Below, piece by piece: positions 1 to 55,033 of a stretch of 55,033 nucleotides of DNA. Location of the stretch: the NCBI GenBank assembly GCA_030428385.1, contig JAUIDY010000029.1, positions 1 through 55,033 of the forward strand. The letters are read 5' to 3'. The notes under the pieces were generated by a model, which searched no databases, was not told the DNA's origin, and worked only from the letters and a program-made list of their open reading frames with translations. Position numbers and translations under genes: made by a program. Source of the stretch: Rhodothermia bacterium (GTDB lineage Bacteria > Bacteroidota > Rhodothermia > Rhodothermales > JAAAOL01). Position 1 is the first letter of the stretch. Each line of letters begins with the position of its first letter.

Positions 1-1180
1 AACAGCAAGGTGCCGTCCGGCGCGAACTGGGCGAAAATAATATCCTGCCCCCCCGCATTGGCAGCCTGAATCGGATTGAGCGTGGGAAAGTCGCTCGTGC
101 CGGTTTGCCCGATGATGTAGGCATTGCCGTCGGTGTCCACCGCCACATCGGTGGCGACGTCGCGGGCATCGTCGGCGTTGGGGACGGGCGTGGCGCCGCC
201 GAGGAAGGTGGCGTAGATCAGATCGCCCGTCTCGGGGTCGAGCCGAAACACAAAAATATCGGCTCCATTGGCAGCCAGGGCGTCGTCGAAGGCATTAACG
301 GTGGGGAAGTCGTTCGACAGCGTCTCGCCCGTGACAATGAAGGTGCCGTCAGGTGCGATGGTGATGCCGTGGGCGAGGTCGGGGCCGCTGCCGCCGACGG
401 TGGCCTCAAAGGTGATCTCTGGGTCGACCACGAGAGGGTGTGTGGCGTCATACGCGCCGAGGGCGTAGCCCACGGTTCCGTCGGAATGCAGATCGTAGCG
501 GGCATCAACAAATACCCGCGTCCCTTCCATGTCTTGATAGACAACGGGCGCGGCTTCAACCAATTCACCGAGCGGAGTGGCAAGTACCAACGCACCGTCC
601 GCCCGCAATGACGGGGCATCGGTGCCCGTGTAGCGCAGTCGGATTTGGTCTGGATCGCTACCCGGCGCAACCAGAAAGGCACTCTTGAACGTTCCGTTTG
701 CCCCCTGGTATTCTAGGTCGATGCCAGGATACAGATCTCGGTACCGTACACCGCCAAATGTGGGAAGGTCGGTTTGCCAGTTGGGCGCGTCACCGCGATA
801 GAAATGCACCCGGCCGGGCTGGGGGGCGATACCTTCGAGGGTGGGCACCGGCGAGGCGTCCACAAAATGCATCGTGATCTCCGCTCCCTGGCTGTCGCTC
901 AGCGAAGAGCGCCGGAGGATGACGGCATCGCGTTGCAAGAGGACGGTGTGGCCCGCCGCCTCCGCGTGGAACCGAACAGCGTCAGGTGCCTGCCCCCGGT
1001 TCTCGATAAAGAAAAACGGCGGGGAGGGTGTTGACGGCTCCGTTTCAGCGGCATAGGCAACCGGGGCAGACACCGGCGTTGGTTCAACGGGTGCGGAGGT
1101 ATTTGATAGCCAGAGGAGAAATGCGAACAGAAGCGCAACCAGCCCAAGAAGGTAGCGGCGGATGAGGGGACGCTCCTTCA
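1..1180 (-). CDS. SBBP-repeat beta-propeller surface protein (3' part outside window)
   Basis: The frame stays open from an ATG at 1180 to the window edge, giving about 393 residues, so the C-terminus is missing. Residues 5-23 form a hydrophobic signal or anchor segment (RYLLGLVALLFAFLLWL). Next comes an N-terminal domain opening with FFFIENRGQAPDAVRFHAE, the ENRGQ signature that precedes SBBP propellers. It contains VHFYRGDAPNWQTDLPTF and YRDLYPGIDLEYQG. From about residue 275 there are SBBP-type units: GSGPDLAHGITIAPDGTFIV followed by SNDFPTVNAF, then DVAVDTDGNAYIIGQTGTSDFPT. Proteins of this family are exported and usually carry a C-terminal adhesion or sorting domain, which cannot be seen here. 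The function is probably structural or adhesive at the cell surface; that is inference. Confidence 0.85.
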
Positions 1181-1350
1181 TACGGTCGAAGGGTTTATTG
1201 GCAAAGGCAGCGCAGACGAGGCTTTGCTAACGTGTGTCGGGCAGAATCACCGTCCTGAGCAAAAAACAGGGAGCCCTCATAACGTAGGCGGGACGTGTAA
1301 AAAGTGCAAATCACATGCGGCGGAAATGGCTTGCGAGTACACGACAACCC

Positions 1351-2757
1351 TTATTCGCCAATCCGGGCGTCGAGCCGGCTCGGGGCGGGTGTGAGTGAGG
1401 CGCGGAGGCGTTCGGCCTCGGCCAGCAGCGCCGCCACAACGTCGGGGTGGCGGTCGGCGATGTTGAATTGCTCGCTGGGGTCATGGTCGAGGTGGTACAA
1501 TTCTGGCGTGTCTAGCACCTGCGGTCCTTGATCGGTTTCATACGCGCCCCGGGTGATAAAATGCGCTTTCCACGGCCCTTGCCGCAGCGCAAAAAGCTGC
1601 GTGCCTCGGTAGAAAGGGACGGTGTTCCGTACCGCATCGGTTTCACCGCGTAGCAGTGGCAACAGGCTGGTGCCGTCATACGGGCGATCTTGGGGCAACG
1701 TTGCCTCGGCAAGGGCGGCAGCCGTGGGGAGCAGGTCCATCGTGGTGGCGAGGGCGTCGGTTACGGTGCCGGGGGCGATGGTGCCGGGCCACCACGCCAG
1801 CGCGGGTACCCGCATCCCACCGTCCCACGTGGTGCCCTTGCCATCGCGCAGCAACCCTGACGACCCGCCCTGTGTCTGGTACGTCAGCCACGGGCCGTTG
1901 TCGCTGGTGAAGACGACCAGGGTGTTTTCGGCCAGGCCCAACGTGTGCAAGGTTTCCATGACCTGGCCCACGCTCCAATCGATTTCTTCCACCACATCGC
2001 CATAGGGGCCACGCGGGCTTGTCTGAAAGTCCTCCGAGGCGAACAGCGGGACGTGCGGCAAGCTGTAGGGCAGATACACAAAAAACGGCTGGTCCTGGTG
2101 CGCCTCGATGAACTGCACGGCCTCCTGCGTGTAGCGGCGGGTGATGGTGTGCTGCTCAGCGGGGCGCTCCACGATCTCTTCGTTGCGCATCAGCGGTACG
2201 TTCCACGTCTCGATCTTTGGGTCGATCCAGATGTTGTTGCCGGGAGGATTGGCGATGTGCGTGTTGTCGCCGACGCGGTCCATGTCGTTGCTGTACGGGA
2301 TGCCGAAGTACAGGTCGAAGCCGTGGTTGGTGGGGAGAAATTCGGGCAGGTGCCCCAAGTGCCACTTGCCAATGGCGGCGGTGGCATAGCCGCGCTCGCG
2401 TAGCATCTCGGCGATGGTGTGTTCTTCCGTGGGTAGGCCCAGCTTGGAGTCGGGAAACAGCACCCCGCGTCGGTCCGAGGACATGCCGCTGCGCTGCGGG
2501 AGTCGCCCAGTGAGCAGTGCCGCTCGGCTGGGTGTGCAAATCGACGCGCCCACATAGAACTGGGTGAACTTCATGCCTTCCGCTGCCATCCGGTCGAGGT
2601 GTGGCGTCCGGATCGTCGGGTGGCCATACACGCCGAGATCACCGTAGCCGAGGTCGTCGGCGAAGAGGATGACGAGGTTAGGTGGGCTGGATTGGGCGGC
2701 GCTTGAGAGCGGATGGGCGAAAACGGCAAGGGCGAGAAGAAGGAGCCAGCGGGTCAT
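1351..2757 (-). CDS. S1-family sulfatase (arylsulfatase-like), secreted
   Basis: This 468-residue enzyme of the alkaline phosphatase/sulfatase superfamily hydrolyses a sulfate ester. I chose the ATG at 2757 because it puts a signal peptide (MTRWLLLLALAVFAHPLSSAAQ) at the N-terminus; the frame is open upstream to 2850. Residues 74-78 read CTPSR, the C-x-P-S-R motif whose Cys is converted to formylglycine. LFADDLGYGD (31-40) supplies calcium-ligand aspartates, GKWHLGH carries the active-site Lys and His, and FTSDNGPW supplies later ligands. A formylglycine-generating enzyme is needed but is not in the window. The substrate is unknown. The L-fucose cluster 4 kb away suggests a sulfated fucan or other sulfated glycan, but no glycosidase is adjacent, so this is inference. 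Confidence 0.92.
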   Translation of the reverse strand: MTRWLLLLALAVFAHPLSSAAQSSPPNLVILFADDLGYGDLGVYGHPTIRTPHLDRMAAEGMKFTQFYVGASICTPSRAALLTGRLPQRSGMSSDRRGVLFPDSKLGLPTEEHTIAEMLRERGYATAAIGKWHLGHLPEFLPTNHGFDLYFGIPYSNDMDRVGDNTHIANPPGNNIWIDPKIETWNVPLMRNEEIVERPAEQHTITRRYTQEAVQFIEAHQDQPFFVYLPYSLPHVPLFASEDFQTSPRGPYGDVVEEIDWSVGQVMETLHTLGLAENTLVVFTSDNGPWLTYQTQGGSSGLLRDGKGTTWDGGMRVPALAWWPGTIAPGTVTDALATTMDLLPTAAALAEATLPQDRPYDGTSLLPLLRGETDAVRNTVPFYRGTQLFALRQGPWKAHFITRGAYETDQGPQVLDTPELYHLDHDPSEQFNIADRHPDVVAALLAEAERLRASLTPAPSRLDARIGE

Positions 2758-3450
2758 GAGGCGGTGGGTCGATGAGCAGAAGTCACTGTAAAATAGGATT
2801 TTCTGCATGAACAATGCGGGGGATTCTTGGGCGAGATGACCATGTTCCAAGGCTCAGCTTTAGAATAAGCACGCCGAACGATGTCCCGTTATGGACCACG
2901 TTTAGAAGGGCGCGAGGGTAAATGGAAGAAGGGCTTCAACGGAGCACCTACGTCTCATCCTTGGCAAGCGCGAAGGGTTGAAGCCGACCTTTATTCCGGT
3001 ATGAATGGCTGAAAACAACAACCATGCAGGCTGTCACAAGCTTCACCGGTGCTGCATTTCCTTGATGCCCCGTTGAGGCAAGGGCTTTTGCCAAAGGAAC
3101 GGATTGTTTTTTCAGGGACGAAAGAACCAACGTCCTGGCACCTCCGAAACGTGCGAACCCCGATCCGTACGCCACCTATTCCGTACTCAACGGGCGTGAG
3201 GCAATGAGTGATTAGAAATGGGCAATGCGTAATTATTCATCCTTCATTACTCATTGCTAATCGTCACCGGCGTTTGGTCCATTCCGCGGTGAAAGGACGA
3301 AAAACCAACAACCATGCAGATTGAGAAGACCTTCTTAACGAGCACCCCCGTTGCACGTCCGTAGTCTCTCACTGCCTGTTAAATGAGCACGACCACCATG
3401 TAGGGCAGCCCTGCTACAAGCGAAGGAAGAAAGAAGCGAGCCAGAAGAAC
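2758..3450. other. Non-coding stretch between sulfatase and hydrolase
   Basis: About 690 bases with no convincing gene. The only open frame of note (2948-3175, minus, 75 codons) has no recognisable domain. The word CTGCATGGTTGTTG (minus strand) occurs twice, near 3016-3029 and 3306-3319, in otherwise different surroundings. An imperfect palindromic patch lies at 3201-3257. Confidence 0.5.
3201..3257. repeat. Imperfect inverted repeat, ATTACTCATTGC type
   Basis: GCAATGAGT at 3201-3209 pairs with ACTCATTGC at 3249-3257. Between the arms are further degenerate copies of the same word (GGCAATGCG, TTCATTACT). No poly-T follows, so a terminator is unlikely. It reads as a short iterated intergenic repeat. 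Confidence 0.5.
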
Positions 3451-4416
3451 TTATTGTTGGTGTATCCACTCGGCGATGTTGATGAGCACATCCTCGGAAA
3501 CGGTTTCGGTGCCTGCGCGAAACAGCATATGTGTCAGGTTGGGGTAGGTGGTGAAGGACACCTGCGCCGAGTGCCTTGCGACGTTTTCCCACAGCGCCAC
3601 GTTTTTGGAAAGCACGGCTCCCGGAAAAACCTCGTCGCGGAGCCCTTGCACGATGAGGGTGGGTTTGTCGGCGGCGAGGACCAACGCGCCTGCGTTTTCA
3701 CTGAAGGTGATCCATTCGCGCCAGTAGGTCTCGCCTGCGCCAAGAATCTGTCCGCCGGGTGGAAACTGGTTGGTGCGAAGCAGCGCAAAGGCGGCTTCTA
3801 CCTGCTGGATGAGGTCGGTGCCGTTGGCCGGGTTAGCCCTTAATTGCTCGACGACAAGGGAATCCACGGCGAACGCCACCGAGGCCACGACGACTATGCC
3901 GCGGACTCCCGCCTCACGCTGGGCCGCGACGGGCACGAGGTTGCCGCCCTCGCTGTGGCCGACGAGAAAAACACGTTCCGGGTCAACCTCCGGGCGCGTC
4001 TTCAGGTACTCGAAGGCGGAAAGGAGGTCGTCGATTTGGTCTTCTTGCGACAGCGTGAGGGGATCGACGCTTGCGTGGGTCAAGAACCGCTTGTCGTAGC
4101 GCAGCACCACGAGGTTTTGTTGGGTCAGCCGTTCGGCCCAGCGGCGGTAAAACGGTGGATGCTGGTTCGGGTCGGGCACGTAAAACCCATCACGGTCAAC
4201 CGGGCCGGAGCCATTAACGATGACCACGGCGGCGGTTGGGACATCGGTGTCAGGAAGCGAAAGTGTGCCTTCGAGAAGGAGTGGGCCGCTGTAAAATTGC
4301 ACCTGCTGGGTCTGAACGGTGGGGTCAGGACGCGGCGGGGCCTGGGAGTCGCAGGCGGCGACGCAAAGCAGCAAGCCAGCCAGCCCAAGCCAGCACGAAG
4401 GGGAAAAGGAAGGCAT
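3451..4416 (-). CDS. Alpha/beta-hydrolase lipoprotein (S9/dienelactone-hydrolase type)
   Basis: A 321-residue protein with a lipoprotein signal: a hydrophobic stretch then VAAC, with lipidated Cys22. The mature part is an alpha/beta-hydrolase fold. VNGSGPVDRDG (67-77) forms the oxyanion-hole region. The nucleophile elbow is GHSEGG with Ser155, the acid is Asp261 in QGLRDEVFPG, and the base is His296 in YPNLTHMLF. The layout matches prolyl-oligopeptidase-like or acyl-thioester hydrolase-like serine hydrolases of Bacteroidota. The substrate cannot be deduced. It is read in the same direction as the STAND protein gene upstream, but about 200 bases separate them, so an operon is not evident. Confidence 0.85.
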   Translation of the reverse strand: MPSFSPSCWLGLAGLLLCVAACDSQAPPRPDPTVQTQQVQFYSGPLLLEGTLSLPDTDVPTAAVVIVNGSGPVDRDGFYVPDPNQHPPFYRRWAERLTQQNLVVLRYDKRFLTHASVDPLTLSQEDQIDDLLSAFEYLKTRPEVDPERVFLVGHSEGGNLVPVAAQREAGVRGIVVVASVAFAVDSLVVEQLRANPANGTDLIQQVEAAFALLRTNQFPPGGQILGAGETYWREWITFSENAGALVLAADKPTLIVQGLRDEVFPGAVLSKNVALWENVARHSAQVSFTTYPNLTHMLFRAGTETVSEDVLINIAEWIHQQ

Positions 4417-4580
4417 GTCCGTTCTGAAAATTCGACGGGGAGACGTTCAGTAACGGCGCTTCATGTACGTTGGGAAAGAGGAGAGGGATTGGTAAGTATT
4501 AAAACCTACCGTTTGGTGCAAGGCGAAACAATATCCCTATCTTTCGAGCACGACCTTGGAGTGACAAACCAATGCGGGGT

Positions 4581-4603
4581 GTAGCGCGGCAGAGCCACGC
4601 TAC
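4581..4603. repeat. Short palindrome, GTAGCG...CGCTAC
   Basis: GTAGCGCGGC and GCCACGCTAC form a near-perfect hairpin with a 3-base loop, just downstream of the STAND gene stop codon (minus strand). No U-tract follows on either strand. It may be a dispersed palindromic unit rather than a true terminator. Confidence 0.5.
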
Positions 4604-4620
4604 GAGGTCAAGGAAGATTA

Positions 4621-6786
4621 TCACCCACCCAACTCGCGGTGCCAGAGCAGGGCGGTGAGTTCTTCCACGCCAAGCTTGAGGTGGCGGCGAAAGGTGCTGT
4701 AGGGCAGGTCGAGCAATTCGGCGGCCTGTTCGTGCGACGGAGCCGGGCGGAAGTAGGCGCGGTCGAGGGCACGGTGGCCTTTTGTCAGGCGCGGCGAACT
4801 GTCGAGCAGCTTCCAGGTAGCGCTTAAGACGTCGCACAGCGTTTTAATGCGGTCAGCGTCGTCGGCCTTTTTCGAAAGCTGGTCGGCGACGATGCGGGAG
4901 CGCAGCAGCGGGTTGTTCGCCAGCGTGTGCGGGCGGGCGTAGGCGCGCAGGGCATCGTGGACGGCCTCGGCGAAGGCTTCCTGGCTCAGGACGAGAACGG
5001 GCGGGGCCTTAGGCTTAGGTGGCGGCTTGGTGCTGGAACTGGTCTCGCGCTCGGCGAGGACATCCAGCCACACCACGGGCGGGGTCTTGCGCCAGTCGTG
5101 CCCGAAGACGCCGTAGGTCTGGTCGCCCACCTTAAATCCGGCCTCTGGCACCAGCGGCAAATCGGCGTACGCAAAGAGCGGGGCCCACAGCTCGGCCTGG
5201 GCGCAGGCATACAACGAAAAGGCGAGGTCGGGCGTGGTGAGGTAATACCGGACGGCCTGGATAAAAAGCAGGCTCTGAATGGCGGAGATGTCCTGATACG
5301 TGTCGGCCGCCATCCAGTAGCGGAAGAACAGCAGCCGCTCCCCGGGACGCAGCGGAGCGTGTGCTTGCAGATACGTCCATGCGGCTTGTGTGGCGGGATC
5401 CTGCTTGATTTCAGCGTCGTGATCCGCTGTTAGCAGAAGATACATCGTGAAGCCGCCGATGGTGCCGTCGCTCTTTTCCACCACCAGCACGCCTTCGGGC
5501 TGCTCGGCCATCCAGTACCGGGCGAGGTCCGCAGAGGCGGGTCCTTCGTGGCGTTTCACCATCTGCACCAACGTCTCGTGATCGGCGTCGGCGTCCATCG
5601 GGCGGAGCGTAACACCGGTTTTAAGGCCGCCCTGACTGCGGAGCTGGTTAAAAAAGGGCTGAACGATGGGGTTGTCGCGGTGCAGGTAGATATAGTCGGT
5701 CAGGAGGCGCTGTTGGGTGGATCCGGTCGTTTCGGTGACCTGCTTTTTGTAGAACGCACGGGCGCGGGTGTGGAGCGTGCGGTGCCAGGTCGGGTTGCGC
5801 CATTGCAGGTCGGCGCTTAGTACTTCGCGAGCGAGGTCGTGCGGAAAAAGGCCCTGATTTCCGGAGTCGATAAACGAGAGCCCGCGCAGCCACTCGAATA
5901 GTGCGTGCGCGTCGTCCAGGTCCATCATGGCACCCAGCAGCGACTCGGTGGTGTAGCGGACGAGGGCACAGGCTTCTAACGCCGTCCGGTGGGCAGGACT
6001 CGGTACTTTCATCACAAACCGGTCCAGCAGCGTCTTGATAATATCGGGGTCGGACGACAGATCCAGCGGCTGGTCGGGGCGCTGCTCGGCGACGGCGGCG
6101 ATAAGGGCAAGCGCCAGCGGGTTGCCGTGGGTGAGTTGGAACAGCGCCCGGTGCTGGTCGTCGGGGATGCCCGACTGCCGGAAGTAGGCGAGGCTGGCAT
6201 CCGGGCTGAGGTTGCGCAGCGAAATCGTGCGGAGCAGCGGTTGCCATCCCGGATCGGTGCGCCACACGGCCGAGAGCGGGTTGCGTTCCGCCACCACCAC
6301 CAGCACTTCGTCCGACAACTGCGGCAGAAACGTCGTAAACAGCCACCGCTCCAACGAAGCCAGGTGCTCGAACGTGTCGATCAGCAGCACGCGCCGCTGG
6401 GTCGTGGTCGCCAGCAGGTCGGGCACCGAGGCTTCGGGCGGGACGGCCAGCGCCTCGCGCAGGGCGGCGATGAACGCATGCGGCGTCGCCTCAATGGTGC
6501 GGGCGTCGAGGTAGGTCGCGGGTATCGTGCGCTGCAAGGCCCGGTAGCGAAACTCGTGCAGCAGCGTCGTCTTGCCCAGCCCGCCCGGTCCGTCCACATG
6601 GATCAGGAAAAACGGCAGCGTGTTCGCTGTCAGCGCCGACTCAAAAAGCGCACACGGGGCTTCGCGACCGACAAAACGACGGTGGACGGCTTCCAACAGA
6701 CGATCAGCAAGCCGCGAGGGAGCATTCACGAGATTCGACACGAGCAATGAGCAGGGCGGAAGGCAACCAAAACCTAAGGTCGCCAC
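4621..6786 (-). CDS. STAND-type ATPase with internal GNAT-like domain and C-terminal HTH
   Basis: A 721-residue protein, probably a signal-responsive regulator. Residues 36-45 (RRFVGREAPC) are the pre-domain motif of STAND/NB-ARC ATPases. Walker A is GPGGLGKTT at 66-74 and Walker B is RVLLIDTFEHL at 132-142. Helical regions follow to about 390. Residues 393-580 look like a GNAT acetyltransferase fold: LRPMDADADHETLV, then VLVVEKSDGTIGGFTMYL. A proline-rich linker (588-597) leads to a terminal region whose end, HEQAAELLDLPYSTFRRHL (685-703), looks like a helix-turn-helix. The exact start is uncertain; GTG codons at residues 16 and 20 are alternatives. It diverges from the fucose genes 300 bases away, so control of that pathway is possible but unproven. 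Confidence 0.75.
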   Translation of the reverse strand: MATLGFGCLPPCSLLVSNLVNAPSRLADRLLEAVHRRFVGREAPCALFESALTANTLPFFLIHVDGPGGLGKTTLLHEFRYRALQRTIPATYLDARTIEATPHAFIAALREALAVPPEASVPDLLATTTQRRVLLIDTFEHLASLERWLFTTFLPQLSDEVLVVVAERNPLSAVWRTDPGWQPLLRTISLRNLSPDASLAYFRQSGIPDDQHRALFQLTHGNPLALALIAAVAEQRPDQPLDLSSDPDIIKTLLDRFVMKVPSPAHRTALEACALVRYTTESLLGAMMDLDDAHALFEWLRGLSFIDSGNQGLFPHDLAREVLSADLQWRNPTWHRTLHTRARAFYKKQVTETTGSTQQRLLTDYIYLHRDNPIVQPFFNQLRSQGGLKTGVTLRPMDADADHETLVQMVKRHEGPASADLARYWMAEQPEGVLVVEKSDGTIGGFTMYLLLTADHDAEIKQDPATQAAWTYLQAHAPLRPGERLLFFRYWMAADTYQDISAIQSLLFIQAVRYYLTTPDLAFSLYACAQAELWAPLFAYADLPLVPEAGFKVGDQTYGVFGHDWRKTPPVVWLDVLAERETSSSTKPPPKPKAPPVLVLSQEAFAEAVHDALRAYARPHTLANNPLLRSRIVADQLSKKADDADRIKTLCDVLSATWKLLDSSPRLTKGHRALDRAYFRPAPSHEQAAELLDLPYSTFRRHLKLGVEELTALLWHRELGG

Positions 6787-7089
6787 GGGTTCCGTTCAAA
6801 CACACGCTCACTTTGGTGTCAAGATCGTTTCATCAAGCGCTCAAAGACGGACGAGACATACCCCCTTCGTTTTTTTAAACGTCATTTTCACGAAGGCGGG
6901 AATGACAAAATGAACGGCAGGGATCTGAATTATGAGAACTTTCCCTTACGAGCCGCACGAGGGCAGTATTGTAGGCGCTTTGTGTGGATCGCCGGTTGCC
7001 CTCTTTCTCATGGACTTGTTTGACCGAGTGGATAGACCTTCAATCGTCGATCTGCTATCTTGGCGCACCCCGCACCAATCGCTGTGCCT
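6787..7089. promoter_or_regulatory. Divergent intergenic region, STAND gene / fuconate dehydratase
   Basis: About 300 bases between divergently read genes, so both promoters should lie here. I could not pick a convincing -35/-10 pair at normal spacing. TTGACC (7020-7025) and TATCTT (7056-7061) are 30 bases apart. No clear operator palindrome was found. Confidence 0.3.
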
Positions 7090-8388
7090 ATGACCGCCCG
7101 CATCATCGGAATCCAGACGTACGACATCCGCTTTCCCACTAGCACGGCGCTGGACGGGTCGGATGCGATGAATGCCGCGCCGGATTACTCGGCGGCGTAT
7201 GTAATCGTGCAGACGGATCACCCAAATGGCCTTGAAGGGCACGGGTTGACGTTCACCATTGGACGGGGCAATGAGTTGTGCGTGCAGGCCATCGAGGCGC
7301 TCTCATATCTCGTCGTCGGGCAGCCGTTGGAAATGCTGTTTGCCGACATGGGCGGGTTCTGGCGGCGGCTGACAAGCGACAGCCAACTGCGGTGGGTCGG
7401 CCCCGAAAAAGGCGTCATTCACCTCGCCACGGCGGCGCTCGTCAACGCGATATGGGACCTCTTCGCCAAAGCCGAACGCAAACCGCTGTGGCAACTCGTC
7501 GCCGACATGACGCCGGAGGCATTCGTGCGCTGCATCGATTTTCGGTACATCACCGACGCGCTTACGCCGGACGAAGCCCTGGCGCTGCTGAAAAAAAACG
7601 AGGCGACGAAGGCTGAGCGCATCGCCCACCTGAAAAAACATGGCTATCCGGCCTACACAACCTCGGCGGGGTGGCTGGGTTATTCGGATGAAAAGGTCAG
7701 GCGGTTGGCCCGTGCTGCCAAAACGGAAGGATGGAGACACGTAAAAATAAAAGTCGGGCGCGACCTCGACGACGACCAGCGGCGGGCGGCCATCATCCGC
7801 GAGGAGATTGGCAATGACGCTTATCTGATGATGGACGCCAACCAGATCTGGGAGGTGGAAGAAGCCATCGCTAACATGGCAGAACTAGCGAAATACAACC
7901 CCTGGTGGATTGAGGAGCCGACGAGCCCGGACGACATTCTCGGGCACAAGGCCATCGCTGAGGCGGTGCATCCGATCAAGGTGGCGACGGGCGAGCACTG
8001 CCACAACCGGATCATGTTTAAGCAGTTCATCACGTCCGGCGCGCTGGATATTTGTCAGATCGATAGCTGTCGGCTGGGCGGGGTGAATGAGGTGCTGGCG
8101 GTGTATCTGATGGCGGCGAAGTACGGCGTGCCGGTGTGCCCGCACGCGGGCGGCGTGGGGCTGTGCGAATACGTGCAGCACCTCGCCATGATTGACTATA
8201 TTTGCATCAGCGGCAGCCTCGAAGACCGGGTGGTGGAGTATGTGGATCACCTGCATGAGCATTTTTTGGATCCGGTGACGGTCCGCAACGGCGCGTATCT
8301 TCCACCTACGATGCCTGGTTATAGTATCGAGATGAAACGGGAGAGTAGGGCGCGGTATACGTGGCCGGAGGGGGCGGCGTGGCGATGA
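7090..8388 (+). CDS. fucD: L-fuconate dehydratase
   Basis: This enolase-superfamily enzyme dehydrates L-fuconate to 2-keto-3-deoxy-L-fuconate. The ATG at 7090 gives 432 residues, close to the characterised Xanthomonas enzyme; the frame is open upstream to 7060. Family-specific stretches include RFPTSTALDGSDAMNAAPDY near the N-terminus and SQLRWVGPEKG. Catalytic elements are KIKVGRD (the K-x-K pair), MMDANQ and WWIEEPTSPDD (metal ligands), GEHCHNR, and PHAGGVGLCEY with the catalytic His. The C-terminal EYVDHLHEHFLDPV is also characteristic. It is the first gene of the plus-strand fucose cluster. Confidence 0.95.
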   Translation: MTARIIGIQTYDIRFPTSTALDGSDAMNAAPDYSAAYVIVQTDHPNGLEGHGLTFTIGRGNELCVQAIEALSYLVVGQPLEMLFADMGGFWRRLTSDSQLRWVGPEKGVIHLATAALVNAIWDLFAKAERKPLWQLVADMTPEAFVRCIDFRYITDALTPDEALALLKKNEATKAERIAHLKKHGYPAYTTSAGWLGYSDEKVRRLARAAKTEGWRHVKIKVGRDLDDDQRRAAIIREEIGNDAYLMMDANQIWEVEEAIANMAELAKYNPWWIEEPTSPDDILGHKAIAEAVHPIKVATGEHCHNRIMFKQFITSGALDICQIDSCRLGGVNEVLAVYLMAAKYGVPVCPHAGGVGLCEYVQHLAMIDYICISGSLEDRVVEYVDHLHEHFLDPVTVRNGAYLPPTMPGYSIEMKRESRARYTWPEGAAWR

Positions 8389-8403
8389 TGGCGTCAGCCT
8401 GCT

Positions 8404-8606
8404 TTTTCTACGTCCTTTTGGCTTGATCCCCCGGATCGAGTCCGGGGCAGGCGCCAGGACCAAAAGATCAAGGCGGTACCAAAATCGGCTAACCCTGCGC
8501 TACGGAGCGGAAAAACTTCAAACTCGCTGCGCTCAGACAGGAAGTTTTTCTGTTTCGCTCGCTACGCTCCGGGTTCGAGACGCCGATTTTGCTAAGGCCG
8601 ATTGTC
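8404..8606. repeat. Composite intergenic palindromic repeat
   Basis: The element is built from nested inverted repeats. CTTTTGGCTTGATC (from about 8414) faces CAAAAGATCAAG (about 8460-8471). AAAATCGGC (about 8481) faces GCCGATTTT (about 8581), and the words ACTCGCTGCGCTCAG and CGCTCGCTACGCTCC lie between. From memory, elements with these words recur between genes in Bacteroidota genomes. No coding capacity is apparent. Confidence 0.6.
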
Positions 8607-8684
8607 CGGAATAACTATCTTCTTGATTCTCCACACGATAGGTCCAGCAAGGTGTTTATTACTTGGCTCCGCCGATAGAGGAGC

Positions 8685-8705
8685 GTTCACGTTTTACGTT
8701 TCACG
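8685..8705 (+). repeat. Iterated CACGTTT motif upstream of SDR gene
   Basis: GTTCACGTTTTACGTTTCAC is seen 34 bases upstream of the dehydrogenase ATG. A longer version of the same string occurs at 9694-9721, just upstream of the next fucose gene. It may be a shared operator or leader element, or a simple dispersed repeat. Confidence 0.45.
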
Positions 8706-8739
8706 ATACTTTGAGGCACACAGTCAGCATCTACACACC

Positions 8740-9519
8740 ATGAACCCTTTTTCATTACACAACAAAACCGCCCTCATCACCGGCGGCGGAAGCGGCATCG
8801 GCGAGGCCATCACGCGGCGTTTTGCGGCCAGCGGGGCGGCGGTGCATGTGCTCGACGTAAACCGAGAGGCAGCCGAAGCGGTGGTGCAGGAGATTACGGA
8901 TTTGGGCCAGCAAGCCGTTTTCCATGACTGCAACATCGCCCAGCACGCCGAGACGGTGGCGGTGATCGACGCCATCGCCACGCAGGGCTCGGTGGATATT
9001 CTGGTCAACAACGCGGGCATTGCGCACGTCGGCAACGTGGAAAACACCACCGAAGCAGACCTTGACCGGCTGTATCAGGTCAACATCAAGGGCGTGTACA
9101 ACTGCCTGTTTGGGGTGCTGCCCCACATGAAGCAGCAGGGCGGCGGCTGCATCCTCAACGTGGCGTCGGTGGCGGCGATGGTGGCGGTGGCGGATCGGTT
9201 TGCGTATTCGATGACCAAAGGCGCGGTGCTGACGATGACGTATTCGGTGGCGAAGGACTACCTCGCGCACAACATCCGCTGCAACAGCCTATCTCCAGCT
9301 CGCATCCACACGCCGTTTGTGGATGGTTTTCTGGCGAAGAACTACCCCGGTCAGGAAGCGGAGATGTTCGCCAAACTCGCGGGCACCCAACCCATCGGGC
9401 GCATGGGGACGCCAGACGAAGTCGCCCACCTCGCGCTGTTCCTTTGCTCAGACGAAGCGGGGTTCATCACCGGCACCAACTACCCCATCGACGGCGGCTT
9501 TATCACGCTCAATGCGTGA
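8740..9519 (+). CDS. SDR oxidoreductase, probable 2-keto-3-deoxy-L-fuconate dehydrogenase
   Basis: A classical short-chain dehydrogenase of 259 residues. I chose the ATG at 8740 because the cofactor motif TGGGSGIG then sits at residues 14-21, as usual; the frame is open 46 codons further upstream without SDR features. NNAG is at 90-93, and the catalytic residues are Ser143, Tyr156 and Lys160 (YSMTK). The C-terminal stretch NSLSPARIHTPFVDGF resembles dehydrogenases of the L-fuconate pathway. The likely reaction oxidises 2-keto-3-deoxy-L-fuconate to the 2,4-diketo acid with NAD+. The function rests mainly on the neighbours: dehydratase before, hydrolase after. Confidence 0.85.
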   Translation: MNPFSLHNKTALITGGGSGIGEAITRRFAASGAAVHVLDVNREAAEAVVQEITDLGQQAVFHDCNIAQHAETVAVIDAIATQGSVDILVNNAGIAHVGNVENTTEADLDRLYQVNIKGVYNCLFGVLPHMKQQGGGCILNVASVAAMVAVADRFAYSMTKGAVLTMTYSVAKDYLAHNIRCNSLSPARIHTPFVDGFLAKNYPGQEAEMFAKLAGTQPIGRMGTPDEVAHLALFLCSDEAGFITGTNYPIDGGFITLNA

Positions 9520-9725
9520 GTGAAACGTGAAGACGTACCTGAAACCTGAAACGTGAGGGTGCGGATTCGTTCGTAATCCGTTACTTTCTCCACCGTGTTG
9601 CAAGCCTGTTCAGAAGGGCACAGAACGGCAGGCAGAAAAGGCCATCCAGAAAGACACCATTTTTTAAGTTTCAGCAACCTTCGCTGGAGACAAGTTCACG
9701 TTTCACGCTTTACGTTTCACGCCTC
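9520..9725. repeat. Inverted-repeat-bounded spacer with CACGTTT iterations
   Basis: GTGAAACGTGAA at 9520-9531, overlapping the upstream stop codon region, is nearly complementary to TTCACGTTTCAC at 9695-9706. The block at 9694-9721 iterates TTCACGTTT, TTTACGTTTCACG and ends 4 bases before the next ATG, where a ribosome binding site would be expected. No gene lies in the spacer. Confidence 0.45.
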
Positions 9726-10583
9726 ATGAAACTCATTCGCTTCGGCCAACCCGGCCGCGAAAAACCAGGAATTGTTGATGCCCAGGGCGTCATGCGCGAT
9801 GTCAGCGCCTTCACGCCCGACTTCGACGAAGACTTTTTTGAACAGGACGGCCTGACCGGGCTCCGAAGCTGGCTGCGGGTCCACGATGCCGCTGCGCCCG
9901 CCGTTGATATCAGCGAGCGGCTGGGGTCGCCGGTGGCGCGTCCGTCGAAGATTATCTGCGTAGGGCTGAACTATGCCAAACACGCAGCCGAAGGTGGCAT
10001 GGCGATCCCGACCGAGCCGATTCTGTTTTTTAAAGCGCCCTCGGCGGTGTGTGGGCCGTACGACGACATCATCATTCCCAAAAACAGCGAAAAGACGGAC
10101 TGGGAGGTAGAACTGGCGCTGGTCATCGGGAAGCGGGCATCATATGTGGACGAAGCCGAGGCGATGGATTACGTGGCGGGCTACGTGCTGCACAACGATG
10201 TCAGCGAGCGCACTTTTCAGTTGGAGCTCAGCGGACAGTGGGTGAAAGGCAAAAGCGCCGACACGTTTGCGCCGCTCGGTCCATACCTCGTCACCACCGA
10301 CGAAATCGACGACCCGCACAACCTGGCACTGTGGCTGAAGGTCAATGGCGAGACGCTGCAATCGTCCACCACCGACGACCTGATTTTTAACCTCCCGTTT
10401 CTGGTGAGCTACATCAGCCAGTTCATGACGCTGTGCCCCGGCGACGTGATCTCGACCGGGACGCCGTCGGGCGTGGGGCTGGGCCTCAAGCCGCCGCGTT
10501 ATCTCAAGCCCGGCGACGTCGTAGAACTTGGCATCGACGGCCTCGGCGTGGCGAAGCAGAAAGTGCGAGCGTGGCAGCCATGA
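9726..10583 (+). CDS. FAH-family 2,4-diketo-3-deoxy-L-fuconate hydrolase
   Basis: A 285-residue member of the fumarylacetoacetate hydrolase family. It should split 2,4-diketo-3-deoxy-L-fuconate into pyruvate and L-lactate, the last step of the non-phosphorylating fucose route. The N-terminal domain (about 1-70) is followed by the catalytic fold starting at KIICVGLNYAKHA (75-87). Metal-binding acidic residues lie in TDWEVELALVIG (124-135), and other hallmarks are HNDVSERTFQ, GKSADTFAPLGPYL and PGDVISTGTPSGVG. Its stop overlaps the start of the fuconolactonase gene (ATGA), so the two are probably translationally coupled. Confidence 0.92.
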   Translation: MKLIRFGQPGREKPGIVDAQGVMRDVSAFTPDFDEDFFEQDGLTGLRSWLRVHDAAAPAVDISERLGSPVARPSKIICVGLNYAKHAAEGGMAIPTEPILFFKAPSAVCGPYDDIIIPKNSEKTDWEVELALVIGKRASYVDEAEAMDYVAGYVLHNDVSERTFQLELSGQWVKGKSADTFAPLGPYLVTTDEIDDPHNLALWLKVNGETLQSSTTDDLIFNLPFLVSYISQFMTLCPGDVISTGTPSGVGLGLKPPRYLKPGDVVELGIDGLGVAKQKVRAWQP

Positions 10584-11410
10584 TGCGGATTGATGCGCAT
10601 CAGCATTTCTGGTCGTACGATCCGGCGCGGCACGCATGGATCGACGACGCGATGGCGGGGCTGCGGCGTGACTTTTTGCCTGCCGACCTCGCGCCCATCC
10701 TTCAACGGAATCTAGTAGACGGCACGGTGCTGGTGCAGGTGGACCAGACCGAAGAAGAAACCCGGTGGATGCTCGATCTGGCCGCGCAGCATCCGTTTGT
10801 TAAAGGGGTCGTCGGGTGGATTGATTTGCGGGCACCAGATGTCGCGGAGCGGCTGGCCCATTTTTCGGAGTTCGAGGTGCTCAAAGGCTTTCGCCACATC
10901 GTGCAGGCCGAGCGTGACGACCTGTTTCTGCTCGACCCGGCGTTCCAGCGCGGCATCCGGTGGCTCACCGCGTTTGGCTTTACGTACGATATCCTGATTT
11001 ATCCGCACCAGCTTCCGGCAGCGATCCGGCTTGTGGAGGCCCACCCGGACCAGCATTTCGTGCTCGATCACATCGCCAAGCCGCCCATCAAGGCACAGGC
11101 GATGGAGCCGTGGGCGTCGCTCCTCCGCACGCTGGCGCAGCACAACAACGTGTGGTGCAAGGTCTCCGGCCTCATCACTGAAGCCGACTACACGGCATGG
11201 ACGCCGTCGCACATTTTTCCGTACCTCGATGTCGTTTTTGCGGCTTTTAATATAAATCGGCTTATGTTTGGCTCCGACTGGCCTGTGTGCCGCTGCGCCG
11301 GGACCTACGACCAGGTGCTTTCGCTGGTGGAAAACTACACGACAGGTCTAAGCGCCGAGGCGCGCCACAAGCTGTTCGGTGGCAATGCCGTCGCTTTTTA
11401 TGGACTTTGA
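10580..11410 (+). CDS. Amidohydrolase-2 family L-fuconolactonase
   Basis: A 276-residue amidohydrolase, probably opening L-fucono-lactone to L-fuconate, the step between L-fucose dehydrogenase and FucD. The chosen ATG at 10580 overlaps the stop of the FAH gene by 4 bases; a second ATG follows at 10583. The barrel opens with DAHQHFW (HxH at residues 7 and 9). LDHIAKPPIK carries the next His, and MFGSDWPVC carries the active-site Asp. KGVVGWIDLRAP and LKGFRHIVQAE are typical of fuconolactonase and rhamnonolactonase-like members. The fucose assignment comes from context; the fold itself is clear. Confidence 0.9.
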   Translation: MMRIDAHQHFWSYDPARHAWIDDAMAGLRRDFLPADLAPILQRNLVDGTVLVQVDQTEEETRWMLDLAAQHPFVKGVVGWIDLRAPDVAERLAHFSEFEVLKGFRHIVQAERDDLFLLDPAFQRGIRWLTAFGFTYDILIYPHQLPAAIRLVEAHPDQHFVLDHIAKPPIKAQAMEPWASLLRTLAQHNNVWCKVSGLITEADYTAWTPSHIFPYLDVVFAAFNINRLMFGSDWPVCRCAGTYDQVLSLVENYTTGLSAEARHKLFGGNAVAFYGL

Positions 11411-11723
11411 GGCTGAGGAATACCTATTTCCAGCATGTCATCGCGAGGAGCGCTAGCGACGTGGCGATCTCACCCCGTTTGTGGTGTTCTTTCCTGTCGG
11501 GGTGAGATCACCACAGGATCTGCGATCCTTCGTGATGGCGTGATAAAAAGCGATTTTACGAAAACGCTTACTGTATACCATACACGTTCATTCGTGTCAT
11601 CCCGAATACCGCATCGCGGCGTGAGGGATCTGCCACGTTTTCGTATTGCACAACCTGAACATGGGAGATCTCTCCTCCTTACAGTCGTCGAGATGACACG
11701 GGAATAAACGCTCCTTCACGCTC
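11411..11723. repeat. Two adjacent palindromic intergenic repeats
   Basis: The first has perfect 11-base arms, GATCTCACCCC (11466-11476) and GGGGTGAGATC (11499-11509), flanked by GTCATCGCGAGGAGCG. The second is bounded by CGTGTCAT (11593-11600) and ATGACACG (11693-11700), with CGTGAGGGATC inside. Both look like dispersed GTCATCCCGA-type elements. No gene is present in this 313-base gap. Confidence 0.6.
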
Positions 11724-12566
11724 ATGGACTTAGGACTCACCAACAAGGTCGTACTCATCAGCGGCGGGGCGCGGGGCATCGGCGAGGGTATCGTTCGCGG
11801 TGTTGCAGCCGAAGGCGGCATTCCCGTGATTGTGGATCGGAAGCGGGAGACGGCGGAACGTTTAGTGGACGATCTGGCAAATCAAGATCGGCCCGCGCTG
11901 TTTGTGCACACCGAACTCAGCGACCCGGCGCAATGCCAGCAGGCTGTGGAGGAATCGCTATCTCACTTCGGTCGGCTTGATGCGCTGGTCAACAACGCGG
12001 GCACCAACGATGGGGTGGGTTTGGCGAGCGGGTCGCCGGAGACGTTTGTCGCGTCCTTCCACAAGAACCTACACCACTATTATTACCTCGCCCATTTTGC
12101 GCTCGACGCGCTCAAGCAATCCCGCGGGGCGGTTGTGAATATCAGTTCGAAGACAGCGGTGACGGGACAGGGCAATACCTCGGCGTATGCGGCGGCGAAA
12201 GGGGCGCAACTGGCGCTCACCCGCGAGTGGGCCGTCGAACTGCTGCCTTTTGGCATCCGCGTCAATGCCATTGTTCCCGCCGAGGTGATGACACCGATGT
12301 ATGAAGAATGGCTGCAAAGCTTCCCCGACGCCGAAGCAAAACGCCGTGCCATCGTGCAAAACATCCCGCTCGGGCAGCGGATGACGACGAAGGAAGAAAT
12401 CGCCGCGATGGTCCTGTTTCTGATCTCATCGCACGCCGCGCACATCACCGGGCAGTGCATCCACGTAGACGGCGGCTATGTGCATCTGGACCGAGCGCTC
12501 GTGTGGGATGAAGGAAGAGAGATGGGGGAGGAGGGAGACAGGAGAGATAGCCATGCCGATACATAA
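11724..12566 (+). CDS. SDR-family L-fucose dehydrogenase
   Basis: A 280-residue short-chain dehydrogenase, proposed to oxidise L-fucose to L-fucono-lactone with NAD(P)+ as the first pathway step. The cofactor motif SGGARGIG is at residues 13-20, NNAG at 90-93, and the active site has Ser141/Ser142 with Tyr155 and Lys159 (YAAAK). HKNLHHYYYLAHFAL and VPAEVMTPMYEEWL are typical of the L-fucose dehydrogenase branch of SDRs. About 20 charged residues (DEGREMGEEGDRRDSH) extend past the usual SDR end and may be non-functional read-through. It lies between the lactonase and permease genes. Confidence 0.87.
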   Translation: MDLGLTNKVVLISGGARGIGEGIVRGVAAEGGIPVIVDRKRETAERLVDDLANQDRPALFVHTELSDPAQCQQAVEESLSHFGRLDALVNNAGTNDGVGLASGSPETFVASFHKNLHHYYYLAHFALDALKQSRGAVVNISSKTAVTGQGNTSAYAAAKGAQLALTREWAVELLPFGIRVNAIVPAEVMTPMYEEWLQSFPDAEAKRRAIVQNIPLGQRMTTKEEIAAMVLFLISSHAAHITGQCIHVDGGYVHLDRALVWDEGREMGEEGDRRDSHADT

Positions 12567-12581
12567 GCCACCCACCCGTAA

Positions 12582-12601
12582 AGACGCGCCGTGGCGCGTC
12601 T
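12582..12601. repeat. Perfect short palindrome between fucose dehydrogenase and fucP
   Basis: AGACGCGCC and GGCGCGTCT form a 9-bp stem with a 2-base loop. It is followed by CCCCGCCCG, not a U-tract, so it is either a dispersed palindrome or an RNA-stability hairpin rather than a classical terminator. Confidence 0.55.
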
Positions 12602-12692
12602 CCCCGCCCGATACTGCATGACGCATGGGCAGCAAGACACCGACGCAAGCAAAGCGAGCACCTGATCTGATAGACCTACCACCCCAAACCAC

Positions 12693-13979
12693 ATGGAAAC
12701 CACCACCCGAACCAAGCTCGTCCCGCCCGGCCTGATGCTGCCGTTTATCCTCATCACCAGCCTGTTTGCGTGGTGGGGGCTGGCGAACAACATGACGGAC
12801 ACGCTGCTCGCGGCGTTTAAGCGCATCATGAGCATGTCCGACACGCAGACGTCGCTTATCCAGGTGGCATTTTACGGCTCATATTTTTGCCTCGCGCTCC
12901 CGGCGGCGATTTTTATCAAGCGGTTCACCTACAAGTCGGGCGTGCTGCTGGGGCTGGGGCTGTTTATCAGCGGGGCGCTGCTGTTTTACCCGGCGAGCCA
13001 GACGATGGTGTACGGCCATTTCCTGGCCGCGCTGTTTATTCTGGCGGGCGGCCTTTCCATTCTGGAGACGGCGGCGAATCCTTACATCATCGCGATGGGG
13101 CCTGCCGAGACGGGTGTGCGGCGGCTGAACCTCGCGCAGTCGTTTAACCCCATCGGCTCGATTACGGGCGTGGTGCTGAGCCAACTGTTTATCCTCGCCA
13201 ACCTCGACGCCGCCAGTGCCGAAGAACGCGCCGCGATGTCGGCGGCGCAGTTGGAGGCGTTGCAGGCGCAAGAATTAGGTGCCGTGATGGGGCCGTACGT
13301 GGGCGTGGCGTTTGTGCTGTTGCTGCTGTGGATCGCCATCGCCGTGGTGAAGATGCCGAAGGCGTCCGACGAAGGCCCCGCGCTGGAGATTGGGGCGACG
13401 CTGAAGCGGCTGCTGGCGAACAAGAACTACGTGTGGGGTGTGGTCGCGCAGTTTTTCTACGTCGGCGCGCAGATCGGCGTGTGGTCGTTTACGATCCGGT
13501 ACGTGATGGCGGAACTCGGCCTCAACGAAGAAGGCGCGTCGCAGTATTACCTCGCCGCGCTGGTGCTGTTTGCGATCTCGCGGTTTGTGTGCACCTTCCT
13601 GATGCGGTTTGTGACGCCGAAGAAGCTGCTTACCATCCTGTCGGTGCTGGCGATGGGGCTCACCATTGTGGTGATCCTCGTTGGCGGCATGGTAGGCGTC
13701 GTCGCGCTGGTGGCGATTTCGGCGTGTATGTCGCTGATCTTCCCGACGATTTTCGGTCTTGCGGTGCAAGGCTTGGGCGCGGATACCAAACTCGGCGGCT
13801 CCGGCCTCATCATGGCGATTCTCGGCGGGGCGGTGCTCACCTATATCCAGGCGCTTGTCTCCGACGCGACGGGCAGCATCAGCATTGCCTACGTGGTGCC
13901 GCTAGCGTGCTTCGCCCTCATCGCCTATTACGCCGCCTTCGTCCGCCACGCGCCGCCCGACAGCGCCGAGGTTGCATAG
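12693..13979 (+). CDS. fucP: L-fucose permease (MFS, FHS family)
   Basis: A 428-residue, roughly 12-helix major facilitator of the fucose-galactose-glucose:H+ symporter family, located in the cytoplasmic membrane. Diagnostic stretches are FAWWGLANNMTDTLLAAFKR at the N-terminus, GSYFCLALPAAIFIKRFTYK, LETAANPYIIAMGPAETGVR, and LNLAQSFNPIGSITG. The central loop (about 195-245) is hydrophilic, and the C-terminal half contains SLIFPTIFGLAVQGLG. It supplies free L-fucose to the enzymes encoded upstream. Confidence 0.95.
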   Translation: METTTRTKLVPPGLMLPFILITSLFAWWGLANNMTDTLLAAFKRIMSMSDTQTSLIQVAFYGSYFCLALPAAIFIKRFTYKSGVLLGLGLFISGALLFYPASQTMVYGHFLAALFILAGGLSILETAANPYIIAMGPAETGVRRLNLAQSFNPIGSITGVVLSQLFILANLDAASAEERAAMSAAQLEALQAQELGAVMGPYVGVAFVLLLLWIAIAVVKMPKASDEGPALEIGATLKRLLANKNYVWGVVAQFFYVGAQIGVWSFTIRYVMAELGLNEEGASQYYLAALVLFAISRFVCTFLMRFVTPKKLLTILSVLAMGLTIVVILVGGMVGVVALVAISACMSLIFPTIFGLAVQGLGADTKLGGSGLIMAILGGAVLTYIQALVSDATGSISIAYVVPLACFALIAYYAAFVRHAPPDSAEVA

Positions 13980-14070
13980 GTTTAATGTCGTGACATCCCC
14001 AGCGGCTCATTCCCTTTTATAGTGTCGTGCCCTACTCAACGACGACGGCACAGAGCTTAATCCGAACCTG

Positions 14071-14226
14071 ATGCCCAAACCGACGCTCTGTGTTGGCTGT
14101 CGCAAGGATGACGATCCAAACCAAGAGATCGTCTGCAACCTGACACGATTGGACCAACAGGGTGAGCCTACGTTTGTTTGCTTTGCGTATGAGCCCAAGA
14201 CGCGATTGGGAGCAAGCAAAGGGTGA
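14071..14226 (+). CDS. Small four-cysteine protein, possibly 5'-truncated
   Basis: A 51-residue frame starting MPKPTLCVGC. Cysteines at 7, 10, 22 and 37 could bind a metal, and EIVCNLTRLDQQGEPTFVCF has the feel of a conserved small-protein family. The same frame continues upstream as NDDGTELNPNL without a standard start codon until an in-frame TAG at 14020. The upstream residues look protein-like, so the original start may have been lost, or a CTG at 14068 may be used. Function unknown. Confidence 0.45.
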   Translation: MPKPTLCVGCRKDDDPNQEIVCNLTRLDQQGEPTFVCFAYEPKTRLGASKG

Positions 14227-14399
14227 TCTAGGCTGGTTTCAAAGCCTCGGAAGAGGTGGCGTAGTTTTTTCCTCAAACGCGGCCCATAATAAGCATCCCA
14301 GTGCCAGCACAGGGATGAAAAAGAAGGCGCTAGGAGTTACATGGACGCAAGTTGTAGAAATACACGTTAGGATTTCCCGCTACCCATAGAGAATACTCG

Positions 14400-15911
14400 A
14401 TGACGGACCATAAACAACCATACTTGATGCTTCGAGCAGTTGGCGGTGTTTTTTTTTGGATCCTCTTGTCCGCTTGGACATCTCAGGTCCTGGCACAAGG
14501 CTATGACCTTGTCGTTGCCAATGGTCGCGTGATGGACCCAGAGACCGGCCTCGATGATATCCGGCATGTCGGTATCACGGACGGAACGATCCAAGCCCTC
14601 AGCGCGACGCCGCTGCAAGGGCACGAGACGCTTGATGCCACAGGCCTCGTGGTTGCGCCCGGCTTCATCGATCTGAATACCTATCAGCACGGCAGCGACC
14701 TTTTCCGCCTCCGCGCCACCGACGGCGTGACCGCGGTGCTCCAGTTGGAGGGCGGGGCCATCGACGTGCCCGCCTACTATGATGCCCTGAACGGGCGTGC
14801 GCTTATTCATTACGGTGTGGCCGTCGATCATGGAGTGCTTCGCCGCGTTGCCCAGGGCGATACAACACTCGAAGTCGTGAATGGCCTCACCGACTGGCCG
14901 GGCATCAACGAGACCCGCGCCTTTCCAGAGTTGGATCAGCAGCCTCTCTCAACTGCCGAACGTGATACGCTCGCTGCGTTGGTGGAACAGGGGCTGCGTG
15001 ACGGCGCTGTCGCCGTCGGGTTTGGGATCGCGTATACGCCGGGCGCGACGCATTCGGAGATCCTGCGCATGTTCGAAGTGGCGTCCCAATATGATGCTTC
15101 GTCCCACATTCACGTCCGCAACTTCGACCCGACACGCGAATGGGACGACCTCTACGAAGTGCTGGTCGGGGCGATCTATACCGGAGGCGACCTTCACATC
15201 AATCATCTCCAAAGCGTCTACGGAAGTGTCACTGAGCGTGCGCTGCGGTTTATCACGCGCGCCCGCACCTTCGGCCTATCGGTCACGACAGAGTGTTATC
15301 CGTATACCGCAGGCATGACCTTTATTGACTCCGCTCTTTTTGATGATTGGGAGACGCGTTCGGATGAAAACCTGAACCGTTTCGAATGGCCCGCGACCGG
15401 GGAACGCCTTACGCGCGAGACGTTTGGCCGGTATCGTGCGCAGGGCGGCGTGGTGATCATCCACCCAAGCAACGAGGAAGCACAGGCCGCTGCTGTACGA
15501 ACCTGTATCGCCCACCCGCTGCCCATGATTGCCAGCGACGGGGCGTGGGACGGTGGGCAGACGCACCCGCGTGTGGCTGGAACGAACAGCCGCGTCCTTG
15601 GCCGCTACGTCCGGGAAGAAGGCGTTCTATCGCTGATGGATGCGCTCCACAAGATGACCCTTGCCCCTGCACAGCACCTCGAGCGGCGTGTCTCGGCAAT
15701 GCGTCGCAAGGGCCGTGTCCAAGTCGGTGCCGACGCTGACCTGGTAATCTTCAATCCCGCTACCGTAATCGACCGTGCCACCTATCGGAATCCGCTCCTT
15801 GCGCCCGTTGGTATTGAGGTCGTCTTAGTGGGGGGCGTTCTCGTGGTGCAGAACGGAGCGATTCAGGAGGGGGTGTACCCTGGACAACCCATCCGCGGAC
15901 CAAGGCAATAA
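14400..15911 (+). CDS. Amidohydrolase, D-glutamate deacylase/D-aminoacylase-like, secreted
   Basis: A 503-residue protein with a signal peptide (hydrophobic 11-32, ending VLAQG). The composite amidohydrolase domain starts YDLVVANGRVMDPETGLDD. The family pattern of N-acyl-D-glutamate deacylases is seen in ATDGVTAVLQLEGGAIDVPA and NGRALIHYGVAVDHG. Later metal-site candidates are HIHVRN, HINHLQS, and the Asp of IASDGAWDGG. The N-terminal site reads FIDLNTYQHG (90-98), where related enzymes usually have an H-x-H; this could impair or change metal binding. Activity on D-amino-acid derivatives in the periplasm is family-level inference. Confidence 0.8.
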   Translation: MTDHKQPYLMLRAVGGVFFWILLSAWTSQVLAQGYDLVVANGRVMDPETGLDDIRHVGITDGTIQALSATPLQGHETLDATGLVVAPGFIDLNTYQHGSDLFRLRATDGVTAVLQLEGGAIDVPAYYDALNGRALIHYGVAVDHGVLRRVAQGDTTLEVVNGLTDWPGINETRAFPELDQQPLSTAERDTLAALVEQGLRDGAVAVGFGIAYTPGATHSEILRMFEVASQYDASSHIHVRNFDPTREWDDLYEVLVGAIYTGGDLHINHLQSVYGSVTERALRFITRARTFGLSVTTECYPYTAGMTFIDSALFDDWETRSDENLNRFEWPATGERLTRETFGRYRAQGGVVIIHPSNEEAQAAAVRTCIAHPLPMIASDGAWDGGQTHPRVAGTNSRVLGRYVREEGVLSLMDALHKMTLAPAQHLERRVSAMRRKGRVQVGADADLVIFNPATVIDRATYRNPLLAPVGIEVVLVGGVLVVQNGAIQEGVYPGQPIRGPRQ

Positions 15912-16135
15912 GGGACTACCTTGCAGCCGGTCGTTCGCTAGCACCACCCTGCGGGTGCTCATAAACGTCATGTGTTTTCACTAGATCGACACCGAAGCCC
16001 CGGATTGGCTGCTTCGGAGGGCGTAGTTGAGCGAAATGATCCAGCCATCCAGGGTCGCCCTTTCACGTACTCCGAGCAGGAAGCAGAATCGCATTTGCTG
16101 AGAGGCTACAAGCATTGAATAGGAGGAAATACACG
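15912..16135. other. Intergenic, no gene seen
   Basis: A 224-base gap. CCGAAGC and GCTTCGG near 15993-16016 could form a weak hairpin after the amidohydrolase gene, but no U-tract follows. An AGGAGG motif at about 16121-16126 precedes the GTG of the pseudogene below. Confidence 0.4.
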
Positions 16136-16783
16136 GTGCTGCCCGAACGGCCCCACCTGGGACCGATGAAGCCGGTGTCTTCCGCCGTGACCACCCATAC
16201 CATTCTCCCGAACGGGCAACTGGTGCTGACCATTGAACACGATGTGATTAAAGGCGTCACGCCGACGATGCTGCGCTGGTGGTTTGAGACGCGATGCTGC
16301 GCTGGTGGTTTGAGACGCTCGGAGAAACGATGACGCATGAGGGGAAGGAGTATCCCCGCTATCTCCTGTGGCATCCGCGCGATCACATCCATTGGCAGTT
16401 GGTTTCCCGTTCTCCAGGCGGCGGTAGCGGGCAAGGAGCACGGTTTCGGATCGTAGAAGCCTTTGCGGCCAATCCGGCCTTTTATGTGGACTCGACCGAA
16501 TATGTGGAGAAGCTGGATGAAAACGGCCTCTCCTTGGTCCGTCGAGTCCTCGGCATGGAGGTGTTCCGGCTGGAGCACCGGTTTGGAGAAACGACCGGCG
16601 GGGCCACCTATCATTCCCGCTCGTCAGCATTAAGTCGGGCCTGTTACGCGGGCTGGTGAATTACGTCGTCCGTCCGCGTATTTTTCTGATGCGATGGGCA
16701 CGGCGTGGCTCACGCACAACGTGGAGGAAGTGAGCATGTTTGAGCACCTGCTGCCGGGGCTCTATGCAGCGAGGGCTCAATAA
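16136..16783 (+). pseudogene. DAPG-hydrolase (PhlG)-like gene, frameshifted
   Basis: The decayed frame can be followed in pieces. Frame one from the GTG at 16136 (AGGAGG about 10 bases upstream) reads LPERPHLGPMKPVSSAVTTH and LTIEHDVIKGVTPTMLRWWF. A 26-base unit is exactly duplicated (16267-16292 and 16293-16318); removing one copy restores the frame into GETMTHEGKEYPRYLLWHP and RDHIHWQL. The frame shifts again near 16620 (into SGLLRGLVNYVVRPRIF) and near 16682 (into DAMGTAWLTHNVEEVSMFEH), ending at TAA 16781-16783. WHPRDHIHW and THNVEEV resemble the zinc-dependent C-C hydrolase family of 2,4-diacetylphloroglucinol hydrolase. With three frame breaks it is very unlikely to be functional. Confidence 0.75.
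16267..16318 (+). repeat. 26-bp perfect tandem duplication
   Basis: Two adjacent identical 26-base units, each beginning GATGCTGCGCTGG and ending TTTGAGACGC. The length is not a multiple of three, so the duplication breaks the reading frame of the host gene. It appears to be recent, because the copies are identical. Confidence 0.95.
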
Positions 16784-16848
16784 AGCCGGTATCAGCCGGT
16801 GACTGACAGGCGACCGGTTTTGCATGTTGTCCCGCATCCAAGGCTGCA

Positions 16849-17379
16849 TTATGTTGCTCTTTCCACGCGATGAAGAATAAAGCGCGCCTCGAACCATTCA
16901 TTTTGGAAATGCAGGGTGCCTTTGTCTTTCGACATCTGGGTTATGATGTGGCCGTCGAGCCCCAGCATCGAGATTGCGTACATTGCGCTTGTCGCGGACG
17001 CGTCGATGCGACCGTGCTTTTTTTCAACCACCACGGCTTGGCGTTTTACCAGCGGCCAGATTCCCCCATAACCTTCCAAGGCGAGATCGGTCCCGTTCCG
17101 ATCCAACGTGAGGTATTCGCGTCCCTCGTACAAACAGATGCCCCACTTGTGTAGTTGGGTGAGGTGGGCAACGGTGCGGTCTTTAGGAGAAAAAGCAATC
17201 TGGGTTTTTGCTATGTAGGGGCCAAATGCCTTCTGGGTAAGAACGGCCATCACAAACCGTACTTTGTTGGTCAGGCTTAGCGGAGCCTGGAGAAAAAGAT
17301 GCCACTGCGTGATGTTTATTGCAACCGTTCCTGCCCAATCGCCATGCACCAAGTGGTAATACTGTTCGTGGGTTTGCAT
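16849..17379 (-). CDS. Conserved-looking hypothetical protein
   Basis: A 176-residue soluble protein without a signal peptide or membrane segment. It opens QTHEQYYHLVHGDWAGTVAI and contains LTQKAFGPYIAKTQIAF, KWGICLYEGREYLTLDRNG and KHGRIDASATSAMYAISML. The alternating hydrophobic pattern suggests a beta-rich, calycin-like fold, but I cannot name a family or function. It stands alone between the pseudogene and the PQQ dehydrogenase gene. Confidence 0.65.
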   Translation of the reverse strand: MQTHEQYYHLVHGDWAGTVAINITQWHLFLQAPLSLTNKVRFVMAVLTQKAFGPYIAKTQIAFSPKDRTVAHLTQLHKWGICLYEGREYLTLDRNGTDLALEGYGGIWPLVKRQAVVVEKKHGRIDASATSAMYAISMLGLDGHIITQMSKDKGTLHFQNEWFEARFILHRVERAT

Positions 17380-17499
17380 GGGGTTGGGTTGGGCAAAAGG
17401 CCGTTTTGCTTGTTCTCTTAAGAGTCTGCGCAGCGTTCATTTGATGGTATCCTCGCGTTCTCGTAGCGTAGCTCTTCCGCACGATACGGCTGCTTGGTC

Positions 17500-17520
17500 A
17501 TGTCGGACAAAATCCGGCAT
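17500..17520. repeat. Imperfect palindrome between genes
   Basis: ATGTCGGA and TCCGGCAT flank a 5-base loop in the 17,380-17,596 gap. The neighbouring words (GTCATG, GGGATGG) resemble the GTCATCCCGA-type dispersed element seen elsewhere. The gap holds no gene. Confidence 0.4.
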
Positions 17521-17596
17521 CTCACAGATGGGCGCAATTGCCAAACAGGGAGAACTCGGCTCAGGGTCGGGATGGCCGAGGAAGAGACGTTCTCGC

Positions 17597-19750
17597 TTAC
17601 TCCGCATCCGGCAACGCAAACGCGAGGTAGCTGTCGCCCGACGGGGTGCCCATCTTCCCGCCGCCACACGCGATGACGACGTACTGCTTGCCGTCTACCA
17701 TGTAGGTGCTGGGCGTGGCGTAGCCGCCAGCGGGCAGCTTCGTCTCCCATAGCAGGTCGCCCGTGTCCTTGTCGAAGGCGCGAAACATCTCGTCGTTGGT
17801 TGCCGCGATGAACAGGAGCCCGCCCGCCGTCACGACGGGGCCGCCGTAGTTTTCGGTGCCGGTGTTGTCTACGCCTGCGGCTTTCATGCGCGGGTCTTCG
17901 CCGAGGGGAATCGACCAGCGGTAGTCGCCTGTGTTGAGGTCGATGGCGTGCAGCGTGCCCCACGGCGGCCGGGAGGCCGGAAAGCCCTCGTTATCGAAGA
18001 AGCGGTGGTAGCCGCCGAACTGGTACGGGATCTCCGGGGCGTCTTGCGAGAGGGCTTCTTTGATTTCGGCATCGGGTTCTTCCTGTCCCAGCAAAAACGC
18101 AATGAGGGCGTCGCGCTCGGTCTCGGAGAGGCGGGGGAAGCCGGGCATAAAGTTGCGTCCCTGCTGGATGACCTGCTGGATCTGGGGCACGGTCAGTCGG
18201 TCGTCCAGGTCAATGAGCGAGGGGAAGTTCTGGGCTACGTTGCCTACGCGGTCCATGCCGTGGCACGCCGCGCAACTGGCTACGTATGTGCGTTCGCCAA
18301 GCGAGGCATCCGCAGGCACCAGATCCGCTGCACCATCCACTTCGTGCATCTGCACCACCCACGGAATGTGGTTGGCGTTGACGTACAGGATGCCATCCGG
18401 GTCGGTGGCGGCACCACCCCATTCGGCTCCACCATCAAAGCCGGGGCGGAAAACGGTGCCCTGGGTGTTAAACGGGAGGTAGGTCTCGGATGGGCCCAGC
18501 GTACGCAGGCTGTCGAGGACGAAGGCGCGGGCTTCCGGCGTGCGGTCGGTGACGTCGGCCTCGGTGAAGTTTTGCGGGGCGAAAGGAGCCGGTTTGGTCG
18601 GCATTGGCTGGGTGGGCCACGCGTGTTCACCGAGCAGCGGAGATGCCGGAACCGCCTGCTCTTCGATGGGGAACAAGGGCTCGCCGGTCTCGCGGTTGAA
18701 CAAAAAGACGTAGCCTGCCTTGGTGATCTGCGCCACGGCGTCGATGCGCTGGCCGTTGTGGGTCACCGTCAGGAGGTTGGGCGGGGCGGGGAGGTCGCGG
18801 TCCCAGATGTCGTGGTGGACGGTTTGGAAGTGCCAGATGCGCTCGCCGGTGTCGGCGTTGAGGGCTACCACGCTGTTGGCGAACAGGTTTTCGCCCTCGC
18901 GGTTGCCGCCCCAGAAGTCGAACGACGCCGAGCCGGTGGGGATGAAGACGATGCCGCGTTCGGCGTCCACGCTCATACCCGCCCAGCTATTGACGCCGCC
19001 CAGCATCTCCCAGGCGTCTTCGGGCCACGTATCGTAGCCATACTCGCCGGGCTGCGGGATGGTGTGGAAGATCCACGCGATGGCACCCGTCCGCACGTCG
19101 TAGGCGCGGATATGCCCCGGCGCGGCGTCCATGCCTTCCGAGACGCGAGTGCCCATGATGAGCAGGTCTTTGTACACCGTCCCCGGCGTCGTAGAAGCGA
19201 TAAACAAATCCGACACGTCGCGTCCCAGCCCGTCGTGCAGGTCCACCATGCCGTTGTCCCCGAAGTCCGATTTCAGCGCCCCGGTGACGGCGTCGATGGC
19301 GAATAGCTTGTCGCCGGCGGCAAAGAGGATGCGGGCGTCGGTGCCATCGGTCCAGTACGAGATGCCCCGACTCGCGCCCAGCGCCAATTCCATCCCGCCT
19401 CGCTCGCCCGCCACTTCGGTGGGGTCGAAGCGCCACCGTTCGTCGCCGGTGGCAGCGTTCAGCGCAAACACGCTGATGCGCGGCGACGTGCCATACAACA
19501 CCCCGCCCACGATGAGCGGATTGGTCTGAATCTGTGCCCGGCGCTCGTGCCACAAATCACCCGCCTGATACGTCCACACGGGCTCCAACTGCGCCACGTT
19601 CGTTTTGTTGATCTGGTCGAGCGGGGCGTAGTGGCTTCGGGCATCATCGCCCAGATACGAGGCCCAGTCGTAGTCAGTGACGGGCACGTTGCAGGCCAGA
19701 GCCAGCGTGCTAAGAATGCAGGCGAAAAGGAGGGCAGAACGAAGGGGCAT
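17597..19750 (-). CDS. PQQ-dependent dehydrogenase with inserted cytochrome c domain, lipoprotein
   Basis: A 717-residue quinoprotein starting at the ATG at 19750, giving a lipoprotein signal (MPLRSALLFACILSTLALAC). It is an eight-bladed PQQ propeller: DYDWASYLGDDARSHYAPLD, FALNAATGDERWRF, ALNADTGERIWHFQTVHHDI, AIDLNTGDYRWSIPLGEDP and AFDKDTGDLLWETKLPAGGY are typical blade motifs. At about 480-560 a cytochrome c domain is inserted, with CAACHG (heme Cys493, Cys496, His497) and MPGFP as probable Met ligand. It likely oxidises an alcohol or sugar at the outer face of a membrane and passes electrons to the cytochrome encoded upstream. Substrate unknown. Confidence 0.9.
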   Translation of the reverse strand: MPLRSALLFACILSTLALACNVPVTDYDWASYLGDDARSHYAPLDQINKTNVAQLEPVWTYQAGDLWHERRAQIQTNPLIVGGVLYGTSPRISVFALNAATGDERWRFDPTEVAGERGGMELALGASRGISYWTDGTDARILFAAGDKLFAIDAVTGALKSDFGDNGMVDLHDGLGRDVSDLFIASTTPGTVYKDLLIMGTRVSEGMDAAPGHIRAYDVRTGAIAWIFHTIPQPGEYGYDTWPEDAWEMLGGVNSWAGMSVDAERGIVFIPTGSASFDFWGGNREGENLFANSVVALNADTGERIWHFQTVHHDIWDRDLPAPPNLLTVTHNGQRIDAVAQITKAGYVFLFNRETGEPLFPIEEQAVPASPLLGEHAWPTQPMPTKPAPFAPQNFTEADVTDRTPEARAFVLDSLRTLGPSETYLPFNTQGTVFRPGFDGGAEWGGAATDPDGILYVNANHIPWVVQMHEVDGAADLVPADASLGERTYVASCAACHGMDRVGNVAQNFPSLIDLDDRLTVPQIQQVIQQGRNFMPGFPRLSETERDALIAFLLGQEEPDAEIKEALSQDAPEIPYQFGGYHRFFDNEGFPASRPPWGTLHAIDLNTGDYRWSIPLGEDPRMKAAGVDNTGTENYGGPVVTAGGLLFIAATNDEMFRAFDKDTGDLLWETKLPAGGYATPSTYMVDGKQYVVIACGGGKMGTPSGDSYLAFALPDAE

Positions 19751-19809
19751 GGCGCAAGCGGGTGGGTGGGAGAAAGCCGCCCCCAAAGTAGCGGAATCAG
19801 GAGAAGGGG

Positions 19810-20319
19810 TCAATCCGTTGCCCGCCCGGCGCTGTCAAGTTCAGCGATGGTCCACGGGGTCTGGCGGTCGATGGTCTGGGCACGGACACGGGCAACCTCG
19901 GCAGCCGTTACCGGGGTGGCCTCATTGCCAAAGTGGGAACGCAGAAACGTAAGCACGGCGGCAACCTGATCGTCGTCGAGGTACGCGCCCCACGGAGGCA
20001 TCACGCTGTTGTAGGTGGCCTCGTTGACGGTGAGTTCGCCCTGCAAGCCGTGCAGGAGCACCCGGATCATGCGCCCGGTGTCGCCTGCAATGTCGCTGTT
20101 GGCTTGCAACGGCGGATATTCACCGGGGATACCTTCGCCGTTGGCCCCGTGGCAGGAGATACACCGTGTCCGGTAGACGGCCCCGCCATCCACAACCGCT
20201 TCGGCAACAACCGTGGCTTCCGCTGGTACCGCCGCTTCCTCTGCCGACTCGCTCGGCGCACAGGCGCTGAGGAGAAAGGGCAGCAACAGTACAACCGCCG
20301 CGCATGTTCTGTGCATCAT
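19810..20319 (-). CDS. c-type cytochrome lipoprotein
   Basis: A 169-residue protein when started at the ATG at 20319 (a second ATG is at 20316). The lipoprotein signal ends LLSAC, followed by an acidic alanine-rich linker. A single cytochrome c domain has CISCHGANGEGIPGEYPPL for heme attachment and MPPWG as candidate Met ligand. It lies between the DUF1080 gene (4-base gap) and the PQQ dehydrogenase (about 60 bases), consistent with acting as that enzyme's electron acceptor. Confidence 0.88.
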   Translation of the reverse strand: MMHRTCAAVVLLLPFLLSACAPSESAEEAAVPAEATVVAEAVVDGGAVYRTRCISCHGANGEGIPGEYPPLQANSDIAGDTGRMIRVLLHGLQGELTVNEATYNSVMPPWGAYLDDDQVAAVLTFLRSHFGNEATPVTAAEVARVRAQTIDRQTPWTIAELDSAGRATD

Positions 20320-20323
20320 GCGG

Positions 20324-20998
20324 TTACGAAGCCTCGGCATCGGGCAAGGGCATCACGCGGATGTTGCGGAACGACACCTGCGAGTTGTCGTCGTGGTTTT
20401 GCAGGCCCACCATGCCTTCCTCGCTGCGGTCGCCGGTGAAGTCGTTCACCTTCTCGCCATTCAGGAAGATCTGATAGTGCTGGCCCCGTACCTCGATCCG
20501 GTACTGGTTCCACTCGCCCACCGGCTTGGAGGCGACATGGGTGGGCGGCGAAAAGCTGTAAACCGAACCCGTCACATGCAGCGAATCCTGGCTGTCGTCG
20601 ATCTGGATTTCATAGCCCGTGTTGACGGCGTACCACGGATCCGGGGCGTCGGGAAAGCGGACGAAGACGCCAGAGTTGGCCGTCTCGGACGGCGACTTCC
20701 ATTCCAACTCCAGCACGAAGTTTTTGAGCTGTAAGTCTTTGTAATAGTACAACCCCATGCCGCCCTCCGAAGTCATCGAGCCGTCGTCTTCGATGCGAAA
20801 TGAGCCGGGGCCCGTCATTTCCCAACCTTCGGTGCCCGAGCCATCATACAGGGTGATCCATTCGTTTTCGGCGGGTGCTTCGGGGGTGTCTTCGGTGGCG
20901 ACCTCAGCAGGTGCTTCGGCGGCGGTGTCGGCATCAGCACAAGCCAGCCCGGTAACCAGCAGCAGGGCGATCCATAAAGTGGAAAGGGGAATACGCAT
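20324..20998 (-). CDS. DUF1080 (3-keto-disaccharide hydrolase-type) lipoprotein
   Basis: A 224-residue protein from the ATG at 20998, with lipobox TGLAC and an acidic linker. The concanavalin-like DUF1080 domain starts at WITLYDGSGTEGWEMTG and includes DFVLELEWKSP-like LKNFVLELEWKSPSETNSG spacing, VFVRFPDAPDPWYAVNTGYE and WNQYRIEVRGQHYQIFLNGE. The family includes 3-keto-glycoside hydrolases, but most members are uncharacterised. It is the first gene of a three-gene unit with the cytochrome and PQQ dehydrogenase. Confidence 0.88.
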   Translation of the reverse strand: MRIPLSTLWIALLLVTGLACADADTAAEAPAEVATEDTPEAPAENEWITLYDGSGTEGWEMTGPGSFRIEDDGSMTSEGGMGLYYYKDLQLKNFVLELEWKSPSETANSGVFVRFPDAPDPWYAVNTGYEIQIDDSQDSLHVTGSVYSFSPPTHVASKPVGEWNQYRIEVRGQHYQIFLNGEKVNDFTGDRSEEGMVGLQNHDDNSQVSFRNIRVMPLPDAEAS

Positions 20999-21208
20999 GT
21001 TTTTTCGACGCAAGGGTGGAGGGTGGGAAGGCGAGCGGTATAATGGCCCACCGGAGCGGGAGTGATCCTACGGGGTCTTGCTGTTATTGTCAACCCTTCC
21101 CTTTTCCCGCCTCTCCCTTCCCTCACCGTCTTCGCATGAATAAACCGTGAGGGTGGACAACCATTGGCGTCGCGGCGTTGGAGGGCGTCTTTGTCGGGGG
21201 TGCTCACA

Positions 21209-21238
21209 TTGACTCCGAAGCGCCGCTGACGGTATATT
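21209..21238 (+). promoter_or_regulatory. Candidate sigma-70-type promoter for efp
   Basis: TTGACT (21209-21214) and TATATT (21233-21238) are 18 bases apart and lie 36 bases upstream of the efp ATG. This is pattern reading only; housekeeping promoters of this phylum can differ from the E. coli consensus. Confidence 0.45.
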
Positions 21239-21273
21239 GCCGATTCCTGAAACGCCCAGTTAGATTTTTTGTC

Positions 21274-21843
21274 ATGGCCGATACGAGTGATTTTCGCAAT
21301 GGCTTTACGATGGAGTGGAACGGTGATCTGTGGCAGATCGTCGAGTTCATGCACGTCAAGCCCGGTAAGGGCGGAGCCTTTGTGCGTACGAAGTTAAAAA
21401 ACGTCCGCAACGGGCGGGTGGTGGACAACACCTTCCGGGCGGGCGAAAAAGTGCAAGAAGCCCGTGTGGAGCGTCGCCAGAACCAGTTTCTATATGAAGA
21501 TGAACTGGGCCTGCACTTCATGAACACCGACACCTACGAACAATTCTCGCTCCCTGCCGATCAGGTGGACAAGCGCGAATTCCTCAAAGAGGGGGGGATG
21601 GTAGATATCCTGTTCCACGCCGAAACCGAACAGCCGCTCACCACGGAGATCTCGAAAAGTGTGGAGTTGACCATCGTACAGACGGACCCCGGGTTAAAAG
21701 GCGACACCGCCACGGGCGCGACCAAACCAGCGACGCTGGAAAGTGGCGCGGAGGTACAGGTGCCGCTCTTCCTCAACGAGGGCGACGTGATCCGCGTCAA
21801 CACCGACACGGGCTCCTATGTCACCCGCGTTTCTACCGCGTGA
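21274..21843 (+). CDS. efp: Elongation factor P
   Basis: A 189-residue translation factor that relieves ribosome stalling at consecutive prolines. The ATG at 21274 was chosen because MADTSDFRNGFTMEWNG matches the EF-P N-terminus; the frame is open further upstream without similarity. The tip of domain I is VKPGKGGAFVRTKLKN, with Lys32 at the position that is post-translationally modified in many bacteria. The C-terminal OB domain ends GDTATGATKPATLESGAEV and VRVNTDTGSYV-like IRVNTDTGSYVTR. It precedes accB-accC, a common arrangement. Confidence 0.97.
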   Translation: MADTSDFRNGFTMEWNGDLWQIVEFMHVKPGKGGAFVRTKLKNVRNGRVVDNTFRAGEKVQEARVERRQNQFLYEDELGLHFMNTDTYEQFSLPADQVDKREFLKEGGMVDILFHAETEQPLTTEISKSVELTIVQTDPGLKGDTATGATKPATLESGAEVQVPLFLNEGDVIRVNTDTGSYVTRVSTA

Positions 21844-21898
21844 GTCGTGCAGTAATTGACTCCGCTTCTCATTCTGCACAGACTTGACCCTAACCGTT

Positions 21899-23775
<1,877 letters not shown>

Positions 23776-23904
23776 GTTGCGCCCCGCGTATCAAAGCGCC
23801 CCGACTATTCTTAACAGGATCCCCGGTGGACTCATATTTCATTCGCGGCGCGCAACCCCTATTTTCGGGCTTCTTCCTTTCCTGCTGAAAACGCTAGCTA
23901 GCTT

Positions 23905-24282
23905 ATGTCTTATCCCGACAACCTGCAGTATACCAAAGAGCACGAATGGATTCGTGTGGAAGGCACCACCGCTACCATCGGCATCACCGATTTTGCCCAG
24001 CGTGAGTTAGGCGATATCGTGTTTGTAGAACTCGAACCCGAAGGCACCGAACTGGATCGGGACGACGTATTTGGCACCGTTGAGGCCGTCAAGACGGTGT
24101 CGGAACTGTACATGCCCCTGTCGGGCACCATTACGGCGGTGAACGACGGGTTGGAGGCCAGTCCTGAGACGGTTAACGAAGACCCGTACGGCGACGGCTG
24201 GATGGTAAAGATCGAACTGAGCGATGCCGACCAACTTGATGACCTGATGGACGCCGCTGCATACAGCGACATGGTGTCGTAA
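23905..24282 (+). CDS. gcvH: Glycine cleavage system H protein
   Basis: A 125-residue lipoyl carrier, typical length. YTKEHEWIRVEGTTATIGIT and FAQRELGDIVFVELPE-like FVELEPEGTEL are conserved, and the lipoylated Lys63 lies in GTVEAVKTVSELYMPLSG. It shuttles the aminomethyl group between P and T proteins; those genes are not nearby. The 129-base gap before it contains a long-range GGTTGCGC/GCGCAACC inverted pair of doubtful meaning. Confidence 0.97.
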   Translation: MSYPDNLQYTKEHEWIRVEGTTATIGITDFAQRELGDIVFVELEPEGTELDRDDVFGTVEAVKTVSELYMPLSGTITAVNDGLEASPETVNEDPYGDGWMVKIELSDADQLDDLMDAAAYSDMVS

Positions 24283-24428
24283 ATGATGGGCCAAGCCCTG
24301 GCATTGATGATTCAGAATACGTCCTCTCTTCCGTGGAGGGAGAGGGAACGTAGAAACGACGCGAACCGCATACGGACAGGTTGACCTCGGGCACCCCCTT
24401 TGCTGATCGCTCCCCGCCGATAATTTTT

Positions 24429-25997
24429 ATGCACGAACGCATTCTTATCCTCGACTTCGGCTCGCAGTATACCCAACTGATTGCGCGGCGCGTGCGGGAG
24501 GCCGGGGTCTTCTCGGAGATCTTCCCCTGCACCATCGACCTCGAAAAAGTGCAGGCGTACGCGCCCAAAGGCCTGATTTTGTCGGGAAGTCCGTGTTCGG
24601 TGTATGACGACGGCGCGCCGCAACTCGACGCCCGGTTTCTGGAACTGACCCGCGCTGATGGCTCGCCGCTGCCTATTCTGGGTGTGTGCTACGGGTTACA
24701 AGCGATGGCGCATACGCTGGGCGGCGAGGTGGCCCGCGCCGAACGCCGTGAATTTGGGCGCGCTCACCTTCGCATCGACGACACCGCCGACCTGTTCGCG
24801 GGCGTCCCCGAAAATTCGGTGGTGTGGATGAGCCACGGCGACCACATGACCCGCCTACCGGAAGGCTTCCAAACCATCGCGCATACCGACAACGCGCCGA
24901 TTGCCGCCGTCCGCTCCCTCCACAAGCCGCACTTTGGCGTACAGTTTCATCCCGAGGTGGTGCATACCGACGACGGGCGGCAGATCCTGGAAAATTTTGC
25001 CTACCGCATCTGTGGCTGCGCCGGTGACTGGACGCCCGCGTCGTTTGTGGAGGAGAAAAAGCAGACCCTCCGTACGCTGGTCGGCGACGATCATGTGATC
25101 CTCGGCCTTTCGGGCGGCGTCGATTCATCGGTGGCAGCCGTGCTGTTGCACCAAGCCATCGGCGACCAACTGACCTGTGTGTTTGTCAACAACGGATTGC
25201 TGCGCAAAGGCGAGTGGGAGCAGGTGCAAACCACCTTTCGCGATCATTTCCACCTCGACCTGCGCGCCGTTGATGCGACTGATCTGTTTCTCGAGCGCCT
25301 CGAAGGCGTCACCGACCCCGAGCGCAAGCGCAAGATCATTGGCAACACGTTTATCGAGGTATTTGAGCAGGCCACGCAAGCCATCACGGCGCAGCTTGGC
25401 ACCAAACCCAAGTTCCTCGCCCAGGGCACGCTCTACCCCGATGTCATCGAAAGCGTCTCGTTCAAAGGCCCGTCGATGACCATCAAAACGCACCACAACG
25501 TGGGCGGCTTGCCCGAAGAACTGGGTTTCGACCTCATCGAACCGTTCCGCGAGTTGTTCAAGGACGAGGTGCGCGAGATCGGGCATGTGCTGGCTGTGCC
25601 GCCCACCATCATCGGGCGGCATCCATTTCCGGGACCGGGCCTCGCCGTTCGCATCCTCGGACCCATCACCCGCGAAGCCATTGCCGTGTTGCAGGAAGCC
25701 GATGCCATCTTCATCAACGAACTGCGCCATTATGGGCTTTACGATCAGGTGTGGCAGGCGTTTGCCGTGCTGCTGCCCGTGCAAAGCGTAGGCGTGATGG
25801 GCGACGAACGGACCTATGAAAACGTCTGCGCGTTGCGGGCCGTAACCTCCGTCGATGGCATGACGGCCGACTGGGCGCGGCTGCCCCACGACTTCCTGGC
25901 GCATGTCTCCAACCGCATCGTCAACGAGATTCGCGGGATCAACCGATGCGTTTATGACATCTCATCGAAGCCTCCAGCCACCATCGAGTGGGAATAA
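24429..25997 (+). CDS. guaA: GMP synthase (glutamine-hydrolysing)
   Basis: A 522-residue enzyme converting XMP to GMP. I chose the ATG at 24429 ([20 protein letters not shown]), the usual N-terminus. The glutaminase domain has ILGVCYGLQ with the nucleophilic Cys, and [14 protein letters not shown] with His and Glu. The ATP pyrophosphatase domain has [14 protein letters not shown] (PP-loop), and the C-terminal dimerisation domain ends [10 protein letters not shown]-like [14 protein letters not shown] and [19 protein letters not shown]. It stands in the plus-strand housekeeping run. Confidence 0.98.
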
Positions 25998-26025
25998 GTG
26001 CCGCCTTCGTCTTTTGTATGAGCCC

Positions 26026-27474
26026 ATGATTTGTTTTCCTTCCCGTTGCGCATTGTTTGTGTTGATGCTGCTCGGCGCATGGATCGTTCCTGTGGTTGCC
26101 GCCCAAGAGTTGGTGGAGCCGCCTCCCTTCATCGAGCAGGCCGAGTCGACGTTTGCACAAGCCCTCGAGGCCTTTGAGGCGGAAGACTACGGGATGGCAT
26201 ACCGTCGTTTTCGGCTGGTTTATGGCGATTTTGCGTTTAACCGCAAGACGACCGCGGCCATTCTGATGGCGGCCAAATCGCTCTACCGGGACGAACAATA
26301 TGAGCTGGCAGATGACCTGCTCTACCGTTTTTTGGAGCAGTACCCCACGAGTAGCTATGTGGGCGAGGCACGTATCACGCAGGCGCTGGTGGAACAGGGA
26401 TTGGCCCGCGAAGCGCGTTTAGCGCAGCAGTTCCGGCTGGGTATTGCGCTGCCTGCCACCCGCCGCGATGCGGCCTACACCCAGGCGCTGTTTAATGGCA
26501 TCCGGCTGGCCGTCGACGAGTTTAATGCCTCCGGGCAGTATGATGCGTCCGTGCGGATGTATTTCCGCGACACGGAAAACAATGCACAAGAGGCAGGGCG
26601 GGTTGTTACAGAGCTCGCCCGCGCCGACAGCGTCGATGTGATTCTGGGACCCCTCTTTAGCCGCGAAGCCATGGCCGGAGCTGACGCCGCCGAGCGCGAA
26701 GGTGTGGTGCTGGTGCCGCCTCTGGCAACGGAAGAAGGCGTAGGCGAAGGGCGGCTGTTTGTGTTTCAGGCCAATCCCTCGATCTCTACCCGGGGGCGGG
26801 TCATGGCGCGGTATGCCGTGGGCGAGATGCGGCTCGCTTCCTTCGGGGTTATCTCCGACGAAGGGCGCAACAGCATCAGTGCACGCATGGGCGAAGGGTT
26901 TCAGGAAGAAGCCCTGGAACTGGGAGCCGACGTGGTGTTTTTTGAACAACTCGCCAACGACAAAGGGTGGCAATACCTGTCCTCGGAAATCGAGCGTGAC
27001 ACGCTGCGCACCGTCGAAGCACTTTATCTACCTATCGACGGGCGGGACGCCGAGACGCTGGTGAATAGCGCCTTGCGGGAGATTCACCGCACCCAAATCT
27101 CGCTCCAACTCCTGGGCAATAGCCGCTGGGATGCCATCGCGGATCCCGAACGGGCCAGCCAGTATTATGTGACCTACACCAGCGAGTTTTACATCAGCCC
27201 GACGAGCGAGGCCGCGCAGAATTTCCGGCGGCGCTACCGGGCACTCGCGGGTGAGATCCCCGACCGGCTCGCCTATGTAGGCTACGATGTGGCCCGGCAC
27301 GTCTTACAGCAGTTGGTCGAAAGCGAAGCCAACGGCATCACCCTCCGCCGCGCCCTCGAAGAAGCGCCGCTGTACGAGGGACTCGGCACCCGCATCGATT
27401 TCCAGGGCGGCCACGTCAACCAGGCGCTGTTTATGATGGGCTACCGCAATGGGAGATCCGTAGTGCTGAACTAG
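26026..27474 (+). CDS. Secreted LpoA-like/ABC-type substrate-binding protein with TPR region
   Basis: A 482-residue protein; the ATG at 26026 is preferred because it lies after the guaA stop and begins a signal peptide (SRCALFVLMLLGAWIVPVVAAQE). Residues about 35-125 are TPR-like (ALEAFEAEDYGMAYRRFRLV, YELADDLLYRFLEQYPTSSY). A type 1 periplasmic-binding fold follows: IALPATRRDAAYTQALFNGI, VDVILGPLFSREAMAGADAA, VVLVPPLATEEG and YDVARHVLQQLVE. TPR plus Leu/Ile/Val-binding fold is the architecture of penicillin-binding-protein activator LpoA, but no permease gene is adjacent and the ligand is unknown. Confidence 0.82.
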   Translation: MICFPSRCALFVLMLLGAWIVPVVAAQELVEPPPFIEQAESTFAQALEAFEAEDYGMAYRRFRLVYGDFAFNRKTTAAILMAAKSLYRDEQYELADDLLYRFLEQYPTSSYVGEARITQALVEQGLAREARLAQQFRLGIALPATRRDAAYTQALFNGIRLAVDEFNASGQYDASVRMYFRDTENNAQEAGRVVTELARADSVDVILGPLFSREAMAGADAAEREGVVLVPPLATEEGVGEGRLFVFQANPSISTRGRVMARYAVGEMRLASFGVISDEGRNSISARMGEGFQEEALELGADVVFFEQLANDKGWQYLSSEIERDTLRTVEALYLPIDGRDAETLVNSALREIHRTQISLQLLGNSRWDAIADPERASQYYVTYTSEFYISPTSEAAQNFRRRYRALAGEIPDRLAYVGYDVARHVLQQLVESEANGITLRRALEEAPLYEGLGTRIDFQGGHVNQALFMMGYRNGRSVVLN

Positions 27475-27504
27475 GCGCTGCACTGCAATATGCTTCGCTG
27501 GGGC

Positions 27505-27774
27505 ATGAAGACGTATCGTGTCTATATCATGAGCAACCAGTTTGATACGGTATACTATGTTGGGGCAAACGATTTGGCCCGTCGCGTTTGGGAGCACAAG
27601 GAAGGAGCAAGGGGACAGTTTCCCTCAACGTATCGGGTTACCAAGTTGCTGTATGTGGAAGCGTATGAAGAGGTTGAGCAAGCCATTCAGCGAGAAAAGC
27701 AGTTGAAGGGCTGGACGCGTAAGAAAAAGTGGGCGCTCATCCAAGCTCAGAAGCCCGAGATGAAGGATTTGTAA
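27505..27774 (+). CDS. GIY-YIG domain protein (UPF0213/endonuclease-like)
   Basis: An 89-residue single-domain protein (ATG at 27505; an in-frame ATG is at 27490). KTYRVYIMSNQFDTVYYVGA is a divergent GIY-YIG pair, and ARRVWEHKEG, then IQREKQLKGWTRKKKWALI, are typical of the small stand-alone group. The actual nuclease activity of these small proteins is mostly untested. It sits at the edge of a repeat-rich gap. Confidence 0.9.
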   Translation: MKTYRVYIMSNQFDTVYYVGANDLARRVWEHKEGARGQFPSTYRVTKLLYVEAYEEVEQAIQREKQLKGWTRKKKWALIQAQKPEMKDL

Positions 27775-27863
27775 GATTCTCGATAACAGCACAACCCATC
27801 TCTCTGTGTCATACCCATTCCGTTTGTGGCTGTCGGGATAGCGCAGGTGCTCCTTCCCGCGTT

Positions 27864-27886
27864 CCCTCTCCCTTGATGGGAGAGGG
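27864..27886. repeat. CCCTCTCCC palindromic repeat
   Basis: CCCTCTCCC and GGGAGAGGG form a 9-bp stem with a 5-base loop, followed by CCAGGGTGAGGGTGA. From memory this is a widespread type of dispersed intergenic palindrome. No U-tract follows. Confidence 0.6.
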
Positions 27887-28063
27887 CCAGGGTGAGGGTG
27901 ACTCGTTAAACTGAGCCGAGCGCTTTCGGTGGCATATTTCCCCCTCACGCTGTTTAGCTCGCTACGCTCATCGGTCGCCTTCGGCTCGTGTCTCCCCCGC
28001 CAGGGGAGAGAGAACCCATTCTCGCAGGAACGTATCCAGACATCAATGATCGTAATCCGTATA

Positions 28064-28178
28064 ATCCTGAGCGGGGGCCCGAAGGGCAACAGTCGAAGGA
28101 TCTCTCACCCTATCGTCGGGCAAATCCCAGCCTAGGAGGGAAGAACCTTCGACTCAAGATGCTCGCTCAGGATGACAC
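28064..28178. repeat. GTCATCCTGAG-type palindromic element
   Basis: The element is bounded by ATCCTGAGC (28064-28072) and GCTCAGGAT (28165-28173), perfectly complementary 9-base arms. Internally GTCGAAGGATCTC faces CTTCGACTC. It is related in style to the elements at 11411-11723. Confidence 0.6.
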
Positions 28179-28207
28179 AAACGGTCGGTTATAGAAGAGA
28201 GCAATAC

Positions 28208-28888
28208 CTACTGAATTGCGCCGCCGTAGAAATACACGCCGATGCCGAGGGTAAAGATGAAGTCGCCCCACAGCCCGTGTTCGAGGCTGGCAAGCAAGGT
28301 AGACTGGCTGCGGGCGTAGGTGCGGGCGAAGAGGAGGCCGCCGAAAAGCGTGAGCACCGGAGCCAGCCAGTTGTTAAAAAACACATGGGCAAGCCCAAAC
28401 GCCACACCGCTGGCCACAATCCGGGCGCGGGGCGTCGGAAGCAGCGCCCGGTACCGATGGAAAAGAAAGGTACGGAAGATGATTTCCTGCGGATACACCG
28501 AAAACACCGGATAAAACACCATCACAAAGAGCCACATGGAGAAGTTGCGGCGTGGAAACCCCAGTAATAACTCAGGTTGCCAGAGCACAACGAGAAGCGC
28601 CAGCGCGCTGCCCCATATCAAAAAAGAACGACAAATCCGGCGCAGATGATTTTTCCAGTTGGGAAGGTGCCACAGCTTGCGCCGCTCGAAAGAAGCATCA
28701 AACAACAGAAACGCGGTGCATCCAAGCGCTAAAACCACCAGGCTGGGGATAATCATGTTTCCGAACGTGCGGCGGAAAACAAATAGTCCCACCGGGACCA
28801 CCAGAAACAGCACGGCAAACTCCACGCCGAGGTACACCCGTTTCCAGCGGGTGATTTGTGTCGTGGCCTCTGGCTCTAAAACAGACAT
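28208..28888 (-). CDS. CPBP-family membrane protein (divergent motif 1)
   Basis: A 226-residue protein with about six hydrophobic segments. It carries the CPBP/Abi layout: YPQEIIFRTFLFHRYRALLP, VAFGLAHVFFNNW and SLEHGLWGDFIF. The usual first motif is E-E-x-x-x-R; here the first Glu is Gln (QEIIFR), which may weaken or abolish the proposed glutamic protease activity. CPBP proteins cleave prenylated or other membrane proteins in some systems. It diverges from the CYTH pair, and no bacteriocin-type genes are nearby. Confidence 0.82.
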   Translation of the reverse strand: MSVLEPEATTQITRWKRVYLGVEFAVLFLVVPVGLFVFRRTFGNMIIPSLVVLALGCTAFLLFDASFERRKLWHLPNWKNHLRRICRSFLIWGSALALLVVLWQPELLLGFPRRNFSMWLFVMVFYPVFSVYPQEIIFRTFLFHRYRALLPTPRARIVASGVAFGLAHVFFNNWLAPVLTLFGGLLFARTYARSQSTLLASLEHGLWGDFIFTLGIGVYFYGGAIQ

Positions 28889-28981
28889 CGAGAAACAGGA
28901 TTATTTATATTTCTCGCCGAAACGACAGGATGGGGCGATGGGTTCAGGGCAGACCGATTCCCTTCTCCAAACACCCTACTC

Positions 28982-29515
28982 ATGCAGGCTTCGCCTCGTG
29001 GACATTTAAACGTTGAGATCAAAGCGCGGTGCGCTAACCATGCGCCGATGCGCAAGGTGCTGGATACCCACAAGGCGCGATTCGTAGGCGAGGACCATCA
29101 GGTGGACACGTATTTCCGGGTACCGAAGGGGCGGCTCAAGCTACGCGAGGGTACCATCGAGCGGGCGCTTATTTATTACGAGCGGGAGGACCAGCATGGC
29201 CCGAAGGCGTCGCAGGTGCTGTTACATACACCAACCCATGACAATACGTTGAAAGCCTTATTAACCACGGCACTTGGAATCCGGGTGGTTGTGGAGAAAT
29301 GGCGGGAGATCTATTTCGTGGACAACGTCAAAATCCACCTCGACCGCGTGGAACGCCTCGGTACGTTTGTCGAGATCGAAGCGATCGATACGGATGGGAC
29401 GTGGGAGCACGCTGGCCTGCACCAGCAGTGCGTATATTTTATGCACCAATTCGAGATCAAAGCCGAGGCCTTGTGTACGGGATCGTATGCGGAAATGCTG
29501 GAGGCGTTGGGATGA
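28982..29515 (+). CDS. CYTH-domain (class IV adenylate cyclase-like) protein
   Basis: A 177-residue triphosphate-tunnel enzyme. LNVEIKARC (9-17) is the start motif of the EIKAR branch. TYFRVPKGRLKLRE, RALIYYERED, VVVEKWREIYFVDNVKIHLD and FVEIEAID complete the tunnel strands. Family members make cAMP or hydrolyse organic triphosphates or polyphosphate; the sequence does not discriminate. Its stop overlaps the start of a second, more divergent protein by 4 bases, suggesting joint action. Confidence 0.88.
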   Translation: MQASPRGHLNVEIKARCANHAPMRKVLDTHKARFVGEDHQVDTYFRVPKGRLKLREGTIERALIYYEREDQHGPKASQVLLHTPTHDNTLKALLTTALGIRVVVEKWREIYFVDNVKIHLDRVERLGTFVEIEAIDTDGTWEHAGLHQQCVYFMHQFEIKAEALCTGSYAEMLEALG

Positions 29516-30114
29516 TACATACCGCCGAGATGCGCTGGTTCGTCGAGGGAGGACTGCCTCCAGGCGTGCTCCGTTGGTTCGAGGGGCTCGGCCCTGTGCC
29601 TGAGCGGCAACCGCCTCGCACCGATTATTACATCCAGTCCGCGGATGCTGGACTTAACGTGAAGCTACGCGAGGGACGCGTCGAGGTGAAACGTAGAATT
29701 GGGAGCGGGGTTGTAATGCCGTGCTGCAATGGGAGCACAGGCATGCTGGAGCATTGGGTCAAGTGGGGATTTGTTGTAGGCCATGGGGAGGATGTAGCAG
29801 GCTCCTCTTCGTGGGTAGCGGTGGAAAAACATCGCTCCATGCTCCGCCTTGAGGTGGATTCACAAGGCGAGGCGACTTTTGTGCTCCCAAGCCGGGACTG
29901 GATGAAGATCGATTGTTTGTGTACAGTTGAATTATCCCGCATAAAAAAAGAAAAAGTGGAATGGTGGAGCCTTTGTTTTGAAGCGTTTGGGCATGAGAAG
30001 TCCCTCGAGAAAGCGCTGTTGGCCGTTCTGGAGTCTGTTCTGGGTGTACCAGACGCACCCAGGCTGGGGCTGGAGCATACGATGGGATATGCGGAGTGGT
30101 TGACGTTGGCGTAG
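29512..30114 (+). CDS. Divergent CYTH-like protein, coupled to preceding gene
   Basis: A 200-residue protein. I chose the ATG at 29512, which overlaps the upstream stop (ATGA); the frame is open further upstream inside the CYTH gene. HTAEMRWFVEGGLPPGVLRW, RTDYYIQSADAGLNVKLREG and RVEVKRRIG recall CYTH strands, with acidic and basic residues alternating. GHEKSLEKALLAVLESVLG forms the C-terminal helix. The family call is moderate and the function unknown. It ends 21 bases from the convergent polymerase gene. Confidence 0.7.
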   Translation: MIHTAEMRWFVEGGLPPGVLRWFEGLGPVPERQPPRTDYYIQSADAGLNVKLREGRVEVKRRIGSGVVMPCCNGSTGMLEHWVKWGFVVGHGEDVAGSSSWVAVEKHRSMLRLEVDSQGEATFVLPSRDWMKIDCLCTVELSRIKKEKVEWWSLCFEAFGHEKSLEKALLAVLESVLGVPDAPRLGLEHTMGYAEWLTLA

Positions 30115-30135
30115 GTAGCCAGTGTGTGCTCCCAT

Positions 30136-32487
30136 TTAGAAGGGGATTTCGTCCTCTACATCTTCAACAGCGCGCATATTCGAAATGAGGGTGATGCCAG
30201 CCGGGGAGAAGCCGAAGAGGTCCTCTGGGGAAAAAATTAGCCGGAAGTCGTGCTCCGTAAAGAAGGGTTCAAATTTTCGAGTAAACTCGTCGAGTCGTTT
30301 TAGATAGTACGCAGTGTTTTCATCGGGCGCGTTGGGATCCCAGGCATCCGCGAGGTGGCAGTTTTCAAACGAGGTGACATTTGCCGTGCTCCCGGTGATG
30401 TAATACGTGATCCTGTCTCCTTTGCGGGCGGGTTGTCCTGTCTCCTGTGCCCGTGCCATCGCCAGTTCGTAGGAGGCCGCCCGCGTGCGTTTCCCTGCGG
30501 CGACGTCGGCGAGGTAGGCCTCGGCATTGTCCTTTAGCGTCTCCGTGCGTGAGAAGTCGGCCACTTCCTCCCAGCGATGGGCCAGGATGCGGTCGCGGGT
30601 AGCAAGGTACAAATCATGCAGCCCTTGAATGTCTTCCTCTAGCAGCAGCCGGACCGCCTTGCGCACAAACCGACGTCCAAACCGCTCGTTGGAGCGGGAG
30701 ACCAGCGACGAGCCTTTGAACTTGAGAGCACCGCCGTAGGTGAGGAGGGCGTAGTTCTTCTTCTTGTACGACAGCATCTTCTGGAACCGCCCATCGAAGC
30801 CGATGCGGATGCCGTTGGGCATTCCCGCGCTCAACTGCTTCACAAACGCCTGCTCGGCAGCTTCGCCCCGGTTGGTTTCGGGTGGCACAAACAGCACCCC
30901 GTCGGTATCTACTTCGATAATCGTTCCGCCTGCCTCGCGGATGAGCTTGATGATATGGCGCAGCAGTTGCTGCCCGGTGGCGGCAACCCGGTCTGCTTCT
31001 GCAAAATCATTGAATAGGGCGAGGGAGAAACCTAGCTGTCCGTAGAATGAATTAATTAAATTTTTATAGGAAGTCTGCCTGGCGTCCAACTCACCGCGTA
31101 AATCGGCAGAGTCGATGGTTTTCATGGCGCGTTTGGCTTCAAAGCGCAGGTCGGTGAGGCGTTGGAGCAGGGTAGGAAACAGGTCGAGTGCGTCGGATTG
31201 GGGTTTGACGTTATAGTTGAGCATGATCGACGGGTAAAGGCTCTCTACATCGGCATAGACGATGGGGCCGACCACGCCGGTATAAAACACATCCGTGTAG
31301 CCGCCGAGGACCTGACTTCCCCACGTGCTCCGGGGCAGGCTGTGGCGTTGTCGGAGGTATTCCCGCACCAGCAAGGCCTCGATCTTGGAAGCCGGGCCAG
31401 TACGCGCCACTTGTCCGTAAAGCATGGGGAGCATCTGGGTGAGGTAGAAGGTGGAGCCGGAAAGGTGCCGGGCTAAACGCTCCGTTTCAACCACGTCGTC
31501 GAGGGCGTACTTCAGCAGCCGCTCGGGGTCGTCCTGCCACACCTGCGCAATGGTATCGCCATCCACGTATTCACGGTCTTCGGGGGCAAAGCCAAAATAC
31601 TTCGACACGTCCTTGAGGCCATAACCCGGGAGGTCGCGCTTAAAGACATCGTAGGACATCACCTGAAAGTACGTGTCCACAATGTGCCGCCCGTGGATTT
31701 CGAGGGCGTCGAAGTCCACCATACGTTCGGCAAAGCGCATGCTCGACGGAAAGCTACGCGGTACGGAGCCATCGCGCCCAATGGCGAATGCGACGCCATG
31801 CAGGTCGCACCGGGTTTGCAGGTAGGGAAAATCGAACTGGTAGATGTTGTGGCCTTCAATCACATCGGGGTCGCGCGTTTGAATCACCCGCACCAGTTCT
31901 TCCAACAAGTCTTTTTCGGAGCGGTGGCGGGTATCGAGCAGGCATTCCCAGCCCCGGTTGTCAGTCATCGAGACGATGATGATGGCGTCTTCGGGGCGCT
32001 CGGCGTTAGGGAATCCCCGCGAGGCGGCCACTTCAATGTCGAGCTGCAGGCGGTGCAGGTCCTCGAAGCCCATCTCTTTGAACAACGTCCGGCCCGTCTG
32101 CATCAGGTACTGCTGAGGCGGGTTGTTGATCAGGTAGACCTCGTCGGGCCGTTTTTCACGGCTGTCGGTAGCACGTTCGATATGGCGAATGGCGTCCCAG
32201 TAGTCGGACCACGACTGAACCACAATGAGGAAGCGGTAATAATTCGCACCATCGAGTTGCTGAAATTGGAACTGTGCACGCGGGAAGTCACGCAGCAATT
32301 CGATGTCGGAAAGGAAAAAGAAGGGATAAAACGGTTCCGTGATGCGGTAGATAGCCTGTCCGTCCTCGCTGCGTTGGTACAGGCAGACTTCTGCCTGGGA
32401 GCCATTCAGCAGGGGTTGCACCGAAACCAGCCGAGGCATCGGGTCTTTGCCAAACAGGGCGATGTCGGATGGATTGGGGACGGCCAT
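30136..32487 (-). CDS. polB: Family B DNA polymerase with 3'-5' exonuclease
   Basis: A 783-residue polymerase from the ATG at 32487 (an in-frame ATG exists at 32499). Exonuclease motifs: LQLDIEVAASRGF (Exo I), EGHNIYQFDFPYL (Exo II) and YALDDVVETERL (Exo III). Polymerase motifs: VYADVESLYPSIML (A), KNLINSFYGQLGF (B) and IEVDTDGVLF (C), the last with the paired aspartates. All catalytic residues are present. It matches the Pol II-like polymerases found in Bacteroidota-related genomes, probably for translesion or repair synthesis. The thumb region is short and the C-terminus is acidic. Confidence 0.95.
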   Translation of the reverse strand: MAVPNPSDIALFGKDPMPRLVSVQPLLNGSQAEVCLYQRSEDGQAIYRITEPFYPFFFLSDIELLRDFPRAQFQFQQLDGANYYRFLIVVQSWSDYWDAIRHIERATDSREKRPDEVYLINNPPQQYLMQTGRTLFKEMGFEDLHRLQLDIEVAASRGFPNAERPEDAIIIVSMTDNRGWECLLDTRHRSEKDLLEELVRVIQTRDPDVIEGHNIYQFDFPYLQTRCDLHGVAFAIGRDGSVPRSFPSSMRFAERMVDFDALEIHGRHIVDTYFQVMSYDVFKRDLPGYGLKDVSKYFGFAPEDREYVDGDTIAQVWQDDPERLLKYALDDVVETERLARHLSGSTFYLTQMLPMLYGQVARTGPASKIEALLVREYLRQRHSLPRSTWGSQVLGGYTDVFYTGVVGPIVYADVESLYPSIMLNYNVKPQSDALDLFPTLLQRLTDLRFEAKRAMKTIDSADLRGELDARQTSYKNLINSFYGQLGFSLALFNDFAEADRVAATGQQLLRHIIKLIREAGGTIIEVDTDGVLFVPPETNRGEAAEQAFVKQLSAGMPNGIRIGFDGRFQKMLSYKKKNYALLTYGGALKFKGSSLVSRSNERFGRRFVRKAVRLLLEEDIQGLHDLYLATRDRILAHRWEEVADFSRTETLKDNAEAYLADVAAGKRTRAASYELAMARAQETGQPARKGDRITYYITGSTANVTSFENCHLADAWDPNAPDENTAYYLKRLDEFTRKFEPFFTEHDFRLIFSPEDLFGFSPAGITLISNMRAVEDVEDEIPF

Positions 32488-32551
32488 ACAGCGAAGCACA
32501 GGAGAATTCAGGAATCAGCTAATTCCTTATCTCCTGGTGCGTTCCGTCGGT

Positions 32552-35107
32552 TCAGCGCTGTAGCACCACGGTTTGTGAACGCATATCGGGTCCTGCCTGA
32601 AGGCGCAGCAAATAGACGCCTGCGGCGAGACGTTGACCCGCGTCGTTGGTGCCGTCCCAGGTCAATGATTGTAGCCTACCCGTTCCATTTCCAGAGAAAA
32701 GCGTTGCCACGCGTCGCCCCAAGAGGTCATACGCTCCGACCTGAAAAGCAGCCGAAGGGGGGGCGGACACCTGCACCGTGAGGGTCTCAGAAAAAGGGTT
32801 CGGATACGCGGGTGCCAACAAAAGCGAGGAGGGGGTGGGCTGATCATTGCTTGCCGTTGCGGGGTCCAGATCAGGAAGGTCCAGCTTATACATCGAGCGT
32901 CCGTGGGTGCCAGCGATAAGAAAACGTTCGTTGCCGTCATCGTAGATCTTAAAATCATACACGGAGACCGGCGGCATGCCTTCGCCGAGCGGTTCCCAGG
33001 TGCTGCCTGTATTCAGGCTGACGAACGCTCCGATGTCGGTGCCTACATACAGTGCTGTTGGGTAGCTTGGGTCAATCGCAAACGCGTTTACGGGTGCGTC
33101 GGGGAGGTTATTTGAGATGTCCTGCCACGTTTGTCCGCGGTCGTCGGTGCGAAAGACATGGGGCTGCGGGTCTTGCCATTTGAGCCCAGAAAACGTCACA
33201 TAGGCGATGTTTTCATCGGTGGGATCGACGGCGACGCGGGTCACCCAGCGCATCGGCAGCCCTGCTGTGATGTCGGTCCAGGTGGAGCCATAGTCACCAG
33301 TTACCCACACGTTGCCATCGTCGGTGCCCACGTAGATGACATCGGCATTGGTGGGGGCCACGGCAATGGTTGTGAGGGTGCCGAGCAGCGAGACCCCAAG
33401 TTGTTTGGTCAGGTCTGGGCTGATGACGGTCCAGTTGGCAGCGCCGTTCTCGGTCCGGTAGAGCCGGTTCGTCCCAAAATAGAGAACCTGCGGGTTGACG
33501 GGGTCCATCGCCAGGGGCGTCGACCAGTTGCGGGGTTCACTGGGGTCGATGCCTGCCGTTGCGCCAATCACCTGGCGGTTTCCGTTCGCCAGAAAGCGAA
33601 CTTTGGCAAGCCCTCCATTTTGGGATTCGGCGTAGACAATGTTGGGGTCGGAAGGGTCGACAATCACATAAAAGCCGTCACCGCCGAGGATGTTGGTCCA
33701 GTCATTGAGGCGTCCGGTAGTGGTGCGCAGGGTGCCGTTATCCTGTGTGCCCCCATATAGCCGCTTCGGGTTGCTCGGGTCCAGTCCGATTTCATAAAAC
33801 TGGGTGAGGGGCAGATTATTAACACGCTGCCACGTTTGTCCGCCATTGGTGGAGAGGGCAAGGCCCCCATCATTACCGTTGATGAGGGTGTTGGGATTGG
33901 TGGGGTGAAACGCCAGCGCATGATGATCGACATGGGTGCCTGCTTGTTGCTGCCAGGTCTGACCCCCGTTGCTTGAGGATTGGAACATGACATCCATCAC
34001 ATACACCTGGTCGGGGTTGGTTGGGTGCACCCGCACCTGTCCAAAGTACCAGCTAAAGTTGCTTGAACTGATGCTGCGGTTGGGATCGGCATCTTGCCAG
34101 AAATTGCCCCCGTCGTCACTGCGGTACAGCCCAGTGTAAACAAATCCATCAGTATACACCGCATACATCACCCGAGGGGCCGAGGCGCAGACAGCAAGCC
34201 CGATGCGTCCAGCCGTTCCTCCGGGAAGGCCGTTGGGGGTGCCCAGCTTGTCCCAAGTGATGCCGCCGTCGGTGCTCTGGTAGATGCCGCTGCTTGGACC
34301 TGCGAGGTCGCCTTCGTCGTACCGCCGCACCCGTTGCCACGCCGCCGCGAGTAACACATCGGGGTTGTCGGGGCGCAGGATGAGGTCTACGACGCCGGTT
34401 TCATCATTGATAAACAGCACCTGTTGCCACGTCTCCCCGCCGTCATCGCTGCGAAAAACACCGCGTTCCGGGTTGGGGCCAAAGTACGAGCCCACGGCAG
34501 CAACATAGACACGCTCGGGGAGGGTGGGGTGGACAAGAATACGACCAATACTGACCGTCCCTTCTAGGCCCAAAAACGTCCAGGTGGCCCCGCCATCGGT
34601 GGATTTATACAGGCCGCCCCCTGCAAAGTTGTTATGGCCGCCATTGGCTTCGCCGGTGCCTACATAAAGGGTTTGCGGATTGGACGGGTCAATGGCGATA
34701 TCGCCGATGGTGAGCAGGGGCTGGTCGTCGAAGATGGGAAACCAGGTTTGGCCGCTGTTAGTCGATTTGAAAACACCGCCCGTGGCTGATGCCGCATAGA
34801 TGGTACTGGGGGTTTGTGGATCGTACGCCACATCGACGATGCGTCCTCCGATGTTGGTAGGGCCCGCAGGTTGCCAGGTGCCAAAGACCGACGTTTTGGT
34901 GGCTGCCTTGAGAGCCTTGGCCTGGGCAAAAGCCTGGCGGTAGGCGGCGGGATCTGCTTGGAAATACGGAAAGGTACGTTGGGTCCAGCCATGTTCCGCC
35001 GGACGGCGTTCAAGCGGAGCGGCTGCCCGGTTCTGGTGTGCCACATAGCCCACAAGCGCGCCGATACAACTACCAACGAGTGCAAAAAGGAGTACAAGGC
35101 GGCGCAT
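32552..35107 (-). CDS. Secreted sortilin/VPS10-like beta-propeller protein with T9SS-type C-terminal domain
   Basis: An 851-residue exported protein. Residues 1-23 are a hydrophobic signal/anchor (RRLVLLFALVGSCIGALVGY). Repeating units of the type TNSGQTWFPIFDD, STDGGATWTFLGLE, SDDGGETWQQVLF and TNGGQTWQRVNN are Asp-box-like propeller repeats over about 60-740. The last 90 residues form a sorting domain: LAPAYPNPFSETLTVQ, YDLLGRRVATLF, TWDGTNDAGQRLAAGVYLLR. This indicates type IX secretion to the surface. The ligand is unknown. It stands alone between the polymerase and cold-shock genes. Confidence 0.93.
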   Translation of the reverse strand: MRRLVLLFALVGSCIGALVGYVAHQNRAAAPLERRPAEHGWTQRTFPYFQADPAAYRQAFAQAKALKAATKTSVFGTWQPAGPTNIGGRIVDVAYDPQTPSTIYAASATGGVFKSTNSGQTWFPIFDDQPLLTIGDIAIDPSNPQTLYVGTGEANGGHNNFAGGGLYKSTDGGATWTFLGLEGTVSIGRILVHPTLPERVYVAAVGSYFGPNPERGVFRSDDGGETWQQVLFINDETGVVDLILRPDNPDVLLAAAWQRVRRYDEGDLAGPSSGIYQSTDGGITWDKLGTPNGLPGGTAGRIGLAVCASAPRVMYAVYTDGFVYTGLYRSDDGGNFWQDADPNRSISSSNFSWYFGQVRVHPTNPDQVYVMDVMFQSSSNGGQTWQQQAGTHVDHHALAFHPTNPNTLINGNDGGLALSTNGGQTWQRVNNLPLTQFYEIGLDPSNPKRLYGGTQDNGTLRTTTGRLNDWTNILGGDGFYVIVDPSDPNIVYAESQNGGLAKVRFLANGNRQVIGATAGIDPSEPRNWSTPLAMDPVNPQVLYFGTNRLYRTENGAANWTVISPDLTKQLGVSLLGTLTTIAVAPTNADVIYVGTDDGNVWVTGDYGSTWTDITAGLPMRWVTRVAVDPTDENIAYVTFSGLKWQDPQPHVFRTDDRGQTWQDISNNLPDAPVNAFAIDPSYPTALYVGTDIGAFVSLNTGSTWEPLGEGMPPVSVYDFKIYDDGNERFLIAGTHGRSMYKLDLPDLDPATASNDQPTPSSLLLAPAYPNPFSETLTVQVSAPPSAAFQVGAYDLLGRRVATLFSGNGTGRLQSLTWDGTNDAGQRLAAGVYLLRLQAGPDMRSQTVVLQR

Positions 35108-35183
35108 GGAACGACGGTGGAAGAACCAGATGACGAGGAAAGAACAGAAAATAGCGCCTTTCGTCGGAAAGGTCTAGGTACTA

Positions 35184-35254
35184 AGAAACGGTCTGGTATG
35201 TAGGTTGGGAAGCGAGCCTGAGGGGTTTTCGGACCTGCGTACCAGACCGTTTCT
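35184..35254. repeat. 15-bp perfect inverted repeat upstream of propeller gene
   Basis: AGAAACGGTCTGGTA (35184-35198) and TACCAGACCGTTTCT (35240-35254) are exact complements with a 41-base loop. It lies 77 bases upstream of the minus-strand start at 35107 and could be an operator, a leader hairpin or a small mobile repeat. The loop contains GAGGGGTTTTCGG. Confidence 0.8.
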
Positions 35255-35337
35255 AACTGCCCCATGTCCCGGAGACCCGTCCAAAAAATATAAACCAGAG
35301 GCTTTGTTCAGATTTAGGAAGGAGGGCTGAAATGAAG

Positions 35338-35366
35338 AAGCCCGATCCAGTAATTGGACCGGGCTT
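35338..35366 (-). terminator. Intrinsic terminator of the cold-shock gene
   Basis: On the minus strand AAGCCCGGTCCA pairs with TGGATCGGGCTT (12 pairs including one G-U) around a 5-base loop, 29 bases after the stop codon, followed by CTTCATTTC. Strong stem, moderate U content. Confidence 0.7.
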
Positions 35367-35394
35367 GTATCGCATGTATGGTGTTGCGCTCGGC

Positions 35395-35604
35395 TTAACC
35401 GAACCGCTTCACATTGGTTGCGCTGAGGCCTTTGGGCGTGCGCTCTACGTCATATTCCACTTCTTCGCCGTCGCGGAGACCTTCGTCCCAGCCGAGACCG
35501 TCGATGTTATTGCGGTGAACAAAGACATCTTTGCTCCCGTCGGTGGGTTCAATGAAGCCGAAGCCTTTTTCGGTATTGAACCACTTGACTTTACCTTGTG
35601 CCAT
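35395..35604 (-). CDS. Cold-shock domain protein
   Basis: A 69-residue single cold-shock domain. The ATG at 35604 gives the standard MAQGKVKWFNTEKGFGFIEP, containing both RNA-binding motifs (KGFGFI and VFVH). EVEYDVERTPKGLSATNV ends the domain. It melts RNA secondary structure. It has its own terminator and a leader with an inverted repeat, consistent with post-transcriptional control. Confidence 0.97.
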   Translation of the reverse strand: MAQGKVKWFNTEKGFGFIEPTDGSKDVFVHRNNIDGLGWDEGLRDGEEVEYDVERTPKGLSATNVKRFG

Positions 35605-35613
35605 GGTGTTGTA

Positions 35614-35670
35614 CTTTGAGATGCTGCACTGTACGCGTGTAATCAAAACCAACCGAAGAGAATCTCAAAG
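35614..35670 (-). promoter_or_regulatory. Inverted repeat in cold-shock gene leader
   Basis: CTTTGAGAT (35614-35622) and ATCTCAAAG (35662-35670) are exact complements with a 39-base loop. In the minus-strand transcript the proximal arm ends 9 bases before the ATG, so pairing could mask the start region. This resembles structured leaders of cold-shock mRNAs but is inferred from pairing only. Confidence 0.45.
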
Positions 35671-35956
35671 AACTCACAGGGAGGCGATGTCGTGCCAGTG
35701 ACATGTTAAAGGGTAAGGAGCAAAGTCCAACAGCGTGTCTCTATCCATGTTCCATACCTGAGGAAAAGCGATCCATCTGCTTCGAGCTAGGACTAGAGAA
35801 ATAATAGAGCTCATCCTCGCTGTTGAGATGGAGGCTTCTGAGGTGCAGTGAAGAAGGGGGTGTTCCCTGTAGCAGCTTCTTGAAGGCGTGCAAGAAAAAC
35901 GCTTAGATGGAGAGCCGGATCACCACGGAAGCGACCTACGCCTTCCCCAACAGTAG

Positions 35957-35993
35957 CTGTTGGGTAGCTCGGGTCAATCGCAAACGCGTTCAC
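35957..35993. repeat. 37-bp duplicate of a propeller-gene segment
   Basis: This segment matches 33055-33091 inside the sortilin-like gene with about two differences (GGGTCAATCGCAAACGCGTT is shared). On the minus strand both encode NAFAIDPSYPTA. It may be a relic of a lost paralogue or partial duplication. Confidence 0.7.
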
Positions 35994-36032
35994 AACGAAT
36001 CGTAATCCCTCGCGGGTGCGTAGTAAGGCGTG

Positions 36033-36605
36033 TTAGTTGTCTGCCACAATGATACCGCAGGCAATGCGGGCCCCGGCAGCACCCGTAGGCTGAGACGTGA
36101 GGTCGTCGGGGTCGGCGTGGATAATAACCGCCTTACCCAGGATATTGTTTTCGCCGTCAAAGGAGGCCAGGGCGTCAACCCGGTTGTAGGTTGCATTGCC
36201 TTCCGCATCAGCGGTGATGTTGCCAAAGTCGCCTACATGGCGCGGAATGCCATCAGGACCACCATGGTTCATGCCGCTGGGGTTGAAGTGCCCTCCCGCG
36301 GCCTGTCCGTTTTCGCCACAGTCTCCGTTTTCATGAATGTGGAATCCATGCCGCCCTTCGGGAACGCCCGTCAAAGATGCCTCTACCCGGATGCCGTTCT
36401 CCTCAGCAATAAATCGTACAGTGCCGGTCGCGGTGTTGCCCTCGGTGGGTTGGATGGAGGTTGCTGCGCTTGGTGAAGCCGGTGCCGTTGCTGTTTCAGC
36501 AGGGGGTTCTGGAGCAGGAGCAGGTTCTGGTTCGGGATCGCCACAACCGGTAAGCAACAAAACAGGAAGGACGATGGCAGCCAAGCGTGCAAAAAGTCGA
36601 GACAT
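36033..36605 (-). CDS. sodC: Cu/Zn superoxide dismutase, lipoprotein
   Basis: A 190-residue enzyme from the ATG at 36605, with lipobox LLTGC and an Ala/Pro/Glu-rich linker of about 40 residues. The SOD domain has GFHIHENGDCGENGQAAGGH with copper and zinc His ligands, FNPSGMNHGGPDG, RHVGDFGN with bridging/zinc ligands, IIHADPDDL and ARIACGII with the disulfide Cys. It removes superoxide in the periplasm. It diverges from the ABC ATPase gene. Confidence 0.95.
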   Translation of the reverse strand: MSRLFARLAAIVLPVLLLTGCGDPEPEPAPAPEPPAETATAPASPSAATSIQPTEGNTATGTVRFIAEENGIRVEASLTGVPEGRHGFHIHENGDCGENGQAAGGHFNPSGMNHGGPDGIPRHVGDFGNITADAEGNATYNRVDALASFDGENNILGKAVIIHADPDDLTSQPTGAAGARIACGIIVADN

Positions 36606-36719
36606 CAAAGCAGGAGGTTGAGTGAGCAAAGCGAGGTGATGGGACAGGACAATATACAAACGTAGCGATCCAACGAGGGACAACGTATTTTGCGCCCCTT
36701 CTTATTTACCGCCAAGGCC

Positions 36720-37343
36720 ATGATCCTCACTGCTGAAAATGTTGGAATGCGCTACGGACGCCGCGTGCTGTTCCGGCAGTGTGGGTTTGAGGTGACGGCG
36801 GGGCAGGCGCTGGCCATTACGGGAGCCAATGGGTCGGGCAAGTCTACCTTGCTCCGAATCCTTGCGGGGGTCCTGACTCCCATTAAAGGGGCGGTTACGC
36901 TCGAACTGAACGGAACCCAAGTGGCTGCAGCAGACCGCCCCCTGCAAACGGGGCTGGTGGCCCCCTACTTAAACGTGTATGATGGTTTCTCCGCACGCGA
37001 AAACTTACAATTCATCGCCCAGGCCCGTCAGCTAGCACACGCGGTTGAGCGCATTGAAGCCGTACTGGAATTGGTTACGCTCACCGGGCGTGGCGATGAC
37101 TATGTGGGAACGTACTCTTCGGGCATGAAACAGCGGGTGAAATATGCCGCGGCCCTGCTCACGGAGCCGCCTCTGCTTTTGCTCGATGAGCCCACGGCCA
37201 ACCTGGATACGGCAGGCATTGCCATGGTCGAGCGGGTCATGGGCTATCAGCGCGATGCCGGACGGCTGCTGGTGGTGGCCACCAACGTCGCCGATGAAGC
37301 CAACCGTTGCGATGCTACCGTATGCGTCGAAGATTTTCGGTGA
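36720..37343 (+). CDS. ABC transporter ATP-binding protein, CcmA-like
   Basis: A 207-residue nucleotide-binding subunit from the ATG at 36720. Walker A is GANGSGKS at 35-42, the signature is YSSGMKQRVKYAAAL, and Walker B is LLLLDEPTANLD. The short length, lack of extra domains and GLVAPYLNVYDGFSARENL resemble the heme-exporter ATPase CcmA group. No CcmB/CcmC permease gene is adjacent, so the partner is elsewhere or the assignment is approximate. Confidence 0.85.
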   Translation: MILTAENVGMRYGRRVLFRQCGFEVTAGQALAITGANGSGKSTLLRILAGVLTPIKGAVTLELNGTQVAAADRPLQTGLVAPYLNVYDGFSARENLQFIAQARQLAHAVERIEAVLELVTLTGRGDDYVGTYSSGMKQRVKYAAALLTEPPLLLLDEPTANLDTAGIAMVERVMGYQRDAGRLLVVATNVADEANRCDATVCVEDFR

Positions 37344-37419
37344 GTGGTCGATAGAAAGGAGAACGTCCCCGGAACCACAACAGTGCCGAGACCGGGCGTG
37401 ATAAAACGAGCAGCAGCCG

Positions 37420-38901
37420 ATGCAGGACCGTCGTACCGATCAGCAGATACGTGTTTTCGCCCTGGTGATGGTGGGAGTAATGACCCTGGGATTGGTCGGG
37501 CTGGTGGCTTTTTCATTTTGGAACCGGGACGACGAAAGCAGGCCGGGGTTTTCGTTGATGGAATCGCCGAACCCAGCGGCTACGGGCGCAGAATTTCCGG
37601 ATGAGGGGACGCCTTCGGTTTTATTTCCGCCTTCCTTCGAGCCCGCAGAACTATCGCCGCTGGCGGATTCACTCGTCCCTCCACCTTCATATGAGGCTGT
37701 TGGCACCTTCGGGTCCACCCATCGTTTTCGTCGGATTGGGCGATCTGTTGGAATGCTCGAAGTGCGTTTTGAAGATGCCGAGGCGGCTCCGCGTGTCATG
37801 AACTGCACGGCCGCCCTTCTGGCCGAGGATCTGCTGCTGACCAACCATCATTGTATCGTTCGGGATGGATACCAGGCCACCCATGCCCGCGTAAGGATGG
37901 GCTTTCTAAACGAAGCCGAGCCCCCCGAAGCGTTCTCCGTCCACCTCGTGCCCGTAGAGGCCGATGCCGCGTTGGATTATGCCGTGCTACGGGTAGATGG
38001 ACAGCCCGGACACCGATATGGCACCTTGCGGTTGACAGTGCGAGCGCCGCAGCCCAACGAGACGTTTTTTGTTATTCACCATCCCGCAGGGCGGACCCAA
38101 CAGCTGAGCCGCGAAGGCTGTGTAGCAGAGACCCAACGCCACACGGAGGAGAAGAACCTGTTTCTTCATCGCTGTGACGTAGAGCCGGGAAGTTCTGGGT
38201 CGTTGTTGCTGGGCGATGCCGATGAGGCCGTGGTGGGATTAAACCGCGCGGGCTTGCCGGGACGGTATGGAGGGGCGACGCCCGCCACCCTATTGTTGGC
38301 GCACAGTCCGTTGTTGCGCCAGATCGCTGACGGAAGTTATCGGCCTGCTTTAGTCAATGAACCTCTCCCGGAATGGGCCGCCGCTGCCCCGCCGGGGGCA
38401 CAACCCGGGTTGGTTTTTAAAGATGGGTTTGAGCACGCGGCCTTGGTGATAGAAAATCCGCATCCGCGCCTTTTTGTGCCGCGCACCCGTCCCGTGTATT
38501 TGCAGCCGAATGCCGCGTTTACCATTACCGCTACCATGCAAAAAAACGGACCCTCAACGGCGTTCTATGGGCTAGTGTGGGGCGCATCACAGGAAGCAGG
38601 AAGCTTTGATGTCTTCGCCGTGTCCGATGAAGGGCTGTTTTCAGTAGGCCGGGTACTGAATGGACGGTGGGGCGAACCCGATGTGCGGGGGGTGTCCTCC
38701 TACATTGCAACCGGGGATGGCGCGATGAATGAACTGACGGTGCAGCATGAAGGCGAATTGCTTTCGTTTCACATCAACGGAAAGGTCGTCGCCGAGATGC
38801 CATATACCGGTTTAAAAGGTCCCGGGGTTGGATTTGGCGCTGGTCCAGGTATTTTCTTAGAAGCGCAGGAACTGCAGGTATGGGGAAAGGCGCCCGAATA
38901 A
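37420..38901 (+). CDS. Membrane-anchored trypsin-like serine protease with lectin-like C-terminal domain
   Basis: A 493-residue protein with one N-terminal membrane helix (about 11-34) and a Pro/Ser-rich stalk. The chymotrypsin-fold domain has TNHHC (His144), ALDYAVL (Asp186) and PGSSGS (probable nucleophile Ser259); CTAALL and RCDVEPG are also typical. The remaining ~170 residues (FEHAALVIENPHPRL onward, with LTVQHEGELLSFHINGKVVA) look like a concanavalin-type fold similar to DUF1080/LamG modules. Probably a periplasmic or surface protease with a binding module. It ends immediately beside the convergent LOG gene. Confidence 0.85.
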   Translation: MQDRRTDQQIRVFALVMVGVMTLGLVGLVAFSFWNRDDESRPGFSLMESPNPAATGAEFPDEGTPSVLFPPSFEPAELSPLADSLVPPPSYEAVGTFGSTHRFRRIGRSVGMLEVRFEDAEAAPRVMNCTAALLAEDLLLTNHHCIVRDGYQATHARVRMGFLNEAEPPEAFSVHLVPVEADAALDYAVLRVDGQPGHRYGTLRLTVRAPQPNETFFVIHHPAGRTQQLSREGCVAETQRHTEEKNLFLHRCDVEPGSSGSLLLGDADEAVVGLNRAGLPGRYGGATPATLLLAHSPLLRQIADGSYRPALVNEPLPEWAAAAPPGAQPGLVFKDGFEHAALVIENPHPRLFVPRTRPVYLQPNAAFTITATMQKNGPSTAFYGLVWGASQEAGSFDVFAVSDEGLFSVGRVLNGRWGEPDVRGVSSYIATGDGAMNELTVQHEGELLSFHINGKVVAEMPYTGLKGPGVGFGAGPGIFLEAQELQVWGKAPE

Positions 38902-40026
38902 CTATGGCCGTTGTGCGGCAAAACGAGCGATGGCGTCTACCACCTCCTGGACCGCGTCGGTAAGGGTAAGGTGTTCTCCGTAAGCATGGCCGCCCGCAAG
39001 CATTTCAAGAAGGGGGTAGACCGGCTTCTCGCGGTTCCAATAGTCTTTGCCAAAGAACACCATCGGGCTGGCGTGCCCCACCGTTTCGTAGTGATTCTGT
39101 GCGGCATCTTGAAAAATCTCCTGGATGGTACCAGCACTTCCGGGGGCAAAGATGACCCCGTAGGTGGCAATGGCGAGCAGCCCGTCTTCGCGGACGCTGT
39201 TGGCAAAGTACTTGGCGATGCGCGTCGCAAAGGCGTTGGGAGGTTCATGCCCATAATGCCAGGTTGGAATGCCCAGGCTGTCAGGGGCGTTTATGGGAAG
39301 CGGATACCGGGCCTTTACGGCAAACGCTGCATCTAGCCAGGCTCCGATGGGTTTGTAATAGGGTGCTTCGGCAAGCAAGCCGATGGCTTCCACGAGTTCG
39401 TCGTCGGTGCGTTCGGCGAACCACGCGCCCACATGAGTGGCTTCCATAGCACCGGGACCACCGCCGCTGGCCATCAAAAAGCCTTGCTGCGTGAGCTGGC
39501 GGGCGATGCGGGCCACCCTCAGGTAGGCGTCATCATCGCGCATCATGCCATGCCCACCCATAATCGCCACCACCCGACGCCCGTCGATGCATTCCTCCAG
39601 GGCATCTGTAATCGAGAGGTCATGCAGACGCTGGGCAAGGGTGGTTACCAGATGAAATGCATGCGCCCCCCCGTTTTCCATGAAATAGTGGTACACCTGC
39701 CCATCCAGCGTTTGGGCATAACTAGTGGGGACACCGGGCTGGTAGGCCCCCAGTAGTTCATCGGGGGTGTACAGTCGCGGGCGGTACGGGTCGAAAGGCA
39801 GCCCGTCGAGGCGGGGGAAAACAAGCGCACCAGAGGAGATGGCATAATCCAGCAAGGCGGGCGACATCTGGCAGCCTAAAAAAACCGTCCCAAACAGCGA
39901 ATGGCGCTGCAGCCGCTCGGTGTAAGCCATCAGGTTGAGCGACTGAAAGACGGTATGGGTCAGCGAATGCCCGGCCGACAGGTGGTCGTCTAACTTAGAA
40001 AGGGTCTCAAACTCAATATGATGCAT
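38902..40026 (-). CDS. LOG-family Rossmann-fold protein with long N-terminal extension
   Basis: A 374-residue protein. The nucleotide-binding core runs from about residue 150: VVAIMGGHGMMRDDD, FLMASGGGPGAMEATHVGAW and FAPGSAGTIQEIFQDA, the last a variant of the PGGxGTxxE motif (first Gly-Gly is Gly-Ser). LOG proteins are phosphoribohydrolases acting on nucleoside monophosphates. At 374 residues it is longer than plain LOG proteins (about 190-250); the first 140 residues have no clear match. It is downstream of recR on the same strand. Confidence 0.82.
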   Translation of the reverse strand: MHHIEFETLSKLDDHLSAGHSLTHTVFQSLNLMAYTERLQRHSLFGTVFLGCQMSPALLDYAISSGALVFPRLDGLPFDPYRPRLYTPDELLGAYQPGVPTSYAQTLDGQVYHYFMENGGAHAFHLVTTLAQRLHDLSITDALEECIDGRRVVAIMGGHGMMRDDDAYLRVARIARQLTQQGFLMASGGGPGAMEATHVGAWFAERTDDELVEAIGLLAEAPYYKPIGAWLDAAFAVKARYPLPINAPDSLGIPTWHYGHEPPNAFATRIAKYFANSVREDGLLAIATYGVIFAPGSAGTIQEIFQDAAQNHYETVGHASPMVFFGKDYWNREKPVYPLLEMLAGGHAYGEHLTLTDAVQEVVDAIARFAAQRP

Positions 40027-40100
40027 CCGATGAACGGGTCAAGCGAAGGGAATGGGGCCTTGGGGACGGATAGAGAGGAGAGGTGACAGGTTCCTTGGTG

Positions 40101-40760
40101 CTACAGCGCACCTCGGCCTTCCAATGCCCGAGACAGCGTCGCCTCGTCTGCATATTCCAGGTCGCCGCCAATGGGTAAACCTCGGGCAATACGGGTTACG
40201 CGGACGCCAAGTGGTTGCAGGAGTTGAGAGAGGTAATACGCGGTCGTGTCGCCCTCTACGTTGGGATTCACCGCCAGGATCACCTCCTTGATGGGGACAC
40301 GTTCGGTCTCGGCATACGACGGTGCCTGTTCCGCAACGCCGGGGGCGGTGACCGAGGAACCCGCCACACGGGCAATCAACTCGCGGATGTGCAGGTCATC
40401 AGGGCCAATGCCGTCGAGGGGAGAGATGACTCCGCCTAGCACGTGATACACGCCCTGGTATTCACCTGTGCGTTCGAGGGCCAGCACGTCGTTGGGTTCT
40501 TCCACCACGCAGATAAGGCCGTGGTCCCGTTTGGCGGATCGGCAGATGGGGCACGGGTCAGCGTCGGTGACATTAAAGCAGACCGTGCAGAAGGTCACAT
40601 GGTCTTTTACAGCAACCAGCGCCTTCGCAATTTCCACCACCTCCTCGCGGGGCATTTTCAGAACATAGGCGGCGAGCCGCTGGGCCGTCTTGCGGCCTAT
40701 GGTTGGAAGCTTGGTAAATTGCTCCACCAGCGCCTCAACGGATTCGGAGGTGAATTGCAT
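40101..40760 (-). CDS. recR: Recombination mediator RecR
   Basis: A 219-residue DNA repair protein that works with RecO/RecF to load RecA. An HhH region ([20 protein letters not shown]) is followed by a zinc finger ([16 protein letters not shown]) and a Toprim domain ([44 protein letters not shown]). The segment [20 protein letters not shown] appears as an insertion in the Toprim domain and explains the extra length over the usual ~200 residues. ybaB lies 94 bases upstream. Confidence 0.97.
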
Positions 40761-40854
40761 AACAAAAGGCTCGTTGGCGACAAAAAGGACGTGAAAGGTA
40801 CGTACCCCGGGTGACAGGGCTATGTCGCCGTCGGATGCGTGTGTGAGAGGAGGG

Positions 40855-41196
40855 CTACAGACCGAGGCTTCCTAGATCGAGCCCCGGCGGAAGCATACTG
40901 CCTGCGGTCTTTTGCATTTCAACCTTGGCCATACTGGCGGCTTCATCCAGGGCCTTGTTTACACCCGAAATGATGAGGTCTTCGAGCATTTCCATATCGT
41001 CCGGGTTTACCACCGCCGGTTCGATCTTGATGGCAACGATGCGTTGGGCGCCGTTGGCTGTTACCTGGACCATGCCGCCGCCCGCTTCTGCGATGACGGT
41101 GCGTTGGGCCAGGGCGGCTTGGGCCTCGGCCATTTTTTGCTGCATGTCCATCATTTTGCCGAACATGTCGGCCATGTTTTCTCCACCGAAATTCAT
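40855..41196 (-). CDS. ybaB: YbaB/EbfC nucleoid-associated protein
   Basis: A 113-residue DNA-binding protein from the ATG at 41196 ([20 protein letters not shown]); ATG at 41175 is an alternative, and the frame is open upstream to 41271. [20 protein letters not shown] and [17 protein letters not shown] are the family core. It is normally found between dnaX and recR, as here except for inserted DNA. Confidence 0.93.
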
Positions 41197-41313
41197 GAGC
41201 TTGGGTCTTCTTGCAAAAAGGGATCGAACAAGGGGTCCAACCGCGCTCCGCATGCGGATGCGATTGATCAATTTCGTACTCCAACGGATAGGCAGAGGTT
41301 CACGCGAACGTCC

Positions 41314-41442
41314 TCAGCGTTGGGTATAGAAGGTGGCACCCTGGTGTTGCTCGCCGTTTGCCACGTCATCGTGCAGCATGTCGTCGCAGGAAAGCACCGA
41401 ATACCCCCGTTGCAGGGCACCGTTGAAGGAGGATCGTTCGTT
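41314..41442 (-). pseudogene. Remnant of a second isochorismatase-like gene (3' end)
   Basis: On the minus strand this reads ERSSFNGALQRGYSVLSCDD and MLHDDVANGEQHQGATFYTQ, ending in Arg and a TGA at 41314-41316. From GALQRG to the end it has the same 35-residue length and pattern as the C-terminus of the intact neighbouring gene (GAVQRGFYVMTSDRIL to FYTHV). An in-frame TGA lies just upstream and no domain core remains, so it is a decayed duplicate. Confidence 0.7.
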
Positions 41443-41525
41443 GGTGCGTCAGCGCCAGTTGCAGGCTTCCTGGTACGACGGCCATCGCGGGGATTCTGTT
41501 GGATGGAAAAGAAGCTGCCGAAGAC

Positions 41526-42176
41526 TCACACGTGGGTGTAGAACCACACGCCATTGCTGTTTTTCCAGTTGGCAGCCCCGCCCCGCAGGATGCGGTCACT
41601 GGTCATCACATAAAAGCCCCGCTGTACCGCGCCGTTTATAAAGGCCCCCGGATTTTGTGGCGGTCCCACGTGTCCCCCGATGGCGGCGTGTTTGACGCAC
41701 TGGTTGGCGTGGTATCCCATCAACACCAGCACATCCACCTGGTAGACCTGAAGGAGGTAGGAAAAGTTGGGCTGGGTGTTGTCATCGAAGATGTTAATGT
41801 GGGGCTTGTTCAACACCCGGTGGGCATAGCGTAAGAAGGCCGGTTTGGTGGTGATGCGCCGTGCCAGCGGATCATACTGCACTTCCTGATTAATCTCGAC
41901 GGCGAAGATGGGCAGTGACAGGTTTTGGGCGGCTTGGAGCACCTGAAGCTGGGCAGGTGTCTCGGGGTGCACGTCGCCACCGGCTTCATCCACAATAAGC
42001 ACCGCCAGGCGATTGCCTACCTCATGCGTCTGGCGCTGCATTTCTTCGATGAGGCCACCCACAACCAGCGAGGACGGCAGCGAAGGCAGGGGCGGCAGCG
42101 GCTTTTTACCCGGTTTTTTGGGGATGGGAGGGAGTGGCTTCCTGGGAATAGGAGGCAGAGGTTTTGTGCGTCCCAT
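41526..42176 (-). CDS. Isochorismatase-family cysteine hydrolase with proline-rich N-terminus
   Basis: A 216-residue protein from the ATG at 42176; a longer frame to 42299 would run through a probable terminator hairpin. Residues 6-33 are Pro/Lys repeats (PLPPIPRKPLPPIPKKP). The cysteine-hydrolase core has LIVDEAGGD (Asp63), a Lys in NKPHINIF (Lys124, or Lys111), and MGYHANQCVKHAA with nucleophile Cys160. Substrates of the family range from isochorismate to nicotinamide and carbamates; this one is not assignable. It is inserted between dnaX and ybaB. Confidence 0.8.
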   Translation of the reverse strand: MGRTKPLPPIPRKPLPPIPKKPGKKPLPPLPSLPSSLVVGGLIEEMQRQTHEVGNRLAVLIVDEAGGDVHPETPAQLQVLQAAQNLSLPIFAVEINQEVQYDPLARRITTKPAFLRYAHRVLNKPHINIFDDNTQPNFSYLLQVYQVDVLVLMGYHANQCVKHAAIGGHVGPPQNPGAFINGAVQRGFYVMTSDRILRGGAANWKNSNGVWFYTHV

Positions 42177-42245
42177 AAGAGAAAAAATTAGACAGGGAGG
42201 AAGGAGGATCCTCAGAATAAGGGACGACCCAGGGAGATGCAACGG

Positions 42246-42287
42246 GCAAAAAAATGCGCCGATGACTGGTCCCACAGCCATCGGCGC
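42246..42287 (-). terminator. Intrinsic terminator, minus strand (downstream of dnaX)
   Basis: GCGCCGATG and CATCGGCGC (42256-42264, 42279-42287) form a perfect 9-bp stem. On the minus strand it is followed by A and then seven T residues, a classical terminator. It would end dnaX transcription before the hydrolase gene. Confidence 0.8.
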
Positions 42288-42534
42288 TATCCCTACCATC
42301 TACGTTGGTGTAAACGCTATCCCCATAGCAACCAAACGAGATGCCTTTTCTATATCGGGTTATTGCTTTTCTTCTTAAACAAAAAAAAGACAATTGTGGA
42401 AAAATAGGATGATTAAACCTAAAAGAAGGGATTTAGGATGGCAACAATAACTTAATGAGAAACGCTTGTGGGTGGAGGAAAGGTGTTGTTGATTTCGGAA
42501 CGGGTTTCTCCTCCCGTGCTTCGAGGGTTGGATC

Positions 42535-42563
42535 GGGCCATTGCGTTTGTAGCGCAGTGGCCC
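42535..42563 (+). terminator. Hairpin next to the dnaX 3' end
   Basis: GGGCCATTGCG and CGCAGTGGCCC form a stem with one internal mismatch; on the plus strand it is followed by GTCCTTTTTT. It lies 15 bases beyond the dnaX stop. The T-tract orientation fits the plus strand, where no gene ends, so it may act only as a barrier or 3'-end stabiliser. Confidence 0.5.
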
Positions 42564-42577
42564 GTCCTTTTTTCCGG

Positions 42578-44563
42578 TTACCAGACCAGTTCGCCTCCAA
42601 ACTTATCGAAAATGGCCTGCACAATCGGGTTTTCCTGCCGTTGCTGCTGCATATACGCGTATGGATCGATCTCTTGGGTTTCGGGCGTTGCCGTGGTGGT
42701 GGGCAGGTTATCTTCAATCACAAACATAATTTTTTCCAGCCCATCTGCGGTCTCTGCGTTGAGGTGGCCGAGTAGAAAATCGTGCTGGCTACTCAACAGG
42801 CGGCGGTGAAAATCGTCCGGGACGCCAATCGTGACGGAGGTTTCGTCGGCATGGAGGGGAGCGGTGTGCTGGAGCAACGCTCCAACATGAATCCGCGCTG
42901 TCATGACGGTCTGTACATAGTTGGGCCACGCGTTTTGCATCCGCTGCAGGGCGGGTAAGGGAAGCGTGGCTACGGGAGAGGCCACGGCTTGTAGCACCGA
43001 AGCGTTGGTGCGATCCGCTGGGTTGGGTTCTTCTGGACTGGGAGAAGCCGTTGAACGCGTTGTCTTGCTAAGCGCAGGGGGGCCAAACAGGTCGAGACCC
43101 GGTGCGTCAGGAGCGGGTGGCGGAGAAGTTGGAGGCGACGAGGCTGGGGGGGACGATGGGAGAGAGAGGGCCTCGGGCATTTCCTCGGGTGCAACCTCCT
43201 CCGCTGAATCGAGATCATTCGGAGCGGGCGGTTCTTCGTCCGGTGGAGGTGCTGGGCGTTTAGAGTCGGGAGGTGCAACGGAAGGGGCTGCCGTTGATGG
43301 AGCGGGTTGAGGGGGAGCAGGCTGGTAGGCTGGTTGGGGACGAAGCGGTGCCGGGGGAGCAGGCGCGGAGCTTCGGTCCGTGGGAAGAGTGGTACCGGTA
43401 TTGAGTTGTTGTTCGAGGGCTTCCAGTTTTTGCAGCGCTGTGCGCAGGTCCACCGTGTGGGCCAGGTGCGCCATTTTGAGCATCGACAGTTCCAACTTCA
43501 TGCGGGGCTGGGGGCTGTCTTTGATGGAGGTCTCCGCCTCATCTACTAGCATCAACAGGCGCAGCAGGTTGGTTTCCGTAAAGACATTTGCCGTTTGGGC
43601 ATACCGCTGGCGGGTGGCCTCGGCAGCTTCGATGAGGGCGGTGTCGTTCAAGGTGCACGCCACCAGCAGGTTGCGCAAGTGTTCGGCGAGGCCGGTCAGG
43701 AATTCTTGCAGGTCGTAGCCAGCCCCTACGATTCGGTCCACCAACTGCAGCAAGCCCCCGGCATGGCCTGCCGTGATGTGTTGCGTCACCTCAAAAAACA
43801 GGTCCACATCCACTACCCGCAGGGCTTCGGCCAGTTCGGCATAGCGCAGGTCGGTGCCACACAGCGACACGGCCTGGTCGAAGGCCGAAAGTGCGTCGCG
43901 CAAAGCCCCGTCGCCCTTGCGGGCAATCAGCATCAGCGAGGCTTCGTCGGCAGTAATGGCCTCCTGTTCGCAGATCTCGTGCAGGCGGCGGGTGATTTCG
44001 GGCACCGGAATGCGGCGGAAGTCGAACCGCTGGCACCGGGAAAGGATGGTGGGCAGTACCTTGTGCGGCTCGGTGGTGGCGAAGATGAACAGCACATGCG
44101 GCGGCGGCTCTTCCAGCGTCTTCAGCAGTGCGTTAAATGCCGCCGTCGAAAGCATGTGCACTTCGTCGATGATGTACACCTTTTTGCGACTGCCCTGCGG
44201 CGGGATGCGCACGGTCTCGCGCAACTCGCGGATGTCGTCCACCTTGTTGTTCGACGCGGCGTCGATCTCGAAGATCGTCATGCTGCGCCCGGCCTCAAAG
44301 GTTTCGCACGAGGCGCAATGACGGCACGGCTCGGCGCCATCGGGGCGTTCTTCGGGCGGCGTTTCGCAGTTGATGGCTTTTGCCAGGATACGGGCCGCTG
44401 TGGTTTTCCCAACGCCACGCGGTCCGCTGAACAGGTACGCATGCGCCAGCCGGTCGAGGCGCAACGCGTTCTTGAGCGTCTCGGTCACATGTTCCTGCGC
44501 CACCAGTTCATCGAAGGTGGCGGGACGGTACTTCCGGGCGGTGACAAGATAGCGTTGGGACAT
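42578..44563 (-). CDS. dnaX: DNA polymerase III gamma/tau subunit
   Basis: A 661-residue clamp-loader ATPase. KYRPATFDELVAQEHV opens the AAA+ domain, Walker A is GPRGVGKT at 47-54, the zinc module is CRHCASC, Walker B is YIIDEVHML, and the SRC motif is ILSRCQRF. Domain III follows to about 370, then a Pro/Ala-rich linker (about 395-510) and a tau-type C-terminal domain. Whether a shorter gamma product is made was not resolved. Confidence 0.97.
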   Translation of the reverse strand: MSQRYLVTARKYRPATFDELVAQEHVTETLKNALRLDRLAHAYLFSGPRGVGKTTAARILAKAINCETPPEERPDGAEPCRHCASCETFEAGRSMTIFEIDAASNNKVDDIRELRETVRIPPQGSRKKVYIIDEVHMLSTAAFNALLKTLEEPPPHVLFIFATTEPHKVLPTILSRCQRFDFRRIPVPEITRRLHEICEQEAITADEASLMLIARKGDGALRDALSAFDQAVSLCGTDLRYAELAEALRVVDVDLFFEVTQHITAGHAGGLLQLVDRIVGAGYDLQEFLTGLAEHLRNLLVACTLNDTALIEAAEATRQRYAQTANVFTETNLLRLLMLVDEAETSIKDSPQPRMKLELSMLKMAHLAHTVDLRTALQKLEALEQQLNTGTTLPTDRSSAPAPPAPLRPQPAYQPAPPQPAPSTAAPSVAPPDSKRPAPPPDEEPPAPNDLDSAEEVAPEEMPEALSLPSSPPASSPPTSPPPAPDAPGLDLFGPPALSKTTRSTASPSPEEPNPADRTNASVLQAVASPVATLPLPALQRMQNAWPNYVQTVMTARIHVGALLQHTAPLHADETSVTIGVPDDFHRRLLSSQHDFLLGHLNAETADGLEKIMFVIEDNLPTTTATPETQEIDPYAYMQQQRQENPIVQAIFDKFGGELVW

Positions 44564-44654
44564 GAAAAAACGAAGTCAACAAATGGGTACAACCGGTGCT
44601 GCAAGGTAGGCGCAGACACCGACTCCCGCAACCGTTTTTGTGTTTCCGGGAGGC

Positions 44655-44695
44655 CATAAAAAACCGGAGGTCTCATGCTGCATGAAACCTCCGGT
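44655..44695 (-). terminator. Intrinsic terminator of the RDD gene
   Basis: ACCGGAGGT and ACCTCCGGT plus inner TCATG/CATGA pairs form a long stem (44663-44695). On the minus strand TTTTTTATGG follows directly. It lies about 30 bases after the RDD stop codon. Confidence 0.85.
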
Positions 44696-44725
44696 GGTAA
44701 CATAGATTCAGATCATCGAAGATGC

Positions 44726-45241
44726 CTATTCAGGGACTTCGATCACTTTTGTTTTCGCCAGGTTGTCGCCCCAACGGCGGCCTTCAGGGTCGGTCAGGAC
44801 TTTGTAGATTTCAAACAAGCCAATCGCAGCGGCGATAAGACCCACAACGGGGATCAAAAGCCAGCCGATAATCGGGATGTAGAGCAGCAACGACGTAATG
44901 GCACCAATGCCCCACATCCAGTTTCGGCGGACGGAGGTTTCAATGTCCATGGGTTTGCCATCGTCGCGTACCGGGCGCAGCTTCATGATCTTTTTCCCAA
45001 GGGAGCGCCGGTCCATAAACTCGATTTCCAGCCCATCGCGAACCACAAAATAGGCTGCACCAGCAAGGCCACCGATGTAGGGCACGAGACCCACCACAAA
45101 AGCGACCGCCGCGTCGATGAGTTGCGCGATAAAGCGTTTGCCGAGGTCGGCTTTGGTTTTAGAAGAAGCAATCGGTTGGGTTACCGATGCCGGGCGGGGT
45201 GTCGGCGAAGAGGGTTGGGCTTGCTCTTGCGCAGGTTCCAT
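44726..45241 (-). CDS. RDD-family membrane protein
   Basis: A 171-residue protein from the ATG at 45241, with a Pro/Gln-rich cytoplasmic N-terminus (1-30). DLGKRFIAQLIDAAVAFVVG carries the R-D of the RDD domain; two to three membrane segments follow (VAFVVGLVPYIGGLAGAAYF, SLLLYIPIIGWLLIPVVGLI). LGKKIMKLRPVRDDGKP is the conserved cytoplasmic loop. Function of such proteins is poorly known; transport roles are proposed for some. Confidence 0.88.
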   Translation of the reverse strand: MEPAQEQAQPSSPTPRPASVTQPIASSKTKADLGKRFIAQLIDAAVAFVVGLVPYIGGLAGAAYFVVRDGLEIEFMDRRSLGKKIMKLRPVRDDGKPMDIETSVRRNWMWGIGAITSLLLYIPIIGWLLIPVVGLIAAAIGLFEIYKVLTDPEGRRWGDNLAKTKVIEVPE

Positions 45242-45361
45242 AAGGCAGGAGGCATTCAGGTGAATGAGGGAGCGGATGAACAAATGGTCATACTTACACG
45301 CGTGAAATGCAAGTGAGGGAGGACATCCAACCCCGAAAAGGACCAATAAAAAGTCAAGGAC

Positions 45362-46015
45362 TCAGGAAATAGCGTCTGAAACGGTAGGAGTAGGGGCAGC
45401 GGGCGTAGCTTGGCGCGCTGGTTTTGCTATAGGGGCGGAGGTGGGGACGGGCGTGGGCGAGAAGTGGCGGCGGCAGCGTGGCTCGTAGGCGTCCTTCGCG
45501 CCCAACAGCACCCGGTCGTCATTGGCCACCAGCCGCTGCGAATGGTTGGCCGGCGCCCCGCAGACCACGCAGATGGCGTGCAACTTGGTCACATATTCTG
45601 CTACCGCCATCAGTTGCGGGATGGGTTCAAACGGGCGTCCCTGGTAGTCCTGGTCAAGCCCAGCCAACAGCACCCGCTTGCCATCGCGGGCGAGGCGCTG
45701 CACCACGTTTACAAGGTCGAGGTCGAAGAACTGCGCTTCGTCGATACCAATGACATCGGCGTCGCCTGCCAGCAGCAGAATCTGCGAGGCGGTATCGACG
45801 GGGGTGGACGGGATCGCGTTTTCGTCGTGCGAGACCACTTCGGCCTCGCTGAAGCGCTGGTCGATGGCGGGTTTGAAGATTTCGACGCGTTGCCGAGCGA
45901 TCTGGGCCCGCTTGAGCCGCCGGATGAGTTCTTCGGTCTTGCCGCTGAACATCGAGCCGCAAATCACCTCGATCCAGCCAACGAGGGCGCCTTCTCTGTA
46001 GATGTGGGGTTCCAT
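45362..46015 (-). CDS. tdk: Thymidine kinase (type II)
   Basis: A 217-residue salvage enzyme from the ATG at 46015. P-loop GSMFSGKT at 20-27, [20 protein letters not shown] with the catalytic Glu near 93, [10 protein letters not shown] and lasso residues follow. The zinc site is CVVCGAPA with YEPRCRRHF. The last ~30 residues ([20 protein letters not shown]) are a disordered tail longer than usual. It is the last gene of the Bat run, 72 bases after batE. Confidence 0.97.
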
Positions 46016-46087
46016 GGGCGTTATCAAGCGAGAGGGGACGTGCCTCGAATGTACGGAAATAAACCGGAACCGTTCACCGACACACGG

Positions 46088-46873
46088 TCAAATTTCTCCA
46101 GTTCCTTCTGCCGAGAGCCATCCTGTTTCGCCGTTGGGAAGGCGAACTTCCACCCAGGTGGCTTCGGTATCCAACACATCCAGCACCAGCCCTTCATGCA
46201 GCGTGAGCAGCGAGGGGGCGTCGGGCTCTGGGCCTTCGCGAAGTGTGATTTCTTCGGCCAGAATCACCACCCGGTTTTGGGCGGTGGTGGTAAAAGACGC
46301 GGCAAAGGCAGCCACCAAAAAGACGCCGCCGAACACCACTGTCAGGGCGCGGCTGCGGCGAAGCCACGGGTTGCGCGAGCCCTTGCGCAGGCGGTAGGCG
46401 GTGAGTCCAATGCTGGCGACATAAAACAGCAACCCGATAACAAAAAGGCCCAGGGCTCCGAGGGTGAGCACCGTGCGTGTCCACCACGGTTTCCACACAG
46501 GCACGGGAAGCGACGGAAAGTTGTCGCGGGTGCGGGCGCGGGCGATCTGGAGGTTGTGATGAAGCTGCACATTGTCGGGAAGCAGCCGCAGCGCCTTTTC
46601 ATAATACCGAATGGCTTGCCCCAGCGAGTCCTGCCGAAAATAGGCATTGCCCATGTTGTGGTACAACGCGCCGCTCACATAGCCGTGTGCCAGGGCTTCC
46701 CGGTAGAGGGCGAGGGCTTCCGAGTACGCGCCTATCGCATAGCGCTCGTTGCCTTGCTCGAAAAGCTGCGCGGTTTCCTGCGCTTGGGCAAGGCCTTCCG
46801 TCACGGGGATGATGATGAGAATCACCCAAACCAGCCACCGAGGCACCGTGCACATCTCCAAAACCATCCTCAT
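46088..46873 (-). CDS. batE: BatE-type TPR/SH3 membrane protein
   Basis: A 261-residue protein: signal peptide (WLVWVILIIIPVTEGLAQA), TPR repeats (LFEQGNERYAIGAYSEALAL, ALYHNMGNAYFRQDSLGQAI), two membrane helices (about 139-160 and 180-198), and a bacterial SH3-like domain (EITLREGPEPDAPSLLTLHE, WVEVRLPNGETGWL). Its ATG overlaps the batD stop by 4 bases. It belongs to the Bacteroides aerotolerance set, a probable membrane complex. Confidence 0.9.
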   Translation of the reverse strand: MRMVLEMCTVPRWLVWVILIIIPVTEGLAQAQETAQLFEQGNERYAIGAYSEALALYREALAHGYVSGALYHNMGNAYFRQDSLGQAIRYYEKALRLLPDNVQLHHNLQIARARTRDNFPSLPVPVWKPWWTRTVLTLGALGLFVIGLLFYVASIGLTAYRLRKGSRNPWLRRSRALTVVFGGVFLVAAFAASFTTTAQNRVVILAEEITLREGPEPDAPSLLTLHEGLVLDVLDTEATWVEVRLPNGETGWLSAEGTGEI

Positions 46874-48774
46874 GCGTTTACCGACTCGGCTTGTTGGCGC
46901 AGGGCCTCATCCACGGCGATGATAAAATGGCGGGCCTGATCAAACGACGTATCCATCTGACTGGTGGTAGGGCGCGTGGGCGAAAAGCGCACCTGATCGC
47001 AGGTGTGGAGGAAAGCGAGGAGTTCTTGGCGTAGCGGCTGGGCGAGGTTGACCTGCTCCAGGCTGCGATCTAGTTCGGCCCGTGTCAGTCCGCGCTCGGC
47101 GATGTTGAGCCGGTTGCCGATGAAGCCAAGCACCGCCCGTTCCAGTTCTTCATAGAACGCTTCGGGGATTTCCTGTTGGAGCAACGCCTGGGCTTGTTTC
47201 AGGTGTTTCTTGGCCAACGGATGGGCTACGCGGTTGCGGGCAAAGGCGTGGTCCGTCGCGAGGCGGGTGGCGTGGCGATGATACCCATATACGCCACCCA
47301 GCATCAATAGCGGAAGCAGCAAGGCAAGGTACGTCCACACGTTTTGGTGGAGCGGGGTGGGACGGTACACGCGCCAGTTGCCTGCAGGCATGAGGCTGGC
47401 GATGTCATCTACGGGCAACCCTGCCCCGGTCGTACTGATGGCTGCCGGGATAGTGGCTGTCCCAAAGACCTGAATGGAAGCCCCATCGGATGTGCTGTTG
47501 CTGTATGCTCCGGTGGCAGGATTAAAATAGGCGAACGTGATGGGCGGAAGGTCGAAGGTGCCGTTGGAGCGCGGGACCAGGGTATACGAGAAGGTTTTAG
47601 TGCCGCGCACGTTCTGGCTGGTGCTGTCGATGACGGTTTCTACCTCGGGGCCGTAGGTTTCAAACACGCCGGGCACCTCAAACGCAGGCGGTTCAAGCAG
47701 GGCCAGGTTGCCCACGCCTCGGATCTGCACCTGCACCTCCACGGCATCGCCTACCTGCACCTCGTTGTGGCTGATCTCCGTGGTCATGGTATACCGGCCA
47801 ACCGCACCTGTAAAACCAGCAGGCGGATTGGGAGGCAGGGGCTTGGTGTTCACGATGACGGCGGGCGAGGCCAACTCCACCGTTTCGAACGGGTTCTGGG
47901 CCGAGAACAGCCGCCCGAACGGGTCGCGGCTGGATTGCATCGCCAGCACCTCGGTCTCGATGCGCAAGGGGTCGATGCGCAGTTCGCCGCTGCGGGTGGG
48001 GAAGACGGCGACGCGTTTTAACGTGATGGCGTTGTATTGCAGGCCATTGCGCTGGGTCGGGCGCGGAATGGGGCGGCCTTCCACGGGGAGTTCCTCACGC
48101 CAAAATCCTTCGGCGTCCCACGAGTCGGCGAGACGGCTCTCACGGGGCTGCACAAACGGGCGGAAAAACATCCGGTATTCCACCGTAATCTGCTCGTTTT
48201 GGAAGGCTTCGTTGGCACTGGGAATGGCCTGGATAAAGATGTCCTGCTCGCCAATCCGGCTAGCGCGCGGCTCGTCAGGCGGGGTGCCCGGTGGCGGGCC
48301 AAACAGGCTGCTGAAGGGGCTGGTGTTGGCCGGGCGTTGTTGTCGTTGCGGGCGCTGCGACTGCGGGACCACGTCGATTCTGATTTCATCGGTGCGGTAC
48401 AGGCGGCTCTGCACTGTGACCGACGTGGGTTTAATGAGGGCGCGGCCCAACCGAAGCGGGCGGTACACCCAGGTGAAGGCGGTACTTTGCCGCTGCAGCC
48501 CATTGATGAACGACATGTTGCGCTGGGTCGAGGGGATGGGCTGCAACAGCGCCAGGTTTTCGGCCTCCGGTGGTTCGGGCACGGCGATGTTCGAAAAGGA
48601 CACGCCTTCAATTTCGAGCGTGTAGCTCACCTGCTCTTCATCGCCCACGGTGGTTTCCGACACCGTGGCGGTCACCTTGATGTCCTGGGCATGGGCAGGC
48701 CGCAGCAGCGCCCCCGCCAACAGCAGGCTTATCCCGCAACCATACAGCCAAGTGGTCCAGCGATGCGTTGTCAT
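46870..48774 (-). CDS. batD: BatD protein
   Basis: A 634-residue secreted-then-anchored protein. It has a signal peptide ending AHAQ, then several immunoglobulin-like beta domains (VTATVSETTVGDEEQVSYTL, YRMFFRPFVQPRESRLADSW, MTTEISHNEVQVGDAVEVQV), a membrane helix near 490-510 (VWTYLALLLPLLMLGGVYGY) and a helical cytoplasmic tail. It lies 19 bases after batC. Confidence 0.92.
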   Translation of the reverse strand: MTTHRWTTWLYGCGISLLLAGALLRPAHAQDIKVTATVSETTVGDEEQVSYTLEIEGVSFSNIAVPEPPEAENLALLQPIPSTQRNMSFINGLQRQSTAFTWVYRPLRLGRALIKPTSVTVQSRLYRTDEIRIDVVPQSQRPQRQQRPANTSPFSSLFGPPPGTPPDEPRASRIGEQDIFIQAIPSANEAFQNEQITVEYRMFFRPFVQPRESRLADSWDAEGFWREELPVEGRPIPRPTQRNGLQYNAITLKRVAVFPTRSGELRIDPLRIETEVLAMQSSRDPFGRLFSAQNPFETVELASPAVIVNTKPLPPNPPAGFTGAVGRYTMTTEISHNEVQVGDAVEVQVQIRGVGNLALLEPPAFEVPGVFETYGPEVETVIDSTSQNVRGTKTFSYTLVPRSNGTFDLPPITFAYFNPATGAYSNSTSDGASIQVFGTATIPAAISTTGAGLPVDDIASLMPAGNWRVYRPTPLHQNVWTYLALLLPLLMLGGVYGYHRHATRLATDHAFARNRVAHPLAKKHLKQAQALLQQEIPEAFYEELERAVLGFIGNRLNIAERGLTRAELDRSLEQVNLAQPLRQELLAFLHTCDQVRFSPTRPTTSQMDTSFDQARHFIIAVDEALRQQAESVNA

Positions 48775-48793
48775 ACCTGCTACTCGGTCCTCG

Positions 48794-49588
48794 TTACCAA
48801 TCTTTTTCCACGCGGCGCGGGCGGCCTTTCATTTTTTGCACCTGCCGCAGCAGTTGTTCCTCGTCGTCCTGCAACGCCTGCAAGATACGCTCGGCCTGCT
48901 CGCGGCTCAGTTGCTCTTCTTCCTCGCCAGACTCGTCGGGTTGCGGATTTTGTTGTTCCTGCTCTTCCTCATCCTGCTCCTGCTGGTCCTGGTTGCCCTG
49001 CTGGTCCTGTTGCTCGTCTTCGCCCTGCTGATCTTGCTGCTGCTCCCCATCCTCGTTCTGCTCGCCCTGGTCGTCCTGCTGCTCGTCGTTGCCCTGCTGA
49101 TCCTGGTTTTGATCCTGATTCTGGTTGTCGCCCTGTTGTTGCTGCTGCTGTTCATCCAGCTTGCGCTTGATAAACTCGTAGTTAAATTTGGCGTCTTCGT
49201 TCGTCGGGTCGGTGAGCAGGGCTTCCCGGTAGGCCGCCAGCGCCATCTCCAGGTCACCCAGCGTCACGGCGTTGTTGCCCGTGTTGTAGGCGGCACGGGT
49301 GAGGTCGGAACTGGCATTGGCAAGGAGGGCCGACTGCGTGAACGCTGCCAGGGCTTCATCATACCGGCCCACCCGGTGTAGGGCCATGCCAAGGTTGTTG
49401 GCCAGCCCCGCCGGCACAGGACCGGACACCTCGCCCTCGTACTGGGCCAGGCCCGTCTGGTACTGGGTGATGGCGTCCTCGTATTCACCAATATTGTAGA
49501 GTCCGTTGCCGCGACGCCCGTCTTTCGAGCCATCGTCGGCAAAGGCGGTTAATAACACAAGGAGCAGGAGCGCACGGAGGTACATCAT
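48794..49588 (-). CDS. batC: BatC TPR protein with Gln/Glu/Asp-rich region
   Basis: A 264-residue protein (ATG at 49588; another ATG at 49585). A signal peptide (LRALLLLVLLTAFA) is followed by TPR units (GLYNIGEYEDAITQYQTGLA, ALHRVGRYDEALAAFTQSAL, YNTGNNAVTLGDLEMALAAY). From about 140 to 240 the chain is almost only Gln, Asn, Asp and Glu (QDQNQDQQGNDEQQDDQGEQ), then a short basic end. BatC proteins often carry such acidic tails, though this one is extreme. The frame open to 49729 upstream is not used. Confidence 0.9.
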   Translation of the reverse strand: MMYLRALLLLVLLTAFADDGSKDGRRGNGLYNIGEYEDAITQYQTGLAQYEGEVSGPVPAGLANNLGMALHRVGRYDEALAAFTQSALLANASSDLTRAAYNTGNNAVTLGDLEMALAAYREALLTDPTNEDAKFNYEFIKRKLDEQQQQQQGDNQNQDQNQDQQGNDEQQDDQGEQNEDGEQQQDQQGEDEQQDQQGNQDQQEQDEEEQEQQNPQPDESGEEEEQLSREQAERILQALQDDEEQLLRQVQKMKGRPRRVEKDW

Positions 49589-49629
49589 TGGCGTAGTCAG
49601 CGCGGCGTTTTTTTCGAGGTAAATGCGGG

Positions 49630-50667
49630 TCAAACGATAAAGGGGTCTTCTTTGTCCTTTTTGGTGCGGCGGCGGTCGCTGGCAAAGCGCTCTGCAAACA
49701 GCAAGAACAACGCCAAGGCGAGGGGCCACTGGTACTTCGGATCGTATTCTTCAAACTGGTCCGCCCCAAACTCGGTTTTGTCTAAACGTTCGAGGGACGA
49801 AATTATTTCAGACAATGAACTCGATGTGCGGGCAATGCGAAAATACGCGCCATCGGCAGCCAGGTCTTGCAAGACGGCTTCTTCGAGCTTGGTCGTGACG
49901 TCGTTGCCTTCGTTGTCCTTTTTGTAGCTCACCCGCTGGCCCTGCCGCGAAATCGGAATGCGGACACCCTCTGTTTCGCCCACACCCGCCGTATAGAGAA
50001 TAATGTTGGATGCCCGCGCATCCTGCACGATGGCATTGATGTCGGGCACATGGTTTTCGCCGTCGGAGACGATGAGCAAGGCGCGGGTGCGGTCTTCTTG
50101 GTCGGTTTCGCTGGGCACGTCGAAGGCCTGCACGGCTGTTTCGAGGGCGGCACTAAAGTCCGTTCCGGGGGTGGGAAGCAGCGAAGGGTCAGCTACATCC
50201 AGAAACAGCCGGACGGCGCCATAATCCGTCGTTAGGGGGCATTGAATGAAGGCATCGCCCGAAAAGATGACCAGCCCTACACGGTCACCCCGGAGTTGGT
50301 CAAGGAGTTTCTTGATTTCGTTTTTGGCCCGTTCGAGCCGGTTCGGCGCGACGTCGTTGGCCTGCATCGAGAGCGACACATCGAGCGCAATGACAAGGTC
50401 GACGCCTTCGCGGGTCACCTCACGTAGTTTGGTGCCACATTGGGGACCTGCCAGTGTAAGGCTCATCAGCAACACGCCCAGCGTCACGAACGACGCCTTC
50501 CAGCGCCGCCGACGGGGACTCAAGCCTTTGGTGAGGCGCTGCACCAGTGCGCTGTCGCCAAAGCGCGCCGACGCCTGTCGTCGCTGCCACGCCGCCCACA
50601 CAAACAGCAGCACCACAACGGGCACCAGGGCCAGCGTCCATAAGTAGGTCGGGTGTAGCCAGGACAT
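49630..50667 (-). CDS. batB: BatB von Willebrand A-domain membrane protein
   Basis: A 345-residue protein with two N-terminal membrane helices (about 6-25, 58-76), a VWA domain and a C-terminal helix. The MIDAS metal site is DVSLS at 96-100, with TDFSAAL and VSDGENH completing it. GVDLVIALDVSLSMQANDV and VGLVIFSGDAFIQCPLT are typical of BatA/BatB. It lies 18 bases after batA. Confidence 0.94.
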   Translation of the reverse strand: MSWLHPTYLWTLALVPVVVLLFVWAAWQRRQASARFGDSALVQRLTKGLSPRRRRWKASFVTLGVLLMSLTLAGPQCGTKLREVTREGVDLVIALDVSLSMQANDVAPNRLERAKNEIKKLLDQLRGDRVGLVIFSGDAFIQCPLTTDYGAVRLFLDVADPSLLPTPGTDFSAALETAVQAFDVPSETDQEDRTRALLIVSDGENHVPDINAIVQDARASNIILYTAGVGETEGVRIPISRQGQRVSYKKDNEGNDVTTKLEEAVLQDLAADGAYFRIARTSSSLSEIISSLERLDKTEFGADQFEEYDPKYQWPLALALFLLFAERFASDRRRTKKDKEDPFIV

Positions 50668-50685
50668 AAAACCAATGGTCAGGCG

Positions 50686-51669
50686 CTAGGGGAAACGGCG
50701 GAGGCGGGTGGTAGAAAGTAACAGCTCCAGGAAAAGAAGAACGAAAGCGGGCCACATAAACAGCGCGTATCGCTCTTGATAATCCGTGTAAATGCGGGTC
50801 TCAATCTGGGTTTTTTCCAACTCGCCGATCTCTTCATACACCTCGCGGAGGGTTTGTTTGTTGGTGGCGCGGAAATAACGCCCGCTGGTGTTTTCGGCGA
50901 CGGTGCGCAGCATGTCTTCGTCAATCTCGACGGGTACCATCTGTCGCTGTCGGCCACCGAAGGGCAGGTCGCGCACAAACGGTGCCTCGCCATAGGTGCC
51001 CACGCCAATCGCGTAGATACGCACACCGAGCGTTGCCGCTACCTCGGAGGCCGTCACGGGGTCTACCTCGCCCCGGTTGTTTTGCCCGTCGGTGAGCAAA
51101 ATGATGACTTTGCTCTTGGCATCGGTCTCCTTGAGGCGGTTCACGGCCGTTGCCAACGCGGTTCCAATCGCGGTGCCGTCGTCGATGAGGCCCACCTGCA
51201 CCTCGTTGAGCATCTGCTGCAAAAAGTCGTAGTCGAGCGTAAGTGGGGCCTGGGTGAAAGCCTTGGCGGCGAAGACGATCAAGCCCACCCGGTCGGAAAG
51301 GCGGCTGCGGATGAATTCACCGGCCACGTCGCGGGCGGCTTCAAAGCGGTTGGGGGTAAAGTCCTGCGCCCGCATCGACGTAGAGGTGTCGAGCACCATA
51401 ATAATATCGACCCCTTCGGCAAAGCGTTCCTGCGTTACGTTGCGCTCCTGCGGGCGCGCCAGCGCGATGATGCCCAGGGTGAGGGCAGCCATGCGCAACA
51501 GGGCAGGCAGCCATCCGAGCCGGGCCCAGAACGTGCGGGGGGTAACCCGCAAGGCCCCTGCATTGCTAAACCGAAGCCCCGGTTGCCGCTGCGCCCGACG
51601 CCATTCCCACAGGCCCAGTACGGGCACCAGCAGCAACAAGATCAGCCAAAAAGGGTGGGCAAACACCAT
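50686..51669 (-). CDS. batA: BatA von Willebrand A-domain membrane protein
   Basis: A 327-residue homologue of BatB. N-terminal helices flank a conserved loop (RRAQRQPGLRFSNAGAL), then the VWA domain with MIDAS DTSTS at 94-98 (GVDIIMVLDTSTSMRAQDFT), VGLIVFAAKAFTQAPLTLDY and ILLTDGQNNRGEVDP, and a C-terminal membrane helix. It forms with BatB the metal-dependent core of the Bat complex. Confidence 0.95.
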   Translation of the reverse strand: MVFAHPFWLILLLLVPVLGLWEWRRAQRQPGLRFSNAGALRVTPRTFWARLGWLPALLRMAALTLGIIALARPQERNVTQERFAEGVDIIMVLDTSTSMRAQDFTPNRFEAARDVAGEFIRSRLSDRVGLIVFAAKAFTQAPLTLDYDFLQQMLNEVQVGLIDDGTAIGTALATAVNRLKETDAKSKVIILLTDGQNNRGEVDPVTASEVAATLGVRIYAIGVGTYGEAPFVRDLPFGGRQRQMVPVEIDEDMLRTVAENTSGRYFRATNKQTLREVYEEIGELEKTQIETRIYTDYQERYALFMWPAFVLLFLELLLSTTRLRRFP

Positions 51670-51830
51670 GATGGTAAGGGAAAGCTAGGCGTATGGGGGG
51701 CTAAGGTAACAGGAGGCGATCAAAAGCTAGGATTTTTGACGCGATGCAACGCGCAGGGTGACAAATGGTTGTGGTGAACCGGAAGGGTGAGGTTGTAGCC
51801 CGATCCACAGCCCTTCACCTAACCGCTGTT

Positions 51831-52598
51831 TCATAGCGCGCCGTTTATTTTTTTACGTCGGACGGCTTCTATTAGTATCGGCAGAATTTCGCCACTTTTA
51901 CCCTGCACTACCTCATGCATTGAGGCCGCGATGGCGCTCGGGGCAATATTTATCTCTGCGACATAGGCACCCGCTTTTTTCGCCACCTGCGGGAGTCCGG
52001 CAGCGGGGTACACCACAGCGCTGGTTCCAATACTCAAAAAAACGTCGGCCTGTTGCGCGGCTTTTTCCGCCGCTTCCAGCGCGTCGGGTGGCAGCCATTC
52101 ACCAAACCATACCACGTCGGGACGCAGGAGTCCAGCGCAGTTGGCACACTGGGCGGTGATTTCTTGCGAGGCAGGCCGAAGGGCGGCCTCTGAAGCAAAA
52201 CGCCCACACTCGACGCAATAGCTGCGCATGATGTTGCCGTGTAACTCTACGACGTTCTGGCTGCCCGCTCGCTGATGCAGGTTGTCCACGTTCTGGGTGA
52301 TCAGGGTGAAATGAGCGACCAACGTTTCCATCGCCACCAGTGCGTCGTGGCCTGCATTGGGGGCTTTTTCCAAGGCCACCTGCTGGCGGTGTTGGTACCA
52401 GCCTTGTACCAGCACGGGGTTTGCCAGAAAGGCCTCCACGTTGGCCAGTTCTTCCGGTCGAAATTTTTGCCACAAACCGCCGGGGTCGCGGAAGGTCGGG
52501 ATACCGCTCTCGGCGCTGATGCCTGCGCCGGTGAGCACGGCCACCGATTCCGCTTGTGCTAGGCGGTCGACAAGGGTATGACTGAACGCAGACGCCAT
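51831..52598 (-). CDS. cobB: Sir2-family NAD-dependent protein deacylase
   Basis: A 255-residue sirtuin from the ATG at 52598. GAGISAESGIPTFR at 24-37 binds NAD, TQNVDNLHQRAG follows, catalytic His120 is in VVELHGN, and zinc is bound by Cys128, Cys131, Cys151 and Cys154. GTSAVVYPAAGLPQVA is the second NAD segment. All key residues are present. It starts 1 base after the stop of the preceding Bat-region gene, so it is almost certainly cotranscribed. It deacylates lysines; the target is unknown. Confidence 0.95.
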   Translation of the reverse strand: MASAFSHTLVDRLAQAESVAVLTGAGISAESGIPTFRDPGGLWQKFRPEELANVEAFLANPVLVQGWYQHRQQVALEKAPNAGHDALVAMETLVAHFTLITQNVDNLHQRAGSQNVVELHGNIMRSYCVECGRFASEAALRPASQEITAQCANCAGLLRPDVVWFGEWLPPDALEAAEKAAQQADVFLSIGTSAVVYPAAGLPQVAKKAGAYVAEINIAPSAIAASMHEVVQGKSGEILPILIEAVRRKKINGAL

Positions 52599-52599
52599 G

Positions 52600-53667
52600 T
52601 TACGACACGGGCAATTCGTCGATTTTTTCCTCTTCCTCGGGGAGCGGAAGCACCGGCACCTCGGCCCGATGAACCACGGCCTCTTCAATGTCGTCGAGCA
52701 GGACGCGCGATTCGGCCAGGGCGCGTTCGTGTTGGCGGGACGGCGGTTTCATATCGGCAAACTTGACGAGGTCCGCCAGCGAAAGCACTGCGTTGAGCGC
52801 CTGGGGAATGTCTTCGGGAACGTCGCCGCGGCGGGCATACTGCTTCATCTCGCGCGTCAACTCACGGGTGGTGCGTTCTAGCGCTGGTACGCCCACGCGC
52901 TTTTCGAGGTAGGTGCGCAGCAGGTCGGCCAACTCGATGTAAAAAGGCTTGGTCTGGTCTGGGTCGGCGGGCTCCATCTGTTCCAAAGCACGAAGCCGCT
53001 CCTGGGCTTCCTGATACGGCGGAATAGGGGGCGGCGGCGGCACTTCGACCACTTCTTGTGGGGCATTGCGACGATCCCGCAGGTAGGAATGCAAGAGGAA
53101 AAGCAGGGCAAGAATCGCGAGCCCGAGCAAGAACCATGGCCAAATCGGGCGGGGAAACTCCGCCAGCGGGGCCAGGGGGCGGATGTCTTCGGTTTCGGGA
53201 GGCACCAGCGACACCACGGTGATTATCTGCGGTGCCGTAGCCACCCGAAACGTATCCTCGCCCGCACTAAACCGCACTGAAATAGGTGCAATCTGGGCGG
53301 AGTCGAGGGCGAAGGTGGTCACTTCATATACGACGCTGTCTACCCGCCGTGCACCGCCTGCGCCACGCCCCAGGAACAACTCGCGGCCCAGCACCTCCAC
53401 GTCGCCAAATTGGAGCCGGGCATTGGTGAAGGGCAGTCCGGTAGGAGCAGAAACCGTGTCGGAGGTGTCGATGGTGGGGAAGTACGCTTCTTGGGCGAAG
53501 TCATGGTCGGCCGCGATCGAGATAAAAAATCGGTCCCCGATTTCCACCGTGTCGCGCGAGATGTGCAGACGCAAGTCTTGCGCGAGGAGCGGCGTGGTCC
53601 CTGAAAGCAGCAAAAGCACAACAAATACGCCGAGCCCTATTGCCCGGATGCTGCACGGATGTCTCAT
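52600..53667 (-). CDS. Bat-locus membrane protein (BatD-like/DUF4381-type)
   Basis: A 355-residue protein with a signal peptide (IGLGVFVVLLLLSGTTPLLA), an extracytoplasmic beta domain (LRLHISRDTVEIGDRFFISI), a membrane helix at about 173-193 (IWPWFLLGLAILALLFLLHS) and a helical cytoplasmic region (PFYIELADLLRTYLEKRVGV). It is typical of the unnamed gene between the DUF58 gene and batA. Its ATG overlaps the DUF58 gene stop by 4 bases. Confidence 0.85.
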   Translation of the reverse strand: MRHPCSIRAIGLGVFVVLLLLSGTTPLLAQDLRLHISRDTVEIGDRFFISIAADHDFAQEAYFPTIDTSDTVSAPTGLPFTNARLQFGDVEVLGRELFLGRGAGGARRVDSVVYEVTTFALDSAQIAPISVRFSAGEDTFRVATAPQIITVVSLVPPETEDIRPLAPLAEFPRPIWPWFLLGLAILALLFLLHSYLRDRRNAPQEVVEVPPPPPIPPYQEAQERLRALEQMEPADPDQTKPFYIELADLLRTYLEKRVGVPALERTTRELTREMKQYARRGDVPEDIPQALNAVLSLADLVKFADMKPPSRQHERALAESRVLLDDIEEAVVHRAEVPVLPLPEEEEKIDELPVS

Positions 53668-54539
53668 CGCATTTTGTTACGCTGGCGGAAAAAGGTCACA
53701 AGAGGCTCCACGTAGCTCTCGTCTGTCCGAATGGCAACCCGGTCTACGCGGGCGCGCCGCAAGGTTTCGGCGATGCGGGTGAGTTGCCACCGGGCCTGTT
53801 CAGCATACAGGTCGCGGGCGCGTCGGCTATTCGAGTCGAGCAAGGTGGTTTTACCCGTCTCGGCGTCGGTCAACTCAACCAGACCGACGGGGGGCAGTTC
53901 CAGTTCGCGCGGGTCCATCAGTTGCACCGCCACCACGTCATGCCGCTGGCCCAACACGCGCAGGGGTTTTTCATAATCGCTGTCGAAAAAGTCGCTCACA
54001 ATAAGCACAATGGTGTGGCGGTTAAGCACATGCATCAGGTGTTCGAGGGCCACCGTTAGCCGCGTACCTTTCGACTTCGGTTTGTGGGCAAACAGGTCAC
54101 GGACGAGCCGCAAGACATGCCGTTTGCCTTTCCCGGGGGGGACGAACAGCTCGATTTCATCGGAATACAGCAGCAGCCCCACCTTGTCGTTGTTTTTGAT
54201 GGCGCTGAACCCGGCGATGGCACAAATCTCCGCCGCTATTTCGCGCTTAAACTTGCCTTTCGAGCCAAAGTCTTCTGACCCAGAGATGTCCACCACGAGC
54301 ATAAGCGTTTGCTCGCGCTCTTCCTCGAAGATCTTGACGTACGTCTCGCCTGTCCGCGCCGACACGTTCCAGTCAATCGTCCGCACATCATCGCCAAACT
54401 GATAGGGGCGCACTTCGGCAAACTCGATGCCCTGCCCTTTAAAAGCCGAGTGGTATTCGCCACCGAACACGTTGTTGACGAGGCCCTTGGTGCGGATCTC
54501 GATGTGGCGAATTTTGCGGAATAACTCTTTGGGGATCAT
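53664..54539 (-). CDS. DUF58 family protein (Bat locus)
   Basis: A 291-residue cytoplasmic protein from the ATG at 54539. KIRHIEIRTKGLVNNVFGGE and GEFAEVRPYQFGDDVR-like IEFAEVRPYQFGDDVRTIDW are the DUF58 signature. A VWA-like region has LVVDISGSEDFG (D-x-S-x-S) and LIVSDFFDSDYEKPL. DUF58 proteins usually act with a MoxR ATPase as chaperones for VWA proteins. No moxR gene is visible upstream within the window, where a divergent gene starts instead. Confidence 0.93.
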   Translation of the reverse strand: MIPKELFRKIRHIEIRTKGLVNNVFGGEYHSAFKGQGIEFAEVRPYQFGDDVRTIDWNVSARTGETYVKIFEEEREQTLMLVVDISGSEDFGSKGKFKREIAAEICAIAGFSAIKNNDKVGLLLYSDEIELFVPPGKGKRHVLRLVRDLFAHKPKSKGTRLTVALEHLMHVLNRHTIVLIVSDFFDSDYEKPLRVLGQRHDVVAVQLMDPRELELPPVGLVELTDAETGKTTLLDSNSRRARDLYAEQARWQLTRIAETLRRARVDRVAIRTDESYVEPLVTFFRQRNKMR

Positions 54540-54628
54540 GGAGGCAGTAAAGCAGACAACGGGCGGGTGATCCTGCACGGACACAGACCAACAATGATAC
54601 GTGCCGTGATGCAGAAGGGAAAGCGCGG

Positions 54629-54708
54629 TGTTGTAACCAGTTTTTTGCAGGATGTAAACCGTATTTTCGAAAATGATTGTTGCAACAGATAAATTACTTG
54701 TTGTAACA
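54629..54708. promoter_or_regulatory. Clustered palindromes between DUF58 operon and yceI
   Basis: TGTTGCAACA (54678-54687) and TGTTGTAACA (54699-54708) are decamer palindromes 21 bases apart, about two helical turns. A third, 9-of-10 match (TGTTGTAACC) is at 54629-54638. ATTTTCGAAAAT (54663-54674) is a perfect 12-base palindrome between them. The arrangement suggests operator sites for one regulator shared by divergent genes; the regulator is unknown. Confidence 0.55.
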
Positions 54709-54808
54709 TGTATCTGTGTTTGATCACAGACAACTGCATTTCAAACGAAACACACGGCCTATTCGTATGGGCCGGCCCTCATTTTCCACCCCACCAACCC
54801 CTGCAACG

Positions 54809-55033
54809 ATGAAACTCCATCTTTTATCTGCCCTGCTTCTCAGCGTTTTTGTGCTGGCCGGTTTCACCTGGTCGCCCGACAAGGACACCGAGGCACCGAA
54901 GCCATCCGAAACTGCCACCTGGAATATCGACAAGTCCCACTCGCAGGTGGGATTTAAGGTGCGCCACCTTGGCCTGAGCTACGTCGATGGCGAGTTCACC
55001 GACTATGAGGCTTCGGTTTCCTTCGATCCCGCC
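54809..55033 (+). CDS. YceI-like protein (3' part outside window)
   Basis: The first 75 codons of a secreted protein. A signal peptide (HLLSALLLSVFVLAGFTW) precedes a short linker and the YceI start TWNIDKSHSQVGFKVRHLGL, then YVDGEFTDYEASVSF. YceI proteins are lipocalin-like and bind isoprenoids in characterised cases. The gene is cut by the window end. It diverges from the Bat run with palindromes in between. Confidence 0.88.
   Translation, partial: MKLHLLSALLLSVFVLAGFTWSPDKDTEAPKPSETATWNIDKSHSQVGFKVRHLGLSYVDGEFTDYEASVSFDPA

Follow-up and report, generated by a model that had tools for sequence, protein, structure and literature searches.

A STAND ATPase with a GNAT-fold domain and a C-terminal HTH: a predicted activator family with an operator of 11-bp direct repeats

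The locus, the regulator and its relatives

The window analysed here, a stretch of 55,033 nucleotides from a Rhodothermia bacterium (contig JAUIDY010000029.1 of assembly GCA_030428385.1), carries a gene for a large STAND-type protein that diverges from a fucose oxidation cluster, in the orientation given by the original prediction for this DNA. The features discussed below are the following.

4621..6729, minus strand: STAND-GNAT-HTH regulator gene, probable extent, with the GTG start at 6729; the reading frame can be opened to the GTG at 6786
4633..4752, minus strand: C-terminal HTH (residues 679-718), the most conserved part of the family, with the recognition helix STxRRxL
5032..5616, minus strand: GNAT-fold domain (residues 391-585), from structure model and fold search; pyrophosphate loop apparently QxxS
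5752..6675, minus strand: nucleotide-binding oligomerisation domain plus winged-helix part (residues 38-345), from motifs and fold matches to MalT (8bob) and PH0952 (6mfv)
6776..6781, minus strand: -10-like hexamer GACCTT, at +12 to +17 from the array, the offset found in relatives
6793..6843, minus strand: degenerate five-unit array TGAGCG/TGAAAC/TGACAC/TGAGCG/TGAACG, spacing 11, 11, 11 and 12, before the regulator's own gene; candidate autoregulatory site
7090..13979, plus strand: fucose oxidation cluster (dehydratase, SDR, FAH, fuconolactonase, FucDH, FucP); divergent neighbour, judged to lie outside the regulon

The open reading frame at 4621-6786 (minus strand) is intact and encodes 721 amino acids; since the N-termini of its relatives fall at about residue 20-25, the GTG at 6729 is probably the true start. 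The fucose cluster is genuine, with FucDH and FucP above the NCBIfam cut-offs. Downstream of the regulator, on the same strand, lie genes for a sulfatase and an alpha/beta hydrolase (1351-4416), with no canonical operator site in between.

Full-length relatives with 41-51% identity were found in Chloroflexota, Cyanobacteria, Poribacteria, an Actinobacteria bin and the window's own class, and plasmid-borne relatives in Nostoc (43%) and Rhodococcus (38%); in public databases they are mostly annotated as 'ATP-binding protein'. Within the window's class the regulator is present in 26 of 245 genomes, and the window's genome holds a second copy, a paralogue with 49% identity on contig C111. The copies in six genomes (G158, G160, G177, G180, G184 and G185) look split or fragmentary, through frameshifts, decay or assembly errors. 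The only above-cut-off NB-ARC match in the window's genome (G000, C90:123364-123735, locus L001) belongs to a different STAND protein, with an open frame of 869 amino acids.

The architecture of an ATPase switch, a GNAT-fold sensing domain and an HTH in one regulator, as originally predicted, was borne out. The proposed NB-ARC-like ATPase is supported by a P-loop (hhGxxGxGKT) and a Walker B motif (hhhhD), which read GPGGLGKTT (residues 66-74) and VLLIDTFE (residues 133-140) and in which G66, G69, G71, K72 and D137 are conserved at 100% in 49 homologues, as well as by a GxP motif (residues 221-223; G221 and P223 at 98-100%) and an MHD-like motif (residues 315-317; H316 98%, D317 92%, together with R320 at 100%) in the same set. 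In addition, MalT (8bob) was the top structural match in a Foldseek search with the whole model. The Pfam matches of the window protein to AAA_22, NACHT, nSTAND5 and NB-ARC were all below cut-off, and 10 to 15 of 16 homologues matched AAA_16, NACHT or NB-ARC at E<=0.1 (best E 8e-9). The ATPase is of the STAND/NB-ARC type, for which multimerisation controlled by ADP and ATP is predicted.

The predicted C-terminal HTH was located at residues 679-718, where conservation reaches 2.99 bits per column versus about 2.4 elsewhere in the protein, and weakly resembles sigma region 4 and Psq. A Pfam search of the protein found neither the N-terminal OmpR-type DNA-binding and BTA (SARP) domains of SARP/AfsR proteins nor the GerE or TPR matches of the LAL/MalT group; the regulator would, by analogy, work like AfsR, yet it is placed outside the SARP/AfsR family.

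A shared operator and its position in the promoter

Conservation in the protein peaks at the HTH, which predicted a single DNA site across phyla. Direct repeats of TGAGCA were seen in upstream sequences and then scanned for systematically, giving a 40-bp operator with the consensus TGAGCA-N5-TGAGCA-N3-TTTGRTCTGG-N3-GTGAGCA, whose repeats are spaced 11, 11 and 12 bp apart and lie on one helix face. Of 50 fetched loci, 29 have the operator beside the regulator gene; in most of them it separates the regulator from the adjoining gene and points to the latter. A matrix trained on other phyla only gave 17 matches above 14 bits in the window's class versus 0.2 expected, and, conversely, a matrix trained on the window's class only gave 13 such matches in other phyla versus none in shuffles.

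The element also travels with the protein family. When a sequence-only covariance model of the element was run over 240 genomes of the class, a site was found in 14, of which 12 carry the regulator; the two site-bearing genomes without a detected copy (G156 and G191) are incomplete bins (81% and 62%). Among seven class genomes whose sites had stayed out of the model, five carry the regulator (p=2e-4). Likewise, 16 of 17 homologue-bearing genomes or plasmids from other phyla have sites at E<=0.1, and in all four genomes from which the model had drawn no site (G546, G547, G551 and G552) sites reach E<1e-4, with predicted targets including DUF4331 and SnoaL genes and a NicO-like gene. In principle, a different protein that accompanies the regulator family could be the one that binds the element.

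A -10 hexamer of the type TAnnnT, which played no part in finding the sites or in training on them, occupies precisely positions +12 to +17 downstream of the element, the operator ending 11 bp before it, and an A at +13 combined with a T at +17 is present in 23 of 31 sites, whereas no other offset gives more than 4. With the hexamer set at -12 to -7, repeat three falls at about -41 to -34 and repeat four at about -29 to -24. In Streptomyces coelicolor, the box bound by AfsR extends from -40 to -19 and contains two 11-bp repeats, the upstream one overlapping the -35 element (PMC10936776). The two systems thus have in common direct repeats of 11-bp period that overlap the -35 region immediately ahead of the -10 element (PMC10936776), and the present element corresponds to the AfsR-type arrangement with two repeats added farther upstream. 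Placed in this way over the -35 region, with its end 11 bp short of the -10 hexamer, the operator would allow the bound protein to recruit RNA polymerase in the same way as AfsR. Repressors bind over the -35 region too, and a protein occupying the array could block RNA polymerase until released by a ligand or ATP; such a repressor is unlikely, however, given that the -10 hexamer is held at a fixed 11 bp from the array, as expected for activator-dependent promoters like that of afsS, and that known HTH-bearing STAND regulators (MalT, AfsR) are activators. We consider it likely that the protein is instead a STAND activator gated by a ligand and arrayed along the 11-bp repeats over the -35 region.

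In the window itself, the fucose cluster included, neither the matrix scan nor the covariance model found a canonical operator. The five-unit array before the regulator's own gene escaped both the PWM and the covariance model and reached 4.8 bits with model R1; its chain score was attained by 0 of 60 shuffled windows, a significance that is partly post hoc because the score was set after several arrays, including this one, had been viewed by eye. Since it fails both matrix and model, the array is treated as a candidate autoregulatory site only, and it is retained as such because of its spacing, its -10 offset and its position. Inverted repeats sought in 6730-7095 were short and unconvincing. 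Elsewhere in the window's genome canonical sites are present at the paralogue on C111, at a SnoaL-DUF4331-TPR-TonB operon on C131 and at a gene pair for an ECF sigma factor and a kinase on C58. The C131 operon (L061:2222-8949) has no adjoining regulator gene. On C58 (L105:8478-11767), the operator precedes the ECF sigma gene, which is followed by a gene for a Ser/Thr kinase with TPR repeats, an arrangement that suggests a regulatory cascade; a secreted protein of the SdrD type, with 2577 amino acids, is encoded divergently from this pair. The regulator of the window probably exerts weak control over its own gene and works in trans, and the C111 paralogue may serve the trans sites of the genome. 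With no canonical site near the window copy and its own array scoring near zero, the targets of this copy are candidates only.

Predicted targets and the fucose cluster

Among the genes that follow the operator are those for DUF4331/TPR proteins, SnoaL proteins, Ferritin_2 proteins and TonB receptors, among others, the regulator often being encoded elsewhere. Predicted targets that carry a site and do not adjoin a regulator gene include DUF4331 genes (G000, G162, G164, G546 and G553), SnoaL or SnoaL-like genes (G158, G547 and G551), TonB receptors (G161 and G159), a ferritin-like gene (G550), a NicO-like gene (G546), a CMD gene (G191) and the ECF sigma gene of the window's genome, some of these identities having been assigned by blastp to known members or by inspection of the sequence rather than through Pfam. 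The largest predicted regulon was seen in an Anaerolineae genome (G547, locus L008) with 13 candidate sites at E<=0.1, where one predicted target resembles, by eye, a stand-alone GNAT protein. ECF41 sigma factors carry a fused SnoaL-like regulatory domain and are encoded beside genes of the carboxymuconolactone decarboxylase type, and similar target types (SnoaL, CMD) are seen here; this resemblance is only thematic. The present family is a different class of protein and has a different promoter element.

DUF4331 adjoins the regulator in 13 of the 50 fetched loci. A TPR protein usually accompanies it, and SnoaL, a TonB receptor or transporters of the NicO or TauE type often do; in other loci of this set SnoaL or Ferritin_2 genes take the adjoining position. 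Moreover, regulator and DUF4331 co-occur in the 240 class genomes (13/14, p=1e-13), and the DUF4331 link is scattered across the regulator tree, with at least six changes. A literature search on DUF4331 found nothing.

The divergent position of the regulator, with no other regulator seen beside the fucose cluster, had suggested a local regulator that senses fucose breakdown through the GNAT domain, and one relative (G165, L047:6503-10320) does lie directly upstream of fucP. In that locus, however, the operator is on the opposite side, before a gene for a secreted CHRD-domain protein, and the window and G165 copies are not sisters in the regulator tree, in which the window copy groups with the DUF4331-linked copies of L041 and L050. 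G165 is also the only one of 20 other genomes with the regulator near fucP, the remaining fetched fucP loci being without it, and a scan of 20 fucP loci with the matrix gave 1 match, of 14.5 bits, versus 0.2 expected. The originally predicted link to fucose genes did not hold: in 240 genomes of the class the regulator does not co-occur with fucP (3/40 versus 26/240, p=0.59), no family operator occurs in the fucose cluster of the window, and no recurrent fucose cluster was met in the 50 fetched loci. On the co-occurrence result and the absence of sites this improbable reading was rejected, and the fucose cluster is most likely a bystander.

The GNAT-fold domain and a proposed mechanism

The acetyltransferase-like middle domain, originally placed at about residues 393-580, was confirmed as a GNAT fold by structure prediction and fold search. 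An AF2 model of residues 387-585 shows GNAT topology (pLDDT 88.5, pTM 0.83), and a fold search with the domain model returned 228 PDB matches at E<=1e-3, the best 50 all being GNAT proteins, with serotonin NAT (1cjw, TMt 0.69) as one example. The fold was identified by structure alone, as searches with Pfam, NCBIfam and PDB sequences did not recognise the domain. Although residues 391-585 are thus folded like the GNAT acetyltransferases serotonin NAT, PA3270 and NAA60, they have no detectable sequence similarity to solved GNATs, and a glycine of the acetyl-CoA pyrophosphate loop (Q/RxxGxG/A) is apparently replaced by serine across the family, giving QxxS (Q498 to S501) in a loop that was placed by the secondary structure of the model rather than by residue-level superposition. 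The clear GNAT fold and its many invariant residues, such as R489, W491, D564 and R566, would also suit an active acetyltransferase with a protein or a small molecule as its substrate and with the ATPase and HTH as accessories; the apparent loss of the canonical acetyl-CoA loop and the lack of a sequence match to any solved GNAT speak against this, and we regard it as improbable. For the same two reasons we favour a sensory role for the GNAT-fold domain over that of a standard enzyme.

The control by ligand and ATP, the DNA binding and the activation that we propose would proceed as follows. In the resting state, the GNAT-fold domain would hold the ATPase core closed, until binding of a small ligand, perhaps acyl-CoA or a related compound, releases the core, which would then take up ATP and multimerise. 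The multimer would set one HTH on each TGAGCA-type repeat of the 40-bp operator and, once bound at the promoter, would contact and recruit RNA polymerase in the manner of AfsR. Among known activators, MalT relies on a TPR-like domain to sense maltotriose, and its HTH is of the LuxR type, in contrast to the window protein with its GNAT-fold domain and its HTH of a different kind. The order of a STAND switch, a sensor and a C-terminal HTH is shared with MalT and the large ATP-binding LuxR (LAL) activators (PMC4381067, PMC6468293). With AfsR, in which ATP lifts the inhibition exerted by the NOD and TPR domains, the protein shares a STAND-type nucleotide-binding domain coupled to DNA binding (PMC10936776). 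Whereas AfsR (SARP-NOD-TPR) has an N-terminal SARP domain, a TPR sensor and two repeats, the window family has a C-terminal HTH, a putative GNAT-fold sensor and at least four TGAGCA-type repeats.

An anti-phage STAND effector of the Avs-like type with the GNAT domain as toxic effector, which the STAND fold, a weak structural similarity to Avs3 and the copies on mobilisable plasmids might bring to mind, was rejected as highly improbable, since no match was found among 50,697 phage records and no PADLOC family at a meaningful E-value, the neighbouring genes are not defence genes, and a conserved HTH with a matching operator exists.

On balance, we lean towards an undescribed, multi-phylum family of STAND activators in which a degenerate GNAT domain would act as ligand sensor and an AfsR-like oligomer on at least four 11-bp repeats would control a conserved module of secreted proteins (DUF4331-TPR-TonB/NicO, SnoaL and TAT ferritin-like). 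A family of regulators labelled only 'ATP-binding protein' in the databases thereby gains a predicted operator, promoter geometry and regulon, with a predicted reach across the window's class, Chloroflexota, Cyanobacteria, Poribacteria and Actinomycetota, and DUF4331, SnoaL-like and TAT ferritin-like proteins are joined in one predicted regulon. Next to AfsR, the family would provide another, independent example of a STAND activator that uses 11-bp repeats, and with it the way in which STAND multimers engage promoters becomes testable.
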